From: Deltaproteobacteria bacterium
Lineage (GTDB): Bacteria; Desulfobacterota; Binatia; DP-6
Assembly: GCA_005888095.1 (NCBI GenBank)
Contig: VBKF01000159.1
Coordinates: forward strand, 1 to 62,500
DNA length: 62,500 nucleotides
Reading direction: 5' to 3'
Shown here piece after piece: positions 1 through 62,500 of this stretch. Position 1 is the stretch's first letter, and each line of letters starts with the position of its first letter. The notes beneath the pieces are model-generated. The model did no database searches and was not told the origin of the DNA. It saw only the letters and a list, made by a program, of their open reading frames with translations. The position numbers were made by a program, and so were the translations under genes.

Positions 1-79
1 ACGATGCCCTCGACCGCGATCGCCGCCCGCACGGCGAACAGTATTGACGTGACCGGACGGCGCGTCCATAGGACGGCGC

Positions 80-1507
80 ATGCGGATCCTGCTCGTGGCG
101 ATGCCCGACACGGCCTCCTCCCTCGACCGCGTGATGAAGTTCCCGAACCTCGGGCTCTGCTCGATCGCGGCACAGGTGCCCGGGCACGAGGTCCGCATCC
201 TCGACCTCGTCCTGCGCCCGAAAGGCGTGCGCCGCCGCGTGCTCGAGGAGGTCGCGGCCTTCGCCCCCGAGCTCGTGGGCTACTCGGCGATGTCGTTCCA
301 GTACGCGACGGCGCGTGCGCTGGCCGCGGCCGTGCGCACGGTCGCGCCGGGCGTGCTGCACGTCCTCGGCGGCTACCACGCGACCGTGCTCCCCGACGAG
401 GTGGGCGCGCGCGACGGGCACCTCTTCGACTTCATCGTCCGCGGCGAGGGCGAGCTGGCGTTCCGCCAGCTGGTCGACGGGCTCGCGGGGCGGACGCTCG
501 ACCTCGCGTCGATTCCCGGGCTCTCGTGGCGGAGCGGGTCGGGCTACCACCACAATCCCGACGGCGCCCTGCTCGAGCTCGACTCGGTGCCGCTGCCTCG
601 CCGCGAGGCGCGCGCCTGGGACGGTGCCTTCTACTTCGACCGCTCCTTCGACGTCGCCGAGACGAGCCGCGGCTGCCCGCTGCCGTGCACGTTCTGCTCG
701 ATCCGGCGGATGTACGGGCGGACGTTCCGCCGCTTCCCGATCCGGCGGGTGATCGAGGACCTGCGCGCGCTCGACCGGCGGGGCGTCGGCGGCGTCTTCT
801 TCGTCGACGACAACATCACGATCGACGTGCCGCGTTTCAAAGAGCTGTGCGAGGAAATTCATGCAGCGGGGCTGTCACACCTCCGCTACATCGTGCAGGC
901 CTCGGTGCACGGCATCGCCAAGGACCCGACCCTCGCGCCCGCGATGGCGCGCGCCGGCTTCGACACCGTCTTCATGGGCATCGAGAACGCGGAGGCGGCC
1001 AACGTCGCGGCGCTCGACATCGCCGCCAAGCGCGGACGCACGGAGGACGAGACGCCACGCGCCGTCCGCCTGCTGCAGGAGAACGGCATCAAGGCGGTCG
1101 GCGGCTTCATCGTCGGCAACCCGGACGACGACCGGGCCGCAATCGCCCGCACCTTCCGCTACGCGCGGCGCCTCGGGCTCGACTTCCCGATCGTGCAATG
1201 TCTGACGCCGTATCCGCGGACGGAGATGCGCGCCGCACTGGTGGCCGAGGGGCTGGTCACGAACCCCGACGACCTCTCGCGCTACAACGGCTACGTGGCC
1301 AACGTCCGCACCCGTCACCTGTCGAGCGCGGCGATCGCCCGCGCGATGCTGTGGGAGGGCCTGAAGCTCTACTTCGACCCACGGGCCGCCCGGCGCAGCC
1401 GCTTCTTTTACGACTTCCCGCGCTTCCGGGCGGCGATGCTGCGCAATAACCTCGCGCTCCTCACCGCGGCGCGTAATCGGATGTTCCTGTCGACGCACAC
1501 GCTCTGA
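80..1507 (+). CDS. B12-binding-domain radical SAM protein
   Basis: A 475-residue protein. The N-terminal ~150 residues look like a cobalamin-binding Rossmann domain, including the segment LHVLGGYHATVLPDE. A radical SAM core follows with the iron-sulfur cluster motif CPLPCTFC (CxxxCxxC) near residues 199-206. A C-terminal part rich in aromatic and basic residues completes the usual length for this class. Such enzymes use S-adenosylmethionine and a 4Fe-4S cluster for radical methylation or rearrangement. The substrate cannot be told from sequence. The ATG has a weak AGGA ahead of it. It opens a plus-strand run with sugar- and amide-transfer genes, so modification of a lipid or glycan is possible but inferred. 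Confidence 0.88.
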   Translation: MRILLVAMPDTASSLDRVMKFPNLGLCSIAAQVPGHEVRILDLVLRPKGVRRRVLEEVAAFAPELVGYSAMSFQYATARALAAAVRTVAPGVLHVLGGYHATVLPDEVGARDGHLFDFIVRGEGELAFRQLVDGLAGRTLDLASIPGLSWRSGSGYHHNPDGALLELDSVPLPRREARAWDGAFYFDRSFDVAETSRGCPLPCTFCSIRRMYGRTFRRFPIRRVIEDLRALDRRGVGGVFFVDDNITIDVPRFKELCEEIHAAGLSHLRYIVQASVHGIAKDPTLAPAMARAGFDTVFMGIENAEAANVAALDIAAKRGRTEDETPRAVRLLQENGIKAVGGFIVGNPDDDRAAIARTFRYARRLGLDFPIVQCLTPYPRTEMRAALVAEGLVTNPDDLSRYNGYVANVRTRHLSSAAIARAMLWEGLKLYFDPRAARRSRFFYDFPRFRAAMLRNNLALLTAARNRMFLSTHTL

Positions 1508-1557
1508 CCCCGGGTTTTTCTTTGTGAGCTGCGCGCGGCCGTGATAGACGGGCCGGC

Positions 1558-2685
1558 GTGTCCGAGCGGCTGGCGGAGGTGGCGGCATTTCGGCGAAGCT
1601 TGCGACCAAGGGCGGTTTCGCCACTCGAGCGTCTGCTCCTCCGGGTCGGCGCCCGGTTCGACCGGCTCATGCTGCGCATCTGGATGCGCGGCGACGCCGC
1701 TGCGCCGGACGTCGACCGGGCGCTCCGCGACGAGATGCTCCGGGCGCACGCCTTCTACCGCGACCCCACCTTCCTGACCGACCCGGGTTCGTTCTTCCGG
1801 GAACCTCCCGCGCCCGAAGGCGTGGCCGAGCGGACGCTCCGCGGGCTGCCGGACGGCGGGCGATGCCTCGATCTGGCGTTCGCGAGCGGCTTCACGCCGG
1901 TCTATCCGGCGGCCCGCGCGGACTTCGCCGGCTTCGGGGAGAACCAGCTGGCCCAGGCGCGCTGGTGGCGCCATGCGGGTCGCGAGGCGCCGGCCGTCGT
2001 TTGCCTGCACGGCTACGCGAGCGGCGATCCGCGCATCGACCGGCTGGCGTTCGGCGTGCGCGCCCTCTACGAGGCCGGGCTCGACGTTCTGCTCTTCACG
2101 CTGCCCTTCCACGGCCGGCGGAAGCCGCGCGGCGCTCGCAAGTCGGGCGAGGCCTTCTTCGCGCGGAACCTCGCGCGCACGAACGAGGCCTTCGCGCAGA
2201 CGGTGTTCGAGGTGCGCGCCCTCTTGCGGCACCTGCAACAGGCCGGGTGCGGGCCGATCGGTGCCTTCGGGATGAGCCTCGGCGCCTACGCCGCGGCACT
2301 GCTCGCCGCCGTCGAGCCTCGCCTGGCCTTCGCGATCGCGATGATCCCCGTCGCCTCGCTCACCGACCTCGTCTGGGGGGAGCCGATCCATCGCTGCCGC
2401 CGTCAGGAGGTGGAGGCACACGGCATCACGTTGACGTTCTTCCGCGAACTCTGGCAGGTGCACGCGCCGTTGCTCCGCCCCTCGCTCGTGCCGCGCGAGC
2501 GGCGCTTCGTGGTGGGGGCGCTCGGCGACCGCATCTGCCCGCCCGCGCACGCCCACGCGCTCTGGCACCACTGGGAACGCCCGGAGATCCACTGGTACCC
2601 GGGCGGCCACCTGGCGCAGTTCCGCCGCGGGAGGGCGCTGTGCGCGGTACGGACGTTCCTCCAGGGCCTCGGCCTCGCCCGCTGA
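1558..2685 (+). CDS. Alpha/beta hydrolase family protein
   Basis: 375 residues with a GTG start about 50 bp after the radical SAM gene. The core carries an oxyanion-type CLHGYASGD segment near residue 145 and the nucleophile elbow GMSLG near residues 237-241 (serine in the centre). A late HLAQFRRG supplies a plausible catalytic histidine. The ~100-residue N-terminal part is not hydrolase-like and carries amphipathic arginine-rich helices. The fold assignment is firm; the substrate (ester, amide or acyl group) is unknown. Spacing suggests co-transcription with the upstream gene. Confidence 0.8.
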   Translation: MSERLAEVAAFRRSLRPRAVSPLERLLLRVGARFDRLMLRIWMRGDAAAPDVDRALRDEMLRAHAFYRDPTFLTDPGSFFREPPAPEGVAERTLRGLPDGGRCLDLAFASGFTPVYPAARADFAGFGENQLAQARWWRHAGREAPAVVCLHGYASGDPRIDRLAFGVRALYEAGLDVLLFTLPFHGRRKPRGARKSGEAFFARNLARTNEAFAQTVFEVRALLRHLQQAGCGPIGAFGMSLGAYAAALLAAVEPRLAFAIAMIPVASLTDLVWGEPIHRCRRQEVEAHGITLTFFRELWQVHAPLLRPSLVPRERRFVVGALGDRICPPAHAHALWHHWERPEIHWYPGGHLAQFRRGRALCAVRTFLQGLGLAR

Positions 2686-2790
2686 GGCGGGGAGCGAGCC
2701 GGCCGCCGGGCGGGTGAAGTTACGGTTGCAGGCCGCAGCCCGCACCGGCGTGCACTTGACCTGCTCCCTTCGATCGGCAAGAAAGCCCGC

Positions 2791-5124
2791 ATGACGCCGG
2801 GCGTTACGCTCAGCGTCGTCGTGCCCGCGCACGACGAGGCGGCGAACCTCGACCGCTTGGTGGACGAGGTGCGCGCGGCGCTCGAGCCCACCAGGCTCGT
2901 TTGGGAGCTGATCGTGGTCGACGACGGGTCGAACGACGAGAGCCCGGCGAACCTCGCGCGCCTGGCGGCCGCCGAGCCGCGGCTCCGTCCGCTACGACTC
3001 GCGCGACGCAGCGGCCAGACCGCCGCGCTGCGGGCCGGCTTCGAGGCGGCGCGCGGCGCGATGGTCGCGACGCTGGACGCTGACCTGCAGTGCGCGCCCG
3101 CCGATCTGCCGGCGCTGCTCGTGGCGCTCGACGGGGCGGCGCTCGCGTGCGGCGTGCGCGCGGGGCGCCGGGATCCGCCGGCTCGCAAGCTCGCGTCGGC
3201 GCTCGCGAACGCCGCGCGGAGGCTCTTCCTGGCGCCGCGCCTGCGTGACCTGGCGTGCCCGCTGCGCGTCTTCCGGGCCGATGCGCTCCACCGCGTCGTC
3301 ACCCGGGGTGCGCTCTTCGAGGGTGCCCATCGCTGGCTCCCCGCGCTCTTTCATCTCGCCGGCGAGCGGGTCGTGCAGCAGCCGGTCAGCCACCGGCCGC
3401 GCACCGCCGGGCTCTCGAAGTACACGACGCGCGGGCGGCTGGTGCCGATCGCGAGGGAGCTCTCCCAGGTGCTGGCGCGTACCCGTCGTGGCCGCCTGCT
3501 CGCCGCGGCGGTGCTCGTGATCGCCGTGGCGCTGCCCTTCCTCTGGGGGCTCGGCCGCTGGCCGCTCCTCGAGCCCGACGAGGCGCGCAATGCCGAGGTG
3601 GCGCGGGAGATGCTCGCGCTCGGCCGCTGGAGCGTCCCACACTTCAACGGCCTGCCGTACCTCGACAAGCCCGCGCTGTTCTTCTGGCTGATGGCGGCCG
3701 TCTTCCGGGTGCTCGGCACGGGGGAGCTCGCCGCCCGCCTGCCCGCGGCCGTCGGGGCACTCGCCACCATCGCACTCACGTTTGCCATCGGCCGGCTCCT
3801 CTTCCCCGGCCGGCGCCATGCGCTCCTGGCCGGGCTGATCGTCGCGTCCACCCCGCTCGTCATCGCCTTCGGGAGGCTCGCGATCTTCGACATGCCGTTC
3901 ACGGCCCTCGTGACCGCGGCGCTCTTCTGCCTGCTGCGTGCGCGTCTCGCCGGTGGGGACCGGCTCTGGCTCCCGCTCGCCGGGCTTGCCATGGGGCTCG
4001 CGACGCTCACCAAGGGGCCGGTTGGCCTGGCGGTGCCCCTGGTTGCGTGGTGGGCAGGGCGGGGCGCGTTGCCCGCCTCGGCGCGGCCGGCCCGGCCGGC
4101 GGTGCTGGCCGCGGTGGGTGCCGCGGCGGTCGTCATCGCGCCCTGGCTCGTCACCATCGCGCGCGAGGAGCCCGGCTTCGTCCGCTATGCGCTCGTCGAC
4201 GAGACGCTCCTCCGCTTCGCGTCCGTCGCCCGCTTCCACCGCGGCGGACCGGTCTACTACTACGCGGGAGTGCTCGCGTGGGGCCTCGGCGCCTGGGCGG
4301 TCGTCCTGGTCGCCGGGCTGCCGGGTCTGGCACGACGATGGCGGACGGACCGCGCGGCGCAGCCGGCGATCGCCTTCCTGGCGCGCACCACCGCGGCGAT
4401 CCTCCTCTTCTTCACGGCGTGCGCTTCCAAGCGGCCGGCGTACGTCCTGCCCGCGGTCGTGCCGCTCGCTCTCCTGGCCGCCGCGGGTATCGTCGCCGAC
4501 CGGGCGCGCGTGACGGCGACCGTCCGGCTGTTCGCCGCGCTCGCCGCGCTCGTGGGCGCGGCGGCGGCCGGGGCGGCGCTCGTCCGGTGGCTCCCCGAGA
4601 GCCGGACGCTCGCCGCGGTGACGCCCGCGGTGCTGGGCCCCGCGGGCCTCCTGCTCCTCGTCTGGGGAGGCCTGACGCTCGTCGTGGGCGGCCGACGGCC
4701 GGCCCTCGCCGTCGCGGCGTGCGCGGTGCTGGCTCCGGCGATGGGCCTGGCGCTCCTCGGGCCTCTCGGCCCGTATGCCGAGTCCCGCTCGTCGCGGGCG
4801 CTGGCGGCGCGCATCGAGCCGGGTGCGCCGGTCATGTGCTTCGAGACCTTCCGGACGGGCCTGCCCTTCTATCTCCGCCGCCCCGTGGTGCTGGCGAGCG
4901 AGCGCGGCAGCGAGATGACCAGCAACTACGTCGTCGCGCGCCGTGAAGGACACTCGTGGGTCATCGTGTCGGAAGGGGCGGCCGTCGCGGCGCTCAACCG
5001 TGGCGGGCCGCTGTACACCGTGGCGTCGGCCTTGAGCCTCCGGCGGCTGGCCACGCTCACCCCGCGCCGACTGGTGCCGGTCTATGCCGACCGGCGGAGC
5101 ATCCTTCTCCGCGCCGAGGGCTGA
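2791..5124 (+). CDS. Fused GT2 (dolichol-phosphate-mannose synthase-like) and GT39/ArnT-like glycosyltransferase
   Basis: A 777-residue two-domain protein. Residues 1-235 form a GT2 domain: LSVVVPAHDEAANL at the start, VVDDGSNDES near 45 and the metal-binding DADLQC near 95. Such domains load a sugar onto a polyprenyl phosphate. From about residue 240 the protein is polytopic, and the first loop carries EPDEARNAEVAREML near 260, the acidic signature of GT39/ArnT-type GT-C enzymes that move a sugar from lipid phosphate to an acceptor outside the membrane. Fusion would couple donor synthesis with use. ATG start at 2791. The acceptor is unknown. It lies 6 bp before the asparagine synthase gene. 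Confidence 0.88.
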   Translation: MTPGVTLSVVVPAHDEAANLDRLVDEVRAALEPTRLVWELIVVDDGSNDESPANLARLAAAEPRLRPLRLARRSGQTAALRAGFEAARGAMVATLDADLQCAPADLPALLVALDGAALACGVRAGRRDPPARKLASALANAARRLFLAPRLRDLACPLRVFRADALHRVVTRGALFEGAHRWLPALFHLAGERVVQQPVSHRPRTAGLSKYTTRGRLVPIARELSQVLARTRRGRLLAAAVLVIAVALPFLWGLGRWPLLEPDEARNAEVAREMLALGRWSVPHFNGLPYLDKPALFFWLMAAVFRVLGTGELAARLPAAVGALATIALTFAIGRLLFPGRRHALLAGLIVASTPLVIAFGRLAIFDMPFTALVTAALFCLLRARLAGGDRLWLPLAGLAMGLATLTKGPVGLAVPLVAWWAGRGALPASARPARPAVLAAVGAAAVVIAPWLVTIAREEPGFVRYALVDETLLRFASVARFHRGGPVYYYAGVLAWGLGAWAVVLVAGLPGLARRWRTDRAAQPAIAFLARTTAAILLFFTACASKRPAYVLPAVVPLALLAAAGIVADRARVTATVRLFAALAALVGAAAAGAALVRWLPESRTLAAVTPAVLGPAGLLLLVWGGLTLVVGGRRPALAVAACAVLAPAMGLALLGPLGPYAESRSSRALAARIEPGAPVMCFETFRTGLPFYLRRPVVLASERGSEMTSNYVVARREGHSWVIVSEGAAVAALNRGGPLYTVASALSLRRLATLTPRRLVPVYADRRSILLRAEG

Positions 5125-5130
5125 CCCTCC

Positions 5131-6987
5131 GTGTGCGGCATCTACGGGCTCGTCGCGCGCGACGGCGCCGCGCGTGCCGAGGCGGTCCTGCCGCGCATGG
5201 CGACGTCGCTCGCGCACCGCGGCCCGGACGGCGATGGGACCGCGATCAGCGGCCAGGCCGCCCTCGGCTGCCGGCGGCTCGCCATCATCGACGTCGCGGG
5301 CGGCGCCCAGCCGCTCCGCAACGAGGCGGGAGACGTCATCGCGGTGTGCAACGGCGAGATTTACAACAGCGCTTCGCTGCGCTCCGCGCTCCAGGCTCGC
5401 GGCCATCGCTTCCGAACCCGCAGCGATGCCGAGGTGCTGCCGCACCTCTACGAGGAGTACGGGCTCGACTTCGTCCAGCTCCTCGACGGGATGTTCGGCC
5501 TGGCGCTGTGGGACGCGCGCCGCGCTCGCCTGGTCCTGGCGCGCGACCGCCTCGGCGAGAAGCCGCTCTACTACGCGGCGACGCCCGACGGCTTCTTCTT
5601 CGCCTCGGAGCCGAAGGCGCTCCTCGCCGGCGGTGCGGTCGCCGACACGCCCGACTGGACGGCGCTCGCGCTCTACCTCCGCACGGGCTACGTGCCGGCG
5701 CCGGCGAGCGCCTTCCGCGAGATCGTGAAGCTGCCCCCCGGCGGGCGCCTCGTGCTCGAGGGCGAGGGGCTCGCCGTCGACCGCTACTGGGAGGTGGCAC
5801 CGCTGCTGGCGGCGCCCGCGCTCGCGCTCGACCTCGATGCCGCCGCCGAGACGCTCCGCGCGCACCTCGAGCGGGCGGTCCGCGCCGCGCTGGTGAGCGA
5901 CGTGCCGCTCGGCATCTTCCTCTCGGGCGGGCTCGACTCGACCGCCATCGCCGCCCTCGCGCGGCCGGCGGTGGACGGCGAGCTCGCGACCTTTGCCCTC
6001 GGCTTCGACGTCCCCGGCTTCGACGAGCGCGAGCATGCGGCGCTGGCGGCCCGTGCGCTCCGCACGCGCCATCGGACGCTCACCATCACCCCCGAGCTCT
6101 TCCTCGAAGGCCTCCGTGGCCTGGTCCCGCTCCTCGACGAGCCGCTCGCCGACCCGGCGCTCGTGCCGACCTTCCTGCTCGCACGCTTCGCGCGCAGCGA
6201 GGTGAAGGTCGTGCTCGTGGGGGAGGGTGGCGACGAGCTCTTCGCGGGCTACCCGACCTATCTCGGCGGCCGCCTCTCCGCGGGCTTCCGCCGCCTGTCG
6301 CCGGGCCTCCGCCGCGCCCTCGCGGCGGCGGCGCCCCTCCTCGGCGCGCCGCGCGGCAACACGACCCTGCGCTACCTGCTCCGCCGCTTCCTCGAGGCGG
6401 CCGAGGCACCGGCGGCGGCGCGACATCGTGCCTGGACCGGGTGCGTCGGCGCCGAGCTCCTCACCGCGATCGCCGCGCCCGGCGGGCCCCTGGTGGCGCC
6501 TCCCGAGCCCGACACGCCGCCGGCGCGCACCGAGGTCGATGCGCTTCTGGCGCTGGATCTCACCGGGTACCTGGCCGACGACCTCCTCCCGAAGCTCGAC
6601 CGGGCCACCATGGCCGCCTCGCTCGAGGGCCGCGCGCCGTATCTGGACCACCACCTCGTCGAGTTCGCGTGCCGCCTGCCGCTCGCCCTGAAGCTCCATG
6701 GCCTGTCGAGCAAGCGTGTGCTCAGGCGCGCGATCACGGATCTGGTGCCGGCCGCGATCCGTCGACGCGTGAAGCGGGGGCTCACGGTGCCGCTCGCCGC
6801 CTGGCTCGCCGGTCCCCTCCTGCCGTTCGCGCGGGCGACGCTCGCGCGGCTCGACGCGCAAGTCGTCCGTCCTGAGGCGGTGCGCGCCCTCCTCGACGCC
6901 CACGTCGCCGGCCGGCGCGACAACCGCCGCGAGCTCTGGGCGCTCGTCATGCTGCAGCTCTGGAGGGAGGCGTGCGCGTCCTCGTGA
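5131..6987 (+). CDS. asnB: Asparagine synthase (glutamine-hydrolysing)
   Basis: 618 residues. The GTG start is fixed by the class II glutamine amidotransferase rule: the second residue must be the catalytic Cys (MCGIYG). The N-terminal glutaminase domain includes SLAHRGPDGDG and CNGEIYN. The C-terminal ATP-pyrophosphatase domain has the P-loop SGGLDST near residue 266 and the GEGGDELFAGYPTY segment. It converts aspartate, glutamine and ATP to asparagine, or in surface-polysaccharide loci amidates a sugar acid. The neighbouring glycosyltransferase makes the second role possible. The gene is 6 bp from the upstream gene and overlaps the next by 16 bp. Confidence 0.93.
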   Translation: MCGIYGLVARDGAARAEAVLPRMATSLAHRGPDGDGTAISGQAALGCRRLAIIDVAGGAQPLRNEAGDVIAVCNGEIYNSASLRSALQARGHRFRTRSDAEVLPHLYEEYGLDFVQLLDGMFGLALWDARRARLVLARDRLGEKPLYYAATPDGFFFASEPKALLAGGAVADTPDWTALALYLRTGYVPAPASAFREIVKLPPGGRLVLEGEGLAVDRYWEVAPLLAAPALALDLDAAAETLRAHLERAVRAALVSDVPLGIFLSGGLDSTAIAALARPAVDGELATFALGFDVPGFDEREHAALAARALRTRHRTLTITPELFLEGLRGLVPLLDEPLADPALVPTFLLARFARSEVKVVLVGEGGDELFAGYPTYLGGRLSAGFRRLSPGLRRALAAAAPLLGAPRGNTTLRYLLRRFLEAAEAPAAARHRAWTGCVGAELLTAIAAPGGPLVAPPEPDTPPARTEVDALLALDLTGYLADDLLPKLDRATMAASLEGRAPYLDHHLVEFACRLPLALKLHGLSSKRVLRRAITDLVPAAIRRRVKRGLTVPLAAWLAGPLLPFARATLARLDAQVVRPEAVRALLDAHVAGRRDNRRELWALVMLQLWREACASS

Positions 6988-7847
6988 CCGGAGGCACGGG
7001 CTTCATCGGCCAGGCGGTCTGCCACGCGCTCCGGGGCGCCGGGCACACGGTGACGATCGTCAGCCGCGACCCGGCCCACGCCTCCGGCACCGCCGTCGGT
7101 TGGGACGCGGTCGGCCAAGCCGTCGGCGCCGCCGATGCCCTCGTCAACCTCGCCGGCGAGCCGATCGCCGGCCGCTGGGGACCGGCGCGGAAGGAGGCGA
7201 TCCTCCAGAGCCGCGTGAACGCGACGCGCGCGCTCGTCGACGCCGCAGAAGCGGCTGCGCAGCGGCCGGGCGTCCTGGTCAGCGCGTCGGCCGTCGGCTA
7301 CTACGGCGCGCGGGACGACGAGCTCCTGGACGAGACGGCCGGACCCGGCACCGGCTTTCTCGCCGAGGTGTGCCGGGCATGGGAGCACGAGGCGTCCCGG
7401 GCGGAGACCCTCGGGCTGCGCGTCGTCCGCCTGCGCATCGGGATGGTGCTCGCCGGCGACGGGGGCGCCCTTGCCCGCATGCTGCCCCCGTTCCGCGCCT
7501 TCGTCGGCGGACGGCTCGGGAGCGGGCAGCAATGGATGTCGTGGATCCACCGCGGCGACCTGACCGGCCTCGTCGTCGAGGCGGTGGCCAACGAGGGCTA
7601 TCGCGGCGCCGTCAATGCGACGGCCCCCCAGCCGGTGCGCAACCGCGAGTTCGTGGCGGCGCTCGGCCGCGTGCTCGTACGTCCCGCGACGGTTCCCGTG
7701 CCGGGGGTGGTGCTTCGCCTCGCCCTGGGTGAGATGGCCGACATGCTGCTCACCGGCCAGCGCGTGCTGCCCCGCGCGGCCGAGCGGCTCGGCTATCGCT
7801 GGCAATACCCGGAAGTGCTGGGCGCGCTCCGGGCGAGCGTACGCTGA
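6972..7847 (+). CDS. TIGR01777-family NAD(P)-binding epimerase-like protein
   Basis: 291 residues of the extended short-chain dehydrogenase type. The Rossmann motif GGTGFIG lies at residues 8-14. The family-typical NLAGEPIAGRWGPARKEAI, SASAVGYYG, the PPFRAFVGGRLGSGQQWMSWIH stretch and the C-terminal ADMLLTGQRVLPRAAERLGY are all recognisable. Family members (YfcH/SulA-like) have no settled biochemical role. The GTG start at 6972 overlaps the asnB end and has a strong GGAGG just upstream. It is probably translated together with asnB as the last gene of this run. Confidence 0.88.
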   Translation: MRVLVTGGTGFIGQAVCHALRGAGHTVTIVSRDPAHASGTAVGWDAVGQAVGAADALVNLAGEPIAGRWGPARKEAILQSRVNATRALVDAAEAAAQRPGVLVSASAVGYYGARDDELLDETAGPGTGFLAEVCRAWEHEASRAETLGLRVVRLRIGMVLAGDGGALARMLPPFRAFVGGRLGSGQQWMSWIHRGDLTGLVVEAVANEGYRGAVNATAPQPVRNREFVAALGRVLVRPATVPVPGVVLRLALGEMADMLLTGQRVLPRAAERLGYRWQYPEVLGALRASVR

Positions 7848-7859
7848 AGCGCCTTCCCG

Positions 7860-9011
7860 TTACGGGCAGGCCGGGAAGACGAATGGCGGCCCCGGGAACT
7901 GGGACGTGAAGGTGTTGTCCTTCCAGCATTCGCCCGCATCGCTGGCGCCCGGGACGTCGATGAGGTCAGCTGCCAGGGAGGTGTAGGTCGGGTCGGGGGC
8001 GAGGCCGTTGCCGGTGACCGTGTTGTGCTCGAAGCGATCGGCGTCCGGCTTCGGATCGTAGCCGGGCGGGGGAGTCGGATCGCAGCTCGCGACGAGGCAG
8101 CCGGTGACGAGCGCGATGCCGCCGGTGCCGTTGCCCGTCACGACGTTGTGATCGACCTCGTTGGTGTCGGCCGCGAGGATCAACATGCCGGTGCCCCGCG
8201 GCACGAGGCAGACGTCGTCCGAGGGGTCGAGACAGGTGTTCGGCTTGTTGTTGTCGTGGCTGCGGTTGTGGTCGATCCGGTTGTTGTGGTTGAGCGCGAC
8301 GTCGAGGCCGGGCAGCGTGAAGGAGAGGATGCCGCCGGTGTTGCCCGTTGCCTCGTTGTGGTCGAGGCGGACGTTGGAGGAGTTCTCGATCTCGAAGCCG
8401 CTCACGTTGCCGGTCGCGAGGTTGTGGTCGACCCGCACGTCATGCGACTGCCCGACGTAGATGCCGGTGTCATTGGAGCCCGTCGCCGTGCTCCTGGTGA
8501 CGCGGCCGCGGCCGCAGTGCGAGGGGAAGATGCCGTACTCGCCGTTGTCGTTGGTGGTCGTGGTGCGCACCTGCCAGTTGTCGGCACAGAAGATGAAGGC
8601 GCCCTCGCCACTGAAGCCGTTGACCGTGAAGCCCGTGAGGCCGATGCCCTTGATGCGCTGCGTGGCGTCGGTGAGACAGCCGGGGCCCATGGCGCTGCTC
8701 TTGGCGAACGCGATTCCCTGGTCCTGGCCGCCGGGGTTCTCCACGATGACGGGCTTCGTCTTGTGCGCCAGGGCGATCAGCTTGACGTTGTCCTTCGTCA
8801 CCACGACGGCGCACCGATGGGCGGCGTCGGTCGGGCAGGGAGTGCCTGCCTCGTGATAGGTGCCGGGGTAGACGAGGATGTGGTCGCCTGGACTGGCGGC
8901 GTCCACGGCCGCCTGGATCGAGTGACCGCGATGCACCCGGATCACCGCGGCACCGCCAGGCGTTGCGGCGAGCAGGAGACCGAGGACGACCGGGCAGGCG
9001 GTCGAGCGCAT
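7860..9011 (-). CDS. Secreted right-handed beta-helix (PbH1-repeat) protein
   Basis: About 383 residues when started at the ATG whose codon ends at 9011. A strong GGAGG lies about 8 bp upstream of it, and a signal peptide follows directly (MRSTACPVVLGLLLAATPGGAA). The mature part opens with IQAAVDAASPGDHILVYPGTY, the classic start of pectate-lyase/NosD-like parallel beta-helices. It continues with repeated turns built on DHN and TGN motifs (VRLDHNEATGN, RIDHNRSHDNN, NEVDHNVVTGN). Function is probably surface or periplasmic binding or carbohydrate hydrolysis; no catalytic set was identified. Convergent with the upstream epimerase gene, 12 bp between stops. Confidence 0.82.
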   Translation of the reverse strand: MRSTACPVVLGLLLAATPGGAAVIRVHRGHSIQAAVDAASPGDHILVYPGTYHEAGTPCPTDAAHRCAVVVTKDNVKLIALAHKTKPVIVENPGGQDQGIAFAKSSAMGPGCLTDATQRIKGIGLTGFTVNGFSGEGAFIFCADNWQVRTTTTNDNGEYGIFPSHCGRGRVTRSTATGSNDTGIYVGQSHDVRVDHNLATGNVSGFEIENSSNVRLDHNEATGNTGGILSFTLPGLDVALNHNNRIDHNRSHDNNKPNTCLDPSDDVCLVPRGTGMLILAADTNEVDHNVVTGNGTGGIALVTGCLVASCDPTPPPGYDPKPDADRFEHNTVTGNGLAPDPTYTSLAADLIDVPGASDAGECWKDNTFTSQFPGPPFVFPACP

Positions 9012-9113
9012 GGGGGGCCCTCCTTCGAGGCGGGCGAACATACTGGCACCCGGGGCGTTCCGTCAAACTCGTTTCACGGAATCGCGGTGCTCGAGAGCCC
9101 GGACGCGAGCCGG

Positions 9114-9770
9114 CTAGCGCTTGCGGACGAGGGTGATCCCGTCCGAGACCGGCAGCATGACGGCCTCGACGCGCTCGTCGCGGGCGACGGCGTCGTTCAG
9201 CGCGCGGATCGCCTCCGTCGACGACGACCGCTCGTCCGGGTCGATCACCCGGCCCATCCAGAGCACGTTGTCGAAGACCAGCACGCCGTTCGCCCGCAGG
9301 CGCGGCAGGAGCTCCTCGTAGTAGGCCTGGTAGCTCTCCTTGTCGGCGTCGATGAAGGCGAGGTCGATCTCCGGCGCCCGCGGCAGGGCGCGGAGCGTCT
9401 CGAGGGCCGGCGCGACCTTCAGGGTGATGCGCTCGGCGACGCCCGAGCGCGCGAAGTAGCGCCGCGCGATCGCCGACCACTCCTCGCTCGCGTCGCAGCA
9501 CAGGAGGCGGCCGTCCGGCGCGAGCCCGCGCGCGATGGCGATGGCGCTGTAGCCCGTGAAGGTGCCGACCTCGACGGCGCGGCGCGCGCCGATCAGGCGC
9601 GCAAGCCAGCCGAGGAACGCCGCCTCCTCGACCGCGACCTGCATCAGGCTCACCGGTCCGAGCGCCGCCGTCTCCTCGGCGAGGTCGCGGAGCACGGCGT
9701 CGGGCGGCGGGGCGTGCGCGACCAGGTAGCCGTACAGCGCGGGCGTCATGTGCGTGAACTTCTCGTGCAT
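9114..9770 (-). CDS. Class I SAM-dependent O-methyltransferase (family 3, caffeoyl-CoA type)
   Basis: 218 residues from the MHEKFTHM start. The SAM-binding motif is VEVGTFTGYSAIAIA, followed by the acidic LLCCDASEEW. The metal-site region IDLAFIDADKESYQAYY and VFDNVLWMGRVID are diagnostic of family 3 (COMT/CCoAMT-like), cation-dependent O-methyltransferases acting on catechol-type hydroxyls. The open frame extends upstream to 9857, but that would cross the start of the divergent hydrolase gene and adds non-conserved residues, so the shorter start is preferred. The natural substrate is unknown. Confidence 0.85.
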   Translation of the reverse strand: MHEKFTHMTPALYGYLVAHAPPPDAVLRDLAEETAALGPVSLMQVAVEEAAFLGWLARLIGARRAVEVGTFTGYSAIAIARGLAPDGRLLCCDASEEWSAIARRYFARSGVAERITLKVAPALETLRALPRAPEIDLAFIDADKESYQAYYEELLPRLRANGVLVFDNVLWMGRVIDPDERSSSTEAIRALNDAVARDERVEAVMLPVSDGITLVRKR

Positions 9771-9855
9771 GGCACGGTGGTACGCGAGCTTTCCGCCTGC
9801 CGCAAGGCGCGGCGGTTGACTTGCGTCAGCGGCCCGGCCAACAGTGCCCGCCGCC

Positions 9856-10659
9856 ATGCCCCGCGTCCGCGCCGGCGAGCTCGAGCTCTTCTACGACACG
9901 GCCGGCACGGGCGAGCCCGTGCTCATGCTGATGGGCCTCGGCGGCGAGCATCATGCCTGGGACCTCGTGCGGCCGGACCTCGCGCGCTACCGTCTCGTCC
10001 TCCCGGACAACCGCGACGCCGGTGCGAGCGACGAGGCGTCCGGCCCCTACACGCTCGACGACATGGCGAGCGACGCCCTCGCCGTCATGGACGCGCTCGG
10101 GATCGAGCGCTTCCACGTCGTCGGCGCCTCCATGGGCGGGGCGATCGCGCAGCGCCTGGCGCTGCAGGCGCCCACCCGCGTCGCGACGCTCGTGCTCCTC
10201 GGCACGTGGGGACGGACCGACCCGTTCCTCGCCACCATCCTGGAGAGCTGGCGGCTCATGGCCGAGCGGCTCTCGGCCGAAGCGCTCTTCCGCGCGCAGA
10301 CGCCGTGGGCGTTCACCTACCGGTTCTTCCAGCACCCGTCGCCCGAGGTGCGTGCCTGGCAGGCGGCGCTCGCCGAGCGCGGGCTCCTCAAGTCGGTGCC
10401 GGCCTACCAGCGGCAGATCGACGCCTGTCTCGCGCACGACGCGCTCGACGTCGTGCCGCTGCTCCGCACCCCGGCGCTCGTGCTGGTCGGCGAGGACGAC
10501 ATCCTGACGCCGCCACGCTACTCGCGGGCGCTCGCCGCGGCCCTGCCGGGCGGGGAGGTGATGCTCGTGCCCGCCACCGGGCACGCGCTCTTCCTCGAGA
10601 CCCCGAAGCCCTGCACGGAGCGGATCCTCCGCTTCCTGGCGAAACACCCGCTCGCCTGA
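9856..10659 (+). CDS. Alpha/beta hydrolase (3-oxoadipate enol-lactonase/epoxide hydrolase-like)
   Basis: 267 residues with the ATG at 9856. A GTG at 9844 is an in-frame alternative adding four residues. Canonical layout: oxyanion region MGLGGEHHAW, the LPDNRDAGASD strand-loop, nucleophile elbow GASMGG (Ser) near residue 96, acid in LVGEDDILTPP and catalytic His in PATGHALFLETP. It resembles PcaD-like lactonases and other small-molecule hydrolases; the substrate is unknown. Divergent from the methyltransferase. Its TGA stop overlaps the first bases of the palindromic element that follows. Confidence 0.85.
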   Translation: MPRVRAGELELFYDTAGTGEPVLMLMGLGGEHHAWDLVRPDLARYRLVLPDNRDAGASDEASGPYTLDDMASDALAVMDALGIERFHVVGASMGGAIAQRLALQAPTRVATLVLLGTWGRTDPFLATILESWRLMAERLSAEALFRAQTPWAFTYRFFQHPSPEVRAWQAALAERGLLKSVPAYQRQIDACLAHDALDVVPLLRTPALVLVGEDDILTPPRYSRALAAALPGGEVMLVPATGHALFLETPKPCTERILRFLAKHPLA

Positions 10660-10959
10660 GCGCGACCCAAGACTTCTTGGGTCGCGGGCACGGACGCGAG
10701 CATGTGGCGCTCGCGTCACGCGCGACCGCCGTGCCGCGGCTGGCGAAGCCAGCGCGGCAGACGAACGCGCGCGGTTCCACGGCTGCGCAGACTGGCCCAT
10801 CGCCAACCGATGAACCTGAGCGCTGCGAGACCTCTGGAACGGCGCGTGTCCGTTCTGCCGCGCTGGCTTCGCCAGCCGCGGCAGGACAGTCGGGCGTGAT
10901 CCCGACGGAACACCCTCGCGTCCGGGTCGCGACCCAAGAAGTCTTGGGTCGCGCTCCTA
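10658..10959. repeat. Palindromic MITE/BIME-like element, copy A
   Basis: A 302-bp non-coding element between two convergent genes. Each end is a perfect hairpin with 12-bp arms (CGCGACCCAAGA and complement, loop of 2): 10661-10686 on the left and 10928-10953 on the right. Inside lie two inverted hairpins built on GCTGGC-GAA-GCCAGC, at about 10732-10759 and 10856-10883, flanking a ~96-bp core. Left and right arms are diverged inverted copies of each other, so the whole is a foldback. The left end overlaps the TGA of the hydrolase. The right end supplies the TAG of the kinase. A second copy lies at 33407-33713. No transposase is encoded. Confidence 0.85.
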
Positions 10960-11916
10960 TCCGGCGCGCGACAGCGCCCAGACGAGGAGGCCGTAGGCGG
11001 CGACCGCGCCCGCGACGGCGAGCAGCGTCCGGAGCCAGCGTGGCATCGTTGGCTTCGGGCGCTGGCGGGCCGCGCGACCGGTGATGACCACGCTCTCGGG
11101 GTGGGCGAGCGCCTCGCGCAGCTCGAGCGCGCTCTCGGGACGGTCCCGCGGGTCGCGCTCGAGCGCGTGCAGGATGATCTCCTCGAGGGCCGGCGAGATC
11201 TCGGGACGCAGGCGGCGCGGCGGCGTCGGGTCGTCGTGCAGCTTGGCACGCATCGCCGCGTAGACGTTGTCGCCCTGGAACGGCATCTCGCCGGTCAGCA
11301 TCTCGTACAGGATGACGCCCAGGGCGTAGAGGTCGCTGCGCGCGTCGCCGCGCTTCCCCTTCACCTGCTCGGGGGCCATGTAGTCCGGGGTGCCGACCGT
11401 CTGGGATAGGCCCGCCCACGTCATCTTCCTGAGCGTCGTGTCGAGCGCGATGCCGAAGTCGACGAGCTTCACGCGGCCGTCCGGCGTGACCATGATGTTC
11501 TCGGGCTTGAGGTCGCGGTGGATGACGCCATGATCGTGCAGGTAGACGAGCGCGTCGGCGATCTGGACCGCGAGCTCGACCGCGGCCGGCACGGGGAGGC
11601 GGCGCTCGCGCCGCAGGCGGTCGCGGAGCAGCTCCCCCGCGACGTACTCCATCGCCAGGTAGAGCCGGCTCTTCTGGCGCGGGCGGAAGACCTTGATGAC
11701 GGCGGGATGATCCAGGCGCTGCCCGATCTCCTCCTCACGGCGGAAGCGCTCGTGGAAGACGAGGTCGCTCGCGTACTGGAGGTGCGGCACCTTGAGCGCG
11801 ACCGGGTGCCCGTTCTCGAGGTCGCGCGCCCGGAAGATGGTGGCCATGCCGCTGCGCGCGATCACGTCGAGGAGCTGGTACTGGTCGACGGTCTCGCCGG
11901 GGGCGAGGTCTCCCAT
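10957..11916 (-). CDS. Membrane-anchored serine/threonine protein kinase (PknB type)
   Basis: 319 residues. Kinase domain about 13-270: catalytic Lys42 in VALKVP, HRDLKPEN with Asp135, DFG at 153-155, the activation-segment motif GTPDYMAPEQVKG and DLYALGVILYEMLTGEMPF. The nucleotide loop is ARSGMATIF, poorer in glycine than usual. A single transmembrane helix (LLAVAGAVAAYGLLVWAL) sits at the extreme C terminus with only a few residues beyond, so there is no PASTA or other outer sensor domain. It follows the PP2C phosphatase gene on the same strand (61-bp gap), a typical reversible-phosphorylation pair. Its stop codon lies in the end of the palindromic element. Confidence 0.92.
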   Translation of the reverse strand: MGDLAPGETVDQYQLLDVIARSGMATIFRARDLENGHPVALKVPHLQYASDLVFHERFRREEEIGQRLDHPAVIKVFRPRQKSRLYLAMEYVAGELLRDRLRRERRLPVPAAVELAVQIADALVYLHDHGVIHRDLKPENIMVTPDGRVKLVDFGIALDTTLRKMTWAGLSQTVGTPDYMAPEQVKGKRGDARSDLYALGVILYEMLTGEMPFQGDNVYAAMRAKLHDDPTPPRRLRPEISPALEEIILHALERDPRDRPESALELREALAHPESVVITGRAARQRPKPTMPRWLRTLLAVAGAVAAYGLLVWALSRAG

Positions 11917-11977
11917 CGGCCCGCGACCTTAGCGGTCGGCGGGTCCCGCCGGCAAGCGGCCCGCAACGCGCAGACGC

Positions 11978-12748
11978 TCAACGCCCGAACCGCCACCAGG
12001 GACGGGCGGCGGGGGCCGGACAGTCGATGATGGCGGCGATCTGCGCGCTCAGGTTGTCCTCGCCACCCTCCTCGCGCGCCCGTCGCACGAGCGCGCGGCA
12101 GGCGGCCTCGGGGGGATGCGCCGCGAGCAGCTCGCCGAGCTCGGCCTCGCCGATCGGCCCGTGCACGCCGTCGCTGCACTGCAGGAGCACGTCGCCCGGC
12201 TTGACGTCCAGGCTGAGGACGTCGATGCCGACGATCAGCTCCTGGCCGAGGGAGCGCGTCACCACGTGACGGCGGGGGTGCGTGCGCGCCTCCTCGGGCG
12301 AGAGGATGCCGTACTGCACCTGCTCCCCGACCCAGGTGTGGTCCTTGGTGAGCTGCGTCAGCTTGCGGTCGCGGAAGAGGAAGAGCCGGCAATCGCCGAC
12401 GTGCGCGGCCACCAGCATGCCGCCCACCACGGCGCTCGTCGTGAGCGTCGTCCCCATGCGGCGGAGCTCGGGGACCGTGATGCCCTTGGTGTAGATCTCG
12501 AGGTTGGCCTCCTGGACGGCACGCCTGAGGCGCTTCGCCACCGGCCAGCTGCCGGGGGCGCGGTCCATCTCGCGCGCCAGCACCTCGAGGGCGAGGCTGC
12601 TCGCGATCTGGCCGCCGGCATGGCCGCCGATGCCGTCGGCCACCGCGAAGACGAGGCCGTCCTCGTGCGGCCAGTGGCCGACCGCGTCCTCGTTCTCGGC
12701 GCGGACGCAGCCGACGTCGGTCAGCTGGAAGAAGTCGATCTCCGGCAT
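11978..12748 (-). CDS. PP2C-type serine/threonine protein phosphatase
   Basis: 256 residues with ATG at 12748. PP2C motifs in order: TDVGCVRAENEDAVG at the N terminus, metal-binding VADGIGGHAGG, MGTTLTTSAVVGG, AHVGDCRLFLF, the HTWVGEQVQYG region, CSDGVHGPI and the final metal ligand segment GGEDNLSAQ. Soluble, with no membrane helix. It should dephosphorylate substrates of the downstream kinase, possibly the kinase itself. The start is 62 bp from the end of the permease gene, so the three genes may form one minus-strand transcript. Confidence 0.92.
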   Translation of the reverse strand: MPEIDFFQLTDVGCVRAENEDAVGHWPHEDGLVFAVADGIGGHAGGQIASSLALEVLAREMDRAPGSWPVAKRLRRAVQEANLEIYTKGITVPELRRMGTTLTTSAVVGGMLVAAHVGDCRLFLFRDRKLTQLTKDHTWVGEQVQYGILSPEEARTHPRRHVVTRSLGQELIVGIDVLSLDVKPGDVLLQCSDGVHGPIGEAELGELLAAHPPEAACRALVRRAREEGGEDNLSAQIAAIIDCPAPAARPWWRFGR

Positions 12749-12810
12749 GACGGCACGGGCCGGCGGCACCGCGCCGCCGGCCCGAACCTGCTGCGAGATG
12801 TCAGAAGAAG

Positions 12811-14355
12811 CTACGCCACCGTCCGTGTCGCGGGGATCAGCTTGCGCCCGCTCCGCATGCTGCTGATCGCCACGTACAGCCCGCTCACCACTGCCCAGGC
12901 GCCGGCGATCCCGAGGCAGATGTAGGCCTCGTGCTGCGAGTCGGCGTTGCCGATCACGTAGAGGTAGAGGATCGCGCCCAGCATGGCGACGTTCATGATC
13001 AGCCCGACCCCTGGAACGATGAGGTGCTTCAGCACGCTGAAGTCCTCTCGTCCCGAGAAGGCGACGATACACCACATGCAGGTGAGCCCGTAGAGGACGA
13101 AGGTGCCGAAGTTCGACGCGAGGCCGATGCCCGTGAGCCCCACCACCGACTGCACGCCGACCGCCGCGATCAGGGTCGAGACCACCACCAGCACCCAGAT
13201 CGCCCGGTGCGGGGTGGCGAAGCGGCCGTGCAGCGCGCCGAGGACCTCGGGCATCTCCTGGTCCTGGGCCATCGCATAGCTGACGCGCACGGCCGTGTTC
13301 AGGCAGCTGAGGGTGGTCCCGAGGATCGCGAGGCCGACCGTGATGGCGATCGAGATCATGAGGCCGAAGCCGATGCCGCCGAGCACGGCGTCGCCGACCC
13401 GGATCGCCATGTCGCCGATCGGGGCGCTCGAGGCTGCCGCCGCGGCCATGCCGGTCACCGCCGCCCCGGTACTGTCGGTGCCGGCCAGCTTCTCGCTCAC
13501 CATGAAGCCGGCGGCGAAGTACTCGAACAGGTAGGCAATCAGGCCCTGGATGACGAGCGAGAGGATCACCGCCCGCGGGATGTTGCGGTGGGGGTCCACG
13601 GTCTCGGCGGCGAACGCGGTGCAGCTCTCGAAGCCGACCAGGATCAGGATGGCGATCGTCGACTGGATGAGTACGCCTTGGACGGAGTGCGGCCGGATGA
13701 CGTCCCACCCCCCGGAGAACGTCCACTGCGTGGCGTGCTCGGGATTGGCCACGCGGTAGTAGATGGCGAGCACGCTGAAGAGGACGAGCGTGCTCAGCTG
13801 GATGACGTTGATCATCAGGGATGTGAAGGTCGAGCCGGTCACCCCGCGGAAGGCGATGTACCCCGTGAGGGCCGCGAAGAACGCCGAGAAGATGATCATC
13901 GACGTGACCGACATCGTGCCGCCCGTCAGCTGGCCGTACACGTAGCCGACCAACGTGGCCATCATGGCGACCATGACGCCGGGATAGACCCAGTAGAAGA
14001 GGTGCGCCGCCCAGCCGGTCACGATCTTCGCGAGCCGGGCCCAGCGATGGTGCTTCTTGTTCTCACGGTCGAGGAAGGCCTTCTCGGCGAAGTAGTAGCA
14101 GCTGCCGAAGCCTGCCTCGGGATAGATGCGCGCGAGCTGTGCATACGAAATCGCGGTGAGGAACGCGAGGATCAGCGCGAAGCCGATCCCCGCCCAGATG
14201 TCGCTCCCCACCGAGCTGCCATCGGGCGCCGCGGCCGCGGCCTGGAGCTGATAGGTGATCCAGAGGAACGCGCCCGGCGCGATCAGCGCCATGGCGTTCA
14301 CGGTGACGCCGGTGAGCCCGAGCGTCGGCTTAACGGACGGAGCTTCCTGAGGCAT
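12811..14355 (-). CDS. APC-superfamily amino acid permease
   Basis: 514 residues, about 12 transmembrane helices. The first helix region LGLTGVTVNAMALIAPGAFLW is characteristic of the amino acid-polyamine-organocation family, as are YPEAGFGSCYYF, GFESCTAFAAETVDPHRNIPRA and the AMAQDQEMPEVLGALH segment. It is an inner-membrane amino acid or amine uptake protein; the substrate is not predictable. The start at 14355 is chosen because AAGGAGGG precedes it by about 4 bases and homology starts there; the open frame reaches far upstream without other support. A hairpin covers its ribosome-binding site. Confidence 0.88.
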   Translation of the reverse strand: MPQEAPSVKPTLGLTGVTVNAMALIAPGAFLWITYQLQAAAAAPDGSSVGSDIWAGIGFALILAFLTAISYAQLARIYPEAGFGSCYYFAEKAFLDRENKKHHRWARLAKIVTGWAAHLFYWVYPGVMVAMMATLVGYVYGQLTGGTMSVTSMIIFSAFFAALTGYIAFRGVTGSTFTSLMINVIQLSTLVLFSVLAIYYRVANPEHATQWTFSGGWDVIRPHSVQGVLIQSTIAILILVGFESCTAFAAETVDPHRNIPRAVILSLVIQGLIAYLFEYFAAGFMVSEKLAGTDSTGAAVTGMAAAAASSAPIGDMAIRVGDAVLGGIGFGLMISIAITVGLAILGTTLSCLNTAVRVSYAMAQDQEMPEVLGALHGRFATPHRAIWVLVVVSTLIAAVGVQSVVGLTGIGLASNFGTFVLYGLTCMWCIVAFSGREDFSVLKHLIVPGVGLIMNVAMLGAILYLYVIGNADSQHEAYICLGIAGAWAVVSGLYVAISSMRSGRKLIPATRTVA

Positions 14356-14358
14356 AAG

Positions 14359-14383
14359 CCCTCCTTTCCCCGGGGAAGGAGGG
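14359..14383 (-). promoter_or_regulatory. Inverted repeat covering the permease ribosome-binding site
   Basis: Arms at 14359-14371 and 14372-14383 pair over 12 positions with one bulged base. In the permease mRNA the AAGGAGGG ribosome-binding site lies in the 3' arm and could be sequestered. The pairing is visible in sequence; any regulatory role is inference. Confidence 0.4.
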
Positions 14384-14546
14384 AGCAACCGACGTGCCAT
14401 GGCGGGATGCACGGTGGGGTCCCGGGCCGGCGCGAGCCCGTGGCTTCGCGGGCGGCCCGGCTGCTCGTTCTCTGAGCGACGGCACAAAAAACGAGCAGGG
14501 GGAGGAGCGGCCCCGCGACGCCCGGTCGGGCGATCCGCGAAGGCGC

Positions 14547-16274
14547 TCAGAGACGCCGCCGGCCCGTCGCGACCTCGTCGAGGAGCGCCCGCGTGAACGG
14601 GAGGTAGGTGCGTGCCGTGTCGTCGCGCACGAAGAGCGGATCGGCGATGCGCGCCGGGTCGTATCCCTCGGCCGCGAGCGCGAGCTTGCGCTGCTTGAGC
14701 GTCCCGGTCACGTCCACCTCGCGGACGAGCCGCACGAAGGCCGGGCGAGCGTAGCCGGGGAGGTGACGCTCGCCGTGCGCGTAGAAGGCTCTTCCGTCGA
14801 AACCCTCCCCCTCGCGGAGCACGACCGCCGCCATGCCGGCGCGGCCCTCCGTGCCCGGGACGACGACGCCGTAGACGCTCGTCTCGCTCACGCCCGGGGC
14901 GGTGTTCAGCAGGTCGGCGACCTCCTGCGTGGCGACGTTCTCGCCCTTCCACCGGAAGGTGTCGCCGAGGCGGTCGACGAAGTAGTAGTAGCCGTCGGCG
15001 TCGCGGCGCAGGAGGTCGCCCGTCCGGAACCAGGCGTCGCCCGCCGCGAACGCATCCCGCACGAGCTTCGCCTCCGTCGCCTGGCGATCGGTGTAGCCGT
15101 CGTAGTCGACGGCCGAGCTCTCGCCGCCGACGCGCCCGAGGAGCTCGCCCGGCTCGCCTGCCTCGCAGGGGACGCAGAAGCCGTCCGGACCGCGCACGAG
15201 CTCGCCACAAGCGAGGTCGAAGCGGGCAAGCCGCACGTTGTCTTCCAGCAGCGGATGGGGTTTGCCGACGGATCCGACCCGCCCATCGGCGTTGTGGAGC
15301 GCGACGTTGCCCTCCGTCGCGCCGTACATCTCGACGATCCGCGCGATGCCGAAGCGCTCCTGGAAGGGGACCCAGATGTCCGGCCGGAGGCCGGCCCCGG
15401 CGGCGACGCGCAGCCGGTGGTCGCGGTCGCGGGGCGTGACCGGCTGGCGGAGGAGATAGCGACAGAGCTCGCCCACGTAGACGAAGGCCACCGCCCGGTG
15501 GCGGCGGACGTCGTCGAGGAAGGCGTGCGCCGCGAAGCGCCGGCGCGAGGCGAACGTCCCGCCGACGCGGAAGGCGGGAGCGAAGCCGACGAACAGGCTC
15601 TCGCCGTGGTAGAGGGGCAGAGGGGCGTAGATCGTCTCGCCCGGCTCGACGCCGAGGAGCGGCGCCAGGCTGAGGCCGGCCATCGTGAAGCGGAGGTGGC
15701 GGATGATGGCGGGCTTCGGATAGCCGGTCGTGCCCGAGGTGTAGATGTAGAGGAAGACGTCGCCGCCGCGGAGGTCGGGGAGGTCCGGCTCGTCGGCGCG
15801 GGTGAGTACGTCGCGCAGGGGGCGCATGTCGGCGGGGAGGGAGGCCGTGCCCGCGTCGGCGAGGAAGCGGACGGGGTGCGTTCCGCGCACGGCGTCGAGG
15901 CCGGCGAGGGCATCGCCGTCGCAGACGCCTACGGCGGCCCCCGAAGCCCGGAGCACGCTGGTGAGCGCGCTCCCCCGGACGTGTGTGTTGATCAGGGCGC
16001 CGACGGCGCCGAGCTTGGCGACGGCCCCGAGCGTGGCGAGGAAGAGGGGGCTGTTCAGGCAGAGGATCGCGACCGGCGTTCCCTTGACGACCCCCGCGCG
16101 CCGGAGCGCCCCCGCGACGTGGTTCACCTCCTGGTTGTAGGCGGCGTAGGTGAGCGACTCGTGCTCGAACGCGAGCGCCAGGCGATCGGGAATCGTCTCG
16201 GCCTGGCGGCGGACCAGGGCGCCGAAGGTGTCGGAGGAGGCCCTCAGATCGGCGAGGACGCTGCGGAGGTCCAC
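14547..16274 (-). CDS. FATP-type long-chain acyl-CoA synthetase
   Basis: 575 residues with a GTG start. AMP-forming enzyme: the phosphate-binding motif YIYTSGTTGYPKPA lies near residue 185. Further motifs are MYGATEGNVAL, WFRTGDLLRRDADGYYYFVDR and the hinge segment DTFRWKGENVATQEVADLL. The MYGATEGN and DTFRWKGENV forms match the fatty-acid-transport-protein/very-long-chain subgroup (FadD6-like) rather than classical FadD. It activates fatty acids or similar carboxylates to CoA thioesters at the membrane. An acyl-CoA dehydrogenase lies nearby at 16986, consistent with fatty acid use. Between 14384 and 14546 I see no gene. Confidence 0.9.
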   Translation of the reverse strand: MDLRSVLADLRASSDTFGALVRRQAETIPDRLALAFEHESLTYAAYNQEVNHVAGALRRAGVVKGTPVAILCLNSPLFLATLGAVAKLGAVGALINTHVRGSALTSVLRASGAAVGVCDGDALAGLDAVRGTHPVRFLADAGTASLPADMRPLRDVLTRADEPDLPDLRGGDVFLYIYTSGTTGYPKPAIIRHLRFTMAGLSLAPLLGVEPGETIYAPLPLYHGESLFVGFAPAFRVGGTFASRRRFAAHAFLDDVRRHRAVAFVYVGELCRYLLRQPVTPRDRDHRLRVAAGAGLRPDIWVPFQERFGIARIVEMYGATEGNVALHNADGRVGSVGKPHPLLEDNVRLARFDLACGELVRGPDGFCVPCEAGEPGELLGRVGGESSAVDYDGYTDRQATEAKLVRDAFAAGDAWFRTGDLLRRDADGYYYFVDRLGDTFRWKGENVATQEVADLLNTAPGVSETSVYGVVVPGTEGRAGMAAVVLREGEGFDGRAFYAHGERHLPGYARPAFVRLVREVDVTGTLKQRKLALAAEGYDPARIADPLFVRDDTARTYLPFTRALLDEVATGRRRL

Positions 16275-16484
16275 CGCCGCGTACTAGGACGCGCCCTCGC
16301 CGGTTGGCAACCCCGGAGGGCCAGAGGCCCCGTGCGCGACGGGTCGCAAAATCGCCACCGATCCGGTCACTTGGCCGGCTTCCGACGAGGGACCTTCGGG
16401 CCGCACGGCTCACCGGCTTTTTGTTCCGAAATCAGCACTTTGGACGATTGTGTGGGGTTTACCCGCGGACGAGTATCCGAACCC

Positions 16485-16949
16485 ATGTCGAGTCGGAGAG
16501 CAGGCCGCACGAGCACCATCGTGACTCTTCCCGAGCGGGCGATCCCGCAGGGGGCGCCTCCGGCGCGCAAGGGGTTCCATGCGGGCCGCAGGCGAGCGGC
16601 GCTCGCCTCGCTGGGCCACCGCCCGAGCGACCCGACCGGCTTCGACGGCGACGTCTGCGTGCGCTACGAGGCCGTCTACCGGCGGGCCGAGCCGGCTTGC
16701 GGCGAGCGCCGGCTCCTCCTCGCGGTGCTCGAGGACGGCATCCGGACGTTCCTCAAGAACGCGCACGCGACGCACGGCCGGGCCGGAAACCTCAAGCGCG
16801 AGGCCCTCACCTGGCTGAGCAGCGACCAGCGGGACGACGTCTTCGACTTCGAGAACATCTGCGAGATGCTCGGCATCGACGCCGGCCGCCTGCGCGCCCG
16901 CGTGCTCAGCGAGGCGGGACTCCCCGCGACGCTGCCGGCCGCGGGCTGA
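16485..16949 (+). CDS. Conserved hypothetical protein with helical C-terminal domain
   Basis: 154 residues from ATG at 16485, chosen because the earlier frame is only an open shadow antisense to the synthetase. The N-terminal ~50 residues are basic and low complexity. The C-terminal ~80 residues look like a compact helical domain (LLLAVLEDGIRTFLKN, DVFDFENICEMLGIDAGRLRARV). From memory, similar domains occur in many deltaproteobacterial hypothetical proteins. The FDFENICEMLGI-RLRARV ending resembles a helix-turn-helix-like unit, so nucleic-acid binding is possible but unproven. It ends 36 bp before the acyl-CoA dehydrogenase. Confidence 0.65.
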   Translation: MSSRRAGRTSTIVTLPERAIPQGAPPARKGFHAGRRRAALASLGHRPSDPTGFDGDVCVRYEAVYRRAEPACGERRLLLAVLEDGIRTFLKNAHATHGRAGNLKREALTWLSSDQRDDVFDFENICEMLGIDAGRLRARVLSEAGLPATLPAAG

Positions 16950-16985
16950 GCCGCCGGCGCCGCGGACGAGGGCTCGCGCGCCGGC

Positions 16986-18758
16986 ATGAGCGCCCCGATC
17001 GGCGGCCACTGGCTCGTCGCGCCGGTCGGCTCCGCGCCGCAGTTCACGGGCGCGGACTTCACGGAAGAGGATCTGCTCTACGCCAAGACGGCCGAGGACT
17101 TCGTGCGTCACGAGGTCCTCACCCGGCTCGCCGAGATCGAGGAGAAGCGCGCAGGTGTGATGCCCGAGCTGCTCAAGCGCGCGGGCGCGCTCGGACTCCT
17201 CATGATCGACATCCCGGAGCGCTACGGCGGGCTCGGGCTCCACAAGACGACCTCGATGCTCGTCTCGGAGCGCGGGGCGCTGTGCGCCTCCTTCAGCGTC
17301 TCCTGGGGCGCGCACACCGGCATCGGCACGCTGCCGATCGTCTACTACGGCACCGAGGCCCAGAAGCAGCGCTACCTCCCGAAGCTCGCCAGCGGCGAGT
17401 GGCTGGCGGCCTATGCGCTCACCGAGCCCCAGGCGGGGAGCGACGCGCTGGCGATCGGCACGCGCGCCACGCTCGATCCCGCGACCCGGACCTACCGGCT
17501 GACCGGCACGAAGCAGTTCATCACCAATGCCGGGTTCGCCGACCTCTTCACGGTATTCGCCAAGGTCGACGGCGAGCACTTCACCGCCTTCCTCGTCGAG
17601 CGCACGAGGCCGGGGGTCTCGACCGGCCCGGAGGAGCAGAAGCTCGGCATCCGCGGCTCGTCGACGCGGCAGGTGATCCTCGAGGAGGTCGCGGTGCCGG
17701 CCGACGCGGTGCTCGGGGAGGTCGGGCAGGGGCACAAGATCGCCTTCAACATCCTCAACATCGGGCGCTTCAAGCTCGGCGCCGGGGCGGTCGGCGCCGC
17801 CAAGGAGTGCCTGCAGGTGGCGCTCGACTACGCCCGCCAGCGCCATCAGCACGGCCGTCCGATCGCGAGCTTCGGCATGATCCAGCGCAAGCTCGCCGAC
17901 ATGGCCACCCGTATCTACGTCGCCGACAGCATGAGCTATCGGACCGCCGGTCTCATGGACGCGGCGGCCGCCGCGATCCCCGACGACCAGCCGAGGCGCC
18001 TGATCGAGGAGGCCGTCGAGGAGTACACGATCGAGGCCTCCATCCTGAAGGTCTTCGGGACCGAGACGCTCGACTTCGTGGCCGACGAGTCGCTGCAGAC
18101 GCTCGGGGGCTATGGCTTCATGGCCGACTACCCGGTCGAGCGCCACTACCGCGACTCGCGCATCAACCGCATCTTCGAGGGGACGAACGAGATCAACCGC
18201 CTCATCATCCCGGCCACGGTGGTGAAGCGGATCGGCCGGGGGCGCCTGGCGTACCAGGACTTCCTCCAGCAGGTCGAGCGGGAGATCGCCGACCAGGCCG
18301 CCTGGCCGGCGCCGCCCACCGGCCCGATCGCGCGCGAGATCCGGGCGGCCGACGTCGCCAAGCGGGTGGTGGCCTACACGGCGCGCGTGCTGATCGAGCG
18401 GGAGCTCGCCTCGCTCAAGGACCGCCAGCAGCACCTGGAGATCCTGAGCAACATGATCATCGACCTCTACGCGATGGACAGCGTCGTCGGGCGCACCCAG
18501 CGGCTCCTCGGCCACGGCTCCCAGCAGGACGACGAGCTCCGCATTGCGATGACCAACGTCTTCACCGCGTCGGCCAACGAGCGCGTCATCGACGGCGCGC
18601 GGCGGCTCCTCGTGAACGAACTGGAGGGGGAGGAGCTACGGCGGCACCTGCGGCTCGAGCAACTCGTCCCGCACTTCCCGATCCGCACCATCGCGGTCAA
18701 GACGCGGATCGCCGAGGCCCTCGTCGCGCGAGGGCTGGGGCCCGTCTTCTTACGCTGA
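16986..18758 (+). CDS. Acyl-CoA dehydrogenase family protein (ACAD9/FadE-like, long form)
   Basis: 590 residues, longer than the 380-residue classical enzyme because of a C-terminal helical extension as in VLCAD/ACAD9-type and bacillar FadE proteins. FAD/substrate motifs: YALTEPQAGSDA, TGTKQFITNAG, LGIRGSSTR, then the signature LQTLGGYGFMADYPVERHYRD and the FEGTNEINR segment near residue 398, whose glutamate is the expected base. It oxidises acyl-CoA to trans-2-enoyl-CoA with electrons passed to ETF. ATG start at 16986. The next genes are small regulators on the other strand, so it is probably transcribed alone or with the upstream hypothetical gene. Confidence 0.9.
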   Translation: MSAPIGGHWLVAPVGSAPQFTGADFTEEDLLYAKTAEDFVRHEVLTRLAEIEEKRAGVMPELLKRAGALGLLMIDIPERYGGLGLHKTTSMLVSERGALCASFSVSWGAHTGIGTLPIVYYGTEAQKQRYLPKLASGEWLAAYALTEPQAGSDALAIGTRATLDPATRTYRLTGTKQFITNAGFADLFTVFAKVDGEHFTAFLVERTRPGVSTGPEEQKLGIRGSSTRQVILEEVAVPADAVLGEVGQGHKIAFNILNIGRFKLGAGAVGAAKECLQVALDYARQRHQHGRPIASFGMIQRKLADMATRIYVADSMSYRTAGLMDAAAAAIPDDQPRRLIEEAVEEYTIEASILKVFGTETLDFVADESLQTLGGYGFMADYPVERHYRDSRINRIFEGTNEINRLIIPATVVKRIGRGRLAYQDFLQQVEREIADQAAWPAPPTGPIAREIRAADVAKRVVAYTARVLIERELASLKDRQQHLEILSNMIIDLYAMDSVVGRTQRLLGHGSQQDDELRIAMTNVFTASANERVIDGARRLLVNELEGEELRRHLRLEQLVPHFPIRTIAVKTRIAEALVARGLGPVFLR

Positions 18759-18816
18759 CGAATGCCGCGCGGCGCGCGGGAGCCCCGCCGGCGCCGCGGG
18801 CCCGGGCGGCCGCAGC

Positions 18817-19002
18817 TCAGCGGCCGCCGCTCGCCCGCCGGCCGCCCCGCATGCTGCTCTTGCGCAGCTTCTCCTCGAGCGCCGCGGCAACGAACTCCAT
18901 CACGGAGATGCCGCTCTGTACGCAGAACAGCTTGATCTCGCGATGGAGTCCCTTCGGGATCCGGGTGGCGAGCTGGATCAGGACGTCATCGTCTTTGGGC
19001 AT
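18817..19002 (-). CDS. Small ribbon-helix-helix-like DNA-binding protein
   Basis: 61 residues. The core LIQLATRIPKGLHREIKLFCVQSGISVMEFV fits the beta-strand/two-helix pattern of CopG/Arc-type ribbon-helix-helix proteins. The C-terminal tail is Arg/Gly-rich and could be a second nucleic-acid contact. An AGGAGG directly abuts the ATG at 19011, which is too close; the next ATG (19002) has the correct 9-base spacing and is chosen. No toxin gene is adjacent, so it looks like an orphan regulator. An unusually AT-rich patch (19041-19060) just upstream may hold its promoter. Confidence 0.7.
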   Translation of the reverse strand: MPKDDDVLIQLATRIPKGLHREIKLFCVQSGISVMEFVAAALEEKLRKSSMRGGRRASGGR

Positions 19003-19171
19003 CGTGGCCATCCTCCTAGCGCACCAGCGCGCGCCGGCTGTTATTTAACTTATTTAGCGACCTGAGGCAAACCCGCGGCAAGAGTTTATCGGCGTGGGCG
19101 AATGTTCTTCATGTTTTCTACCCCAGGGCGTTGCGAACCGGGAGCAGAATCGCTCCCGTCAAGGGGTGAGA

Positions 19172-19626
19172 TCAGCGCCGGGAAGGAGGGGGGGCGCTGC
19201 GGGTCCGCATGGTCCGCAGGTTGCGCTCGACGGACTGGAGCTGGCGCCCGAGGTCGACGATGTGGAGCTGCGCCCGCACGCGGGCGTACAGCTCGTGGGT
19301 GTTGATCGGCTTGGTGAGGAACTCGCTGACACCCTGGTACATGCCCTCGAGCCGGGTATCGAGGTCGTCGCGGGCGGTGAGGAGGATCACCGGCACCCCG
19401 CGGCCGCCGGGGAGCGCCCGGAGGGCCTCGCACACCTCGAACCCGTCCATGTTGGGCATCATGACGTCGAGCAGGATCAGGTCGACGGGCTCCTGCTCGA
19501 CGATGTGCAGGCATTCGCGGCCGCTGCCGGCGCGCCGGGTCCGATAGCCCTGGCGCTCGAGGAGCCGCGCCGCGATGTCGCAGGAGGCGGGGTCGTCGTC
19601 GACGACCAGGATGAGGGGGGCTTCGC

Positions 19627-19630
<4 letters not shown>
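19172..19630 (-). CDS. Single-domain response regulator (receiver) protein
   Basis: 152 residues. Receiver domain about 5-125 with acidic pocket DDD11-13, phospho-acceptor Asp55 in LLLDVMMPNMDG, Thr85 in LLTARDD and Lys107 in FLTKPI, all conserved. No output domain follows, only a short basic coiled tail (LGRQLQSVERNLRTMRT). Its ATG overlaps the TGA of the sigma-54 activator gene (ATGA), so the two are translationally coupled. Together they resemble an NtrC-type regulator split in two, with the receiver acting in trans or as a phosphate relay. No histidine kinase is adjacent. Confidence 0.9.
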
Positions 19631-20649
<1,019 letters not shown>

Positions 20650-20781
20650 AATTCCCTTGCTGTCGCGTGCGAACAACGGTACAGCCCCCCGCTGCCACTC
20701 TCAAACCGATTGGCACCGCCCACCCCGAACCTGCTATGCGGCGCACCATGATGAACGCCCGTCGGCTGCTATATCGGCCGG

Positions 20782-21552
20782 GTGAAGGAAATGGTTGAGC
20801 AGCGCCGTGCCGTTCGCCGGGCCGACGGCCGCCGGCCGGCCGAGCTGAGGCCCGTCCGTCTCGTTCCCGGCTTCCTGCCTCCCGCCGAGGGCTCGGTGCT
20901 GATCGAGACCGGCGCGACGCGGGTGATCTGTACGGCGACGGTGCAGGACGGCGTGCCCCCCTTCCTGCGCGGCCAGGGACGCGGGTGGGTGACCGCCGAG
21001 TACGGCATGCTGCCGCGCAGCTCCGGCGAGCGCATCGAGCGCGAGCGGCGAGGCCCCGGCGGCCGTACCCACGAGATCCAGCGCCTGGTCGGGCGGAGCC
21101 TCCGGGCGGTCACGGACATGGCAGCCCTGGGCGAGCGCTCGGTGCTGATCGACTGCGACGTGCTGCAGGCCGACGGCGGCACGCGCACGGCGGCGGTGAC
21201 CGGGGGGTACGTCGCCCTGGCGCTCGCCCTCGACCGGCTGCGGGCGGCGGGCGTCGTGGCGGCCCTGCCGCTCACCGGCAGCGTTGCCGGCGTGAGCGCC
21301 GGGATCGTGGACGGGCGGCAGCTGCTCGACCTGGCGTACGAGGAGGACCACCGCGCCGAGGTGGATATGAACGTCGTCATGACGGGGGCGGGTCGCCTGG
21401 TCGAGGTACAGGGCACCGCGGAGGGAAAGCCGTTCACGACGGCCCAGCTCGCGCGGCTGCTCGACCTGGTCGTCGAAGGCATCCGGACGCTCACCGCGTT
21501 GCAGCGGGAGACCCTGGCGGCGGCCGGCGTGGCGATCCCCCGCCGGGCATGA
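20782..21552 (+). CDS. rph: Ribonuclease PH
   Basis: 256 residues. GTG at 20782, with an ATG three codons later as alternative; the family start [15 protein letters not shown] follows. Diagnostic segments are [52 protein letters not shown] and [20 protein letters not shown]. It is a phosphorolytic 3'-to-5' exonuclease trimming tRNA 3' ends. It is fully consistent in length and overlaps rdgB by an ATGA, the common rph-rdgB pairing. Four tRNA genes follow this pair, a fitting neighbourhood though not evidence of a link. Confidence 0.97.
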
Positions 21553-22145
21553 TCCCGGGGCGGCTGGTCGTCGCGACGGCCAACCCGGGTAAGCTGCGCG
21601 AGCTGCGGGCGCTCATCGGGGAGTGGGGACCGGTGACGGTCGAGGGCCTCGACGCCTTCCCGGGGATCGTGCTGCCCGCGGAGCGGGGAGCGTCCTATGC
21701 CGAGAACGCGGTGGCCAAGGCCACGGCCGTGGCGCGCACGACGGGGGTTCCGGCCCTGGGCGACGATTCCGGTCTCGAGGTCGAAGCCCTCGGCGGTCTG
21801 CCGGGCCTGCACTCGGCGCGCTACGCCGGGACGGAGGCGGCGCGGATCGCCAAGCTGCTCGAGGCGCTGCGCGACGTGCCCGCGCCTCGCCGGGGGGCCC
21901 GCTTCATCTGCGTCGTCGCGGCCGTCTTCCCCGACGGGTACGTCGCCAGCGCGGAGGGCCTGTGCCGCGGACGCATCGCGACGGTACCGGCCGGCCGCGC
22001 CGGGTTCGGCTACGATCCCATCTTCGTGCCCGAGGGGTTCGAACGCACGTTCGCGGAGGTGGGCGACGACGTGAAGCAGCGGCTCAGCCACCGAGCGCGG
22101 GCGGTCCGCGCCCTCGGCGAACGTCTCCGCCGCGGCCCGCGCTGA
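21549..22145 (+). CDS. rdgB: XTP/dITP pyrophosphatase (RdgB/HAM1 family)
   Basis: 198 residues. Starts with the family signature [14 protein letters not shown] and continues with [40 protein letters not shown] and the C-terminal [13 protein letters not shown] and [12 protein letters not shown]. It hydrolyses non-canonical purine triphosphates (ITP, XTP) to monophosphates, protecting DNA and RNA. ATG 21549 overlaps the rph stop by four bases, so translation is coupled. Confidence 0.97.
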
Positions 22146-22193
22146 GGTGCGAGCGTTGCGCAGGGCTACGGCTCCATGTTAGGGAACGCCCGG

Positions 22194-22270
22194 CGGGGCG
22201 TAGCGCAGCCTGGTAGCGCACCTGCCTTGGGAGCAGGTGGTCGGCCGTTCAAATCGGCTCGCCCCGACCA
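22194..22270 (+). tRNA. tRNA-Pro (anticodon TGG)
   Basis: 77 bases including an encoded CCA. The acceptor arms CGGGGCG and CGCCCCG pair. The D-arm has TAGCGCAGCCTGGTAGCGCA, the anticodon loop CTTGGGA gives TGG, and the T-arm has GTTCAAATC. First of four clustered tRNAs after rdgB. Confidence 0.96.
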
Positions 22271-22284
22271 ACGACCAGACGCCC

Positions 22285-22358
<74 letters not shown>

Positions 22359-22407
22359 CCTGTCGCGGCGCGGAAAGCGAGGACGAGCGAAGCAGCGAAG
22401 CGAAGGC

Positions 22408-22484
22408 GGTGAGTGTAGCTCAGTTGGCAGAGCACCGGGTTGTGGCCCCGGGGGTCGAGGGTTCAAGTCCCTTCACTCACCCCA
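22408..22484 (+). tRNA. tRNA-His (anticodon GTG)
   Basis: 77 bases with encoded CCA. Acceptor GTGAGTG pairs with CACTCAC. The extra G at -1 is encoded (22408) and pairs with C at 22481, as needed by histidyl-tRNA synthetase. The anticodon loop TTGTGGC gives GTG. Third of the cluster. Confidence 0.96.
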
Positions 22485-22534
22485 AGTTCCACCCCATCTT
22501 CGGCGGGCCCGAGCGCATCGGCGCCCGCTCCTTT

Positions 22535-22607
<73 letters not shown>

Positions 22608-22676
22608 CTCTTCCCTCGTGCCCCATGACGCGGTGCGACTTTCGCGCCGCCCCGGGCAAGGAGTACGGTCCGCCGC

Positions 22677-22904
22677 ATGCGGGGCAACGGCGCGGACAAG
22701 GACGAGAACGGCGCCCGGCGCGGCTACCTCGAGATGGAGGGAGTCGTCCTGCGCCACGAGGGTTTGGACCTGCTCTGCCGCATCGGGGACAAGGAGTTCT
22801 GGGTCACCGGCGGACAGGTCTTCAACACCGCGCTTGCCGGGAAGACGGGTCCCGGGAAGCTCGTCATCCCGCTCTGGCTCGCGCGTCATCAGAAGCTCGT
22901 CTGA
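22677..22904 (+). CDS. Small hypothetical protein
   Basis: 75 residues from ATG 22677. After a charged, glycine-containing N terminus, the segment EGVVLRHEGLDLLCRIGDKEFWVTGGQVF suggests a small beta-rich fold, then KTGPGKLVIPLWLARHQKLV. No signal peptide or membrane helix. Codon use is like that of its neighbours and the frame is closed on both sides, so it is probably real. I do not recognise a function. It stands alone between the tRNA cluster and the secreted Cys-rich protein; 22905-23123 has no gene that I can see. Confidence 0.55.
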   Translation: MRGNGADKDENGARRGYLEMEGVVLRHEGLDLLCRIGDKEFWVTGGQVFNTALAGKTGPGKLVIPLWLARHQKLV

Positions 22905-23123
22905 TCGCGGGACGCGCCGATCATCTCTGCGCACCTCCGGCGTAGCTTTGACGCTCGCGCCGGGCAGCGACGCCGAAGCGTTCCGCAGTGCGCGCGACGC
23001 AGGAGCCGTGGCCGAGCGCGGACCCCCGCTCGGCCGCGCACGCGCGTGCTTCGGCCCATGCATGCGGGCGTCGCTGGCATGCGCGCTGCTTTCGCTCCCG
23101 GCGATCTCTGCCGGGAGGACAGC

Positions 23124-23657
23124 GTGAGGACGTGTCTCGCATTGCTCGCGACGGCGTGGCTCACCGCATCGACCCACTCGGTGGGGGCGGCGGGTGGACC
23201 ACCTGGCGGTGGTTCGCAGCCCCAGGGAAGCGCCGCCTGTGAGGCCGCTCGCTGCGCCGCGCAAGCGGCGATCGATACGACGTGCCCGTGCGACCCGGCG
23301 ACGAGCCACGGTGCGTACGTCCGCTGCGTCGCCCATGCGCTGAAGCGCGCGGGCGGGGGCAAGCTCGTTCCAGCCCGCTGCAAGGGCAGCGTCGTGCGCT
23401 GTGCGGCGCGGTCGACCTGCGGGCGGCCCGACGCCGTGGCGTGCAGCGTCCCGGTGAGCGGCTGCAATGCGACGTCGGGGACGTGCGCCAACGATGCCAC
23501 GGCGGCCTGCGCGGACGACGGCGACTGCGGCGTACGCTGCCGGATTGCGCCCTCGGCCGCGAGGTGCCAGGCGGCGGGCGGAGCGGTCCGGGCCAGCGGA
23601 ACCTGCTGCGCCGGCTGCGGCTCGCCGAGCGGCGCCTTCGTCGGCGAGATGGGCTAG
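23124..23657 (+). CDS. Secreted cysteine-rich protein of unknown function
   Basis: 177 residues if started at GTG 23124, which has GGGAGG five bases upstream and begins a clean signal peptide (MRTCLALLATAWLTASTHSVGAA). The mature part has about 19 cysteines, in repeats such as CEAARCAAQAAIDTTCPC, CKGSVVRCAARSTCGRP and GTCCAGCGS, which suggest disulfide-rich export. An N-terminal half with NHG/SHGAYVRCVAHALK-like spacing is a pattern I have seen in environmental deltaproteobacterial exported proteins. Function unknown. It precedes the Tad locus but is separated from it by a hairpin and the flp promoter. Confidence 0.6.
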   Translation: MRTCLALLATAWLTASTHSVGAAGGPPGGGSQPQGSAACEAARCAAQAAIDTTCPCDPATSHGAYVRCVAHALKRAGGGKLVPARCKGSVVRCAARSTCGRPDAVACSVPVSGCNATSGTCANDATAACADDGDCGVRCRIAPSAARCQAAGGAVRASGTCCAGCGSPSGAFVGEMG

Positions 23658-23742
23658 CGGCGCCGTCCGGGCCGACCGAGTCACTCGCCTGGCCGATCAC
23701 CGGCAGCTGCCTCGACGCAGCCGCGCCGCTACTTCCGTAACT

Positions 23743-23765
23743 GAGCGTCACGCGCCGTGACGCTC
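23743..23765 (+). terminator. Strong hairpin, probable terminator of the Cys-rich gene
   Basis: A perfect 10-bp stem GAGCGTCACG with complement and a 3-base loop (CGC), 86 bases after the stop at 23657. No T-run follows, so it may be a rho-assisted or bidirectional terminator. Confidence 0.45.
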
Positions 23766-23907
23766 GTCGGCGGGCCGTACCGCGGCCCGTCGCGCCGACC
23801 GGGCGCCTCGCCAGCCGTGGCGGGGCACCCGAAAACCTCGGAAGTTGGCTGTCCGAAACAAAGTCCCGTCCGTCGGCGAGGGCGCACATGAGACACGGAC
23901 CGGGAAC

Positions 23908-23923
23908 GGGCATCGAAGTTGCT
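23908..23923 (+). promoter_or_regulatory. Candidate sigma-54 (-24/-12) promoter for flp
   Basis: GGGCATCGAAGTTGCT matches the TGGCAC-N5-TTGC consensus with invariant GG and GC exactly ten bases apart. It lies ~200 bp upstream of the pilin start, in a 462-bp gene-free stretch (23658-24119). A weaker match with the same spacing lies at 23989-24004. A sigma-54 activator gene is 3 kb away. Confidence 0.55.
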
Positions 23924-24119
23924 CTAATCCTCGGACGCCGGGATGACGATACAGACGACGCATGCTGCGGGCACGAAGCTTCGCGGTTCGGGAGGCAGTT
24001 TGCCGGACCCTGACGGCAACTTTTTGACACCCGGCGGCGAAGCGGCAGCACGGGACGTGGTGGAGGTGGAGGTGGCGGGAAAGGTTCAAGGTGGGGGCGA
24101 CCCCGGAAAGGAGAGAAAC

Positions 24120-24296
24120 ATGCTTGCCATCATGAAGAAGCTGGTGCGCGACGAGAAGGGCCAGGATCTGGCTGAGTACGCGATTGCACTCGCGGTCATC
24201 ACGCTCGCGGTCATCGCTGCGGTACAGCTCGTCGGTACGAGAGTCACCACGCTGTGGAACCAGGCGGCAACTACGCTGCAGAACGCAGCCAGCTGA
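24120..24296 (+). CDS. flp: Flp/Fap-type type IVb pilin
   Basis: 58 residues, ATG at 24120 with AGGAG six bases ahead. Short basic leader (MLAIMKKLVRDEKG), predicted prepilin cleavage after the Gly before QDLAEYAIALAVITLAVIAAVQLVG. The Glu-Tyr pair at mature positions 5-6 is the hallmark of Flp pilins. It is the major subunit of the Tad pilus used in surface attachment. First gene of the Tad locus. A stem-loop just downstream could raise pilin mRNA over the rest of the operon. Confidence 0.95.
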   Translation: MLAIMKKLVRDEKGQDLAEYAIALAVITLAVIAAVQLVGTRVTTLWNQAATTLQNAAS

Positions 24297-24325
24297 ACAG
24301 CGGCGTAGGCCTCGCAAACTCAGAC

Positions 24326-24357
24326 GGCGAGGGGGGCATGAAGCTGGCCCCCCCGCC
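24326..24357 (+). terminator. GC-rich hairpin between flp and the prepilin peptidase gene
   Basis: Arms 24326-24337 and 24347-24357 pair over 11 bp with one bulged A; nine-base loop; no T-run. Likely an attenuator or mRNA-stabilising stem that allows excess pilin. The rest of 24297-24565 (269 bases) holds only a weak 31-codon frame (24384-24479) and a smaller stem at 24420-24436. Confidence 0.5.
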
Positions 24358-24565
24358 GGTATGAGTGAAGGGATGTTGGTCTCATGACGACGGAAATCGA
24401 GAAGCTCGGACGAGGTGAACGGGGGGAAGACCCCCGCGCGCGTCCCGCCGTCATGCGCCAGGCCCCCGCGGCCGGTTAGTCCAAGATGACGATTTCGATC
24501 CCGAGACGCGTGAGCCCCCGGGCCACGCATGCAGCATGGCTACGGCGGCGAACTGAGGCTCTGAC

Positions 24566-25120
24566 ATGCGCTCCGATCTAGCATGGTCCGCCGGGCTCGT
24601 GCCGGCGCCGCTGTTTGCGACGGTGCTGGCGTTCGTGACCCTCTGCATGGTCTCCGACCTGAGGACGCGCCGCATCCCCAACGCGATCACGGGGCCGGCA
24701 ATCCTTGCCGGTGCGGCACTCAACGTCCTCTATGGGGGTCATGCCGGGCTCTTCGCGAGCCTCACGGGCCTCGGCATGGGAATCGGAGTTCTGCTCGCGC
24801 CGTTCGTCGCGGGCGGCATCGGCGGCGGCGACGTCAAGATGATGGGCGCCGTCGGCGCCCTCCTCGGCCCGCACCGCACCCTGGTGAGCCTCGCCGCGGG
24901 GCTCGTGCTCGGGGGGCTCGTCATGGTCGTGCATCTCGCCCGGCAGGGGCGGCTGCGCGAGAAGCTGCTGGCGACGGCCGTCATGATCGGCGGCGCCGCC
25001 GCGGAGGGGTCCCTCGAACCGCTCACGCTCTCGGCGGACGCGCCCGGGGCGGTGAGCCTGCCCTACAGCGTGCCGCTCGGGCTCGGAACCCTGGCGGCCC
25101 TGATGGTGGGGGCGGCCTAG
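24566..25120 (+). CDS. tadV: Prepilin peptidase of the Tad system (A24 family)
   Basis: 184 residues, about six membrane segments. The two catalytic aspartates of A24 peptidases are present: in MVSDLRTRRIPN near residue 31 and in GGGDVKMMGAVGALLG near residue 91. It lacks the N-terminal methylase domain, as usual for the short TadV/CpaA type. It would cleave the Flp leader and process TadE at the inner membrane. Part of the Tad operon, 14 bp before tadE. Confidence 0.93.
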   Translation: MRSDLAWSAGLVPAPLFATVLAFVTLCMVSDLRTRRIPNAITGPAILAGAALNVLYGGHAGLFASLTGLGMGIGVLLAPFVAGGIGGGDVKMMGAVGALLGPHRTLVSLAAGLVLGGLVMVVHLARQGRLREKLLATAVMIGGAAAEGSLEPLTLSADAPGAVSLPYSVPLGLGTLAALMVGAA

Positions 25121-25133
25121 CCGCGGTACGGCC

Positions 25134-25631
25134 ATGCGACGCGCACGCCACTCCCTTCCGATGCCGAGCCGCCGCCAGGCGCGAGCCGAGCGCGGCCAGT
25201 CGCTCGTCGAGCTCGGCATCACGATCGTCCTCCTCGTGACGCTCGCCATGGGCATCATCGAGTTCGGACGCGCCTTCATGATCGCGAACATGGTGACGGC
25301 CGCCACGCGTGACGGCGCGCGCGCCGCCGCCGTCGTGTCGGCCGCGAACCGCGACCCGACGACGGGCCAGATCAGCAGCGCGTCCAAATCCGCCATCCAG
25401 ACTCAGGTGGTGAACGAGGTCAACAGCATCGCCCCGAGCCTCTTCACGACCTCCAACGTCGCGGTCTGCCAGTCGACGCTCGATGCTTCCTGCCCGTCGG
25501 TGGGCGGCATCAACACCGTGACGGTCACGAGCACCGGCTCGGTCCGCTACATCTTCAACCTGGTCCCCGGCATCGGCAACGCGTTCAACGTCGGGCGCCA
25601 GATCACCTTCCGGGACGAGGGCCGGCCGTAG
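25134..25631 (+). CDS. tadE: TadE-like pseudopilin
   Basis: 165 residues. Basic N terminus then ERGQSLVELGITIVLLVTLAMGIIEFGRAF, the TadE signature (Gln-Ser/Val-Glu before a hydrophobic helix). The helix is followed by MVTAATRDGARAAAV and a Ser/Thr/Asn-rich periplasmic part with two cysteines. Processed by TadV, it is a minor pilin needed for fibre assembly. An internal ATG at 25161 is an alternative start. Confidence 0.88.
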   Translation: MRRARHSLPMPSRRQARAERGQSLVELGITIVLLVTLAMGIIEFGRAFMIANMVTAATRDGARAAAVVSAANRDPTTGQISSASKSAIQTQVVNEVNSIAPSLFTTSNVAVCQSTLDASCPSVGGINTVTVTSTGSVRYIFNLVPGIGNAFNVGRQITFRDEGRP

Positions 25632-25658
25632 ACCGACCTCAGAAAAGGGGCTGCACGG

Positions 25659-26513
25659 ATGCGCAAACCTGCCAACATCTTTCTCCTCGCGATCATCGTC
25701 GGCGCGCTCAGCGCCGCGATGATCTACCGCCACCTGAAGTCCATGAACATGGAGGTCGAGGCCGCCAAGGCCGCGGGCCAGCATCCCGTGACCGACGTGG
25801 TGGTCGCGCGCGACACGATCTCGATCGGCACGCGCATCGGCAACGACAACCTGAAGGTGGTCACCTGGCCGGCGGACGCCCAGCCCGACGCCGCGGTGCA
25901 CGACCCGAAGGACGTCGTCGGCAGCATCGCCCGCACGACCATCGGAAAGAACCAGCCGGTTGCGACGACGGAGCTGATCGCCCAGGGGGCGGGGCTCCTG
26001 CCGCTGCTGATCGAGGAAGGCATGCGCGCCATGTCGGTGAAGGTGGACAGCGTGACCGGGGTGAGCGGCTTCATCACGCCGAACAGCCGGGTCGACGTCC
26101 TGATCGCCGGCAACCGCGGCGAGGGGAACGAGATGCGCAGCCGGGTGATCCTGCAGAACATCAAGGTGATGGCGACCGGCACGATCATCGAGCAGAAGGA
26201 CGAGAAGCCGGTCGAGGTGCCGACCGTCACGCTGCTCGTGACGCCCGAGCAGGCCGAGACGCTCACGCTCGCCACCCGCTACGACTCGGTGCGGCTGGCG
26301 CTGCGCAACTACCGTGACGAGGAGATGGTGGAGACGCCGGGCATGACGGCGGCGGCCATGTTCCACGACCGCCCGGCGGCGCCGGTGGCGGTGGCGGCCG
26401 AGAAGGACACGGGCGCGAGCTGCGTCCCGACCGGGCCGTCGGTCGAGGTCTTCCTCGGCGAGAAGCTGGTCCTGCAGCCGATGTTCGACGAGAAGGGACG
26501 GGGAGGGGCATGA
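25659..26513 (+). CDS. cpaB: Flp pilus assembly protein CpaB/RcpC (SAF domain)
   Basis: 284 residues. An N-terminal membrane anchor (IFLLAIIVGALSAAMIY), then a SAF domain starting at TDVVVARDTISIGTRIGNDNLKVV and the RcpC/CpaB domain (MSVKVDSVTGVSGFITPNSRVDVLI, VTLLVTPEQAETLTLATRYDSVRLALR). It is a periplasmic partner of the CpaC secretin, thought to bind peptidoglycan and steady the secretin. It overlaps cpaC by four bases (ATGA). Confidence 0.94.
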   Translation: MRKPANIFLLAIIVGALSAAMIYRHLKSMNMEVEAAKAAGQHPVTDVVVARDTISIGTRIGNDNLKVVTWPADAQPDAAVHDPKDVVGSIARTTIGKNQPVATTELIAQGAGLLPLLIEEGMRAMSVKVDSVTGVSGFITPNSRVDVLIAGNRGEGNEMRSRVILQNIKVMATGTIIEQKDEKPVEVPTVTLLVTPEQAETLTLATRYDSVRLALRNYRDEEMVETPGMTAAAMFHDRPAAPVAVAAEKDTGASCVPTGPSVEVFLGEKLVLQPMFDEKGRGGA

Positions 26514-27877
26514 GGAAGAGAGATTCAGGACGGGCGGTCGCAGCCCTCGTCGTCGCGGCCGTCACGCTGTCCTCTTGCAGCGCGCGACGTCACCACGTCG
26601 GCAAGGAGCACTTCGAGCAGTCGCTGGCGCGGGCGCGATCCGAGCGCGCCGTCACGGACGGTATCGAGAAGCAGCTGATGCCGGCCGAGGCGGAGCGAAA
26701 GGCGGCGGAGGGTGCGCCGCTCGCGCCGGGCGAGCCGATCTGGATTCGCAGCGGCAAGACACGGATCCTCCAGCTGCGAGGGAACGTGCGGCGGGTGTCC
26801 ATCGGCAACCCCGACCTCGCGGGCATCGTGGTCCTCGGGCCGCGCAGCGTCATGGTGAACGCCAAGGAGCTGCCGAAGGCCGGCGGTGAAGCGGCGGCGC
26901 CCCGCGCCGCCGGCGTCGTCACCGGCCGGACGCTCACCCCGGAGCCCCACATGAGCGAGACGACACTCGTCGTCTGGGACGGCCCGGGCGAGGCTCCCGA
27001 CATCCACACCCTCTTCATCGCCGACTTCATCGACCGCCAGGTCATGCTCGAGGTGACCGTGGCCGAGCTCAACCGGACGGCGATGGAGGACCACGGCCTC
27101 AACTTCCGCAACATGGCGAACTCGTTCGTCTCCGCCTACTTCATGGGCGGCGGCGTCGGGCCGGCGTCCGGCGGACAGGTCCCGCCCGGGCAGAACCAGC
27201 CGCTCCTGCCGATTGCGACATCCGATGCCGCGCCGGTCTACGCCTTCAACCTGCCGAAGACCGACATCACCGCATTCGTCCAGGCGCTGCAGACCGAAGG
27301 GCTCGCCACGATCCTCGCCCAGCCGAAGCTGCTGGCGATGAGCGGCCAGAACGCCGTCTTCCAGGTGGGCGGCGAGATCCCCATCCGCATCGCGACGGGG
27401 TTCTCCGCCGACATCGAGTTCAAGCCCTTCGGGACCCTCATCAACTTCATCCCCCAGGTCTCCGACGAGGGCGACATCATGCTCACGGTGACGCCCGAGG
27501 TGAGCCAGCCCGACTTCAACAGCCCGGTCGAGGGCATCCCGAGCTTCCGCACGCGGCGGGCGTCCACCAGCACGCGGCTCCGCAACGGCGAGACCCTCGT
27601 GATCGGCGGGCTCCTGCAGACCAATCGGACCGAGAGCGTGAGCGGCGTTCCGTATCTGCAGAACCTCCCGCTCGTCGGGTACATCTTCCGCAACACCCAC
27701 TACGAGAGCCAGGTGACCGAGCTGATGGTCATCATCACCCCCCACCTCGTGCAGGCGTTGCCGCCGGGCCAGGAGCTGGCGCTCCCGACCGACCGCGGAC
27801 CGCTCACCAGCGGGGAGATGAAGACGAAGCGCGACCCGGCCGAAGTGACCCGGCCGCGCGTGCCGGGCATGCCCTGA
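26510..27877 (+). CDS. cpaC: Tad secretin CpaC/RcpA
   Basis: 455 residues. Lipoprotein-like N terminus (hydrophobic stretch ending LSSCSAR) suggests outer-membrane targeting. An N-domain with the IRSGKTRILQLRGNVRRVSIGNPDLAGIVVLGPRSVMVNAKE pattern follows, then the secretin core VMLEVTVAELNRTAMEDHGL, GQNAVFQVGGEIPI, FRTRRASTSTRLRNGETLVIGGLLQ and VPYLQNLPLVGYIFRN. It forms the outer-membrane channel for the Flp fibre. In-frame within the Tad operon and coupled to cpaB. Confidence 0.95.
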   Translation: MRKRDSGRAVAALVVAAVTLSSCSARRHHVGKEHFEQSLARARSERAVTDGIEKQLMPAEAERKAAEGAPLAPGEPIWIRSGKTRILQLRGNVRRVSIGNPDLAGIVVLGPRSVMVNAKELPKAGGEAAAPRAAGVVTGRTLTPEPHMSETTLVVWDGPGEAPDIHTLFIADFIDRQVMLEVTVAELNRTAMEDHGLNFRNMANSFVSAYFMGGGVGPASGGQVPPGQNQPLLPIATSDAAPVYAFNLPKTDITAFVQALQTEGLATILAQPKLLAMSGQNAVFQVGGEIPIRIATGFSADIEFKPFGTLINFIPQVSDEGDIMLTVTPEVSQPDFNSPVEGIPSFRTRRASTSTRLRNGETLVIGGLLQTNRTESVSGVPYLQNLPLVGYIFRNTHYESQVTELMVIITPHLVQALPPGQELALPTDRGPLTSGEMKTKRDPAEVTRPRVPGMP

Positions 27878-27917
27878 GGGAGGCCGGGGGACCGATGAGC
27901 GGAGAACGAAGGGTCGT

Positions 27918-29129
27918 GTGACGGCGAACGGCAACATGGCACCGGAGGAGGGTACGCTCCTCTGGGCGAGGCCCGACGGGGCGGCGGGCCCGGGGAGCCT
28001 GGAGCTCCTGCGGGCCGCGGTGCGCGAGTTCAAGCTCGGCGTCCACTGCTGCACCTACGGCGAGCTGCCCGAGCTCATCCGGACCCGCCGCTGCGAGCTG
28101 GTGGGGATCGAGCTCGGCGCCGACGCCGAGGCGGCCGTCGCGCTCATCAAGCGCCTCCACGACCGGCTTCCGACGCTCACCATCTTCGCCGCCTCGGACG
28201 ACCCGGGCGTCTCCGTCCTGCGCGCGGTGCTCGAGGCCGGGGCGAGCGACGTGCTCTCGCTGCCGCTCGGCAGGCAGGAGCTGCACAAGGCCCTCATCAG
28301 GTTCTCGCAGCTGCGGACGAAGACGGGTCCCGCGCAGGCGGCCGGCAGCGTGCTGACGGTCTACGGGGTGCGCGGCGGTCTCGGCGCGACGACGCTCGCC
28401 GTCAACCTCGCGGCCCGGCTCCACACCGCGCTCGAAGCAGAGACGGCGCTCGTCGACCTCGACCTGCAGCGGGGCGACGTGGCGGCCTTCTTGAACCTGA
28501 CGCCGGTGAACTCGCTCGCGGCGCTGGCCAGCGCCACGGGACCCGTCGACGAGATCTTCCTCGCGGGCACCTTGACCCGGCACCCGAGCGGGCTCTTCCT
28601 CCTCCCCGCACCGTCGGAGATCGAGGAAGCGGATGCGATCGGCCACAACGAGGTCGAGGTGGCGCTCCGGCTCCTGCGGCCGCAGTTCCGCTACGCGGTC
28701 GTCGACACCAGCCGCACGATCACCGGCCCGGCGCTGGCGGCGTTCGAGCAGAGCGACCGGCTGCTCATGCTGACCGACCTCTCGGTGCCCGGTGTCCGGG
28801 CGGCGCGGCGGATCGTCGAGCTGCTCGATCGCTTGAGCATCCCGCGCGAACGCGTGGACCTGATCGTGACCCACGCCATCCCCGGTCCCGTTTCGCTCCC
28901 GGACGCGGCGCGGGCGATCGGCAAGGAGGTCTTCCACGTGCTGCCCCGCGACGAGCAGGCGGCGACCTCCGCGATGAACGCCGGCACGCCGCTCGCCGCC
29001 GCGCGCGAGGCGGGGCTCGCGACCGGGATCGCCGAGCTGGCCGACAAGCTGGCAGGGCGGGGCGGGCCGGCGAAGGCCAAGCGGGGTCACCTGCTGCAAC
29101 GCATCTTCACGAGGGAGACGCGGCCGTGA
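27918..29129 (+). CDS. cpaE: Tad localisation ATPase CpaE/TadZ
   Basis: 403 residues, GTG start. N-terminal ~130 residues form an atypical receiver-like domain ([39 protein letters not shown]-like). A MinD/ParA-type domain follows with [39 protein letters not shown] and [10 protein letters not shown]. The deviant Walker A reads RGGLGATT, where the usual signature and P-loop lysines are replaced. TadZ-type proteins place the pilus machine at the cell pole. It overlaps cpaF by four bases. Confidence 0.93.
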
Positions 29130-30499
29130 AGCTGAAGGATCGCATCGGACTCAATCAAAGGCCGGCGGCACCCGCGGCGGACGCCGAGACGGTCGCCGTG
29201 CGGCCCGCGGCGCAGGGCTGGAGCAGCTCGGCCGACCGCGCCTATCAGGACCTGAAGCTCCGCATCCATCGCCTCCTGCTCGACCGGGTCGACCTCACCA
29301 ACCTCGCCAAGATGGACCTCGGCCAGGCGGAGAACGAGCTGCGGGCGGCGATCACGGAGCTGCTCGGCGAGCTCGCCGTCCCGCTCAGCCACCGCGACCG
29401 CGAGAACCTGCGCGAGGAGATCCTCCACGAGGTCTACGGCCTCGGCCCGCTCGAGCCGCTCCTCCGCGACCCGGATATCTCCGACATCCTGGTCAACACG
29501 TCGCGGCAGGTCTACGTCGAGCGGCACGGCAAGCTCGAGCCCACCACGGTGATGTTCCGCAACGACGCCCACCTGCTGCAGATCATCGACCGCATCGTGT
29601 CGAAGGTGGGGCGCCGCATCGACGAGAGCTCGCCGATGGTCGACGCCCGGCTCCCAGACGGCTCGCGCGTCAACGCCATAATCCCACCGCTCGCGCTCGA
29701 CGGCCCGATCATGTCGATCCGCCGCTTCGGGCGGTCGCCGCTCATGATGGACGACCTCGTCCGCGTCGGCGCGGTCACGCCCGAGATGGTCGCGGTGCTG
29801 CAGGGGATGGTGCGCGCGCGCCTCAACATCCTCGTCTCCGGCGGCACCGGCTCGGGCAAGACGACCCTCCTGAACGCCCTCTCGTCCTTCATCCCGGACG
29901 GCGAGCGTATCGTCACCATCGAGGACTCGGCGGAGCTCCAGCTCCAGCAGCCGCACGTGGTCCGGCTCGAGACGCGGCCCCCCAACATCGAGGGCCGCGG
30001 CGAGGTGACGGCGCGCGACCTGGTGCGCAACGCGCTCCGCATGCGACCCGACCGGATCGTGGTCGGCGAGGTCCGCGGCGCCGAAGTGCTCGACATGCTC
30101 CAGGCGATGAACACCGGCCACGACGGCTCGATCTCGACCGTGCACGCGAACACGGCCCGTGATTCCATCAACCGCCTCGAGATGATGATGCAGATGTGTG
30201 GCTTCGAGCTTCCGAGCCGGGCCATGCGCCAGCAGATCAGCTCCGCCATCGATTTGATCGTGCAGACCGCGCGTATGAGCGACGGGTCGCGCAAAGTCAT
30301 GGGGATCACCGAGGTGGCAGGGATGGAGGGCGACATGATCACGCTCCAGGACCTCTTCGCCTTCACCCGCGACGGCGTGGACAAGGACGGCCGCATCGTC
30401 GGCCGGTTCGCCTCCACGGGAATCCGTCCCCGGTTCACGGAACGCCTGAAGTCCTCGAGCCACGAGATCGATCCGAAGATTCTCGAGTACCTCAACTGA
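29126..30499 (+). CDS. cpaF: Tad secretion ATPase CpaF/TadA
   Basis: 457 residues. N-terminal helical domain, then PilT/VirB11-type ATPase: [18 protein letters not shown], Walker [65 protein letters not shown]. It is the hexameric cytoplasmic motor that extends (and probably retracts) the Flp pilus. GTG start overlapping cpaE, 13 bp before tadB. Confidence 0.97.
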
Positions 30500-30512
30500 G
30501 CGAGGCCATCCG

Positions 30513-31493
30513 ATGATGCTCGGCATTGCGGCGCTGCTCGTCTTCGCCTCGCTCGCCCTCCTCGGCTTCGCCGTGTCGGGCTGGGCCCGCGGGCGCGAGG
30601 AGTCCAAGCACACCCTCGACCGCCGGCTGGCGGTCATGACGGGCGCCGCGGTCGCCGAGACGCCGGCGGATGCCTCACAGTCCTCGGTGCTCAAGGACCG
30701 CCGGCTCTCCGGCATCGCATTCCTGAACACCCTCCTCCGGCGCGTCTCCCGCCTGAACCCCCTGGTGCACATGATCCGGCAGGCCGGCCTCAAGAAGCGG
30801 GTCGGCGAGATACTGCTCTACGTGCCGCTCCTCGGCGTCGGAGGCTATCTCGCCGTCGTGTCCCTCGGCGGGCCCGCGGTGGCCGGCCTGGGGGCGGGGC
30901 TCGTCGCCGGCGCCGCGCCGTTGATGGTCGTCCGCCGCATGCAGCGGAAGCGGAACCACCTCTTCTCCGAGCAGCTGCCCGACGCCCTCGACCTCATCCG
31001 CGCCGCGCTGCAGGCCGGCCACTCGCTGTCGAGCGCGCTCTACGTGGTCGCCGACGAATTCCCGGACCCGATCGCCCAGGAGTTCCGCGAGGTGGCCGAG
31101 GAGATGCGGCTCGGGCTCCCGATGCGCGACGCCCTCTACAACCTGACGGAGCGCGTGGACGACTCGAACTTGCCGATCCTGATCATCGGCATCCTGGTGA
31201 CACAGGAGATCGGCGGCAACCTCGCCGAGGTGCTGAACAACATCTCGCACACGATCCGCGAGCGCTTCAAGCTGCTGCGCGAGACGAAGGTCATGACGGC
31301 GCAGGGCAAGATGTCGGGGAACCTGCTGAGCGCACTGCCGTTCTGCGTCGCGATCGGCGTCTTCGTCATGAACCCGACGTACTTCTCGCCGATGCTCCAC
31401 ACCACCACGGGTCTCTACATGCTCGGCTACGCCATCGTGAGCATCGTCATCGGGCACGTGGTGATCTCACGCGTCACGAACCTCCGGGTGTGA
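30513..31493 (+). CDS. tadB: Tad inner-membrane platform protein TadB
   Basis: 326 residues. GspF-type (T2SSF) domain: [57 protein letters not shown] and [18 protein letters not shown], flanked by membrane helices at the N terminus, near 100-130 and at the C terminus. It pairs with TadC to form the platform that couples the ATPase to pilin insertion. An ATG one codon later is equally possible as start. Confidence 0.95.
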
Positions 31494-31503
31494 GGAAGCC
31501 GCC

Positions 31504-32424
31504 ATGTCGCCGATGCTGATCACCGTCGTCGCCTTCCTCGCCATCACCGGGCTGATGGCCGCCGTCCTGTTCATGGGGACGGCCAAGTCCCCGGTCGAGC
31601 AGCGCCTGAAGAAGATGCTGGCCCAGGGCGCCCCCGAGGCCGCGGAGGCGCGCAAGGCGGAGGATCGGAGCATCTTCAAGACCGTGCTCGCGGCGCTCGG
31701 CAACTACGGCGTCGGGGGCGGCGACAGCGCGCTTGCTCGCAAGCTCTCGATGGCCGGGGTGCGCGGACCCAACTCGACGCTCCACTTCCTCGGCATCCGC
31801 ACGCTGCTCAGCTTCGGCCCGGCGCTCGCCGTGCTCGTGCCGCGGGTCTCCGCCGGCAAGCCCCTCGGCCCGACGCTCGGCGTGGCGGCAGCCTTCTGGT
31901 TCGTCGGACACATGATCGTGAACCTGCGGCTCCGGCAGATGGGCCGGCGGCGCAGCAGCGCGATCACCGTCGTCCTCCCCGATACGCTCGACCTCATGGT
32001 GGTCTGCCTCGAGGCAGGGCTCGGGCTGAACGCGGCCATCGCCCGCGTCGGCAAGGAGCGGTCGACGATGAAGGATCCGCTCGGCGACGAGTTCGCCGTG
32101 GTGTCGCTCGAGCTGCGCAGCGGACGGACGCGCGAGCAGGCGCTGCGCGGCCTCGGCGAGCGCAACGGCGTCGGCGACCTGAAGACGCTGACTGGCATGA
32201 TCATCCAGTGCGACCGCCTCGGCGCCAGCATGGGGACGACGCTCCGCTCCCATTCCGACCTGCTGCGCACCAAGCGCCGGCAGCGCGCCGAGGAAGCGGC
32301 CCGCAAGCTCCCCATCAAGCTGCTGATCCCGCTCGCGCTCTTCATCCTCCCCCCGCTGTTCACGGTGACGGTCGGACCGGCCGTCCTCCAGATCATGCAG
32401 CTGTTCAAGGGGATGGGGGGCTGA
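31504..32424 (+). CDS. tadC: Tad inner-membrane platform protein TadC
   Basis: 306 residues. Second GspF-type domain protein: VVLPDTLDLMVVCLEAGLGLNAAI, EFAVVSLELRSGRTREQALRGLGERNGVGDLKTLTGMII and the C-terminal membrane helix LLIPLALFILPPLFTVTVGPAVL. Partner of TadB. It ends the recognisable Tad set; tadD and tadG are not present here. Ten bp before the DUF192 fusion. Confidence 0.95.
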   Translation: MSPMLITVVAFLAITGLMAAVLFMGTAKSPVEQRLKKMLAQGAPEAAEARKAEDRSIFKTVLAALGNYGVGGGDSALARKLSMAGVRGPNSTLHFLGIRTLLSFGPALAVLVPRVSAGKPLGPTLGVAAAFWFVGHMIVNLRLRQMGRRRSSAITVVLPDTLDLMVVCLEAGLGLNAAIARVGKERSTMKDPLGDEFAVVSLELRSGRTREQALRGLGERNGVGDLKTLTGMIIQCDRLGASMGTTLRSHSDLLRTKRRQRAEEAARKLPIKLLIPLALFILPPLFTVTVGPAVLQIMQLFKGMGG

Positions 32425-32434
32425 GCGCCGCCCG

Positions 32435-33409
32435 ATGCAGCAGGCACGCGACGCGACGAGCGGCGTGGTGGTCGCGAGCAGGCTCCGCTGCGCCGACACC
32501 CACTGGAGCCGGCTCTTCGGCCTCCTCGGCACGAAGGAGCTCCCGTCGGGCGAGGGGCTGTGGCTCAAGCGCTCGAGGCAGGTGCACATGATCGGCATGC
32601 GCTATCCGATCGACGTCGCCTTCCTGGACGACCGGCTCCAGATCCTCCGGACCATCAGCGCGCTCCCGCCGGGAACGGTCTCCCCGCGGGTCGCGGGCGC
32701 CACCAGCGTGCTCGAGCTTCCCGCCGGGACCCTCGCCGAGACCGGCCTCAAGGAAGGCGCCCGGGTGGAGATCGAGGGCGACGTCGAGCGGCCACGCGGC
32801 CATGCGGCCACGCTCACGACCGCCATCTCCAACGTGGCGCTCGCGTGCCTCTACGTCTTCTTCGCCTCCGCGCACTTCGAGTTTGCGCGCCGCACCGGCC
32901 AGTGGCGGACGGCGATGCCCATCGTCGTGCTCGAGGCGATGCTCGTCTTCCTCGCCCTCACCCGGCGCCCGAGCGTCGGGACCTCGGCACGGCCGGCGGA
33001 TTGGACCATCGGCATCGTCGGGGCCTTCGTGCCGCTCCTCCTGCGGCCGGGCGACGGCCCGGGCCCGCTCGCGCGGCTCGCCGAGCCGCTGCAGGCCGTC
33101 GGGCTGCTGATCACGCTGGCCGGCGTCCTCGCCCTCGGGCGCAGCTTCGGGCTGATCGCCGCCGACCGCGGCATCAAGACGCACGGCGTCTACCGCGTCG
33201 TCCGGCATCCGCTCTATGCCGGCTACCTGCTCGGCTACCTCGGGTACCTCGGCGTGTATCCGACCCTGTGGAACTGCGTGCTCACGGTCGCCACCGCCGT
33301 CGCACTCAATTGCCGGGCGGTCGTCGAGGAACGCTTCCTCGCGCGTGATCCGGCCTATCGCGAGTACCTGCGACGCGTCCGATGGCGCTTCCTGCCCTCG
33401 GTCTACTAG
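32435..33409 (+). CDS. DUF192 domain fused to isoprenylcysteine-methyltransferase-like membrane domain
   Basis: 324 residues. Residues ~8-110 are a DUF192 domain: RCADTHWSRLFGLLGTKE, LWLKRSRQVHMIGMRYPIDVAFLDD and SVLELPAGTLAETGLKEGARV. Residues ~125-324 form a polytopic domain ending in HGVYRVVRHPLYAGYLLGYLG and EERFLARDPAYREYLRRVRWRFLP, the RHP-Y and EE signatures of isoprenylcysteine carboxyl-/phospholipid-methyltransferase-like proteins. Both parts are usually separate proteins. It lies 10 bp behind tadC, so it may modify a lipid or envelope component linked to the pilus; this is inference. Its TAG stop is part of the palindromic element. Confidence 0.85.
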   Translation: MQQARDATSGVVVASRLRCADTHWSRLFGLLGTKELPSGEGLWLKRSRQVHMIGMRYPIDVAFLDDRLQILRTISALPPGTVSPRVAGATSVLELPAGTLAETGLKEGARVEIEGDVERPRGHAATLTTAISNVALACLYVFFASAHFEFARRTGQWRTAMPIVVLEAMLVFLALTRRPSVGTSARPADWTIGIVGAFVPLLLRPGDGPGPLARLAEPLQAVGLLITLAGVLALGRSFGLIAADRGIKTHGVYRVVRHPLYAGYLLGYLGYLGVYPTLWNCVLTVATAVALNCRAVVEERFLARDPAYREYLRRVRWRFLPSVY

Positions 33410-33713
33410 GAGCGCGACCCAAGACATCTTGGGTCGCGAACCGGATGCGAGAGTGTTCCGTCGGGATCACGCCCGACTCTCCTGCCGCGGCTGGCGAAGC
33501 CAGCGCGGCAGACGGACACGCCCGGTTTCGCAGCCGCCGCGGACAGGCCCAATCGCCAAACGGATCACATGAGAGTCGCGAGGCCTTTCGAACGGCGCGT
33601 GTCCGTTCCGCCGCGCTGGCTTCGCCAGCCGCGGCACGGCGATGGCGCGTGACGTGAGCGCCACACGCTCGCGTCTGTATCCGCGACCCAAGAAGTCTTG
33701 GGTCGCGCTCCTA
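33407..33713. repeat. Palindromic MITE/BIME-like element, copy B
   Basis: A 307-bp copy of the element at 10658-10959. Terminal hairpins at 33413-33438 and 33682-33707; both ends read TAGGAGCGCGACCC inward. Inner hairpins about 33483-33510 and 33609-33636. The outer arms match copy A in reverse complement, but the core (about 33511-33608) matches copy A in the same orientation. CTAG flanks both ends and may be a target duplication, although CTAG is itself palindromic. The left end contains the stop codon of the preceding gene. No protein is encoded. Confidence 0.85.
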
Positions 33714-35393
33714 GTGGGCGGCGATCGGGCGGACCGCCTCCGCCGGGGCCTGCTCGTCGCGCTGCTCCTCGCCGGCGGCGTGGTCTTCGCGACCATCGAC
33801 CGGGCCGACCCGGATCTCTGGGGCCACGTCCGCTACGGCCAGGACGTCCTCGCCAGCGGCCGCCTGCCGGCGACCGCCACCTACACCTACACGGCGCCGG
33901 CCCAGCCGTGGATCAACCACGAGAACCTGAGCGAGATCGTCTTTGCCTTCATGGCGGACCACGCCGGGGGCACCGGTCTCGCGGCCCTGAAATGCCTGCT
34001 CGGCCTCACGCTGCTCGGGCTGATGATCGCGGGCGCTCGGCGCCGAGGCGGCGGCATCGCGACGACCGCCGTCGCCGTGCTCCTCGTGACGTTCGCCACG
34101 GCGCCGGGCTGGAGCTTTCGCCCCCAGCTGTTCACCTACACCTTCTTCGGGGTCGTGGTCTTCATCCTCGACCGCGTCTTCGCCGACGGGCAAAGCCCGC
34201 CGGCCGACACGCGGCTCCTCTGGTTGCTCCCACCGCTCTTCACCGTCTGGGCCAACACGCACGGCGGTTTCGTCGCCGGCCTCGGCGTGCTGGCCCTGTA
34301 CCTGGGCTGCCGGGCCGCCGAGCGCCTCGGAGCGGAGGGCAGGCGAGGGCTCGCGCCCGCCGCGCTCTACGGCGGCGTCGCCCTGGCCTCGGCGCTCGCC
34401 ACGCTGCTCAATCCGTACGGCCTCGACCTCCTCACCTGGCTGGTGCGCGACCTCGGCCCGCCCCGACCCGAGATCTTCGAGTGGCGCGCGCTCTCGCCGT
34501 CCGACGCCGTCTTCCCCATCTTCGTCATCGTGCTGGGACTGACCGCCACCGCCTGGCTTGCGCGGCGCCAGTGGCGTGATCCGGCCCGCACGGTCCTGCT
34601 CGCCGCCACGGCATGGCAATGCGTCGCGCACGTCCGCCACCTGCCGTTCTTTGCGATCGCGGCGGGCTTCTGGCTGCCCGCACAGCTGCAGCCGCTGGTC
34701 GATCGGATGCGGCACGCGACCGACCGCTCGACGGCGTCCGGCCCCCGCAGGGCCGGCTGGGCGGCGTGGGGGGTCTGGGCCGTCGACCTGGGGCTCGCCG
34801 CGTTGCTCGCCGTCCACGTGCGCGGGCCGCTGGTGGAACGAAGCGTCTATCCGGTGAACGCCTTTCGCTACATGGCCAAGCGACGACTCACCGGTCGGGT
34901 CGTCGTTCACTTCGACTGGGCGCAGTACGCCATCGCCGCCTTCGGCGACGACGCACCGGTCGCCTTCGACGGCCGGCTCCGCACCTGCTACCCGCAGGAG
35001 GTCGCCGACGCCTACTTCGACTTCCTGGTGGGTGACCGGCTGATCCCGCGCTGGCGAAGCGAGCAGTCGCCGCCCGTCGACGCCACGCGGGTGCTCCGCC
35101 TCGGCGACCCGGACCTGGCCGTGGTCGCCCGCCACTTCACCCATTCCGTCGAGGTCATGGAGGCGCGTGCGGACTGGGTGCTCCTCTACCAGGACGCCGT
35201 CGCGCAGCTCTGGGGACGGCGCGACCGCTACGGCGATGCGGCGAGCCCCGACTACCTGCCCCCCGCGCAGCGCTGGATCACGGAGGTGCGCCAGGTCGGG
35301 TCCGTCCCCTGGCCGGCCCTCCCGCCCAGGCGAGTGGTCGCCAGCGCCGCGCGCCCGGCGGTCGCCGCTGCCCACGCCGCCGGCGCCGGCTGA
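33714..35393 (+). CDS. Polytopic GT-C-like membrane protein of unknown function
   Basis: 559 residues with GTG start at 33714, immediately after the palindromic element; the frame is open upstream but would translate element DNA (RPKKSWVAL), so it is cut there. About 10 membrane helices. The early loop TIDRADPDLWGHVRYGQDVLASGRLPATATYTYT and WINHENLSEIVFAF resembles the acidic first loop of lipid-sugar-using GT-C enzymes. A soluble C-terminal ~150 residues follow (VVHFDWAQYAIAAFG, VAFDGRLRTCYPQEV). Enzymatic function is unproven. It precedes another membrane protein by 10 bp. Confidence 0.7.
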   Translation: MGGDRADRLRRGLLVALLLAGGVVFATIDRADPDLWGHVRYGQDVLASGRLPATATYTYTAPAQPWINHENLSEIVFAFMADHAGGTGLAALKCLLGLTLLGLMIAGARRRGGGIATTAVAVLLVTFATAPGWSFRPQLFTYTFFGVVVFILDRVFADGQSPPADTRLLWLLPPLFTVWANTHGGFVAGLGVLALYLGCRAAERLGAEGRRGLAPAALYGGVALASALATLLNPYGLDLLTWLVRDLGPPRPEIFEWRALSPSDAVFPIFVIVLGLTATAWLARRQWRDPARTVLLAATAWQCVAHVRHLPFFAIAAGFWLPAQLQPLVDRMRHATDRSTASGPRRAGWAAWGVWAVDLGLAALLAVHVRGPLVERSVYPVNAFRYMAKRRLTGRVVVHFDWAQYAIAAFGDDAPVAFDGRLRTCYPQEVADAYFDFLVGDRLIPRWRSEQSPPVDATRVLRLGDPDLAVVARHFTHSVEVMEARADWVLLYQDAVAQLWGRRDRYGDAASPDYLPPAQRWITEVRQVGSVPWPALPPRRVVASAARPAVAAAHAAGAG

Positions 35394-35403
35394 GACGGCA
35401 CGC

Positions 35404-37269
35404 ATGCGAGCGACGGGACGGCGCGGCCCGGCGTGGCTCGGCCCGGCCCTGATCGCGGGGGCAGGGACGGCGATGGTCTCCTGGACGTGGGAGAAGTGGG
35501 CCGACCCGCTGATCGACTTCGGGCGTGAGCTCTACGTGCCGTGGCAGCTCTCGCAGGGCCGCGTGCTCTACGCCGACGTCGCCTACCTGAACGGGCCGCT
35601 GTCGCCGTATCTGAACGCGCTCTGGTTCCGGCTGTTCGGCGTCGGCATCCGCACGCTGGTCATCTGCAACCTCGCGATCCTCGCCGCCATCGTGGTGCTG
35701 CTCTACCGGCTGCTCGAGCCGATGAGCGACCGGCTCGCGGCGGCCGCCGCCGGGCTCGCGTTCGTCGCCCTGTTCGCGTTCGGGCACGTGACCGCGGTCG
35801 GCAACTACAACTTCGTCTCTCCCTACTGCCACGAGATGACCCACGGGCTGCTCTTCGCGCTGGCGGCCTTCTGCTGCCTCGCCCGCCACGAGCGGATCGA
35901 CAGCGCGATCCCGGTCGCCGGCGCCGGTGCGGCCGTGGGGCTCGTCTTCCTGACCAAGCCCGAGCCCTTCGTCGCGGTGAGCCTCGCCAGCCTCGTCTGG
36001 CTCGGGCTCGGCCTCCGGGCGAGGGGCGCCACGCTCGGCCGCGCCGGGCGCGCGCTCGGCACGTTCCTCGGCGCGGCGCTCGTGCCGCCCCTGGCGGCCG
36101 TCGCGCTCCTCGGCCGCTCGATGCCGGCGGGCGAGGCGCTGCGCGGGACGCTCGGGTCGTGGCCGTGGGTGCTCGGTGGCCAGGCATCGGCGCTCGCGTT
36201 CTACCGCGATCTCATGGGCACCCAGCACCTCGGCGCGAGCCTCGGGGCGATGGCTCGCTGCGCCGGGGGGTACGCCGCGGTCCTGGTGCCCACGGCGGCC
36301 CTCGCCCTGGCGCTCCACGGCACCCGGTGGTCCTGGCGGATCGCGGTCGGCGGCTTCCCGCTCGTCGCGGTGGTCCTCGGAGCCTGCTCGGCACCGGGCG
36401 CCTGGCTCGAGGCCCCGCGCGCCCTGCCGCTCGTGACGCTCGGGCTGGCCGTCGCGGCCGGCGGCGGCCGGCTCGGCCCGCGGCGCGTGCCGGCGCTCGC
36501 CCTCGCCGTCTTCGCGCTCGCGCTGCTCGCCAAGATCTTCTTCAACGTGCACGCCTACCACTACGGCTTCGCGCTCGCGATGCCGGCGACGCTGCTCGTG
36601 GTGGTGGCGCTCGTCGGCTGGGCGCCGGCGGCGATCACGGCGCGCGGCGGATGCGGCGCGCTGTTCCGGGCCGTGGCGCTTGCCTGTCTCCTGGTGGCGG
36701 CACTCACCCACCTCGAGGTGAGCGGGCGGCGGTTCGCCGCGAAGACCCATCGGGTGGGCGGCGGCGCCGACGCGCTCCTCGCCGACGCACGCGGCCCGGT
36801 GGTGGAGGCCGCACTCGGTGCCCTGGCTCGCCAGGTCGCGGAGGGACAGAGCCTCGCCGTCCTTCCCGAGGGCGTGATGCTCAACTACCTGAGCCGGCGC
36901 CCGAGCCCGACGCCCTACACGAACTTCATGCCGCCGGAGCTGGCCTTCTACGGCGAGGAACGGATGCTCGCGGCGCTGCGGGCCACTCCGCCGGACTACG
37001 TTGCGCTGGTCCACAAGGACACGCGCGAGTACGGCGTGCGCTTCTTCGGCCGCGATTACGGGCAGCGCGTCTACGCGTGGATCCGGCGGAACTACCGGGA
37101 GGTCGCGACGTTTGGCGCCCGCCCGCTGCGCGACGGGCGCTTCGGGATCGCGCTCCTGCGGCGAGTGGATGCGCCGCCGGGGTCCTACGCTGCCGCCTGC
37201 AGCGCCGCGAAGCAGCCCGTCGCGCGGAGGGTGGGATCCAGCGTCGACCGGTCGGCGACCGACGCATAG
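35404..37269 (+). CDS. Polytopic membrane glycosyltransferase-like protein (GT-C/GT39-like)
   Basis: 621 residues from ATG 35404, with many transmembrane helices. The first outer loop WADPLIDFGRELYVPWQLSQGRVLYADVAYLNGPLSPYLNALWFRLFG is the classic Asp-Gly-rich loop of GT39-type transferases. A periplasmic C-terminal portion follows (LPEGVMLNYLSRRPSP, TNFMPPELAFYGEER). Substrate unknown. The open frame begins upstream, but the residues before 35404 come from the preceding gene in another frame. The last 28 codons overlap the convergent GST-like gene by about 85 bp, so the final tail is less certain. Confidence 0.72.
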   Translation: MRATGRRGPAWLGPALIAGAGTAMVSWTWEKWADPLIDFGRELYVPWQLSQGRVLYADVAYLNGPLSPYLNALWFRLFGVGIRTLVICNLAILAAIVVLLYRLLEPMSDRLAAAAAGLAFVALFAFGHVTAVGNYNFVSPYCHEMTHGLLFALAAFCCLARHERIDSAIPVAGAGAAVGLVFLTKPEPFVAVSLASLVWLGLGLRARGATLGRAGRALGTFLGAALVPPLAAVALLGRSMPAGEALRGTLGSWPWVLGGQASALAFYRDLMGTQHLGASLGAMARCAGGYAAVLVPTAALALALHGTRWSWRIAVGGFPLVAVVLGACSAPGAWLEAPRALPLVTLGLAVAAGGGRLGPRRVPALALAVFALALLAKIFFNVHAYHYGFALAMPATLLVVVALVGWAPAAITARGGCGALFRAVALACLLVAALTHLEVSGRRFAAKTHRVGGGADALLADARGPVVEAALGALARQVAEGQSLAVLPEGVMLNYLSRRPSPTPYTNFMPPELAFYGEERMLAALRATPPDYVALVHKDTREYGVRFFGRDYGQRVYAWIRRNYREVATFGARPLRDGRFGIALLRRVDAPPGSYAAACSAAKQPVARRVGSSVDRSATDA

Positions 37270-38195
37270 CGGGCGCGGAGCGCGCCGAGCGACTTCGCGT
37301 GATAGCGCTGCGTCTCCTCCGAGAACGGCCGTCCGCCGAGCTCGACGGTGAACTCCTTCTCGCCGCCCGCCAGCGCCCGGGCATTGGCCAACGTCCACGG
37401 GAAGAAGACCGCGCCCACCTCGTCCCGCAGCAGCGGCGCGAGCGTGGGTTCGAGCCGCGGCCAGCTCTCGAACTCCCCTTCGGCCCTGGGCTCGAGCATG
37501 CGCGCCACCCAATCGAGGACGCCCGGGGCGCGCTGCCGCATGAGCGCCCCCGGGGTCGGGTCGGTCGAGCACTGGTAGAGCTGGGCGAAGAGGCCGAAGT
37601 CGGCGAGCGCCGGCCGATCGCCGAACAGGTACCGCCGGCGCGCGAGGTGCGCTTCCAGGATCGCGAGCTGTCGCCGGAAGGAGCCCTCGATGAGGTCCTT
37701 CGTCTGCGCCGACGAGCCGACGAAGCTGAGGCGTGGCACCATGCGCTGGCGGATCATCTCGCAGGCGCCGCCGAGCGCCTCCGCGGTGGCGCCGGGCATC
37801 GTCTCGCGTGCGATGCGCTCGGCCGCCGACACCTGGTCGGCCTCGTAGAACCAGCGGTAGTGGAACATGGGCTTGTTGCCCCACTCGTCGGCGTACTCCT
37901 CGATGAGCGCCGAGAGGAAGGCGAGGGCGGGCTCGGCCGGGTGAATCGACGGCTCGGGATGGCGCGCCTCGAGCGCGTCGATGATCGGCGTCGAGTCCTG
38001 CATCGCCGTGCCGTCCGGGGCGAGGACGAGCGGGATGAGCGGCAGCCGGGCGTGGCGCTGGAACTCCGCGAGCGTGGTCGAGTCGCGCACCACCCACTGG
38101 TGCGGGATCCGTTTGTACCGGAGGTACGAGCGGACCTTCACGGAGTACGGCGAGAGCTCCGAGCCGAAGAGGCGGAGAGGGCGGGGATCGTCCAT
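37185..38195 (-). CDS. Glutathione S-transferase-like protein
   Basis: About 336 residues from MDDPRPLRLFGSELSPYSVKVRSYL. The N-terminal thioredoxin-fold domain has the GST pattern SELSPYSVKVRSYLRYKRI and the cis-proline region LIPLVLAPDGTAMQDSTPIIDALEARHP. The C-terminal helical domain includes YLFGDRPALADFGLFAQL. It is longer than ordinary GSTs by a C-terminal ~90 residues (ALAGGEKEFTVELGGRPFSEE). The conjugation substrate is unknown. Upstream in-frame ATG codons at 38213 and 38237 are possible starts; no good ribosome site decides. Convergent and overlapping with the membrane protein gene. Confidence 0.8.
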   Translation of the reverse strand: MDDPRPLRLFGSELSPYSVKVRSYLRYKRIPHQWVVRDSTTLAEFQRHARLPLIPLVLAPDGTAMQDSTPIIDALEARHPEPSIHPAEPALAFLSALIEEYADEWGNKPMFHYRWFYEADQVSAAERIARETMPGATAEALGGACEMIRQRMVPRLSFVGSSAQTKDLIEGSFRRQLAILEAHLARRRYLFGDRPALADFGLFAQLYQCSTDPTPGALMRQRAPGVLDWVARMLEPRAEGEFESWPRLEPTLAPLLRDEVGAVFFPWTLANARALAGGEKEFTVELGGRPFSEETQRYHAKSLGALRARYASVADRSTLDPTLRATGCFAALQAAA

Positions 38196-38325
38196 GACCA
38201 GGACCGCGTGCATACACCAGGACCGCTTCGCCGTCACCAGGTGAGCTGCCGCCGTTTGACTGCCGGGACGGATCGGCGTACCCGCATTCGGGCCGCCGTG
38301 CGGCGCGCCCGTCGCAACCCTTCGG

Positions 38326-39348
38326 ATGCGTCTGGCCGATCTCGACTACGTGCTGCCGCTCGAGCTGGTCGCCCAGGAGCCCCCCGCCGAGCGCACGGAT
38401 GCCCGCCTCCTCGTGCTCGATCGCGGGAGCGGGCTCGTCCGTCATGCCGGCATCGCCGACTTGCCGCGCCTTCTCCGCCCGGACGACCTGCTCGTCCTGA
38501 ACGACACCCGCGTGATCCCGGCCCGCGTGCGGGGCCGGCGGCCGAGCGGCGCACGGCTCGAGCTGTTGCTCGTCCGGCCGCTCGGCGAGGAGGGCGAGTG
38601 GGAAGCGCTCGTTCGCGGCACGCCGCGGGCCGGTGAACGGATGCACCTGCCCGAGGGGCAGGGCGAGTGGGTGGCCGCGCTCGGCGACGGCCGCTGGCGG
38701 CTCAGGCTCGCGGTCGACGGCCCGGTGCTCGCCTGGCTCGAGCGCGTCGGAGAGGTGCCGCTGCCGCCCTACATCACGCGGCCCGGAGGCCCGACGGCCG
38801 CCGACCGCGACCGCTACCAGACCGTCTACGCGCGCGCGCCCGGGGCCGTCGCAGCGCCGACGGCGGGTCTGCACTTCACGCCGGTGCTGCTCGCGGCGCT
38901 CGCCGACGCCGGCATCGAGACGCGGATGCTCACGCTGCACGTCGGCCCCGGGACCTTCCAGCCCATCCGCTCCGACACCCTGGAGGCGCACGTCATGGCA
39001 CCCGAGCGCTACGTGATCCCCGCCGAGACCGCCCACCGCGTGAACGGCGCCCGAGCCGCCGGACGCCGCATCGTGGCGGTCGGCACGACCACCGTGCGCG
39101 CCCTCGAGGCGGCGGGCGCCGAGGGCCGGCTCCGCGCCGGCCCGGGCGAGGCGGCCCTCTTCATCCGTCCCGGCCATCGCTTCCGCATCGTTGACGCGCT
39201 GCTCACCAACTTCCACCTGCCGCGCTCGCCGCTCTTGGCGCTGGTCGCGGCGCTCGCGGAATGGGACCACGTGCGGGCCGCCTACGACGAGGCCGTCCGT
39301 CGCCGCTACCGCTTCTACAGCTTCGGCGACGCCATGCTGATCGCGTGA
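38326..39348 (+). CDS. queA: S-adenosylmethionine:tRNA ribosyltransferase-isomerase
   Basis: 340 residues, ATG start. Begins [19 protein letters not shown] and carries [65 protein letters not shown] and [16 protein letters not shown]. It adds the epoxycyclopentane ring of epoxyqueuosine to the tRNA wobble base. The stop overlaps the GTG of tgt (GTGA), the usual queA-tgt order. Confidence 0.97.
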
Positions 39349-40428
39349 GCGGCAGCGTCCGGTTCGAGGTGGTGCGGGACGATCCGTCGGGGGCGCGGCT
39401 CGGACGGGTCGACACGCCGCACGGCAGCTTCGAGACGCCGGCCTTCATGCCGGTCGCGACGCTCGGCTCCGTCAAGGGGCTGACGCCGGATCGTGCTCGC
39501 CAACGCGTATCACCTCGCCCAGCGTCCGGGCGTCGAGACGGTGCAGGCGCTCGGCGGACTGCACGCGCTCATGGGGTGGCAGGGGCCGATCCTCAGCGAC
39601 AGCGGCGGCTATCAGCTGATGAGCCTCGCCGATCTCGTCCGCGTCGAGGACGAGGGCGTCCACTATCGCTCGCACGTCGACGGGCGCGCGGGGCTCCTGC
39701 GGCCGGAGGATGCGGTGGCCGTCCAGGAGGCGCTCGGCGTCGACATCGCCATGTCGCTCGACGAGTGCGTCCCGAGTGGTAGCCCGCCCGCGCGCGTCGC
39801 CCGCGCCGTCGCCCGCACCAGCGCCTGGGCCGCGCGCGGGCTCGCCGCGCGCACGCGGCCCGAGACGGCGCTCTTCGGCATCGTGCAGGGCGGGCTCGAC
39901 GTCGCGTTGCGCGCCGCGAGCGCCGCCGAGGTCACGGCGCTCGACTTCGACGGCTACGCGGTCGGCGGGCTGTCGGTCGGCGAGCCGGCGGCGGACACGG
40001 CACGGGTGGCGGCGGCGACCCTCGCCCGGCTCCCGCCCGCGCGGCCGCGCTACCTGATGGGCGTCGGCACACCCGGCGATTTGCTTCGCTTCGTGACGAT
40101 GGGATATGACTTGTTTGATTGTGTCCTGCCGACGCGCAACGCGCGCAACGGAATGCTCTTCACGCGGGACGGCAAGCTCATGATCCGCAACGCCCGTCAC
40201 ACCCGCGATCCGCGGCCGGTGGAGGAGGGGTGCGCCTGCTACACCTGCGGGCGCTTCAGCCGGGGCGCGTTGCGCCATCTCGTGCTGGCGCGGGAGATGC
40301 TCGGCGCCGCGCTCGCGACCGTGCACAACCTCCATTTCTACCTGCGTCTCATGCGCGAGTTCCGGGCCGCGCTCCGGGAGGGCACCTTCCCTGGCCGTGG
40401 GGCCGTGGCGTGCGGGGCGTGGGCCTGA
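39345..40428 (+). CDS. tgt: Queuine tRNA-ribosyltransferase, frame disrupted by a small deletion
   Basis: Two reading frames together make one Tgt. The first runs from GTG 39345 to LGSVKGLTP (to 39488); the second resumes at IVLANAYHL (from 39490). Family members have about nine residues between these blocks, so about 26 bp are missing and the frame shifts. Everything else is intact: [11 protein letters not shown], the nucleophile region [15 protein letters not shown] and the zinc site [16 protein letters not shown] plus HNLHFY. It exchanges wobble guanine for a queuosine precursor. As it stands only the second frame (from 39493) could be made, without the N-terminal ~50 residues. Either a true mutation or a sequencing/assembly error. 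Confidence 0.9.
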
Positions 40429-40429
40429 C

Positions 40430-40768
40430 GTGGACACGGCGTTCGCGCAGACGGGGGAGGGGGGCGGCCCGCCCGCCGTCTACAACGTCGGTTTCCTCCT
40501 CGTCCTCATCGGGATCTTCTACTTCCTGCTCATCCGGCCGGAGCAGAAGCGGCGCCGCGAGCAGGACCAGCTGGCGGCCAATCTCAAGCGCAACGATCAG
40601 GTGGTGATGAGCTGCGGGACGCACGGGCGCGTCGTGACGCTCGCCGACAAGGTGGTGACGGTCGAGATCGCCCCCAACGTCCGCGTCCAGGTCGACCGGG
40701 CGGCGATCCAGTCCGTGCAGAGGGCTCCCGCGGTGGAAGCCCGGGAGAAGGAGCGGGAGAAGTCGTGA
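40430..40768 (+). CDS. yajC: Preprotein translocase subunit YajC
   Basis: 112 residues from GTG 40430, one base after the tgt stop; an upstream GTG at 40397 is less likely. A single membrane helix (NVGFLLVLIGIFYFLLIRPEQKRRREQ) is followed by the YajC domain LKRNDQVVMSCGTHGRVVTLADKVVTVEIAPNVRVQVDRAAIQSV. It associates with SecDF-SecYEG in protein export. Overlaps secD by four bases (GTGA). Confidence 0.95.
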   Translation: MDTAFAQTGEGGGPPAVYNVGFLLVLIGIFYFLLIRPEQKRRREQDQLAANLKRNDQVVMSCGTHGRVVTLADKVVTVEIAPNVRVQVDRAAIQSVQRAPAVEAREKEREKS

Positions 40769-42338
40769 GCCGATCGGTGCTCTACCGCGTGTTGCTGTTC
40801 GTCGTCCTCACGGCGGCGACCATCGTGTTCCTCGTCCCCACGTTCGTCCGCCCCGCGCCGGCGTTCTGGCCGTGGCGCCAGCCGGTCCGCCTCGGCCTGG
40901 ACCTCCAGGGCGGCACCCACCTCCTCTACGGCGTCGAGATCGAGCAGGCGATCGACAACACGGTCGACCGCCACGCCCGGGATCTCGAGCGCGAGCTGCA
41001 CGACGCGCAGATCGGCGCGGTCACGGCGGAGCGTGAGAGGCGTACCGTCCGCATCCGTCTCGCCAACAAGGAGAAGCGCCAGGAGGTCGTCGACCTCGTG
41101 AAGGAGCGCTTCCCGAGTCTCACCGTGGCGTCGAGCCAGGACGCCGAGGCCGACCTGGTCCTGACCCTCGATCAGCGCGAGGCGCAGCGCATCCGCGACA
41201 ACGTCGTCGACCAGGCGCTCAAGATCATCCGCAACCGGATCGACCAGTTCGGCGTCTCCGAGCCGACGGTGCAGGCGCAGGGCACGGACGAGATCGTCGT
41301 CCAGCTGCCCGGCATCCAGGACCCGCAGCGCGCCAAGGAGCTGATCGGCAAGACGGCGCTCCTCGAGTTCAAGCTGGTGGCGACCGGGCCGCAGGCCGGG
41401 ACGCCCGAGCACCCCGGACCGGGCGCGCAGGTGCTCTACGGGAAGGGAGACGCCGGGGGCCGGCGGGCCTACCTCGTCGAGCGGCGCACGCTCATGACCG
41501 GCGACGTCCTCACCGACGCGAGCGTCCGGCCGGGGACCGCCACCGAGGGCATGGCAGTCGACTTCGTGCTCGACGCCCGCGGCGCCAAGCTGTTCGGCGA
41601 GATCTCGAGCGCCAACGTGGGGCGCAACCTCGCCATCGTGCTCGACAACTACGTGGAGTCCGCGCCCACCATCCGCGAGCCGATCACCGGCGGCCGCGGG
41701 CAGATCACCGGCCGCTTCGACTTCGCCGAGGCGCAGGACCTGGCCAACGTGCTGCGCAACGGCGCCCTGCCCGCGCCCCTCAAGCTCATCGAGGAGCGGA
41801 CGGTGGGCCCGTCGCTCGGTCAGGACTCGATCCGCAAGGGCGTGCTCTCGTTCGTCGTCGGCAGCGCGCTCGTGGTCGCGTTCATGCTCGTCTACTACCG
41901 CGGGGGTGGCGTGGTCGCCGACGCGGCGCTGCTCCTGAACGTGTTCTTCCTGGTCGGCGCCTTCGCGGCCTTCGGCTTCACGCTCTCGCTGCCCGGCATC
42001 GCCGGCATCGTGCTCACCATCGGCATGGCGGTCGACGCGAACGTCCTGATCCTCGACTGATCCTCGAGCGGATCCGCGAGGAGCTGCGCCTCGGCAAGAC
42101 GCCGCGGGCGGCGATCGAGACCGGCTACGAGCGCGCCTGGTACGCGATCCGCGATTCGAACGTGACGACCTTCTGCTCGGGCCTGATCCTGTTCCAGTTC
42201 GGGACGGGCCCGGTGCGCGGGTTCGCCGTGACGCTCTGCCTCGGCATCCTCACCAGCCTGCTGACCGGCGTCTTCGGCACCCGCGTCGTATACGATCTCC
42301 TCGTGTCTCGGCGCCGGTTGACGACGGTGAGCGTATGA
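40765..42338 (+). CDS. secD: Protein-export membrane protein SecD, frame broken by an 11-bp tandem duplication
   Basis: Starts at GTG 40765 ([11 protein letters not shown]). Periplasmic domains: [47 protein letters not shown]; then [30 protein letters not shown] and the membrane core [10 protein letters not shown]. The frame stops at 42060 inside the core because CTGATCCTCGA is repeated at 42046-42056 and 42057-42067. Removing one copy restores [22 protein letters not shown]...[16 protein letters not shown] to a TGA at 42338 that overlaps secF. About 90 C-terminal residues with the last membrane helices are lost if the sequence is right. SecD uses the proton gradient to drive late protein export. 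Confidence 0.93.
42046..42067 (+). repeat. Perfect 11-bp tandem duplication inside secD
   Basis: CTGATCCTCGA occurs twice in a row (42046-42056 and 42057-42067). Eleven is not a multiple of three, so it shifts the secD frame and creates a TGA at 42058-42060. The protein before and after matches SecD exactly when one copy is dropped. Confidence 0.95.
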
Positions 42339-43318
42339 AGGGGGGGCCCGGGCCCATGGCGACGCGACCGACCACGCGCACGGACAAGGTGCCGACCATC
42401 GAGCATCACTTCTTCGAGCTCATCCCGCCCGGTCTGAACATCGACTTCGTCGGCCTGCGCTTCAAGATGCTGCTCGTCTCGTGGACGCTCATCCTGATCG
42501 GGCTGGTCTCGATCTACCTGCACGGCGGGCTGAACTACGGCATCGACTTCGCCGGCGGCACGATGGTGCACGTCAAGTTCGGCGCGTCGACGCCGATCGG
42601 CGACATCCGGGGCGCGCTCTCGCGGCCCGAGCTCCGTGAGGTCGTCGTCCAGGACGTGGGGCAGGGCGGCAAGGAGTTCCAGATCCGCGTGCTCGGGGCG
42701 GCCGAGGGCGGCAGCACCGCGATCGCCGACGCCATCAAGACGGGCCTGCGCGACAAGTTCGGTGAAGGCACCTACGACGTCCTGCGCGTCGAGACGGTGG
42801 GGCCGAAGGTCGGCAAGGACCTGTGGCGGGACGCGACGCTCGCCGTCCTGGCGGCGACGCTCGTCATGGCGACCTACATCGCGCTCCGCTTCGAGCTGCG
42901 CTTCGGCATCGGCGCCGCCGTCGCCCTCGTGCACGACGTGCTGATCACGCTCGGGGCGCTGTCGATCGCCAACATGGAGTTCGACCTCACCACGGTGGCC
43001 GCGCTGCTCACCGTGGTGGGCTACTCGGTGCACGACACCGTCATCGTCTCGGACCGCATCCGCGAGAACATGCGCAAGATGCGGCGCGAGAGCCTCGCCA
43101 CGATCATGAACCTCTCGATCAACGAAACGCTCTCGCGCACGCTCATCACGAGCGGCACGGCCATCCTGGTGACCGCGGCGCTGTTCGTGCTCGGCGGGAG
43201 CGTGATCCACAGCTTCGCCTTCGCGCTGCTCGTCGGGTTCGTCGTCGGCACGTACTCGTCAATCTACGTCGCCAGCCCGATCGTGCTCTACCTCGAAGGG
43301 CGAAAGTCGCCGCGCTGA
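42335..43318 (+). CDS. secF: Protein-export membrane protein SecF
   Basis: 327 residues. N-terminal helix [17 protein letters not shown], then [16 protein letters not shown] (the SecF signature), [23 protein letters not shown] and the membrane core with [31 protein letters not shown]-like and [18 protein letters not shown]. It partners SecD in the SecDF pump. The ATG at 42335 overlaps the restored secD stop by four bases, which independently supports the repaired secD end. An ATG at 42356 is an alternative start. Confidence 0.95.
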
Positions 43319-43366
43319 GCGAGGCGCGACGTAACTGCCTGAAAACACAGGTCAAATGGTGGTTCC

Positions 43367-43396
43367 TTGACGCACCGGGCACGCCCCTGCTACCAA
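43367..43396 (+). promoter_or_regulatory. Candidate sigma-70 promoter for the HTH gene
   Basis: TTGACG at 43367-43372, an 18-base spacer and TACCAA at 43391-43396. Good -35, weak -10. It is followed by a perfect 7-bp inverted repeat (43403-43419) that could be an operator. Confidence 0.4.
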
Positions 43397-43402
43397 AACA
43401 GC

Positions 43403-43419
43403 GTCCCGGTCTCCGGGAC
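43403..43419. promoter_or_regulatory. Inverted repeat upstream of the HTH gene, possible operator
   Basis: GTCCCGG-TCT-CCGGGAC, perfect 7-bp arms, 15 bp before the start of the excisionase-like HTH protein and just after a promoter-like sequence. Autoregulation is inferred from position only. Confidence 0.35.
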
Positions 43420-43433
43420 AGCCGTGTCGGCGC

Positions 43434-43625
43434 ATGCTCGAGAAGGACGACGTCCTGCTGAACAGCAAAGAGGCGGCGGAGATCCTCGACTGCAGTCCGG
43501 ACACGGTCAACGAGCTCGCCCGCAAGAGCGTCCTGCCGGCCTTCAAACGCGGCCGTCAGTGGCGGTTCCGCAAGCGCGACATCACCTCCTTCAAACGGCA
43601 GCTGCGAGGAACCACGGCGGCATGA
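43434..43625 (+). CDS. Excisionase/MerR-like helix-turn-helix protein
   Basis: 63 residues. A single winged HTH_17-type domain: LLNSKEAAEILDCSPDTVNELARKSVLPAFKRGRQWRFRKRDITSFKRQL. This is the DNA-binding fold of phage excisionases and of many small chromosomal regulators. No integrase lies nearby, so a chromosomal regulator is more likely than a phage excisionase. ATG at 43434. It lies behind secF but has its own candidate promoter; the 75 bases after it contain a GC-rich inverted repeat (43663-43681). Confidence 0.85.
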   Translation: MLEKDDVLLNSKEAAEILDCSPDTVNELARKSVLPAFKRGRQWRFRKRDITSFKRQLRGTTAA

Positions 43626-43700
43626 CCCGGCCGTGAGCGGTGGCCGGCCGGACGGACAGGCCGGGGTCCCGGGGGCCCCGCTGACGACATAGGGAGGCGC

Positions 43701-44390
43701 ATGGCACTCGCAAACGCACAGCCGCACGAGAGCCGGCTGTACTACGAGTTCTCCCACCTCTACGACCTGCTCTTCCGTCACGTCTTCTATCCACGCATCG
43801 CCACGGTGATCCGCTCCCTGGCGGTCGAGCCCGGCGCCCGCGTGCTCGAGCTCGGCGTGGGCACGGGGCTCTCGCTGGCCGCCTATCCGCGCCACTGCCA
43901 TGTGACCGGCATCGACCTCGCCCCCGACATGCTCGAGCGGGCCCAGGACAAGGTGAACCGCAACGGCTGGCGGCACATCACGCTCGAGCAGGGTGACGCG
44001 CTCAACCTGCGCTTTGCCGACGACAGCTTCGACTACGTCATGGCCTTTCACGTGGTGAGCGTCGTCCCGGATCCGTGCCGCATGATGGCGGAGGCACGCC
44101 GCGTCTGCCGCCCCGGCGGGATCGTCACCATCATCAACCACTTCCGGAGCGCGAATCCGACGCTCGCTCGCCTGATGCATGCCATCGATCCGCTCACCCG
44201 TTGGCTCGGGTGGACGACGCTGCATCTTTCCGACGTGGTCGATCGCAGCGCGCTGCACGTCGAACGGCAGTGGAAGACCGGGCGACGCTCGCTGTTCACC
44301 ATCGTCGTGGCGCGGAACGCCAAGGCAGTCCCGGCCGCTCGCCGCGTGCCTCGATCCGTGCACGCCGCAGCGGCACTCGCCCCCGATTGA
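43701..44390 (+). CDS. Class I SAM methyltransferase, PmtA-like (phosphatidylethanolamine N-methyltransferase type)
   Basis: 229 residues. SAM-binding motif I VLELGVGTGLSLAAYP, acidic motif ITGIDLAP-like (TGIDLAPDMLERAQDKV) and DDSFDYVMAFHVVSVVPDPCRMMAEARRVCRPGG. The N terminus YEFSHLYDLLFRHVFYPRI resembles Rhodobacter-type PmtA, which methylates phosphatidylethanolamine toward phosphatidylcholine. The C-terminal ~25 residues are low complexity. The PmtA assignment is by resemblance only; ubiquinone-type methyltransferases have a similar core. Confidence 0.8.
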   Translation: MALANAQPHESRLYYEFSHLYDLLFRHVFYPRIATVIRSLAVEPGARVLELGVGTGLSLAAYPRHCHVTGIDLAPDMLERAQDKVNRNGWRHITLEQGDALNLRFADDSFDYVMAFHVVSVVPDPCRMMAEARRVCRPGGIVTIINHFRSANPTLARLMHAIDPLTRWLGWTTLHLSDVVDRSALHVERQWKTGRRSLFTIVVARNAKAVPAARRVPRSVHAAAALAPD

Positions 44391-44435
44391 GGCGTCGGGG
44401 AGGCGGGAAGGGGCACCGCCTCGGCTCGCCCGCGC

Positions 44436-45017
44436 TCAGTGACGCTGCGTCGACGGCGGGGCGAACGGGATGATGCCCCGCCGCACGAGCAGGTCCGCCT
44501 CGCGGCGGCCACGGGTGTGGAGCCAACGCTTGTAGAGGCGGACCGTGTCCTCCTGCCGCCGGAAGAGCTCCTGGGCGCTGATCTCGGTGAGGACGCGGAC
44601 GAACTCGGGGAACCGCCCGGCGAGCTCCCCGAAGAGCTCCGCCAGGCTGGCGCGCGGCGGCTGGGCCGAGAGCCGCGCGTAGGCGTTGCGGCCGAGCGAC
44701 GTGTAGTAGTCGGGCCCGACCAGGCTCCGCTCGAGGCTGTCGACGAAGATGCCCGTGACGAAGAGCGCCGTGTCCGCGACACGCTTGAGCTTCTCGTAGC
44801 GCTGCGAGGCCGGCAGGTGAAAGGCCTCGAGATAGTCGAGCGCCAGCGGCCGGTCGAGCAGCCCGCCGCGTCCGGGACGCGCAAAGCCCTCGAGCAGCTG
44901 CACGAGGTAGAACTCCGTCGTCTCGGAGGACTCCACCTGCTGCGCGGCCATCGCCGTGCGGACCAGCTGGCGGAAGAGGAGGGTCAGCGACCCGGTCTCG
45001 AGCCTCGAGGTACTCAT
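44436..45017 (-). CDS. Conserved hypothetical helical protein
   Basis: 193 residues from MSTSRLETGSLTLLFRQLV. All-alpha composition with segments ETTEFYLVQLLEGFARP, YEKLKRVADTALFVTGIFVDSL, VGPDYYTSLGRNAYARLS and LFRRQEDTVRLYKRWLHTRGRREADLLVRRGIIPF. No signal peptide or membrane helix. I recall similar proteins in deltaproteobacterial genomes but know no function. Codon use is like that of neighbours. Convergent with the methyltransferase and divergent from hisS. The frame stays open to 45068, but the chosen ATG begins the conserved-looking part. Confidence 0.6.
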   Translation of the reverse strand: MSTSRLETGSLTLLFRQLVRTAMAAQQVESSETTEFYLVQLLEGFARPGRGGLLDRPLALDYLEAFHLPASQRYEKLKRVADTALFVTGIFVDSLERSLVGPDYYTSLGRNAYARLSAQPPRASLAELFGELAGRFPEFVRVLTEISAQELFRRQEDTVRLYKRWLHTRGRREADLLVRRGIIPFAPPSTQRH

Positions 45018-45095
45018 CCGTCTGCAGACAATGGCAAGAACCGCGCCACGACGACATTGTGAAGACAAACCGGCGCACTATCAAACGTTTTCGCG

Positions 45096-45124
45096 TTGAA
45101 GCCCCTGCAGCCCTTTGGTACAAA
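45096..45124 (+). promoter_or_regulatory. Candidate sigma-70 promoter for hisS-aspS
   Basis: TTGAAG (45096-45101), 17-base spacer, TACAAA (45119-45124), placing the transcript start about 13 bases before the hisS ATG. Local AT-content is higher than the surroundings. Confidence 0.42.
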
Positions 45125-45143
45125 CGTCCGTTCACCGTCACGC

Positions 45144-46442
45144 ATGTCGAAGCCGAGCGCGATCCCTGCCATCCGCGGGTTCCGGGACATCCTCCCCGAG
45201 GAGTGCCGGCACTGGCATGGGCTCGAGTCCGCGGCGCGCGAGCTGTTCGCGCGCTACGGGTTCGGCGAGATCCGGCTGCCGATCCTGGAGCGCACCGAGC
45301 TCTTCGCCCGGGCGGTCGGCGAGACGACGGACATCGTCGAGAAGGAGATGTTCTCGTTTCGCGACCGGGACAAGGAGGAGACCGCGGTCACGCTCCGGCC
45401 CGAGGCCACGGCGAGCGTCGTGCGGGCCTACCTCGAGACCGGCCTCGCGCACCGCGAGCGCCAGGCTCGCCTCTTCTACACGGGACCGATGTTCCGTCGC
45501 GAGCGGCCGCAGCGGGGCCGGTACCGGCAGTTCTACCAGATCGGCGCCGAGGTGCTCGGCCGCGACGACCCGCTGGCCGACGCGGAGCTGCTCGTCTGGC
45601 TCGTCCGCTACTTCGACCGCGTCGGCGCGCGCGGTGCGCGCCTCGAGCTGAACTCGCTCGGCGACGAGGCCTGCCGGCCGGCCTATCGCGAGCGACTGCG
45701 GCAGTTCGGCCTGGCACACCTCGACGCCCTGTGCCCCGACTGTCACCGCCGTCTCGAGCGCAACCCGCTCCGTCTCCTCGACTGCAAGGTCCCGGGCTGC
45801 CGCGCGGTGATCGAGCGCGCCCCCGTGATGCGCGACAGCCTCTGCGCCCCGTGCGCCGCCCACTTCGACGAGGTGCGCGCGCTCCTCGACCAGGAGCGGG
45901 TGCCGTACGCGTTGAACCTCCGGCTCGTGCGGGGGCTCGACTACTACTGCCGCACCGCCTTCGAGATCGTCGCCGAGGGCGAGGGGCTCGGCGCCCAGAA
46001 TGCGATCGGCGGGGGCGGGCGCTACGATGGGCTCGTCGCGATGCTCGGCGGGCCCGACGTGCCCGGGGTGGGGTTTGCCCTCGGGCTCGACCGCCTCGCC
46101 ATGGCGGCCCCGGCGTCCCCGGAGGCCGAGGCCGGGCCGGCGGCGCTCATCCTGCCCCTCGAGCCCCGGGCCGTCGCGCCGGCCCTGCGTCTGGCGACGC
46201 GGCTGCGCGACGAGGGTCTGGCGGTCGGGGTGGAGCCGGCGGGGCGCAGCCTGAAGGCGCTGCTCGGGGTCGCCAACCGGCGGGGCGCCCGTCTGGCCGT
46301 GATTCTCGGTCCCGACGAGCTGGCCGCCGGACGGGCCACCGTGCGTGACCTCGCGAGCAGCGCGGATCGGCGCCAGGCGCTCGACCTCGATGCGCCCGGC
46401 CCGGAGCTCGCGCGCTGGGTGCGGACGGAGGTCGGGACGTGA
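45144..46442 (+). CDS. hisS: Histidine-tRNA ligase
   Basis: 432 residues, ATG start. Class II synthetase: [12 protein letters not shown], motif 1 region, [16 protein letters not shown], motif 2 [25 protein letters not shown], histidine-specific [15 protein letters not shown] and [15 protein letters not shown], motif 3 [13 protein letters not shown] and the C-terminal anticodon-binding domain. The window's own tRNA-His has the required encoded G-1. Four-base overlap with aspS; hisS-aspS is a common pair. Confidence 0.97.
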
Positions 46443-48229
46443 CGCCGGCGGCCGAGCCGCTCGGCGACTGGCGGCGGACGGACGGGTGTGGGGCGCTCAG
46501 GCCCGGCGACGTCGGCCGGGAGGTGACGCTGTGCGGCTGGGTGCACGCCCGGCGCGATCACGGCGGCGTGCTCTTCGTCGACCTCCGCGACCGGACCGGA
46601 GTCGTGCAGGTGGTGTGCAACCCGGCCGAGAGCCCGGCCGCGCACGAGCGCGCCCGCGACGTGCGGCTCGAGTTCGTGATCGCCGTCCGCGGGACGGTCC
46701 GGCCCCGACCGGGCGAGACCGTCAACCCCGATCTGCCGACCGGCGCGGTCGAGGTCGTCGCGTCGGCGCTCCATGTCCTCAACACCGCGCGCCCCACCCC
46801 GTTTCCGATCGACGACGCCGCGGAGGTGACCGAGTCGACACGGCTGCGCTACCGCTACCTGGACCTCCGGCGACCCGCCGTCCAGCGCAACCTCGTCCTC
46901 CGGCACGAGGTGGCGCACGCGGTGCGCGCGCACCTGACGCGTCTCGGCTTCATCGAGGTCGAGACGCCGGTGCTCGCCCGCTCGACGCCCGAGGGAGCGC
47001 GCGACTACCTCGTGCCGAGCCGCGTCCAGCGCGGCGCCTTCTACGCGCTGCCGCAATCGCCGCAGCTCTTCAAGCAGATACTCATGGTGGCCGGGTTCGA
47101 CCGGTACTACCAGATCGTGCGCTGCTTCCGGGACGAGGACCTGCGCGCGGACCGCCAGCCGGAGTTCACGCAGATCGATCTCGAGATGTCCTTCGTCGGG
47201 CGCGCCGACGTCATGGGAGCGGTCGAGCCGATGATCGCCGACATCTTCGCCACCGTGCGCGGGCGGCCCACCCCGCGGCCCTTCCCGGTGCTCTCCTACC
47301 GCGACGCCATGCGGCGCTTCGGCACGGACCGGCCCGACCTCCGCGTCGATCTCGAGCTCGGCGACTTCTCGGCGTGCTTCGCGGAGACGGAGTTCCGGGT
47401 GTTCGCGGAGGCGCTCGCCGGGGGCCATGCGATTCGGGGTCTCCCCGTGCCCGGCGCCGGCGCGACGCTCTCGCGCCGCGAGCTCGACGACCTGGTCGGC
47501 TTCGCGACCACCGAAGGCGCCCGCGGGCTCACGTGGATCCGGATCGGTCCGGACGGCTGGCAGTCGCCGGCCGCGAAGTTCTTCTCGGCGGGCGAGCGGG
47601 CGCGGCTCACGGCGGCGGCGGGCCTCGAGCCCGGCCACCTGCTCCTGCTGCTCGCCGAGCCGGAGCCGCTGGCGTCGACCGTCCTGTCCCGCATCCGGCT
47701 CCAGCTCGGCGAACGGCTGGGACGGCTGGCGATGGGCGAGGATCGCTTCCTCTGGATCGTCGACTTCCCGCTCCTCGAGCGCGACCCCGAGGCGAATCGC
47801 TACGTCGCCGTCCATCACCCGTTCACCGCGCCGGTCGAGGAGGACGTCGACCGCCTCGAGCGCGACCCGCTCGGCATCCGCTCGCAGGCCTACGACCTCG
47901 TGCTCAACGGGACGGAGCTCGGCGGGGGCAGCATCCGGATCCACCAGCCCGAGCTGCAGCAACGCGTGTTCGCGCTGCTCGGCATGTCCGAGACGGAGGC
48001 GCACGCCCGCTTCGGCTTCCTGCTCGAGGCGCTCTCCTTCGGCGCCCCGCCGCACGGCGGCATCGCGCTCGGGTTCGACCGCCTCGTCATGCTGCTCGCC
48101 GGCGCCGACTCCATCCGCGACGTCATCGCGTTCCCGAAGACGCAGCGCGCATTCTGCCCGATGACCGAGGCGCCCGCACCCGTCGACCCGGCGCAGCTCC
48201 GCGAGCTCGGGCTGCGCGTCGTCAGCTGA
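46439..48229 (+). CDS. aspS: Aspartate-tRNA ligase
   Basis: 596 residues, GTG start overlapping hisS. N-terminal OB anticodon-binding domain ([31 protein letters not shown]), class II core with [34 protein letters not shown], motif 2 [23 protein letters not shown], the bacterial GAD insertion and motif 3 [15 protein letters not shown]. Full length for the bacterial type. Whether it also charges tRNA-Asn cannot be decided here. Its end overlaps the convergent ald gene by 8 bp. Confidence 0.97.
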
Positions 48230-49343
48230 GCGCGTCCAGCAGCTGCTCGGGCGGCGTCACCGCGACGCCCGCCGCCTCGGCGACGCCCGGGTGGGTCACC
48301 CGTCCCGCGAGCACGTTGCTGGCGCGCCGGAGCGCGGAATTGCGGCGCAGCGCCTCGGCGAAGCCATGGTCGGCGATCTCGAGCGCGTACGAGAGCGTCG
48401 CATTGGTGAGCGCGAAGGTGGCGGTGTGGGGGACGGCCGCCGGCATGTTGGTCACGCAGTAGTGCACGACCTCCTCGTCGACGTACGTTGGACGGGCGTG
48501 CGTCGTCGGCCGGGAGGTCTCGGCGCAGCCGCCCTGGTCGATGGACAGGTCGACGAGTGCAGCACCCGGGCGCATGGCGCGGACGAGCCCGCGGGGCAGG
48601 AGGCGCGGCGTTCGCGCCCCGGGGATGAGCACGGAGCCGATCACCAGGTCGGCTGCCAGCACCTCCTCCTCGAGGTTGGCGCGGTTCGACATCACGGTGG
48701 TCACGTGGCCGCCGAGGATGTCGTGCACGTAGCGGAGCTTCGCCGGGTCGACGTCGAGGATCGACACGTCCGCGCCGACCCCCACCGCCACCTGGCAGGC
48801 GTTCGTGCCCGCGATCCCGGCGCCCAGGATGACGACCTTTGCGGGGCGGACGCCGGACGCCCCCGAGATCAGCACGCCACGGCCGGCGCTCTGCGCCTGC
48901 AGGCACCAGGCGCCCGCCTGCACCGCCAGCCGCCCCGCCACCTCGCTCATCGGCGCGAGGAGCGGGAGGGAGCCGTCGCCGGGCTGCAGCGTCTCGTAGG
49001 CGAGCGCTCGCACGCGCCGCTCGACGAGGACACGCGTGAGCGCCGGGTTGGCCGCGAGGTGCAGGTAGGTGAAGAGCACGAGGTCGGGGCGGAGGAGCTC
49101 GTACTCGGACGGCTGCGGCTCCTTCACCTTGAGGACGAGGTCGGCGCGCGTCCACACGGCGCGCGCCTCGGCCAGCTCCGCTCCCGCCTCGCGGTAGCGG
49201 GCGTCCGGGAGCCGCGAGCCCGTGCCCGCACCGTGCTCGACGACGACACCGTGGCCGTGCGCCACCAGCGCCCCGACGCCGCTCGGCGTGAGCGCCACCC
49301 GGTTCTCCTCCTCCTTGATCTCGCGCGGCACGCCGACGATCAC
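48222..49343 (-). CDS. ald: Alanine dehydrogenase
   Basis: 373 residues, ATG at 49343 ([26 protein letters not shown]). Motifs: [52 protein letters not shown], the NAD Rossmann segment [48 protein letters not shown] and [15 protein letters not shown]. It catalyses reversible L-alanine to pyruvate and ammonium with NAD. With the glycine-cleavage genes close by it points to amino acid turnover, though they are on opposite strands. Confidence 0.96.
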
Positions 49344-49389
49344 GACACCACTCTAGCACGCCAGCGCGTGGCGTCCGCATGTCGCACCC

Positions 49390-49418
49390 TTGCCTCCCCC
49401 GGGAGCGGTCTATATACG
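49390..49418 (+). promoter_or_regulatory. Candidate sigma-70 promoter for folD
   Basis: TTGCCT (49390-49395), 17-base spacer, TATACG (49413-49418) within an unusual TATATA stretch, about 20 bases before the folD GTG. It would drive folD and possibly the gcv genes. Confidence 0.42.
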
Positions 49419-49437
49419 CGACTCGGGAAGCCCGCGC

Positions 49438-50298
49438 GTGGGACAGACGATCGACGGCAAGGCCGTGGCCGCAGTGGTGCGGGCGGAGGTGCGCGAGCGT
49501 GTCGCGCGACTGGCCGCGCGCGGGATCGTGCCCGGGCTGGCCGCGATCCTGGTCGGCGACGATCCCGCGTCGCAGATGTACGTGGGCAACAAGGAGAGGG
49601 CGTGCGCAGACGCCGGCATCCGTTCGTTCCGTCATCGGCTGCCCGCCTCGATGCCCGAGGGCGAGCTGCTCGCCCTCGTCGGGCGCCTCGGCCGCGATCC
49701 CGAGGTGCACGGCATCCTCGTGCAGCTGCCGCTGCCGCCCCCGCTCCGTGCCCCGGCGGTCATCGAGGCCCTGGCGCCGGAGAAGGACGTCGACGGTCTG
49801 CACCCCGTGAACCAGGGCCGCCTGCTCGCCGGGCTGCCGGGGCTCCGCCCGTGCACGCCGCTCGGCATCCTGCGCCTCGTCGACGCGACGGGCGCCGCCC
49901 TCGGAGGGGCCCACGCGGTCGTCGTCGGGCGCAGCGTGCTGGTCGGGAAGCCGGTGGCGCTCCTGCTGCTGGAGCGTCACGCCACCGTCACCCTCTGCCA
50001 CTCGCGGACCACCGACCTGCCCGGCGAGGTGAGGCGCGCGGCGCTGGTGATCGCGGCCACCGGGCAGCCCGGTCTGATCCGCGGCGAGTGGATCCGACCC
50101 GGCGCCGTCGTGATCGACGTCGGCATCAACCGCGGCGCGGACGGCAAGCTCTGCGGCGACGTGGAGTTCGAGCCGGCACGCGAGCGCGCGGCCTTCATCA
50201 CGCCCGTCCCGGGCGGCGTCGGCCCGATGACCGTCGCGATGCTCCTGGCGAACACCGTGACCGCCGCCGAGCGGGCGGCGGCGGCGCGGGCCGCCTGA
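49438..50298 (+). CDS. folD: Bifunctional methylenetetrahydrofolate dehydrogenase/cyclohydrolase
   Basis: 286 residues from GTG 49438 ([11 protein letters not shown]), the normal family start; the longer frame adds unrelated residues. Motifs: [20 protein letters not shown] (catalytic Tyr and Lys), [63 protein letters not shown] and [21 protein letters not shown]. It interconverts methylene-, methenyl- and formyl-tetrahydrofolate. Placed 5 bp before gcvT, so glycine cleavage feeds directly into it. Confidence 0.97.
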
Positions 50299-50302
50299 GA
50301 CG

Positions 50303-51391
50303 ATGGCGCGCCGGACGCCGCTCTACGAGGCGCATCGGGCGCTCGGCGGGCGCCTGGTCGAGTTCGCCGGCTGGGAGATGCCGCTCTCCTATCGCGGCAT
50401 CGCGGAGGAGCACCAGGCGGTGCGCCGCCACTGCGGGCTCTTCGACGTGAGCCACATGGGCGAGATCGAGGTGAGCGGTCCGTCGGCGGCGGCCGTCTGC
50501 CAGGAGCTCATGGTGAACGACGTCGCGCGGCTCGGGATCGGCGACGCGCAGTACACGCTCCTCTGCAACGACGCGGGCGGCGTGCTCGACGACCTGATCG
50601 TCTACCGCCTCGGCGCGGAGCGCTACCTCCTGATCGTCAACGCGGCCAGCACGGCGCAGGACGTCGTGTGGATCGCCTCGCACGCGGCCGGTCGGGCCGA
50701 GGTCGTGGACCGCAGCGCGGCGCTGGCGCTCCTGGCGCTGCAGGGCCCCGAGGCGGAAGTGGCGCTGAGGACGCTCACCGCGTTCGACTTGACGGCGCTT
50801 CGGGCCTTCACGGCATGCACGACGCGCGTCGCGGGCGAAGACGTGGTGGTGTCGCGGACGGGCTACACGGGCGAGGACGGGTTCGAGATCCTCGTGGAGG
50901 CGACCTCGGCCCGCACGCTGTGGGACGCTCTCCTGGAGAGCGCCATGCGGCGAGGCGGCCTCCCCGCCGGCCTCGGCGCGCGTGATACCCTGCGCCTCGA
51001 GGCCGGGCTGCCGCTCTGCGGCACCGACATGGACGCCACCACGACGCCGCTCGAGGCGGGCCTCGCGTGGGTCGTCAAGCTCGACAAGGGCGAGTTCGTC
51101 GGCCGCGCGGCCCTGGCGGCGCAGGCGGCATCGGGACTGACGCGCGGTCTGGTCGGCCTCGAGCTGGACGAGCCCGGGATCCCGCGCCACGGGTATGGCG
51201 TCTGGCGCGATGGGACCCGGGTGGGCCGCGTGACGAGCGGGACGAAGTCGCCGACGCTCGGTACCTTCATCGGCCTCGCCTACGTCGCCATCGCGGCCGC
51301 CGCACCCGGCACGCCCGTCGCCCTCGACATCCGGGGCCGGCGCGTGCCGGCACACGTCGTGGAGCGCCCGTTCTACCGCCGGGTGCGATAG
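50303..51391 (+). CDS. gcvT: Glycine cleavage system T protein (aminomethyltransferase)
   Basis: 362 residues. MARRTPLYEAHRALGGRLVEFAGWEMPLSY, RRHCGLFDVSHMGEIEVSG (catalytic Asp), YTLLCNDAGGVLDDLIVYRL, RTGYTGEDGFEILV and PAGLGARDTLRLEAGLPLCGTDM are all typical. It releases ammonia and transfers the methylene group from the lipoyl arm of GcvH to tetrahydrofolate. First gene of the gcvT-H-PA-PB series. Confidence 0.97.
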   Translation: MARRTPLYEAHRALGGRLVEFAGWEMPLSYRGIAEEHQAVRRHCGLFDVSHMGEIEVSGPSAAAVCQELMVNDVARLGIGDAQYTLLCNDAGGVLDDLIVYRLGAERYLLIVNAASTAQDVVWIASHAAGRAEVVDRSAALALLALQGPEAEVALRTLTAFDLTALRAFTACTTRVAGEDVVVSRTGYTGEDGFEILVEATSARTLWDALLESAMRRGGLPAGLGARDTLRLEAGLPLCGTDMDATTTPLEAGLAWVVKLDKGEFVGRAALAAQAASGLTRGLVGLELDEPGIPRHGYGVWRDGTRVGRVTSGTKSPTLGTFIGLAYVAIAAAAPGTPVALDIRGRRVPAHVVERPFYRRVR

Positions 51392-51400
51392 GAGTGAGAG

Positions 51401-51790
51401 ATGGAGTTTCCGGAAGATCTCCACTACACGCAGGAGCATGAGTGGCTCCGCGTCGAGGGCAACGAGGGAGTGGTGGGCATCACCGACTTCGCGCAGGATG
51501 CCCTCGGCGACGTGGTCTTCGTCGAGTTGCCCCCCGTGGGCGCCACCTTCGCGCGGGGGCAGGCGTTCGGCGTGGTCGAGTCGAACAAGACGGTCTCCGA
51601 CCTGTTCGCCCCCGTGGCCGGACGCGTGACGGCGGTCAACCACGTCCTGCGAGACGAGCCGGAGCTGGTGAACAGCGACCCCTACGGCGCCGGCTGGATG
51701 CTCCGCCTGGTGCTCACCGACCGCGAGCAGGTGGGCCGGCTGCTCGACGCCGACGCCTATCGGACCTTCGCCGCGCAGCAGCGGAAGTGA
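51401..51790 (+). CDS. gcvH: Glycine cleavage system H protein
   Basis: 129 residues. Starts MEFPEDLHYTQEHEWLRVEGNEGVVGITDFAQDALGDVVFVELP. The lipoyl-attachment Lys is near residue 64 in VVESNKTVSDLFAPVAG (Asn where Val is usual before the Lys). LVNSDPYGAGWMLRL follows. It shuttles the aminomethyl intermediate between P and T proteins. Overlaps gcvPA (GTGA). Confidence 0.97.
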   Translation: MEFPEDLHYTQEHEWLRVEGNEGVVGITDFAQDALGDVVFVELPPVGATFARGQAFGVVESNKTVSDLFAPVAGRVTAVNHVLRDEPELVNSDPYGAGWMLRLVLTDREQVGRLLDADAYRTFAAQQRK

Positions 51791-53148
51791 GCGGCTACGC
51801 GCCTCACACCGCGGGCGACATCGCGGCCATGCTCGCCGCGATCGGCGCGTCCTCGATCGACGACCTGTTCGCGCACGTGCCGGCGGGTCTCCGGACCCGC
51901 GCCGCGATCGACCTCCCCGCCGGGTTGACCGAGCCCGAGCTGCGGGCACGGTTCGAGGCGCTGGCGGCGCGCAACGCGAACGGGGCCGGCCCCGCGGTCT
52001 TCCTCGGCGCGGGCGCCTATCCCCACTGGGTGCCGGCGGCCGTGGACCAGCTCCTGCTGCGCTCCGAGTTCCTGACCGCCTACACGCCGTATCAGCCGGA
52101 GGTGAGCCAGGGGACGCTGCAGGCGACCTTCGAGTTCCAGACCTTCGTGGCCCTCCTCCTCGGCCTCGACGTCGCCAACGCCAGCCTGTACGACGGCGCG
52201 TCCGCGGCAGCCGAGGCGGTCCTGATGGCGCGGCGCGTGCTCCCCGGCCGCCGCACGGTGTGGGTATCCAGCGCCCTCCACCCCCACTACCGCGCCGTGA
52301 TCCGCACCTACGTCCGCGGCCTGGCCGACGTGGAGGTCCGCGAGGTTCCGTTCGCCGCCGACGGCCGAACCGACCTCGGCGCGCTCGGGGCAGCCCTCGG
52401 CCCCGATGCAATCGCCGTCGTGCTCGGCCAGCCGAACGTCTTCGGGGTTCTCGAGGACGCGGCGCACGCCGCGGAGCTGGCGCGGGCGGCCGGCGCCCTC
52501 AGCATCACGGCCACGGCGGAGCCGCTGGCGCTCGCCATGGTGCGGCCGCCCGGCGCGTGCGGCGTGGACATCGCGGTCGCCGAGGGGCAGAGCTTCGGGC
52601 TGCCCGTCGCCTACGGCGGGCCAGGCGTCGGCCTCTTCGCCACGCGCGAACGCTACGTGCGCAGCATGCCGGGCCGGGTCGTGGGCGAGACCGTCGACGC
52701 CCACGGGCGCCGCGGCTTCGTGCTCACGCTCGCGGCCCGCGAGCAGCACATCCGGCGGGAGCGGGCGACGTCCAACATCTGCACGAATCAGGGGCTGTGC
52801 GCGCTGGCCGTGACCATCTACCTCTCGCTGCTGGGACGTCAGGGGCTCGGGGCGCTGGCGGCGACGAACTACCGCGCCGCGCACGCCGTGGCGGACCGGC
52901 TCGAGGCGGCCGGGGTCCCGCGACGCTTCGGCGGCCCCTTCTTCAACGAGTTCGTCGTCCAGGCCCCGGCCGCCCGCTGGGAGGCGCTCGTGCGCGAGGG
53001 GGTCGTCGCGGGATTCCCGCTCGCCCGCTGGTATCCGGCGCTCGAGGATGCGTTGCTCCTCTGCGTGACCGAGGTGCACGGCGCGCGCGACATCGACCGC
53101 CTGGTGCGCGGGCTCGCCGCCCCGGCGGCGCGCGCCGCGAGGGGGTGA
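51787..53148 (+). CDS. gcvPA: Glycine dehydrogenase (decarboxylating) subunit 1
   Basis: 453 residues from GTG 51787 (SGYAPHTAGDIAAMLAAIG). P-protein N-half of the two-subunit type: FLGAGAYPHWVPAAVDQLL, FLTAYTPYQPEVSQGTLQATFEFQTFVALLLGLDVANASLYDGASA, VLGQPNVFGVLED, EGQSFGLPVAYGGPGVGLFA and TSNICTNQGLCALAVTIYLSLLG. It forms the tetramer with GcvPB that decarboxylates glycine. Three bp before gcvPB. Confidence 0.97.
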   Translation: MSGYAPHTAGDIAAMLAAIGASSIDDLFAHVPAGLRTRAAIDLPAGLTEPELRARFEALAARNANGAGPAVFLGAGAYPHWVPAAVDQLLLRSEFLTAYTPYQPEVSQGTLQATFEFQTFVALLLGLDVANASLYDGASAAAEAVLMARRVLPGRRTVWVSSALHPHYRAVIRTYVRGLADVEVREVPFAADGRTDLGALGAALGPDAIAVVLGQPNVFGVLEDAAHAAELARAAGALSITATAEPLALAMVRPPGACGVDIAVAEGQSFGLPVAYGGPGVGLFATRERYVRSMPGRVVGETVDAHGRRGFVLTLAAREQHIRRERATSNICTNQGLCALAVTIYLSLLGRQGLGALAATNYRAAHAVADRLEAAGVPRRFGGPFFNEFVVQAPAARWEALVREGVVAGFPLARWYPALEDALLLCVTEVHGARDIDRLVRGLAAPAARAARG

Positions 53149-53151
53149 CCA

Positions 53152-54606
53152 ATGCTCCTCGACGAGCCCCTCATCTTCGAGCGCGGCGCCGCCGGCCGGG
53201 TCGGCTGGCCGGTCGCCGAATCCCCCGACGGCGAGCAGGCCGGGCCCGCGCTGCCGCCGGCGCTCCGGCGCGATGACGGCCTCGCGGGCTTCCCCGAGGT
53301 GAGCGAGCTCGAGGTGGTACGGCACTTCGTCCGCCTCTCGCAGTGGAACTACAGCGCCGCGACGACGCTCTATCCGCTCGGCTCCTGCACCATGAAGTAC
53401 AACCCCGCCGTCAACGAGACGCTGGCGCGGCTGGCGGGTTTTGCCGCGCTTCACCCCCTGGTGCCGGATCACCTGGCGCAGGGCGCGCTCGAGGTGGTTG
53501 CGGGGCTGGAAGCGGCCCTCGCCGCCGCCAGCGGTCTCGACGCGGTCTGCCTGCAACCGGCGGCCGGCGCCCAGGGCGAGCTGCTCGGCCTGCTCCTCGT
53601 GCGTGCCCATCACGCCGACCGCGGCGATCCACGCCGGCGGGTCCTCATCCCGTCGAGCGCGCACGGCACGAACCCCGCCAGCGCCGCGCTCTGCGGCTAT
53701 CAGGTGGCGGAGGTGCCGGTGGACCGTCGCGGGCTGCTGCCGGCGCGCGCCGTTGCCGCGGCGATGGACGAGTCGGTGGCGGCGCTCATGGTGACCAACC
53801 CGAACACCCTCGGCCTCTTCGAGGAGGAGATCGAGGCGGTCGCGGCGGCGGTCCACGCCCGCGGCGGCCTCGTCTACATGGACGGTGCCAACTTCAACGC
53901 GCTCATGGGGGTCGCCCGGCCGGGTGACATGGGCGTCGACGTCATGCAGTTCAACCTGCACAAGACCTTCTCGACGCCGCACGGAGGCGGGGGACCCGGC
54001 GCCGGGCCGGTCGCCGTGCGGGCGCCGCTCGCGGAGTACCTGCCGGTGCCGCGGCTCGTGCGCCGCGAGGCGGGTCTCGCCTGGACCGAGGAGGCGCCCA
54101 AGAGCGTCGGCCGCATGCGGTCGTTCTACGGCAACTTCGGCGTCCTGGTGCGGGCGTTTGCCTACATCGCCCGGCTGGGCGCGGGCGGTCTGTCGGAAGT
54201 GACGCGGCTGGCCGTGCTGAACGCGAACTACGTGCGGGCTCGCCTCCGCGCCACGTACCACCTGCCGTACGACACCCCGTCGCTGCACGAGTGCGTGTTC
54301 TCCGACCGCCATCTGCAGGATTTCGGCGTCAGCACGCTCGACGTCGCCAAGCGCCTGCTCGATTACGGGTTCTACGCTCCCACCATCTACTTCCCGCTGG
54401 TCGTCAAGGGGGCGCTCATGATCGAGCCGACGGAGACCGAGACGAAGGAGACGCTCGACGCCTTCGTGGAGGCGCTGCTGGCCATCGCAGAGGAGGCGCG
54501 CACGGACCCCGCCAAGCTTCGCCAGGCGCCCCATCGCACCCGCCTCGCGCGCCTGGACGAGACGCGTGCCGCCCGCCGGCCCGTCCTGCGCTGGCAGGGA
54601 CGCTGA
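53152..54606 (+). CDS. gcvPB: Glycine dehydrogenase (decarboxylating) subunit 2
   Basis: 484 residues. NYSAATTLYPLGSCTMKYNPAVNE, LQPAAGAQGELLGLLLVRAHH, VLIPSSAHGTNPASAALCG, VTNPNTLGLFEEEI and the pyridoxal-phosphate lysine near residue 269 in QFNLHKTFSTPHGGGGPGAGP. It completes the P protein; the L protein (lipoamide dehydrogenase) is not in this window. End of the folate/glycine operon. Confidence 0.97.
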   Translation: MLLDEPLIFERGAAGRVGWPVAESPDGEQAGPALPPALRRDDGLAGFPEVSELEVVRHFVRLSQWNYSAATTLYPLGSCTMKYNPAVNETLARLAGFAALHPLVPDHLAQGALEVVAGLEAALAAASGLDAVCLQPAAGAQGELLGLLLVRAHHADRGDPRRRVLIPSSAHGTNPASAALCGYQVAEVPVDRRGLLPARAVAAAMDESVAALMVTNPNTLGLFEEEIEAVAAAVHARGGLVYMDGANFNALMGVARPGDMGVDVMQFNLHKTFSTPHGGGGPGAGPVAVRAPLAEYLPVPRLVRREAGLAWTEEAPKSVGRMRSFYGNFGVLVRAFAYIARLGAGGLSEVTRLAVLNANYVRARLRATYHLPYDTPSLHECVFSDRHLQDFGVSTLDVAKRLLDYGFYAPTIYFPLVVKGALMIEPTETETKETLDAFVEALLAIAEEARTDPAKLRQAPHRTRLARLDETRAARRPVLRWQGR

Positions 54607-54630
54607 GCCGCGGACCGGGTCGGGGTGGTT

Positions 54631-54659
54631 TTGACTTCCACCAAACCCGCGTGTAGCGT
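54631..54659 (+). promoter_or_regulatory. Candidate sigma-70 promoter for the HNH gene
   Basis: TTGACT (54631-54636), 17-base spacer, TAGCGT (54654-54659). It overlaps a small stem (GGTGG/CCACC) after gcvPB that could act in termination. Confidence 0.38.
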
Positions 54660-54673
54660 GCCCGCGCGGCGCG

Positions 54674-55273
54674 ATGTCGGTGCTCAACACGAAGGTTCTC
54701 GTCCTCAACCGCTCCTACCTCCCGATTCACATCACGTCGGTGCGGCGGGCCATCTCGCTGCTCTACCAGGACATCGCCCGCGCGGTGGACGAGCAGTACC
54801 GAGTCTTCGACTTCGCGAGCTGGGCCGACCTCGCGGCCGAGGAGGACGCGATCGGGCTCGTCAACCGGGCGATTCGCGTGCCGCGCGTCATTCTCCTGCT
54901 CGCCTACGATCGGGTGCCGCGGCGCTACGTCCGCTTCAGCCGCTTCAACATCTACTCGCGGGATCGCAACCGCTGCCAGTACTGCGGGCGCCAGTTTCCG
55001 CGCGCCGAGCTGAACCTCGATCACGTCGTGCCGCGTTCACGAGGCGGCACGTCGGTGTGGGAGAACGTCGTCTGCTCCTGTCACCGGTGCAACCGCCTGA
55101 AGGGCGGCCGCACTCCCGGCGAGGCCGGAATGCGGCTCATTCGCCCGCCCTACCGGCCGCAATGGACACCCTTCATGACCGAGACGTTCAGCCTTCGTCG
55201 CTACAAGGAGTGGATGCCGTTCCTGAGCGCGGTGGACGCGGCGTACTGGAACACGGAGCTGGTGGAGGGGTAG
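54674..55273 (+). CDS. HNH endonuclease family protein
   Basis: 199 residues. N-terminal ~90-residue helper region VLVLNRSYLPIHITSVRRAISLLYQDIARAVDE is typical of chromosomal HNH proteins of this type. The HNH fold has zinc ligands CQYCG and CHRCN around the catalytic LNLDHVVPRSRGGTSVWENVV. Function is unclear: these stand-alone HNH proteins are common housekeeping-like genes and are not evidence of an intron or mobile element. 60 bp upstream of smc. Confidence 0.9.
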   Translation: MSVLNTKVLVLNRSYLPIHITSVRRAISLLYQDIARAVDEQYRVFDFASWADLAAEEDAIGLVNRAIRVPRVILLLAYDRVPRRYVRFSRFNIYSRDRNRCQYCGRQFPRAELNLDHVVPRSRGGTSVWENVVCSCHRCNRLKGGRTPGEAGMRLIRPPYRPQWTPFMTETFSLRRYKEWMPFLSAVDAAYWNTELVEG

Positions 55274-55333
55274 CGCTCGGGATCCCGGTCCCGGGATTGA
55301 CGGCCGCTCCGCTGCGGCCGGCGAGAGGACTGG

Positions 55334-58300
55334 ATGCGCATCAAGCGGATCGAACTGAACGGCTTCAAGTCGTTCCTGGAGCGGACCGTCCTCGAGCTCC
55401 CGCTCGGTGTCACCGCCATCGTCGGGCCGAACGGCTGCGGCAAGTCGAACATCGTCGACGCGATCCGCTGGGTACTGGGCGAGCAGAGCCCGAAGCATCT
55501 GCGCGGCGAAGCGATGGAGGACGTCATCTTCACCGGCAACGGCGAGAGCGGGCCGCTCGGCATGGCCGAGGTGACGTTGCTGCTCGAGCGCGACGAGCGG
55601 GACCTCGAACGGCCGGCGGCCCCGGGCGACGGCGACGGCGTCGACGAGGGGCTGCCCGCGGCGCTCGCCGAGGCGAGCGAGATCGCCGTCACCCGGCGCT
55701 ACTTTCGCTCCGGCGAGTCCGAGTACTTCATCAACCGGATGCCCTGCCGTCTGAGGGACATCACCGAGCTGTTCCTTGGCACCGGCATCGGCACCAAGGC
55801 GTACGCGATCATCGAGCAGGGGCGCGTCGAGCAGCTCGTGAACGCCAAGCCCGAAGAAGTGCGCCTGTTCATCGAGGAGGCGGCGGGTACGACGCGCTTC
55901 CGCAGCCGCAAGCTCGCCGCCGAGCGCAAGATGGAGCGGACGCGCGACAACCTGGTGCGCGTCGAGGATGTGGTGCGCGAGATCGAGCGCCAGATGGCCT
56001 CGCTCGAGCGGCAGGCCCGCCGCGCCGAGGAGTACCACCGGATCAAGGACGGTCTCCGCGCGCTCGACCTCCGCGTCATGGCGGCGCGGCAGCGCGCCTG
56101 GTCCGAGGAGACCCGTACCCTCGGCGAGCGCCTCGCGGCGGTGCGCGCGGAGGAGGCCCAGCTCCATGACGCGATCCGCCGCTCGCGCGGCGCCACCGCC
56201 GAGGCGCGGGTCCGCCGGAGCGCCGACGAGGATCGCCTGCGCGTCTGCGACGGGGAGATCGCCGAGCAGCGCCTGCGCGCGGGCCAGGCGCGCACGCTCG
56301 GGGCGAGTCTCGCGGTAAGACAGACGGAGCTCGTGGCCCGCGCCGCGGATGCCGAGCGCGAGCTCGGGGTGCTGCGTCTTCGGCTCGGCGACCTCGAGGA
56401 GGAGTCACGCGGCGCCGCCGAGGCCCTCGAGCGGGCGGCCGCCGAGGAGCGAGACGCCGGAGCGCAGCAGCGGGACGCCGAGGCTCGGCTGGAGGCGCTC
56501 GCGGCAGAGGGCACGCCGCTCGACCGAATGGTCGAGGAGGCCAAGGACGCGGTGGTGGAGGCGTCGGCCGAGGAGTCTCGCCTGCACAACATGGGTGAAG
56601 CCCTTCGCCGGCGGCACGAGGAGCTCGAGGGGCGCCGGCGAAAGCTCGAGGACGAGCAGCGGCTGCGCGGCGAGCGGCTGCGGGCGAACGGCCGCGACGC
56701 CGAGGCGGCGCGCGAGGCGATCACCCGACTCGAGGAAGAGCGCCTCCGTCTCGGTGCCGAGCGGGAGGTGCTGGCCGAACGGCAGCTCGAGATCCGCCGC
56801 GAGGAGGCGGCCCGCGGGACGGCGCTCGAGGGCGCACGGGAAGCGGCGCGGCAGATCGGCTCGCGCGCCGATTCGCTGCGCGAGCTGCACGCCCGCCACG
56901 AGGGGTGCAAGCGGGGGGCCGCGGGCCTCCTCGCCCGGCAGCCCGGCACGGCGGCATTGCTCGCCAGCGTGCTCCGCGTCCCGGCCGCCCTCGAGCGAGC
57001 GGTCGCGGCGGCGCTGGGCAAGCGCCTGGCCCAGATCGTAGTGCCGGACACCGCGTCCGCCGTGGCGGCGGTCGGCTGGCTGAGAGAGTCCAACGCGGGG
57101 AGCGCCACCGTGCTGCCGCGCGATGCCGAGCGGCGCGCGGCCGTCATCGTGCCTGCCGGCCGGAGGCTGCTCGACCAGATCGACGTCGACCCGCAGCACT
57201 GGGCGCTGGCCGAGGCGCTGCTTGGTCAGGTCCTGCTCGCCGACGATCTCGGCCATGCGCTGGCGCTCTGGCGAGCGGCAAGCCACCCGGTGACCGTGGT
57301 GACGCCCGCCGGCGAGGCCATCGACACGGTCGGCGCCGTTACGGGCGGCAGCGAGCCGCCCCTGGAAGAGACGCTCCTCGCGCGCGCGCGTGAGCTGCGC
57401 GAGCTCGAGGGGACGCTCGCGGCCGCACGCGCCGACCTGGCGCGAGAAGAGCGCGCGCTCGCCGAGGTCCAGGGGCGCGACGCCGTGCTGGCGGAGGCGG
57501 CTCGAGCCGCGGACGAGCGGCTGCAGGCGCTCCGTCTCGAGCTCCTCGCCGCCGAGAAGGACCGCGAGCGCCTCGAGGAGGAACGCAGACGCATCACCGC
57601 CGAGCTCGAGGTGGAGGCCCTCGAGGCGACCGGCGTCGCCGGTGAGGGCGGCCAGGTGGCCGACGAGATCGCCGCGCTCGGCGCCCGACGGGAGCGCGCG
57701 ACGCATGCCGTGGCCGACCGCCGTGTCGAGCTCGCGAACCGCCAGCAGGCGGCTGCCGCGTGGCGTGAACGGCACGGCGCGGCGGAGCGCGAACGGACGG
57801 ACGCCGCCGTCCGCGCCGCGGGCGCGGGCGAGCGACGGCGGCACCTCGAAGCAGCCGTCGTCCGCGCCCGGGCGATGCTCGCCGAGGTGCAGGAGCGGCT
57901 CGCAGCCGTCGCCCGGCGGGCAGCCGAGGCGGCGAGCGGCGCAGACACGGCGGCGGTCGAGGCCGCCGCGGCGGAGGCCGAACGCGAGGCGGCCGAGAGA
58001 CAGACCGCGGCGCTGACGCTCGAGCGGGACGGGTTGCGCGGCGCGCTCGCCGAGGCCGATCGCGGGCTGTCCGCCGACGACGCCGCCGAGGCGAGCGCTC
58101 GCGAGCGGCTCGACGTGCTCGGGCAGGAGCGCGCGGCTGCCGAGGTCACCCTCGCCGAGCGGCGGCTCGCGCTCGAGCACCTCGCGGCGCAGCTGGCGGA
58201 GCGGTACGGGCTCGGCCCGGAGGCGTTGGCCGACGTGGTCATCGAGGACGACGGCGAGGACACGGAACGCGCGGAGCACGCCGAGGCGCTGCGCGCGCGG

Positions 58301-58912
58301 CTCGCACGCCTCGGCGACGTCAATCCCGCCGCCGCCGGCGAGCTCGAGGAGCTGCGCACGCGGCGCGAGTTCCTCGTCGCACAGCGGACCGACCTCGAGC
58401 GCTCGCTCGACGACCTCCGGCGCACGATCGCCAAGCTCACCCGCACCTCGCGCCAGCGCTTCGAGGAGACCTTCGCCGCGGCGAACGAGAAGCTCGCCGA
58501 GGTCTTTCCCAAGCTCTTCCCGAACGGCAAGGCGCGCCTCGAGCTCATCCCGCCGGAAGAGGGAGGCGAGCCGGGGATCGAGATCGTCGTCCAGCCGGCA
58601 GGCAAGAAGCTCCAGTCGCTCGGGCTTCTCTCGGGCGGTGAGAAGGCGCTCACCGCGACGGCGCTCATCCTGTCGCTGTTCCTGATCCGCCCCACACCCT
58701 TCTGCCTGCTCGACGAGGTCGACGCGCCGCTCGACGAGGCGAACATCGGTCGCTTCAATCAGCTCGTCCGCGAGATGGCCGCGACTTCGCAGTTCGTGCT
58801 CATCACCCACAACCGCCGGACGATGGAGGTGGCCGACACGCTCTACGGCATCACGATGGAGCGGGCAGGCATCTCGAAGGTCGTCGCCGTCCGGTTGTGG
58901 GAAGCGGCGTAG
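55334..58912 (+). CDS. smc: Chromosome segregation protein SMC
   Basis: 1192 residues, normal full length. N-terminal head with Walker A GPNGCGKSNIVDAIRWVLGEQSPKHLRG and FINRMPCRLRDITELFLGTGIGTKAYAIIEQG. Long Arg/Glu-rich coiled coils (about 170-500 and 650-1000) flank a hinge near 520-640 (LAQIVVPDTASAVAAVGWL). C-terminal head with LSGGEKALTATALILSLF and Walker B PFCLLDEVDAPLDEANIGRF. It condenses and segregates the chromosome with ScpAB (not seen here). ATG with GAGAGGA six bases ahead. Confidence 0.97.
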   Translation: MRIKRIELNGFKSFLERTVLELPLGVTAIVGPNGCGKSNIVDAIRWVLGEQSPKHLRGEAMEDVIFTGNGESGPLGMAEVTLLLERDERDLERPAAPGDGDGVDEGLPAALAEASEIAVTRRYFRSGESEYFINRMPCRLRDITELFLGTGIGTKAYAIIEQGRVEQLVNAKPEEVRLFIEEAAGTTRFRSRKLAAERKMERTRDNLVRVEDVVREIERQMASLERQARRAEEYHRIKDGLRALDLRVMAARQRAWSEETRTLGERLAAVRAEEAQLHDAIRRSRGATAEARVRRSADEDRLRVCDGEIAEQRLRAGQARTLGASLAVRQTELVARAADAERELGVLRLRLGDLEEESRGAAEALERAAAEERDAGAQQRDAEARLEALAAEGTPLDRMVEEAKDAVVEASAEESRLHNMGEALRRRHEELEGRRRKLEDEQRLRGERLRANGRDAEAAREAITRLEEERLRLGAEREVLAERQLEIRREEAARGTALEGAREAARQIGSRADSLRELHARHEGCKRGAAGLLARQPGTAALLASVLRVPAALERAVAAALGKRLAQIVVPDTASAVAAVGWLRESNAGSATVLPRDAERRAAVIVPAGRRLLDQIDVDPQHWALAEALLGQVLLADDLGHALALWRAASHPVTVVTPAGEAIDTVGAVTGGSEPPLEETLLARARELRELEGTLAAARADLAREERALAEVQGRDAVLAEAARAADERLQALRLELLAAEKDRERLEEERRRITAELEVEALEATGVAGEGGQVADEIAALGARRERATHAVADRRVELANRQQAAAAWRERHGAAERERTDAAVRAAGAGERRRHLEAAVVRARAMLAEVQERLAAVARRAAEAASGADTAAVEAAAAEAEREAAERQTAALTLERDGLRGALAEADRGLSADDAAEASARERLDVLGQERAAAEVTLAERRLALEHLAAQLAERYGLGPEALADVVIEDDGEDTERAEHAEALRARLARLGDVNPAAAGELEELRTRREFLVAQRTDLERSLDDLRRTIAKLTRTSRQRFEETFAAANEKLAEVFPKLFPNGKARLELIPPEEGGEPGIEIVVQPAGKKLQSLGLLSGGEKALTATALILSLFLIRPTPFCLLDEVDAPLDEANIGRFNQLVREMAATSQFVLITHNRRTMEVADTLYGITMERAGISKVVAVRLWEAA

Positions 58913-58999
58913 GCGGCTCCCATTCTCGCCCTCCCGAGCGCCTGGCTCCTCGCGATCCTCGCGGCGGTCGGGACTCTCTGCGCCCTCGTCGCCGTCTCG

Positions 59000-59980
59000 G
59001 TGCTCCGGCGCCGGCGCGCCACCACGCCGCGCGCCGTCGCCGCGGCCGCGCCGGCGCCGGCGGACCGCCTGCGTCGCGGCGTCGCCGCCGCCGGCCGCCG
59101 GCTCATGGAGCAGGTCGAGGCCGCGCTCGGGCGCGCCCCGGCGGGCCTCGACGCCGTGCTCAGCGAGCTCGAGGAGGTGCTGATCGCCGCCGACGTCGGC
59201 ATGCGCACGGTGGCGGTACTGCTCGACCGGGTCCGGCAGCGCGTCGGCCGTAGCGCAGACCCGGCCGAGGTGCGCCGGGCGCTGCGCGAGGAGATGGTGG
59301 CGATGCTGGACGCTCCTCCGCCGCCGGCGCCGACCGCCCGTCCATGGGTGGTGCTGGTCACGGGCGTCAACGGCGTGGGCAAGACCACCACCATCGGCAA
59401 GCTCGCGGCTCGCCACGCCGACGCGGGCCGCCGTGCGCTCCTCGTGGCGGCGGATACCTTCCGGGCGGCGGCCATCGAGCAGCTCGCCGTCTGGGCCGAG
59501 CGCACCGGCGCCGTCCTCGTGCGGCAGGCGCCGGGCGCCGACCCCTCGGCCGTCGCCTTCGACGGCATGAAGGCGGCGCTGGCCCGCGCCATCGACGTGG
59601 TGCTCGTCGACACGGCCGGTCGCCTGCACACCCGCACCAACCTCATGGCGGAGCTCGGCAAGGTACGCCGCGTGATCGCCCGCGAGCTGCCCGGCGCCCC
59701 GCACGAAACGCTCCTCGTGCTCGACGCGACCACCGGCCAGAACGCGATCGCGCAGGCACGCAGCTTCCTGGAGGCGGCGGACGTGACCGGAATCGTGCTC
59801 ACCAAGCTCGACGGCACCGCGCGCGGCGGCATCGTGCTGGCAGTCCGGCACGAGCTCGGCATCCCGATTCAGTATGTCGGGGTCGGCGAGGCGATCGAGG
59901 ACCTCCGTCCCTTCGTGGCGAGCGAGTTCGTCGACGCGCTGTTCGCCGTGGAGATCGCCGAGACCGCACGCGTGGCTTGA
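59000..59980 (+). CDS. ftsY: Signal recognition particle receptor FtsY
   Basis: 326 residues from GTG 59000. NG domain: helical N part (LDAVLSELEEVLIAADVGMRTVAVLLDRV), GTPase motifs VTGVNGVGKTTTIGKLA, LLVAADTFRAAAIEQL, VDTAGRLHTRTNLMAEL, TKLDGTARGG and the closing GVGEAIEDLRPFVASEFVDALF. It docks ribosome-SRP complexes at the membrane. Upstream in the same frame, between the smc stop and the GTG, lies a good transmembrane segment (SAWLLAILAAVGTLCALVAV) without an ordinary start codon, so the true start may be an ATT at 58922. Confidence 0.95.
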   Translation: MLRRRRATTPRAVAAAAPAPADRLRRGVAAAGRRLMEQVEAALGRAPAGLDAVLSELEEVLIAADVGMRTVAVLLDRVRQRVGRSADPAEVRRALREEMVAMLDAPPPPAPTARPWVVLVTGVNGVGKTTTIGKLAARHADAGRRALLVAADTFRAAAIEQLAVWAERTGAVLVRQAPGADPSAVAFDGMKAALARAIDVVLVDTAGRLHTRTNLMAELGKVRRVIARELPGAPHETLLVLDATTGQNAIAQARSFLEAADVTGIVLTKLDGTARGGIVLAVRHELGIPIQYVGVGEAIEDLRPFVASEFVDALFAVEIAETARVA

Positions 59981-60026
59981 CACCCGCTGAACGCAGCTAC
60001 TAGAGTCCCGCCCCGGACATCGCCCG

Positions 60027-60236
60027 ATGAGCGGCGACACGCACGAGGGGCTGCGCAGCTCGTTGGCCCGCCAGCACGAGATCCGCGGCCGGGATGACGT
60101 GGCGGATCGGCTGGCCGACCTCGAGCGCGCGAATCAGGAGCTGCAGGAGCGCCTCCGGCGCTACGAGCACGAGCGTGCCGAGATCAAGCTTCGGCTCGGG
60201 CGCCTCCTGGCCCGAATGGGCGTCGACCTCCCGTAG
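60027..60236 (+). CDS. Small coiled-coil protein (ZapB-like)
   Basis: 69 residues, nearly all one amphipathic helix: DVADRLADLERANQELQERLRRYEHERAEIKLRLGRLLARM. Its place before 5-formyltetrahydrofolate cyclo-ligase and rny matches a deltaproteobacterial arrangement where small division proteins (ZapB/ZapA) lie here. The assignment rests on size, coiled coil and position; no zapA was found. Possible but unproven link to FtsZ-ring assembly. Confidence 0.6.
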   Translation: MSGDTHEGLRSSLARQHEIRGRDDVADRLADLERANQELQERLRRYEHERAEIKLRLGRLLARMGVDLP

Positions 60237-60652
60237 CGGGCGGGCCGACTTTCTCCCGTCGGCGCGGGGCAACTGCGCCCGCCGCCGTTGCGCCCCGCTC
60301 ACGAATTACGTAGACTTCCGCGCGCATCTGCTCATCCGAGCAGCACATTCCCGTCGGCGCCGGGGCGGCCCGTCGGGCGTTCTGGAGGAATTCTACCGAG
60401 CACATTTCACGTGACTCCGAGCGGCGCCCAACCAGCGGGCGCCAAGCGAGGAAGCAGCGATCGGGAGACGACGAGGTGGGGCGGTGGACACATCGAGCAT
60501 TGACCGCAGCGGCACGGTGCTGATGCCATGAACCCGAAATGGGTGGGCCCTTGCGGCCCGGATTCGAACCCGTCGCCATCGGGCCGCGCGCGATCCATGC
60601 ACTAGCCGGACAGCCACACTGCTCGCCGTGTTCCCCGTCGCGCACGGAAGCG
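60237..60652. other. 416-bp region without a protein gene; tRNA-like fragment and possible 6S RNA site
   Basis: No convincing coding frame. On the minus strand 60551-60612 resembles a damaged tRNA: a D-arm GTGC-ATGGATC-GCGC, a shortened anticodon region and a T-loop GGGTTCGAATCC. An 8-bp stem (60553-60560 with 60580-60587) surrounds the T-loop. By synteny (before cyclo-ligase) a 6S RNA gene may lie on the plus strand, but I could not build its fold by eye. Confidence 0.35.
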
Positions 60653-61201
60653 ATGGGGGAAGACCACGCAGAGACCAAGGACGCGCTCCGACGCCGGCTG
60701 CGGGCCGCGCGTGCCGCTCTGCCGCCTCGGGCGGCGGCGGAGCTCGGCGCTGCGGCCTGCGCGCGCGTTCTCGGCCTGCCAGCCTTCAGGGCGGCGCGAG
60801 CCGTGGTGGCGTACGCCCCGATCGAGAACGAGGTCGACCCGGGCGCCCTGGTGGCCGCGGCGGCCGCGGCCGGCAAGCCCGTCTACTATCCCCGCCGCAC
60901 GAGCGACGGTCTCGAGTTCCTCCAGAGCGGTCCGGAGGGGCTCGCGCCCCGATGGTCCGCCCTTCCCGAACCGCTGGACGGAGCACCACTTTCGCCTGCA
61001 GCCGGGGAGGGCGTCGTCTTTCTGGTTCCGGGCCTCGCCTTCGATCCGCGCGGCGTTCGCCTCGGCCGCGGCGCTGGCTGCTACGACCGGGCACTCGCGC
61101 GCCATTCGCATGCGGCACGCATCGGGCTCGCCTACGAGCTGCAGGTCGTCCCCGCGCTTCCCGAGGCGGCGTGGGATGTGCGCATGGACGCCGTCGTGAC
61201 C
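60653..61201 (+). CDS. 5-formyltetrahydrofolate cyclo-ligase, in frame with RNase Y
   Basis: 183 residues up to the RNase Y methionine. N-terminal KDALRRRLRAARAALPP and CARVLGLPAFRAARAVVAYAPIENEVDPGALV, then VFLVPGLAFDPRGVRLGRGAGCYDRAL (the GRGxGxYDR ATP/folate site, with Cys where Tyr is usual) and DVRMDAVVT at the usual end of the family. No stop follows: the next codon is the ATG of RNase Y in the same frame. It converts 5-formyl- to 5,10-methenyl-tetrahydrofolate with ATP. A GTG at 60629 is an alternative start. Confidence 0.85.
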
Positions 61202-62500
61202 ATGACGACTCTGATCCTGGCGCTGGTCCTCGGCGTCGTCCTCGGCGCCGGCGCACTCGCGCTCGTCGACCGGGTCCGGCGGCGCCGCGTGGCCGAGCTC
61301 GAGACGAGTGCGCACGCCACCGCCGCCCGCATCGTGGAGGAGGCTCGCAAGGAGGGTGACGCCGTCCGCAAGGAAGCGCAGCTCCATGCCAAGGACCTCA
61401 TGATCCAGGCGAAAGCGGACTGGGAGCGCGAGGCGCGCGACCAGCGTCACGAGCTGCAAGCCCTGGAGAAACGAATCCTCCAGAAGGAAGAGGGCATCGA
61501 TCGGAAGATCGAGGCCTTCGCCCAGCGCGAGACGGAGCTCGCGCGGCGCGAGGACGCGCTGCGCGCGCAGGAGCGCCTGATGGAGGAGCGGCAGACCGAC
61601 ATCAAACGTCTGACCGACCAGGTCAGGCAGAAGCTCGAGCAGGCGGCGGGCATGACGCGCGACGAGGCGAAGCGCACGCTCGTCGAGCAGATGACCGACG
61701 AGGCGCGCCACGACGCCGCGCGCCACATCCGGCAGGTCGAGGCCGAGGCCCGCGAGGAAGCCGACCGGCGCGCCAAGAAGATCGTGTCGATCGCCATCGA
61801 GCGCCTGGCCGGCGAGTTCGTCGCCGAGCGCACCGTCTCCGTCGTGACGCTGCCGAGCGACGACATGAAGGGACGGATCATCGGGCGCGAGGGGCGGAAC
61901 ATCCGCGCCATCGAGTCCGCCACCGGGGTCGACCTGATCATCGACGACACGCCGGAGGCGGTGGTCATCTCGTGCCACAACCCGATCCGTCGCGAGCTCG
62001 CCCGCCTCGCGCTCGAGCGCCTCCTCTCCGACGGGCGCATCCACCCGGGGCGCATCGAGGAGGTGGTACGCAAGGCGGAGCAGGAGCTGGACGAGGCGAT
62101 CCGGGAGGCGGGCCAGCGGGCCGTGCTCGAGGTGGGTGTGCACGGCATCCACCCCGAGCTGGTGAAGCTCCTCGGCATGCTCAAGTACCGCTACAGCTAC
62201 GCCCAGAACGTGCTCATGCACTCGATCGAGGCGGCCTTCATCGCCGGCTCGCTGGCCGCCGAGCTCGGGCTCAACGAGAAGCAGGCCCGGCGGGCGGCGC
62301 TCCTCCACGACATCGGCAAGGCGCTCACGCACGAGGTCGAGGGCTCGCACGCCATCATCGGCGGCGAGATCGCCCGCAAGTACGGCGAGTCGGCGAAGAT
62401 CGTGAACGCGATCGCCGCCCACCACGAGGAGGTGAAGGCCGAGACCATCCTGGCGCCGCTCGTCGACGCGGCCGACGCCCTGTCGGGGGCGCGCCCCGGC
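61202..62500 (+). CDS. rny: Ribonuclease Y (partial, runs past window end)
   Basis: 433 residues visible. N-terminal membrane helix TLILALVLGVVLGAGALALV, a long coiled coil (AQRETELARREDALRAQERLMEERQTDIKRL), KH domain with VVTLPSDDMKGRIIGREGRNIRAIESATGVDLIIDDTP, then HD domain VLMHSIEAAFIAGSLAAELGL and AALLHDIGKALTHEVEGSHAIIGGEIA. About 80-90 residues are missing at the edge. It is a membrane-bound endoribonuclease that starts mRNA decay. The frame is continuous with the cyclo-ligase upstream; if translated as one, the enzyme would be a fusion with a cytoplasmic N-terminal folate domain. No good ribosome site precedes the internal ATG. Confidence 0.95.
   Translation, partial: MTTLILALVLGVVLGAGALALVDRVRRRRVAELETSAHATAARIVEEARKEGDAVRKEAQLHAKDLMIQAKADWEREARDQRHELQALEKRILQKEEGIDRKIEAFAQRETELARREDALRAQERLMEERQTDIKRLTDQVRQKLEQAAGMTRDEAKRTLVEQMTDEARHDAARHIRQVEAEAREEADRRAKKIVSIAIERLAGEFVAERTVSVVTLPSDDMKGRIIGREGRNIRAIESATGVDLIIDDTPEAVVISCHNPIRRELARLALERLLSDGRIHPGRIEEVVRKAEQELDEAIREAGQRAVLEVGVHGIHPELVKLLGMLKYRYSYAQNVLMHSIEAAFIAGSLAAELGLNEKQARRAALLHDIGKALTHEVEGSHAIIGGEIARKYGESAKIVNAIAAHHEEVKAETILAPLVDAADALSGARPG

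Follow-up and report, generated by a model that had tools for sequence, protein, structure and literature searches.

Copies A and B in their genomic setting

The window, the whole 62,500-nucleotide stretch of DNA that was analysed, is the entire contig C159 of a 5.46-Mb genome (G000) in 271 contigs. It carries two complete copies of a palindrome-rich element: copy A, of 300 bp (10658..10957), and copy B, of 303 bp (33409..33711), which lies in the opposite orientation, is 83% identical to A and has the same plan (no strand is assigned to the element or its parts). A is situated between convergent genes, an alpha/beta hydrolase gene (9844-10659) whose TGA stop (10657..10659, + strand) overlaps the left edge of the element, and a protein kinase gene (10957-11916) whose TAG stop (10957..10959, - strand) is made at the right edge. 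B follows a DUF192/PEMT gene (32435-33409), the stop of which is B's TAG (33407-33409), and precedes a co-directional frame without a Pfam match. Elsewhere in the window, four tRNA genes are clustered on the + strand at 22194-22607.

From the outside inward, the plan common to A and B consists of CTAG or its remnant, a 26-bp palindrome (CGCGACCCAAGA-NN-TCTTGGGTCGCG), a spacer, a bulged hairpin of 28 nt (TGCCGCG-GCTGGC-GAA-GCCAGC-GCGGCA) and a core of about 96-100 bp, after which the second half repeats the first in inverse. Throughout the family the arms are an inverted pair of ~100 bp each, every arm having the 26-bp palindrome at its outer end and the bulged hairpin further in. In A these parts are the left terminal palindrome, CGCGACCCAAGA-CT-TCTTGGGTCGCG (10661..10686), the left inner bulged hairpin, TGCCGCGGCTGGCGAAGCCAGCGCGGCA (10732..10759), a core that is mostly self-complementary in the fold of the whole element (10760..10855), the right inner bulged hairpin, an inverted copy of the left (10856..10883), and the right terminal palindrome (10928..10953); a host TA (10958..10959) adjoins the right end of the element. 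In B the left and right terminal palindromes are at 33413..33438 and 33682..33707, and the inner hairpins at 33483..33510 and 33609..33636, the right one with its outermost pair broken; the left TA copy (33407..33408) is within the TAG stop and the right TA copy (33712..33713) within a CTAG (33711-33714). The first-pass annotation, made from the letters alone, had placed both copies here and described terminal hairpins with 12-bp arms, two inner bulged hairpins around a core of ~96 bp, and left and right arms that are diverged inverted copies. This anatomy holds: both ends of A are 26-bp palindromes with 12-bp arms, its terminal 29 bp are inverted repeats with 100% complementarity, and two 71-bp stretches are 82% complementary to each other. 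Only the borders needed correction to those given above, with a host TA to the right of A and a TA on each side of B. Some reading frames stay open across A and B, as is usual at 70% G+C; read from the open frames, without a separate coding test, no coding content was seen in either of these short elements.

Folding and conserved pairing

The fold of A is a single long foldback (z -17.4 under DNA parameters, z -16.3 under RNA parameters), and none of 100 shuffled sequences was as stable under either set. Pairing across the family was assessed in an alignment of 38 non-redundant arms from six genomes (115 columns), drawn from 84 distinct arms collected by a pattern that favours paired letters yet permitted unpaired combinations. 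In the two hairpins, 99.0% of cells are paired, against 93.9 in shuffled alignments, and 53 hairpin cells are changed on both sides, against 17.4; structures slid along the same alignment are paired at only 31-42%. Counted by pairs, those changed on both sides (6, against a shuffle mean of 4.2, with 28 of 500 shuffles reaching 6) and the further pair types (9, reached by 466 of 500) are not clearly above the shuffles. The arm hairpins are kept paired by compensatory changes. Such changes do not prove selection, because in palindromes arm-to-arm template correction could also yield them. The hairpins are probably structures for recognition or processing.

Copy number and variants in the genome

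The idea of an element family, raised by the first-pass annotation, would have fallen had A and B been its only members. Nucleotide searching and an arm model instead recover many dispersed copies in the genome, 27 of them complete (21 of about 300-305 bp and 6 of about 265 bp). BLAST with A gave 71 matches, many double-counted by orientation, that resolve to these 27 elements. The arm model, at E up to 0.01, found 60 arms, 57 strong and 3 weak, and the strong ones form 27 pairs and 3 singles, namely a copy cut by a contig end (C128) and single arms on C104 and C67; incomplete forms also include solo palindromes on C93 and C94. Further copies may be lost, since contig C128 stops and contig C259 starts at a copy. 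The palindrome pattern has 57 exact occurrences in the genome and its reversed control none. When at most 3 mismatches are allowed, the 18-nt end is found 66 times (control 0). Seven of these matches are outside the family, six being members of the second repeat family described below and one, on C98, an apparent chance match inside a frame.

All but one of the 27 complete copies have a partner copy that is 97-100% identical over aligned columns, and the nearest copy to A has 89% identity. The core of A is flipped relative to its arms: the left arm is 98% like the right arm of the reference, whereas the core is 92% like that of the reference in forward and 63% in reversed orientation. This arrangement, which the first-pass annotation does not mention, is peculiar to A within the 300-bp class, the remaining 20 copies having a consistent core orientation, and an inversion between the arms is its likely origin. 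At one locus (L040, G000:C90:63558-64129), two elements of different subfamilies stand back to back with a single CTAG between them. A weak, degenerate arm of 31.8 bits (L264:1460-1561, G000:C109:28959-29060), exactly at a predicted gene end, is possibly an old decayed copy.

Taxonomic distribution

Under the arm model, with stricter filters and up to 26 scored candidates per genome, 6 of the 148 genomes from the class carry strong arms. These six belong to one family; the seventh member of that family, G003, gave no arm-model match, and G005 has at least 26 arms. BLAST matched 10 of 58 genomes, four of them (G011, G014, G044 and G056) by short matches without the hairpins, which were dropped as chance. 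Searching GTDB species genomes with the inner-hairpin pattern yielded 72 stretches, of which 67 are in MAGs of 30-cm soil samples that bear the titles Deltaproteobacteria DP_3, DP_26 and DP_23. The stretches in sister genomes contain 48 inverted pairs of about 230-420 bp, the longest measured copy being about 420 bp, and 20 single arms. One contig titled Actinobacteria AC_48 (L217, VAYC01000340.1) carries a full arm of the family and is probably misbinned from the same soil sample. Matches of 24 bases in Paraburkholderia, Clostridia, Hyphomicrobiales and Planctomycetes records were dropped as chance.

The element has no match in plasmids or phages, and its palindrome pattern has 0 occurrences in viral contigs. 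Rfam gathering matches in the window are confined to the four tRNAs, and the four weak matches on A at E up to 1 are far below their cut-offs. The first-pass annotation knew no name for the element, and none emerged from Rfam, plasmid or phage matches. The general kind of element is known; titles and abstract openings of the matches listed in the literature contain no description of this family, which is weak evidence of absence.

Empty sites and target duplication

The joined flanks of 22 copies were searched in two sister genomes, and both strands were aligned. At about ten of the 22 sites a relative lacks the element and has NTAN in place of the doubled site. The clean empty sites are those of L003 (CTAG), L011 (CTAG and CTAC), L021 (CTAG and GTAG), L022 (CTAG) and L038 (CTAC twice); those of L006 (CTAG), L036 (CTAG), L002 (CTAC), L004 (GTAG) and A (CTAT) have gaps near the junction. 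For L008, L009, L012 and L033, either a single flank matched or the alignment did not cross the junction. Some empty sites fit poorly: the junctions of L037 in G002 and L004 in G001 lack a TA, the L006 site in G001 is affected by a deletion, and the junction of L002 in G002 is not clean. Traces of other family members were found at the L031 site in both sisters and at the L034 site in G002. At occupied sites a C-TA-G-like site stands on both sides and, as it is single when empty, insertion duplicates TA (or CTAG).

The flanks favour duplication of TA (2 bp) rather than CTAG (4 bp), because the flank pairs CTAG/CTAC and TTAG/CTAG each occur once among 48 element pairs and the CTAT at the right of A is the same as the CTAT of the element-free sister, although later mutation could mimic these signs. 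In the sister genomes, CTAG flanks both ends of only 17 of the 48 element pairs.

An immobile host element with a function at gene ends, such as a bidirectional terminator or mRNA stabiliser, would also account for strong hairpins at the 3' ends of genes, in some cases of two convergent ones, and for a paired structure that is kept. We regard this as very improbable, given the absence of the element at about ten sites in sister species, near-identical copies at unrelated loci, the doubled target, and the lack of any TTTT run in A or B. A mobile element may nevertheless have a secondary effect on transcripts.

The solo palindrome on C94 is a 40-bp CTAG-palindrome-CTAG unit where G001 has a 309-bp unit at the same place, the flanks being identical at 142 of 170 and 184 of 200 positions. 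This one site points to deletion between the terminal palindromes, if the direction of change is read correctly. The gene end that holds L031 here (G000:C178:16967) has another subfamily in G001 (L113) and a solo hairpin in G002 (L102), which suggests that a single stop codon has received insertions more than once or has had its occupant replaced.

Insertion at stop codons

Genes were told from open antisense frames by codon-position G+C, and stop counts based on open frames only were discarded, because antisense frames remain open in 72% G+C DNA. TAG is present at both edges of 22 of the 27 copies, and in 21 of the 27 an edge TAG is the stop of a neighbouring gene. Counted by sides, 26 of 54 end a gene (52 of the 54 sides could be assessed), and in five copies (L003, L012, L022, L036 and L037) there are stops on both sides, ending both convergent genes. 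The window contains 12 CTAGs, of which B accounts for two. Among 33 other CTAGs of the same genome's DNA, used as a control, 7 are gene stops, 2 are inside genes and 24 are elsewhere; the excess of gene stops at the copies over 7 of 33 is significant (Fisher p 2e-5), a rough comparison as the control DNA is mostly from around copies.

Because the doubled site supplies TAG at either edge, genes remain complete when their stop codon is the target, even where one stop is common to two convergent genes. At the L022 site, G001 has one CTAG, which is the stop of both convergent genes; at the L003 and L036 sites in the sisters, the coding test was passed by one gene only. The preference for stops may reflect either the choice of target or the selective loss of insertions made elsewhere.

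A second family with a similar end

The second repeat family, found only through the resemblance of its left end to that of the first, has at least 6 copies of 125-127 bp (L259-L263; G000:C90:104626, C91:38008, C91:42597, C97:36549, C161:11959 and C191:4064). It has a left end near TAGGAGCGCGACTCGAGA, within 3 mismatches of the 18-nt end searched for the first family, GC-rich hairpins, and a right end of CTCGCTGAT-CTAG or TTAR; the end common to both families is TAGGAGCGCGACYCRAGA. By eye it is asymmetric, and as a whole it is not an inverted repeat. Of these 6 copies, 5 have a gene stop at the right edge, and 2 have one that coincides with the left edge or precedes it by 4 nt. As nearly the same left end is found at the same kind of site, the sequences suggest that one enzyme may serve both families.

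Search for a mobilising enzyme

The first-pass annotation held that the element is mobilised in trans. This is still the reading we draw from its structure and sites; the full-length relative with a transposase and the same ends that it envisaged did not appear, as no gene-bearing copy was found with the end pattern, or with the arm model in the genome itself, the 72 stretches and 31 transposase loci. In the transposase loci no arm scored above chance (best E 0.035). Possibly, the mobiliser gene has been lost from the draft MAG.

Excerpts from PMC2170065 state that IS630-type elements duplicate TA on insertion, and cite a work titled on preferential transposition of an IS630-associated transposon to TA in CTAG. 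The TA in the CTAG sites described here fits, and a MITE of an IS630/Tc1-mariner transposase, lost from the genome or unassembled, is a real possibility, though somewhat short of probable. DDE_3 (PF13358) proteins are present in G001, G002 and G003. However, the profile has no match in G000, G004, G005 or G006, and G003 has DDE_3 yet no elements. None of the six IS630-type loci of G001, G002 and G003 has the ends of the element; four of the six (L123-L126) have other, unrelated inverted repeats, e.g. GTGGATTGTCCCAAAC beside TA, and in the other two no inverted repeats were found. PF01609 (IS4/IS5, DDE_Tnp_1) has no match in G000 or G005. The PF07592 (ISAzo13) profile gave no match, nor did it match in any control, and its negative result therefore carries no weight.

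Mobilisation by a REP-associated Y1 (HUH) transposase would work differently, through single-stranded hairpins and with insertion 3' of a tetranucleotide, and the right CTAG would then be part of the element. PF01797 (Y1) matches are present in G000 (7), G001 (5) and G002 (6), and an asymmetric second family with hairpins suits this mechanism too. We nonetheless consider it unlikely. The seven Y1 loci of the genome, about 2- to 3-kb each, contain no element end and no similar palindrome, the element-rich G005 has no PF01797 match, the right CTAT of A is host sequence, the unequal flank pairs suggest a doubled TA, and the motif is CTAG rather than GTAG.

Comparison with known systems

Excerpts from PMC3116915 and PMC3733652 describe REP dimers and REPINs as inverted hairpin pairs with an outside tetranucleotide, located at gene ends, with singletons formed by deletion and with compensatory changes. 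The present element resembles the GTAG and CGTC families of these repeats in all of these respects and in its foldback. With about 300 bp and ~100-bp arms it is much longer than a REPIN, and it differs further in having CTAG and a doubled target, and in the lack of a Y1 (RAYT) gene with an adjoining repeat among the Y1 and transposase loci examined. By the features tested it is REPIN-like in anatomy and is not a REPIN.

With bacterial IS630/Tc1-mariner MITEs the element shares its short length, lack of coding content, terminal inverted repeats, multiple copies and a doubled target at the TA in CTAG, the duplicated part being probably the TA itself. It differs from them in that no parent element was found (none in the assembly or the transposase loci examined, and no IS630 element with these ends at six loci in three genomes), that each inverted repeat is itself palindromic, and that there are two more conserved hairpins and, in A, a foldback over the full length. 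Terminal self-palindromes are unusual in MITEs moved by DDE enzymes. RIME, BOX and RUP, which are from other hosts, are likewise described as intergenic repeats with palindromic parts.

The two affinities proposed by the first-pass annotation, a MITE or a large BIME-like element, have fared differently. Twenty-seven copies, empty sites, a duplicated TA/CTAG and the lack of visible coding content give good support to a MITE-like element, whereas membership of the BIME/REP group is unsupported, because the tetranucleotide is CTAG, the target is apparently duplicated and no examined Y1 locus has the ends.

Proposed mode of spread and implications

We conclude with good confidence that A and B belong to a MITE-like element that is lineage-specific and non-autonomous, and that presumably depends on a TA-duplicating transposase acting in trans. 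Such an enzyme, for which a DDE transposase of the IS630 type would fit the target best, would act on the terminal inverted repeats GGAGCGCGACCCAAGA, each running on into a 26-bp palindrome, and would insert the element at the TA of a CTAG-like site. The site is doubled, by 2 bp or, as read less readily from the flanks, by 4 bp, and the doubled site restores TAG on each side, so that stop codons survive insertion.

A bolder proposal, which we hold to be quite doubtful, is that at least two palindrome-rich families are specialised for stop codons, especially the CTAG in which two overlapping convergent genes both end, and that one enzyme outside the IS630, IS4/IS5 and Y1 classes recognises their common end as a hairpin. 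If this were true, a doubled target that remakes both stops would let the elements multiply among densely packed genes at low cost. The missing mobiliser, perhaps common to the two families, poses a concrete question in uncultured soil bacteria. The empty and filled sites between species, together with the solo remnant and the inverted core, make the life cycle of the element readable, and the family shows a transposable element multiplying in a compact genome without gene breakage.
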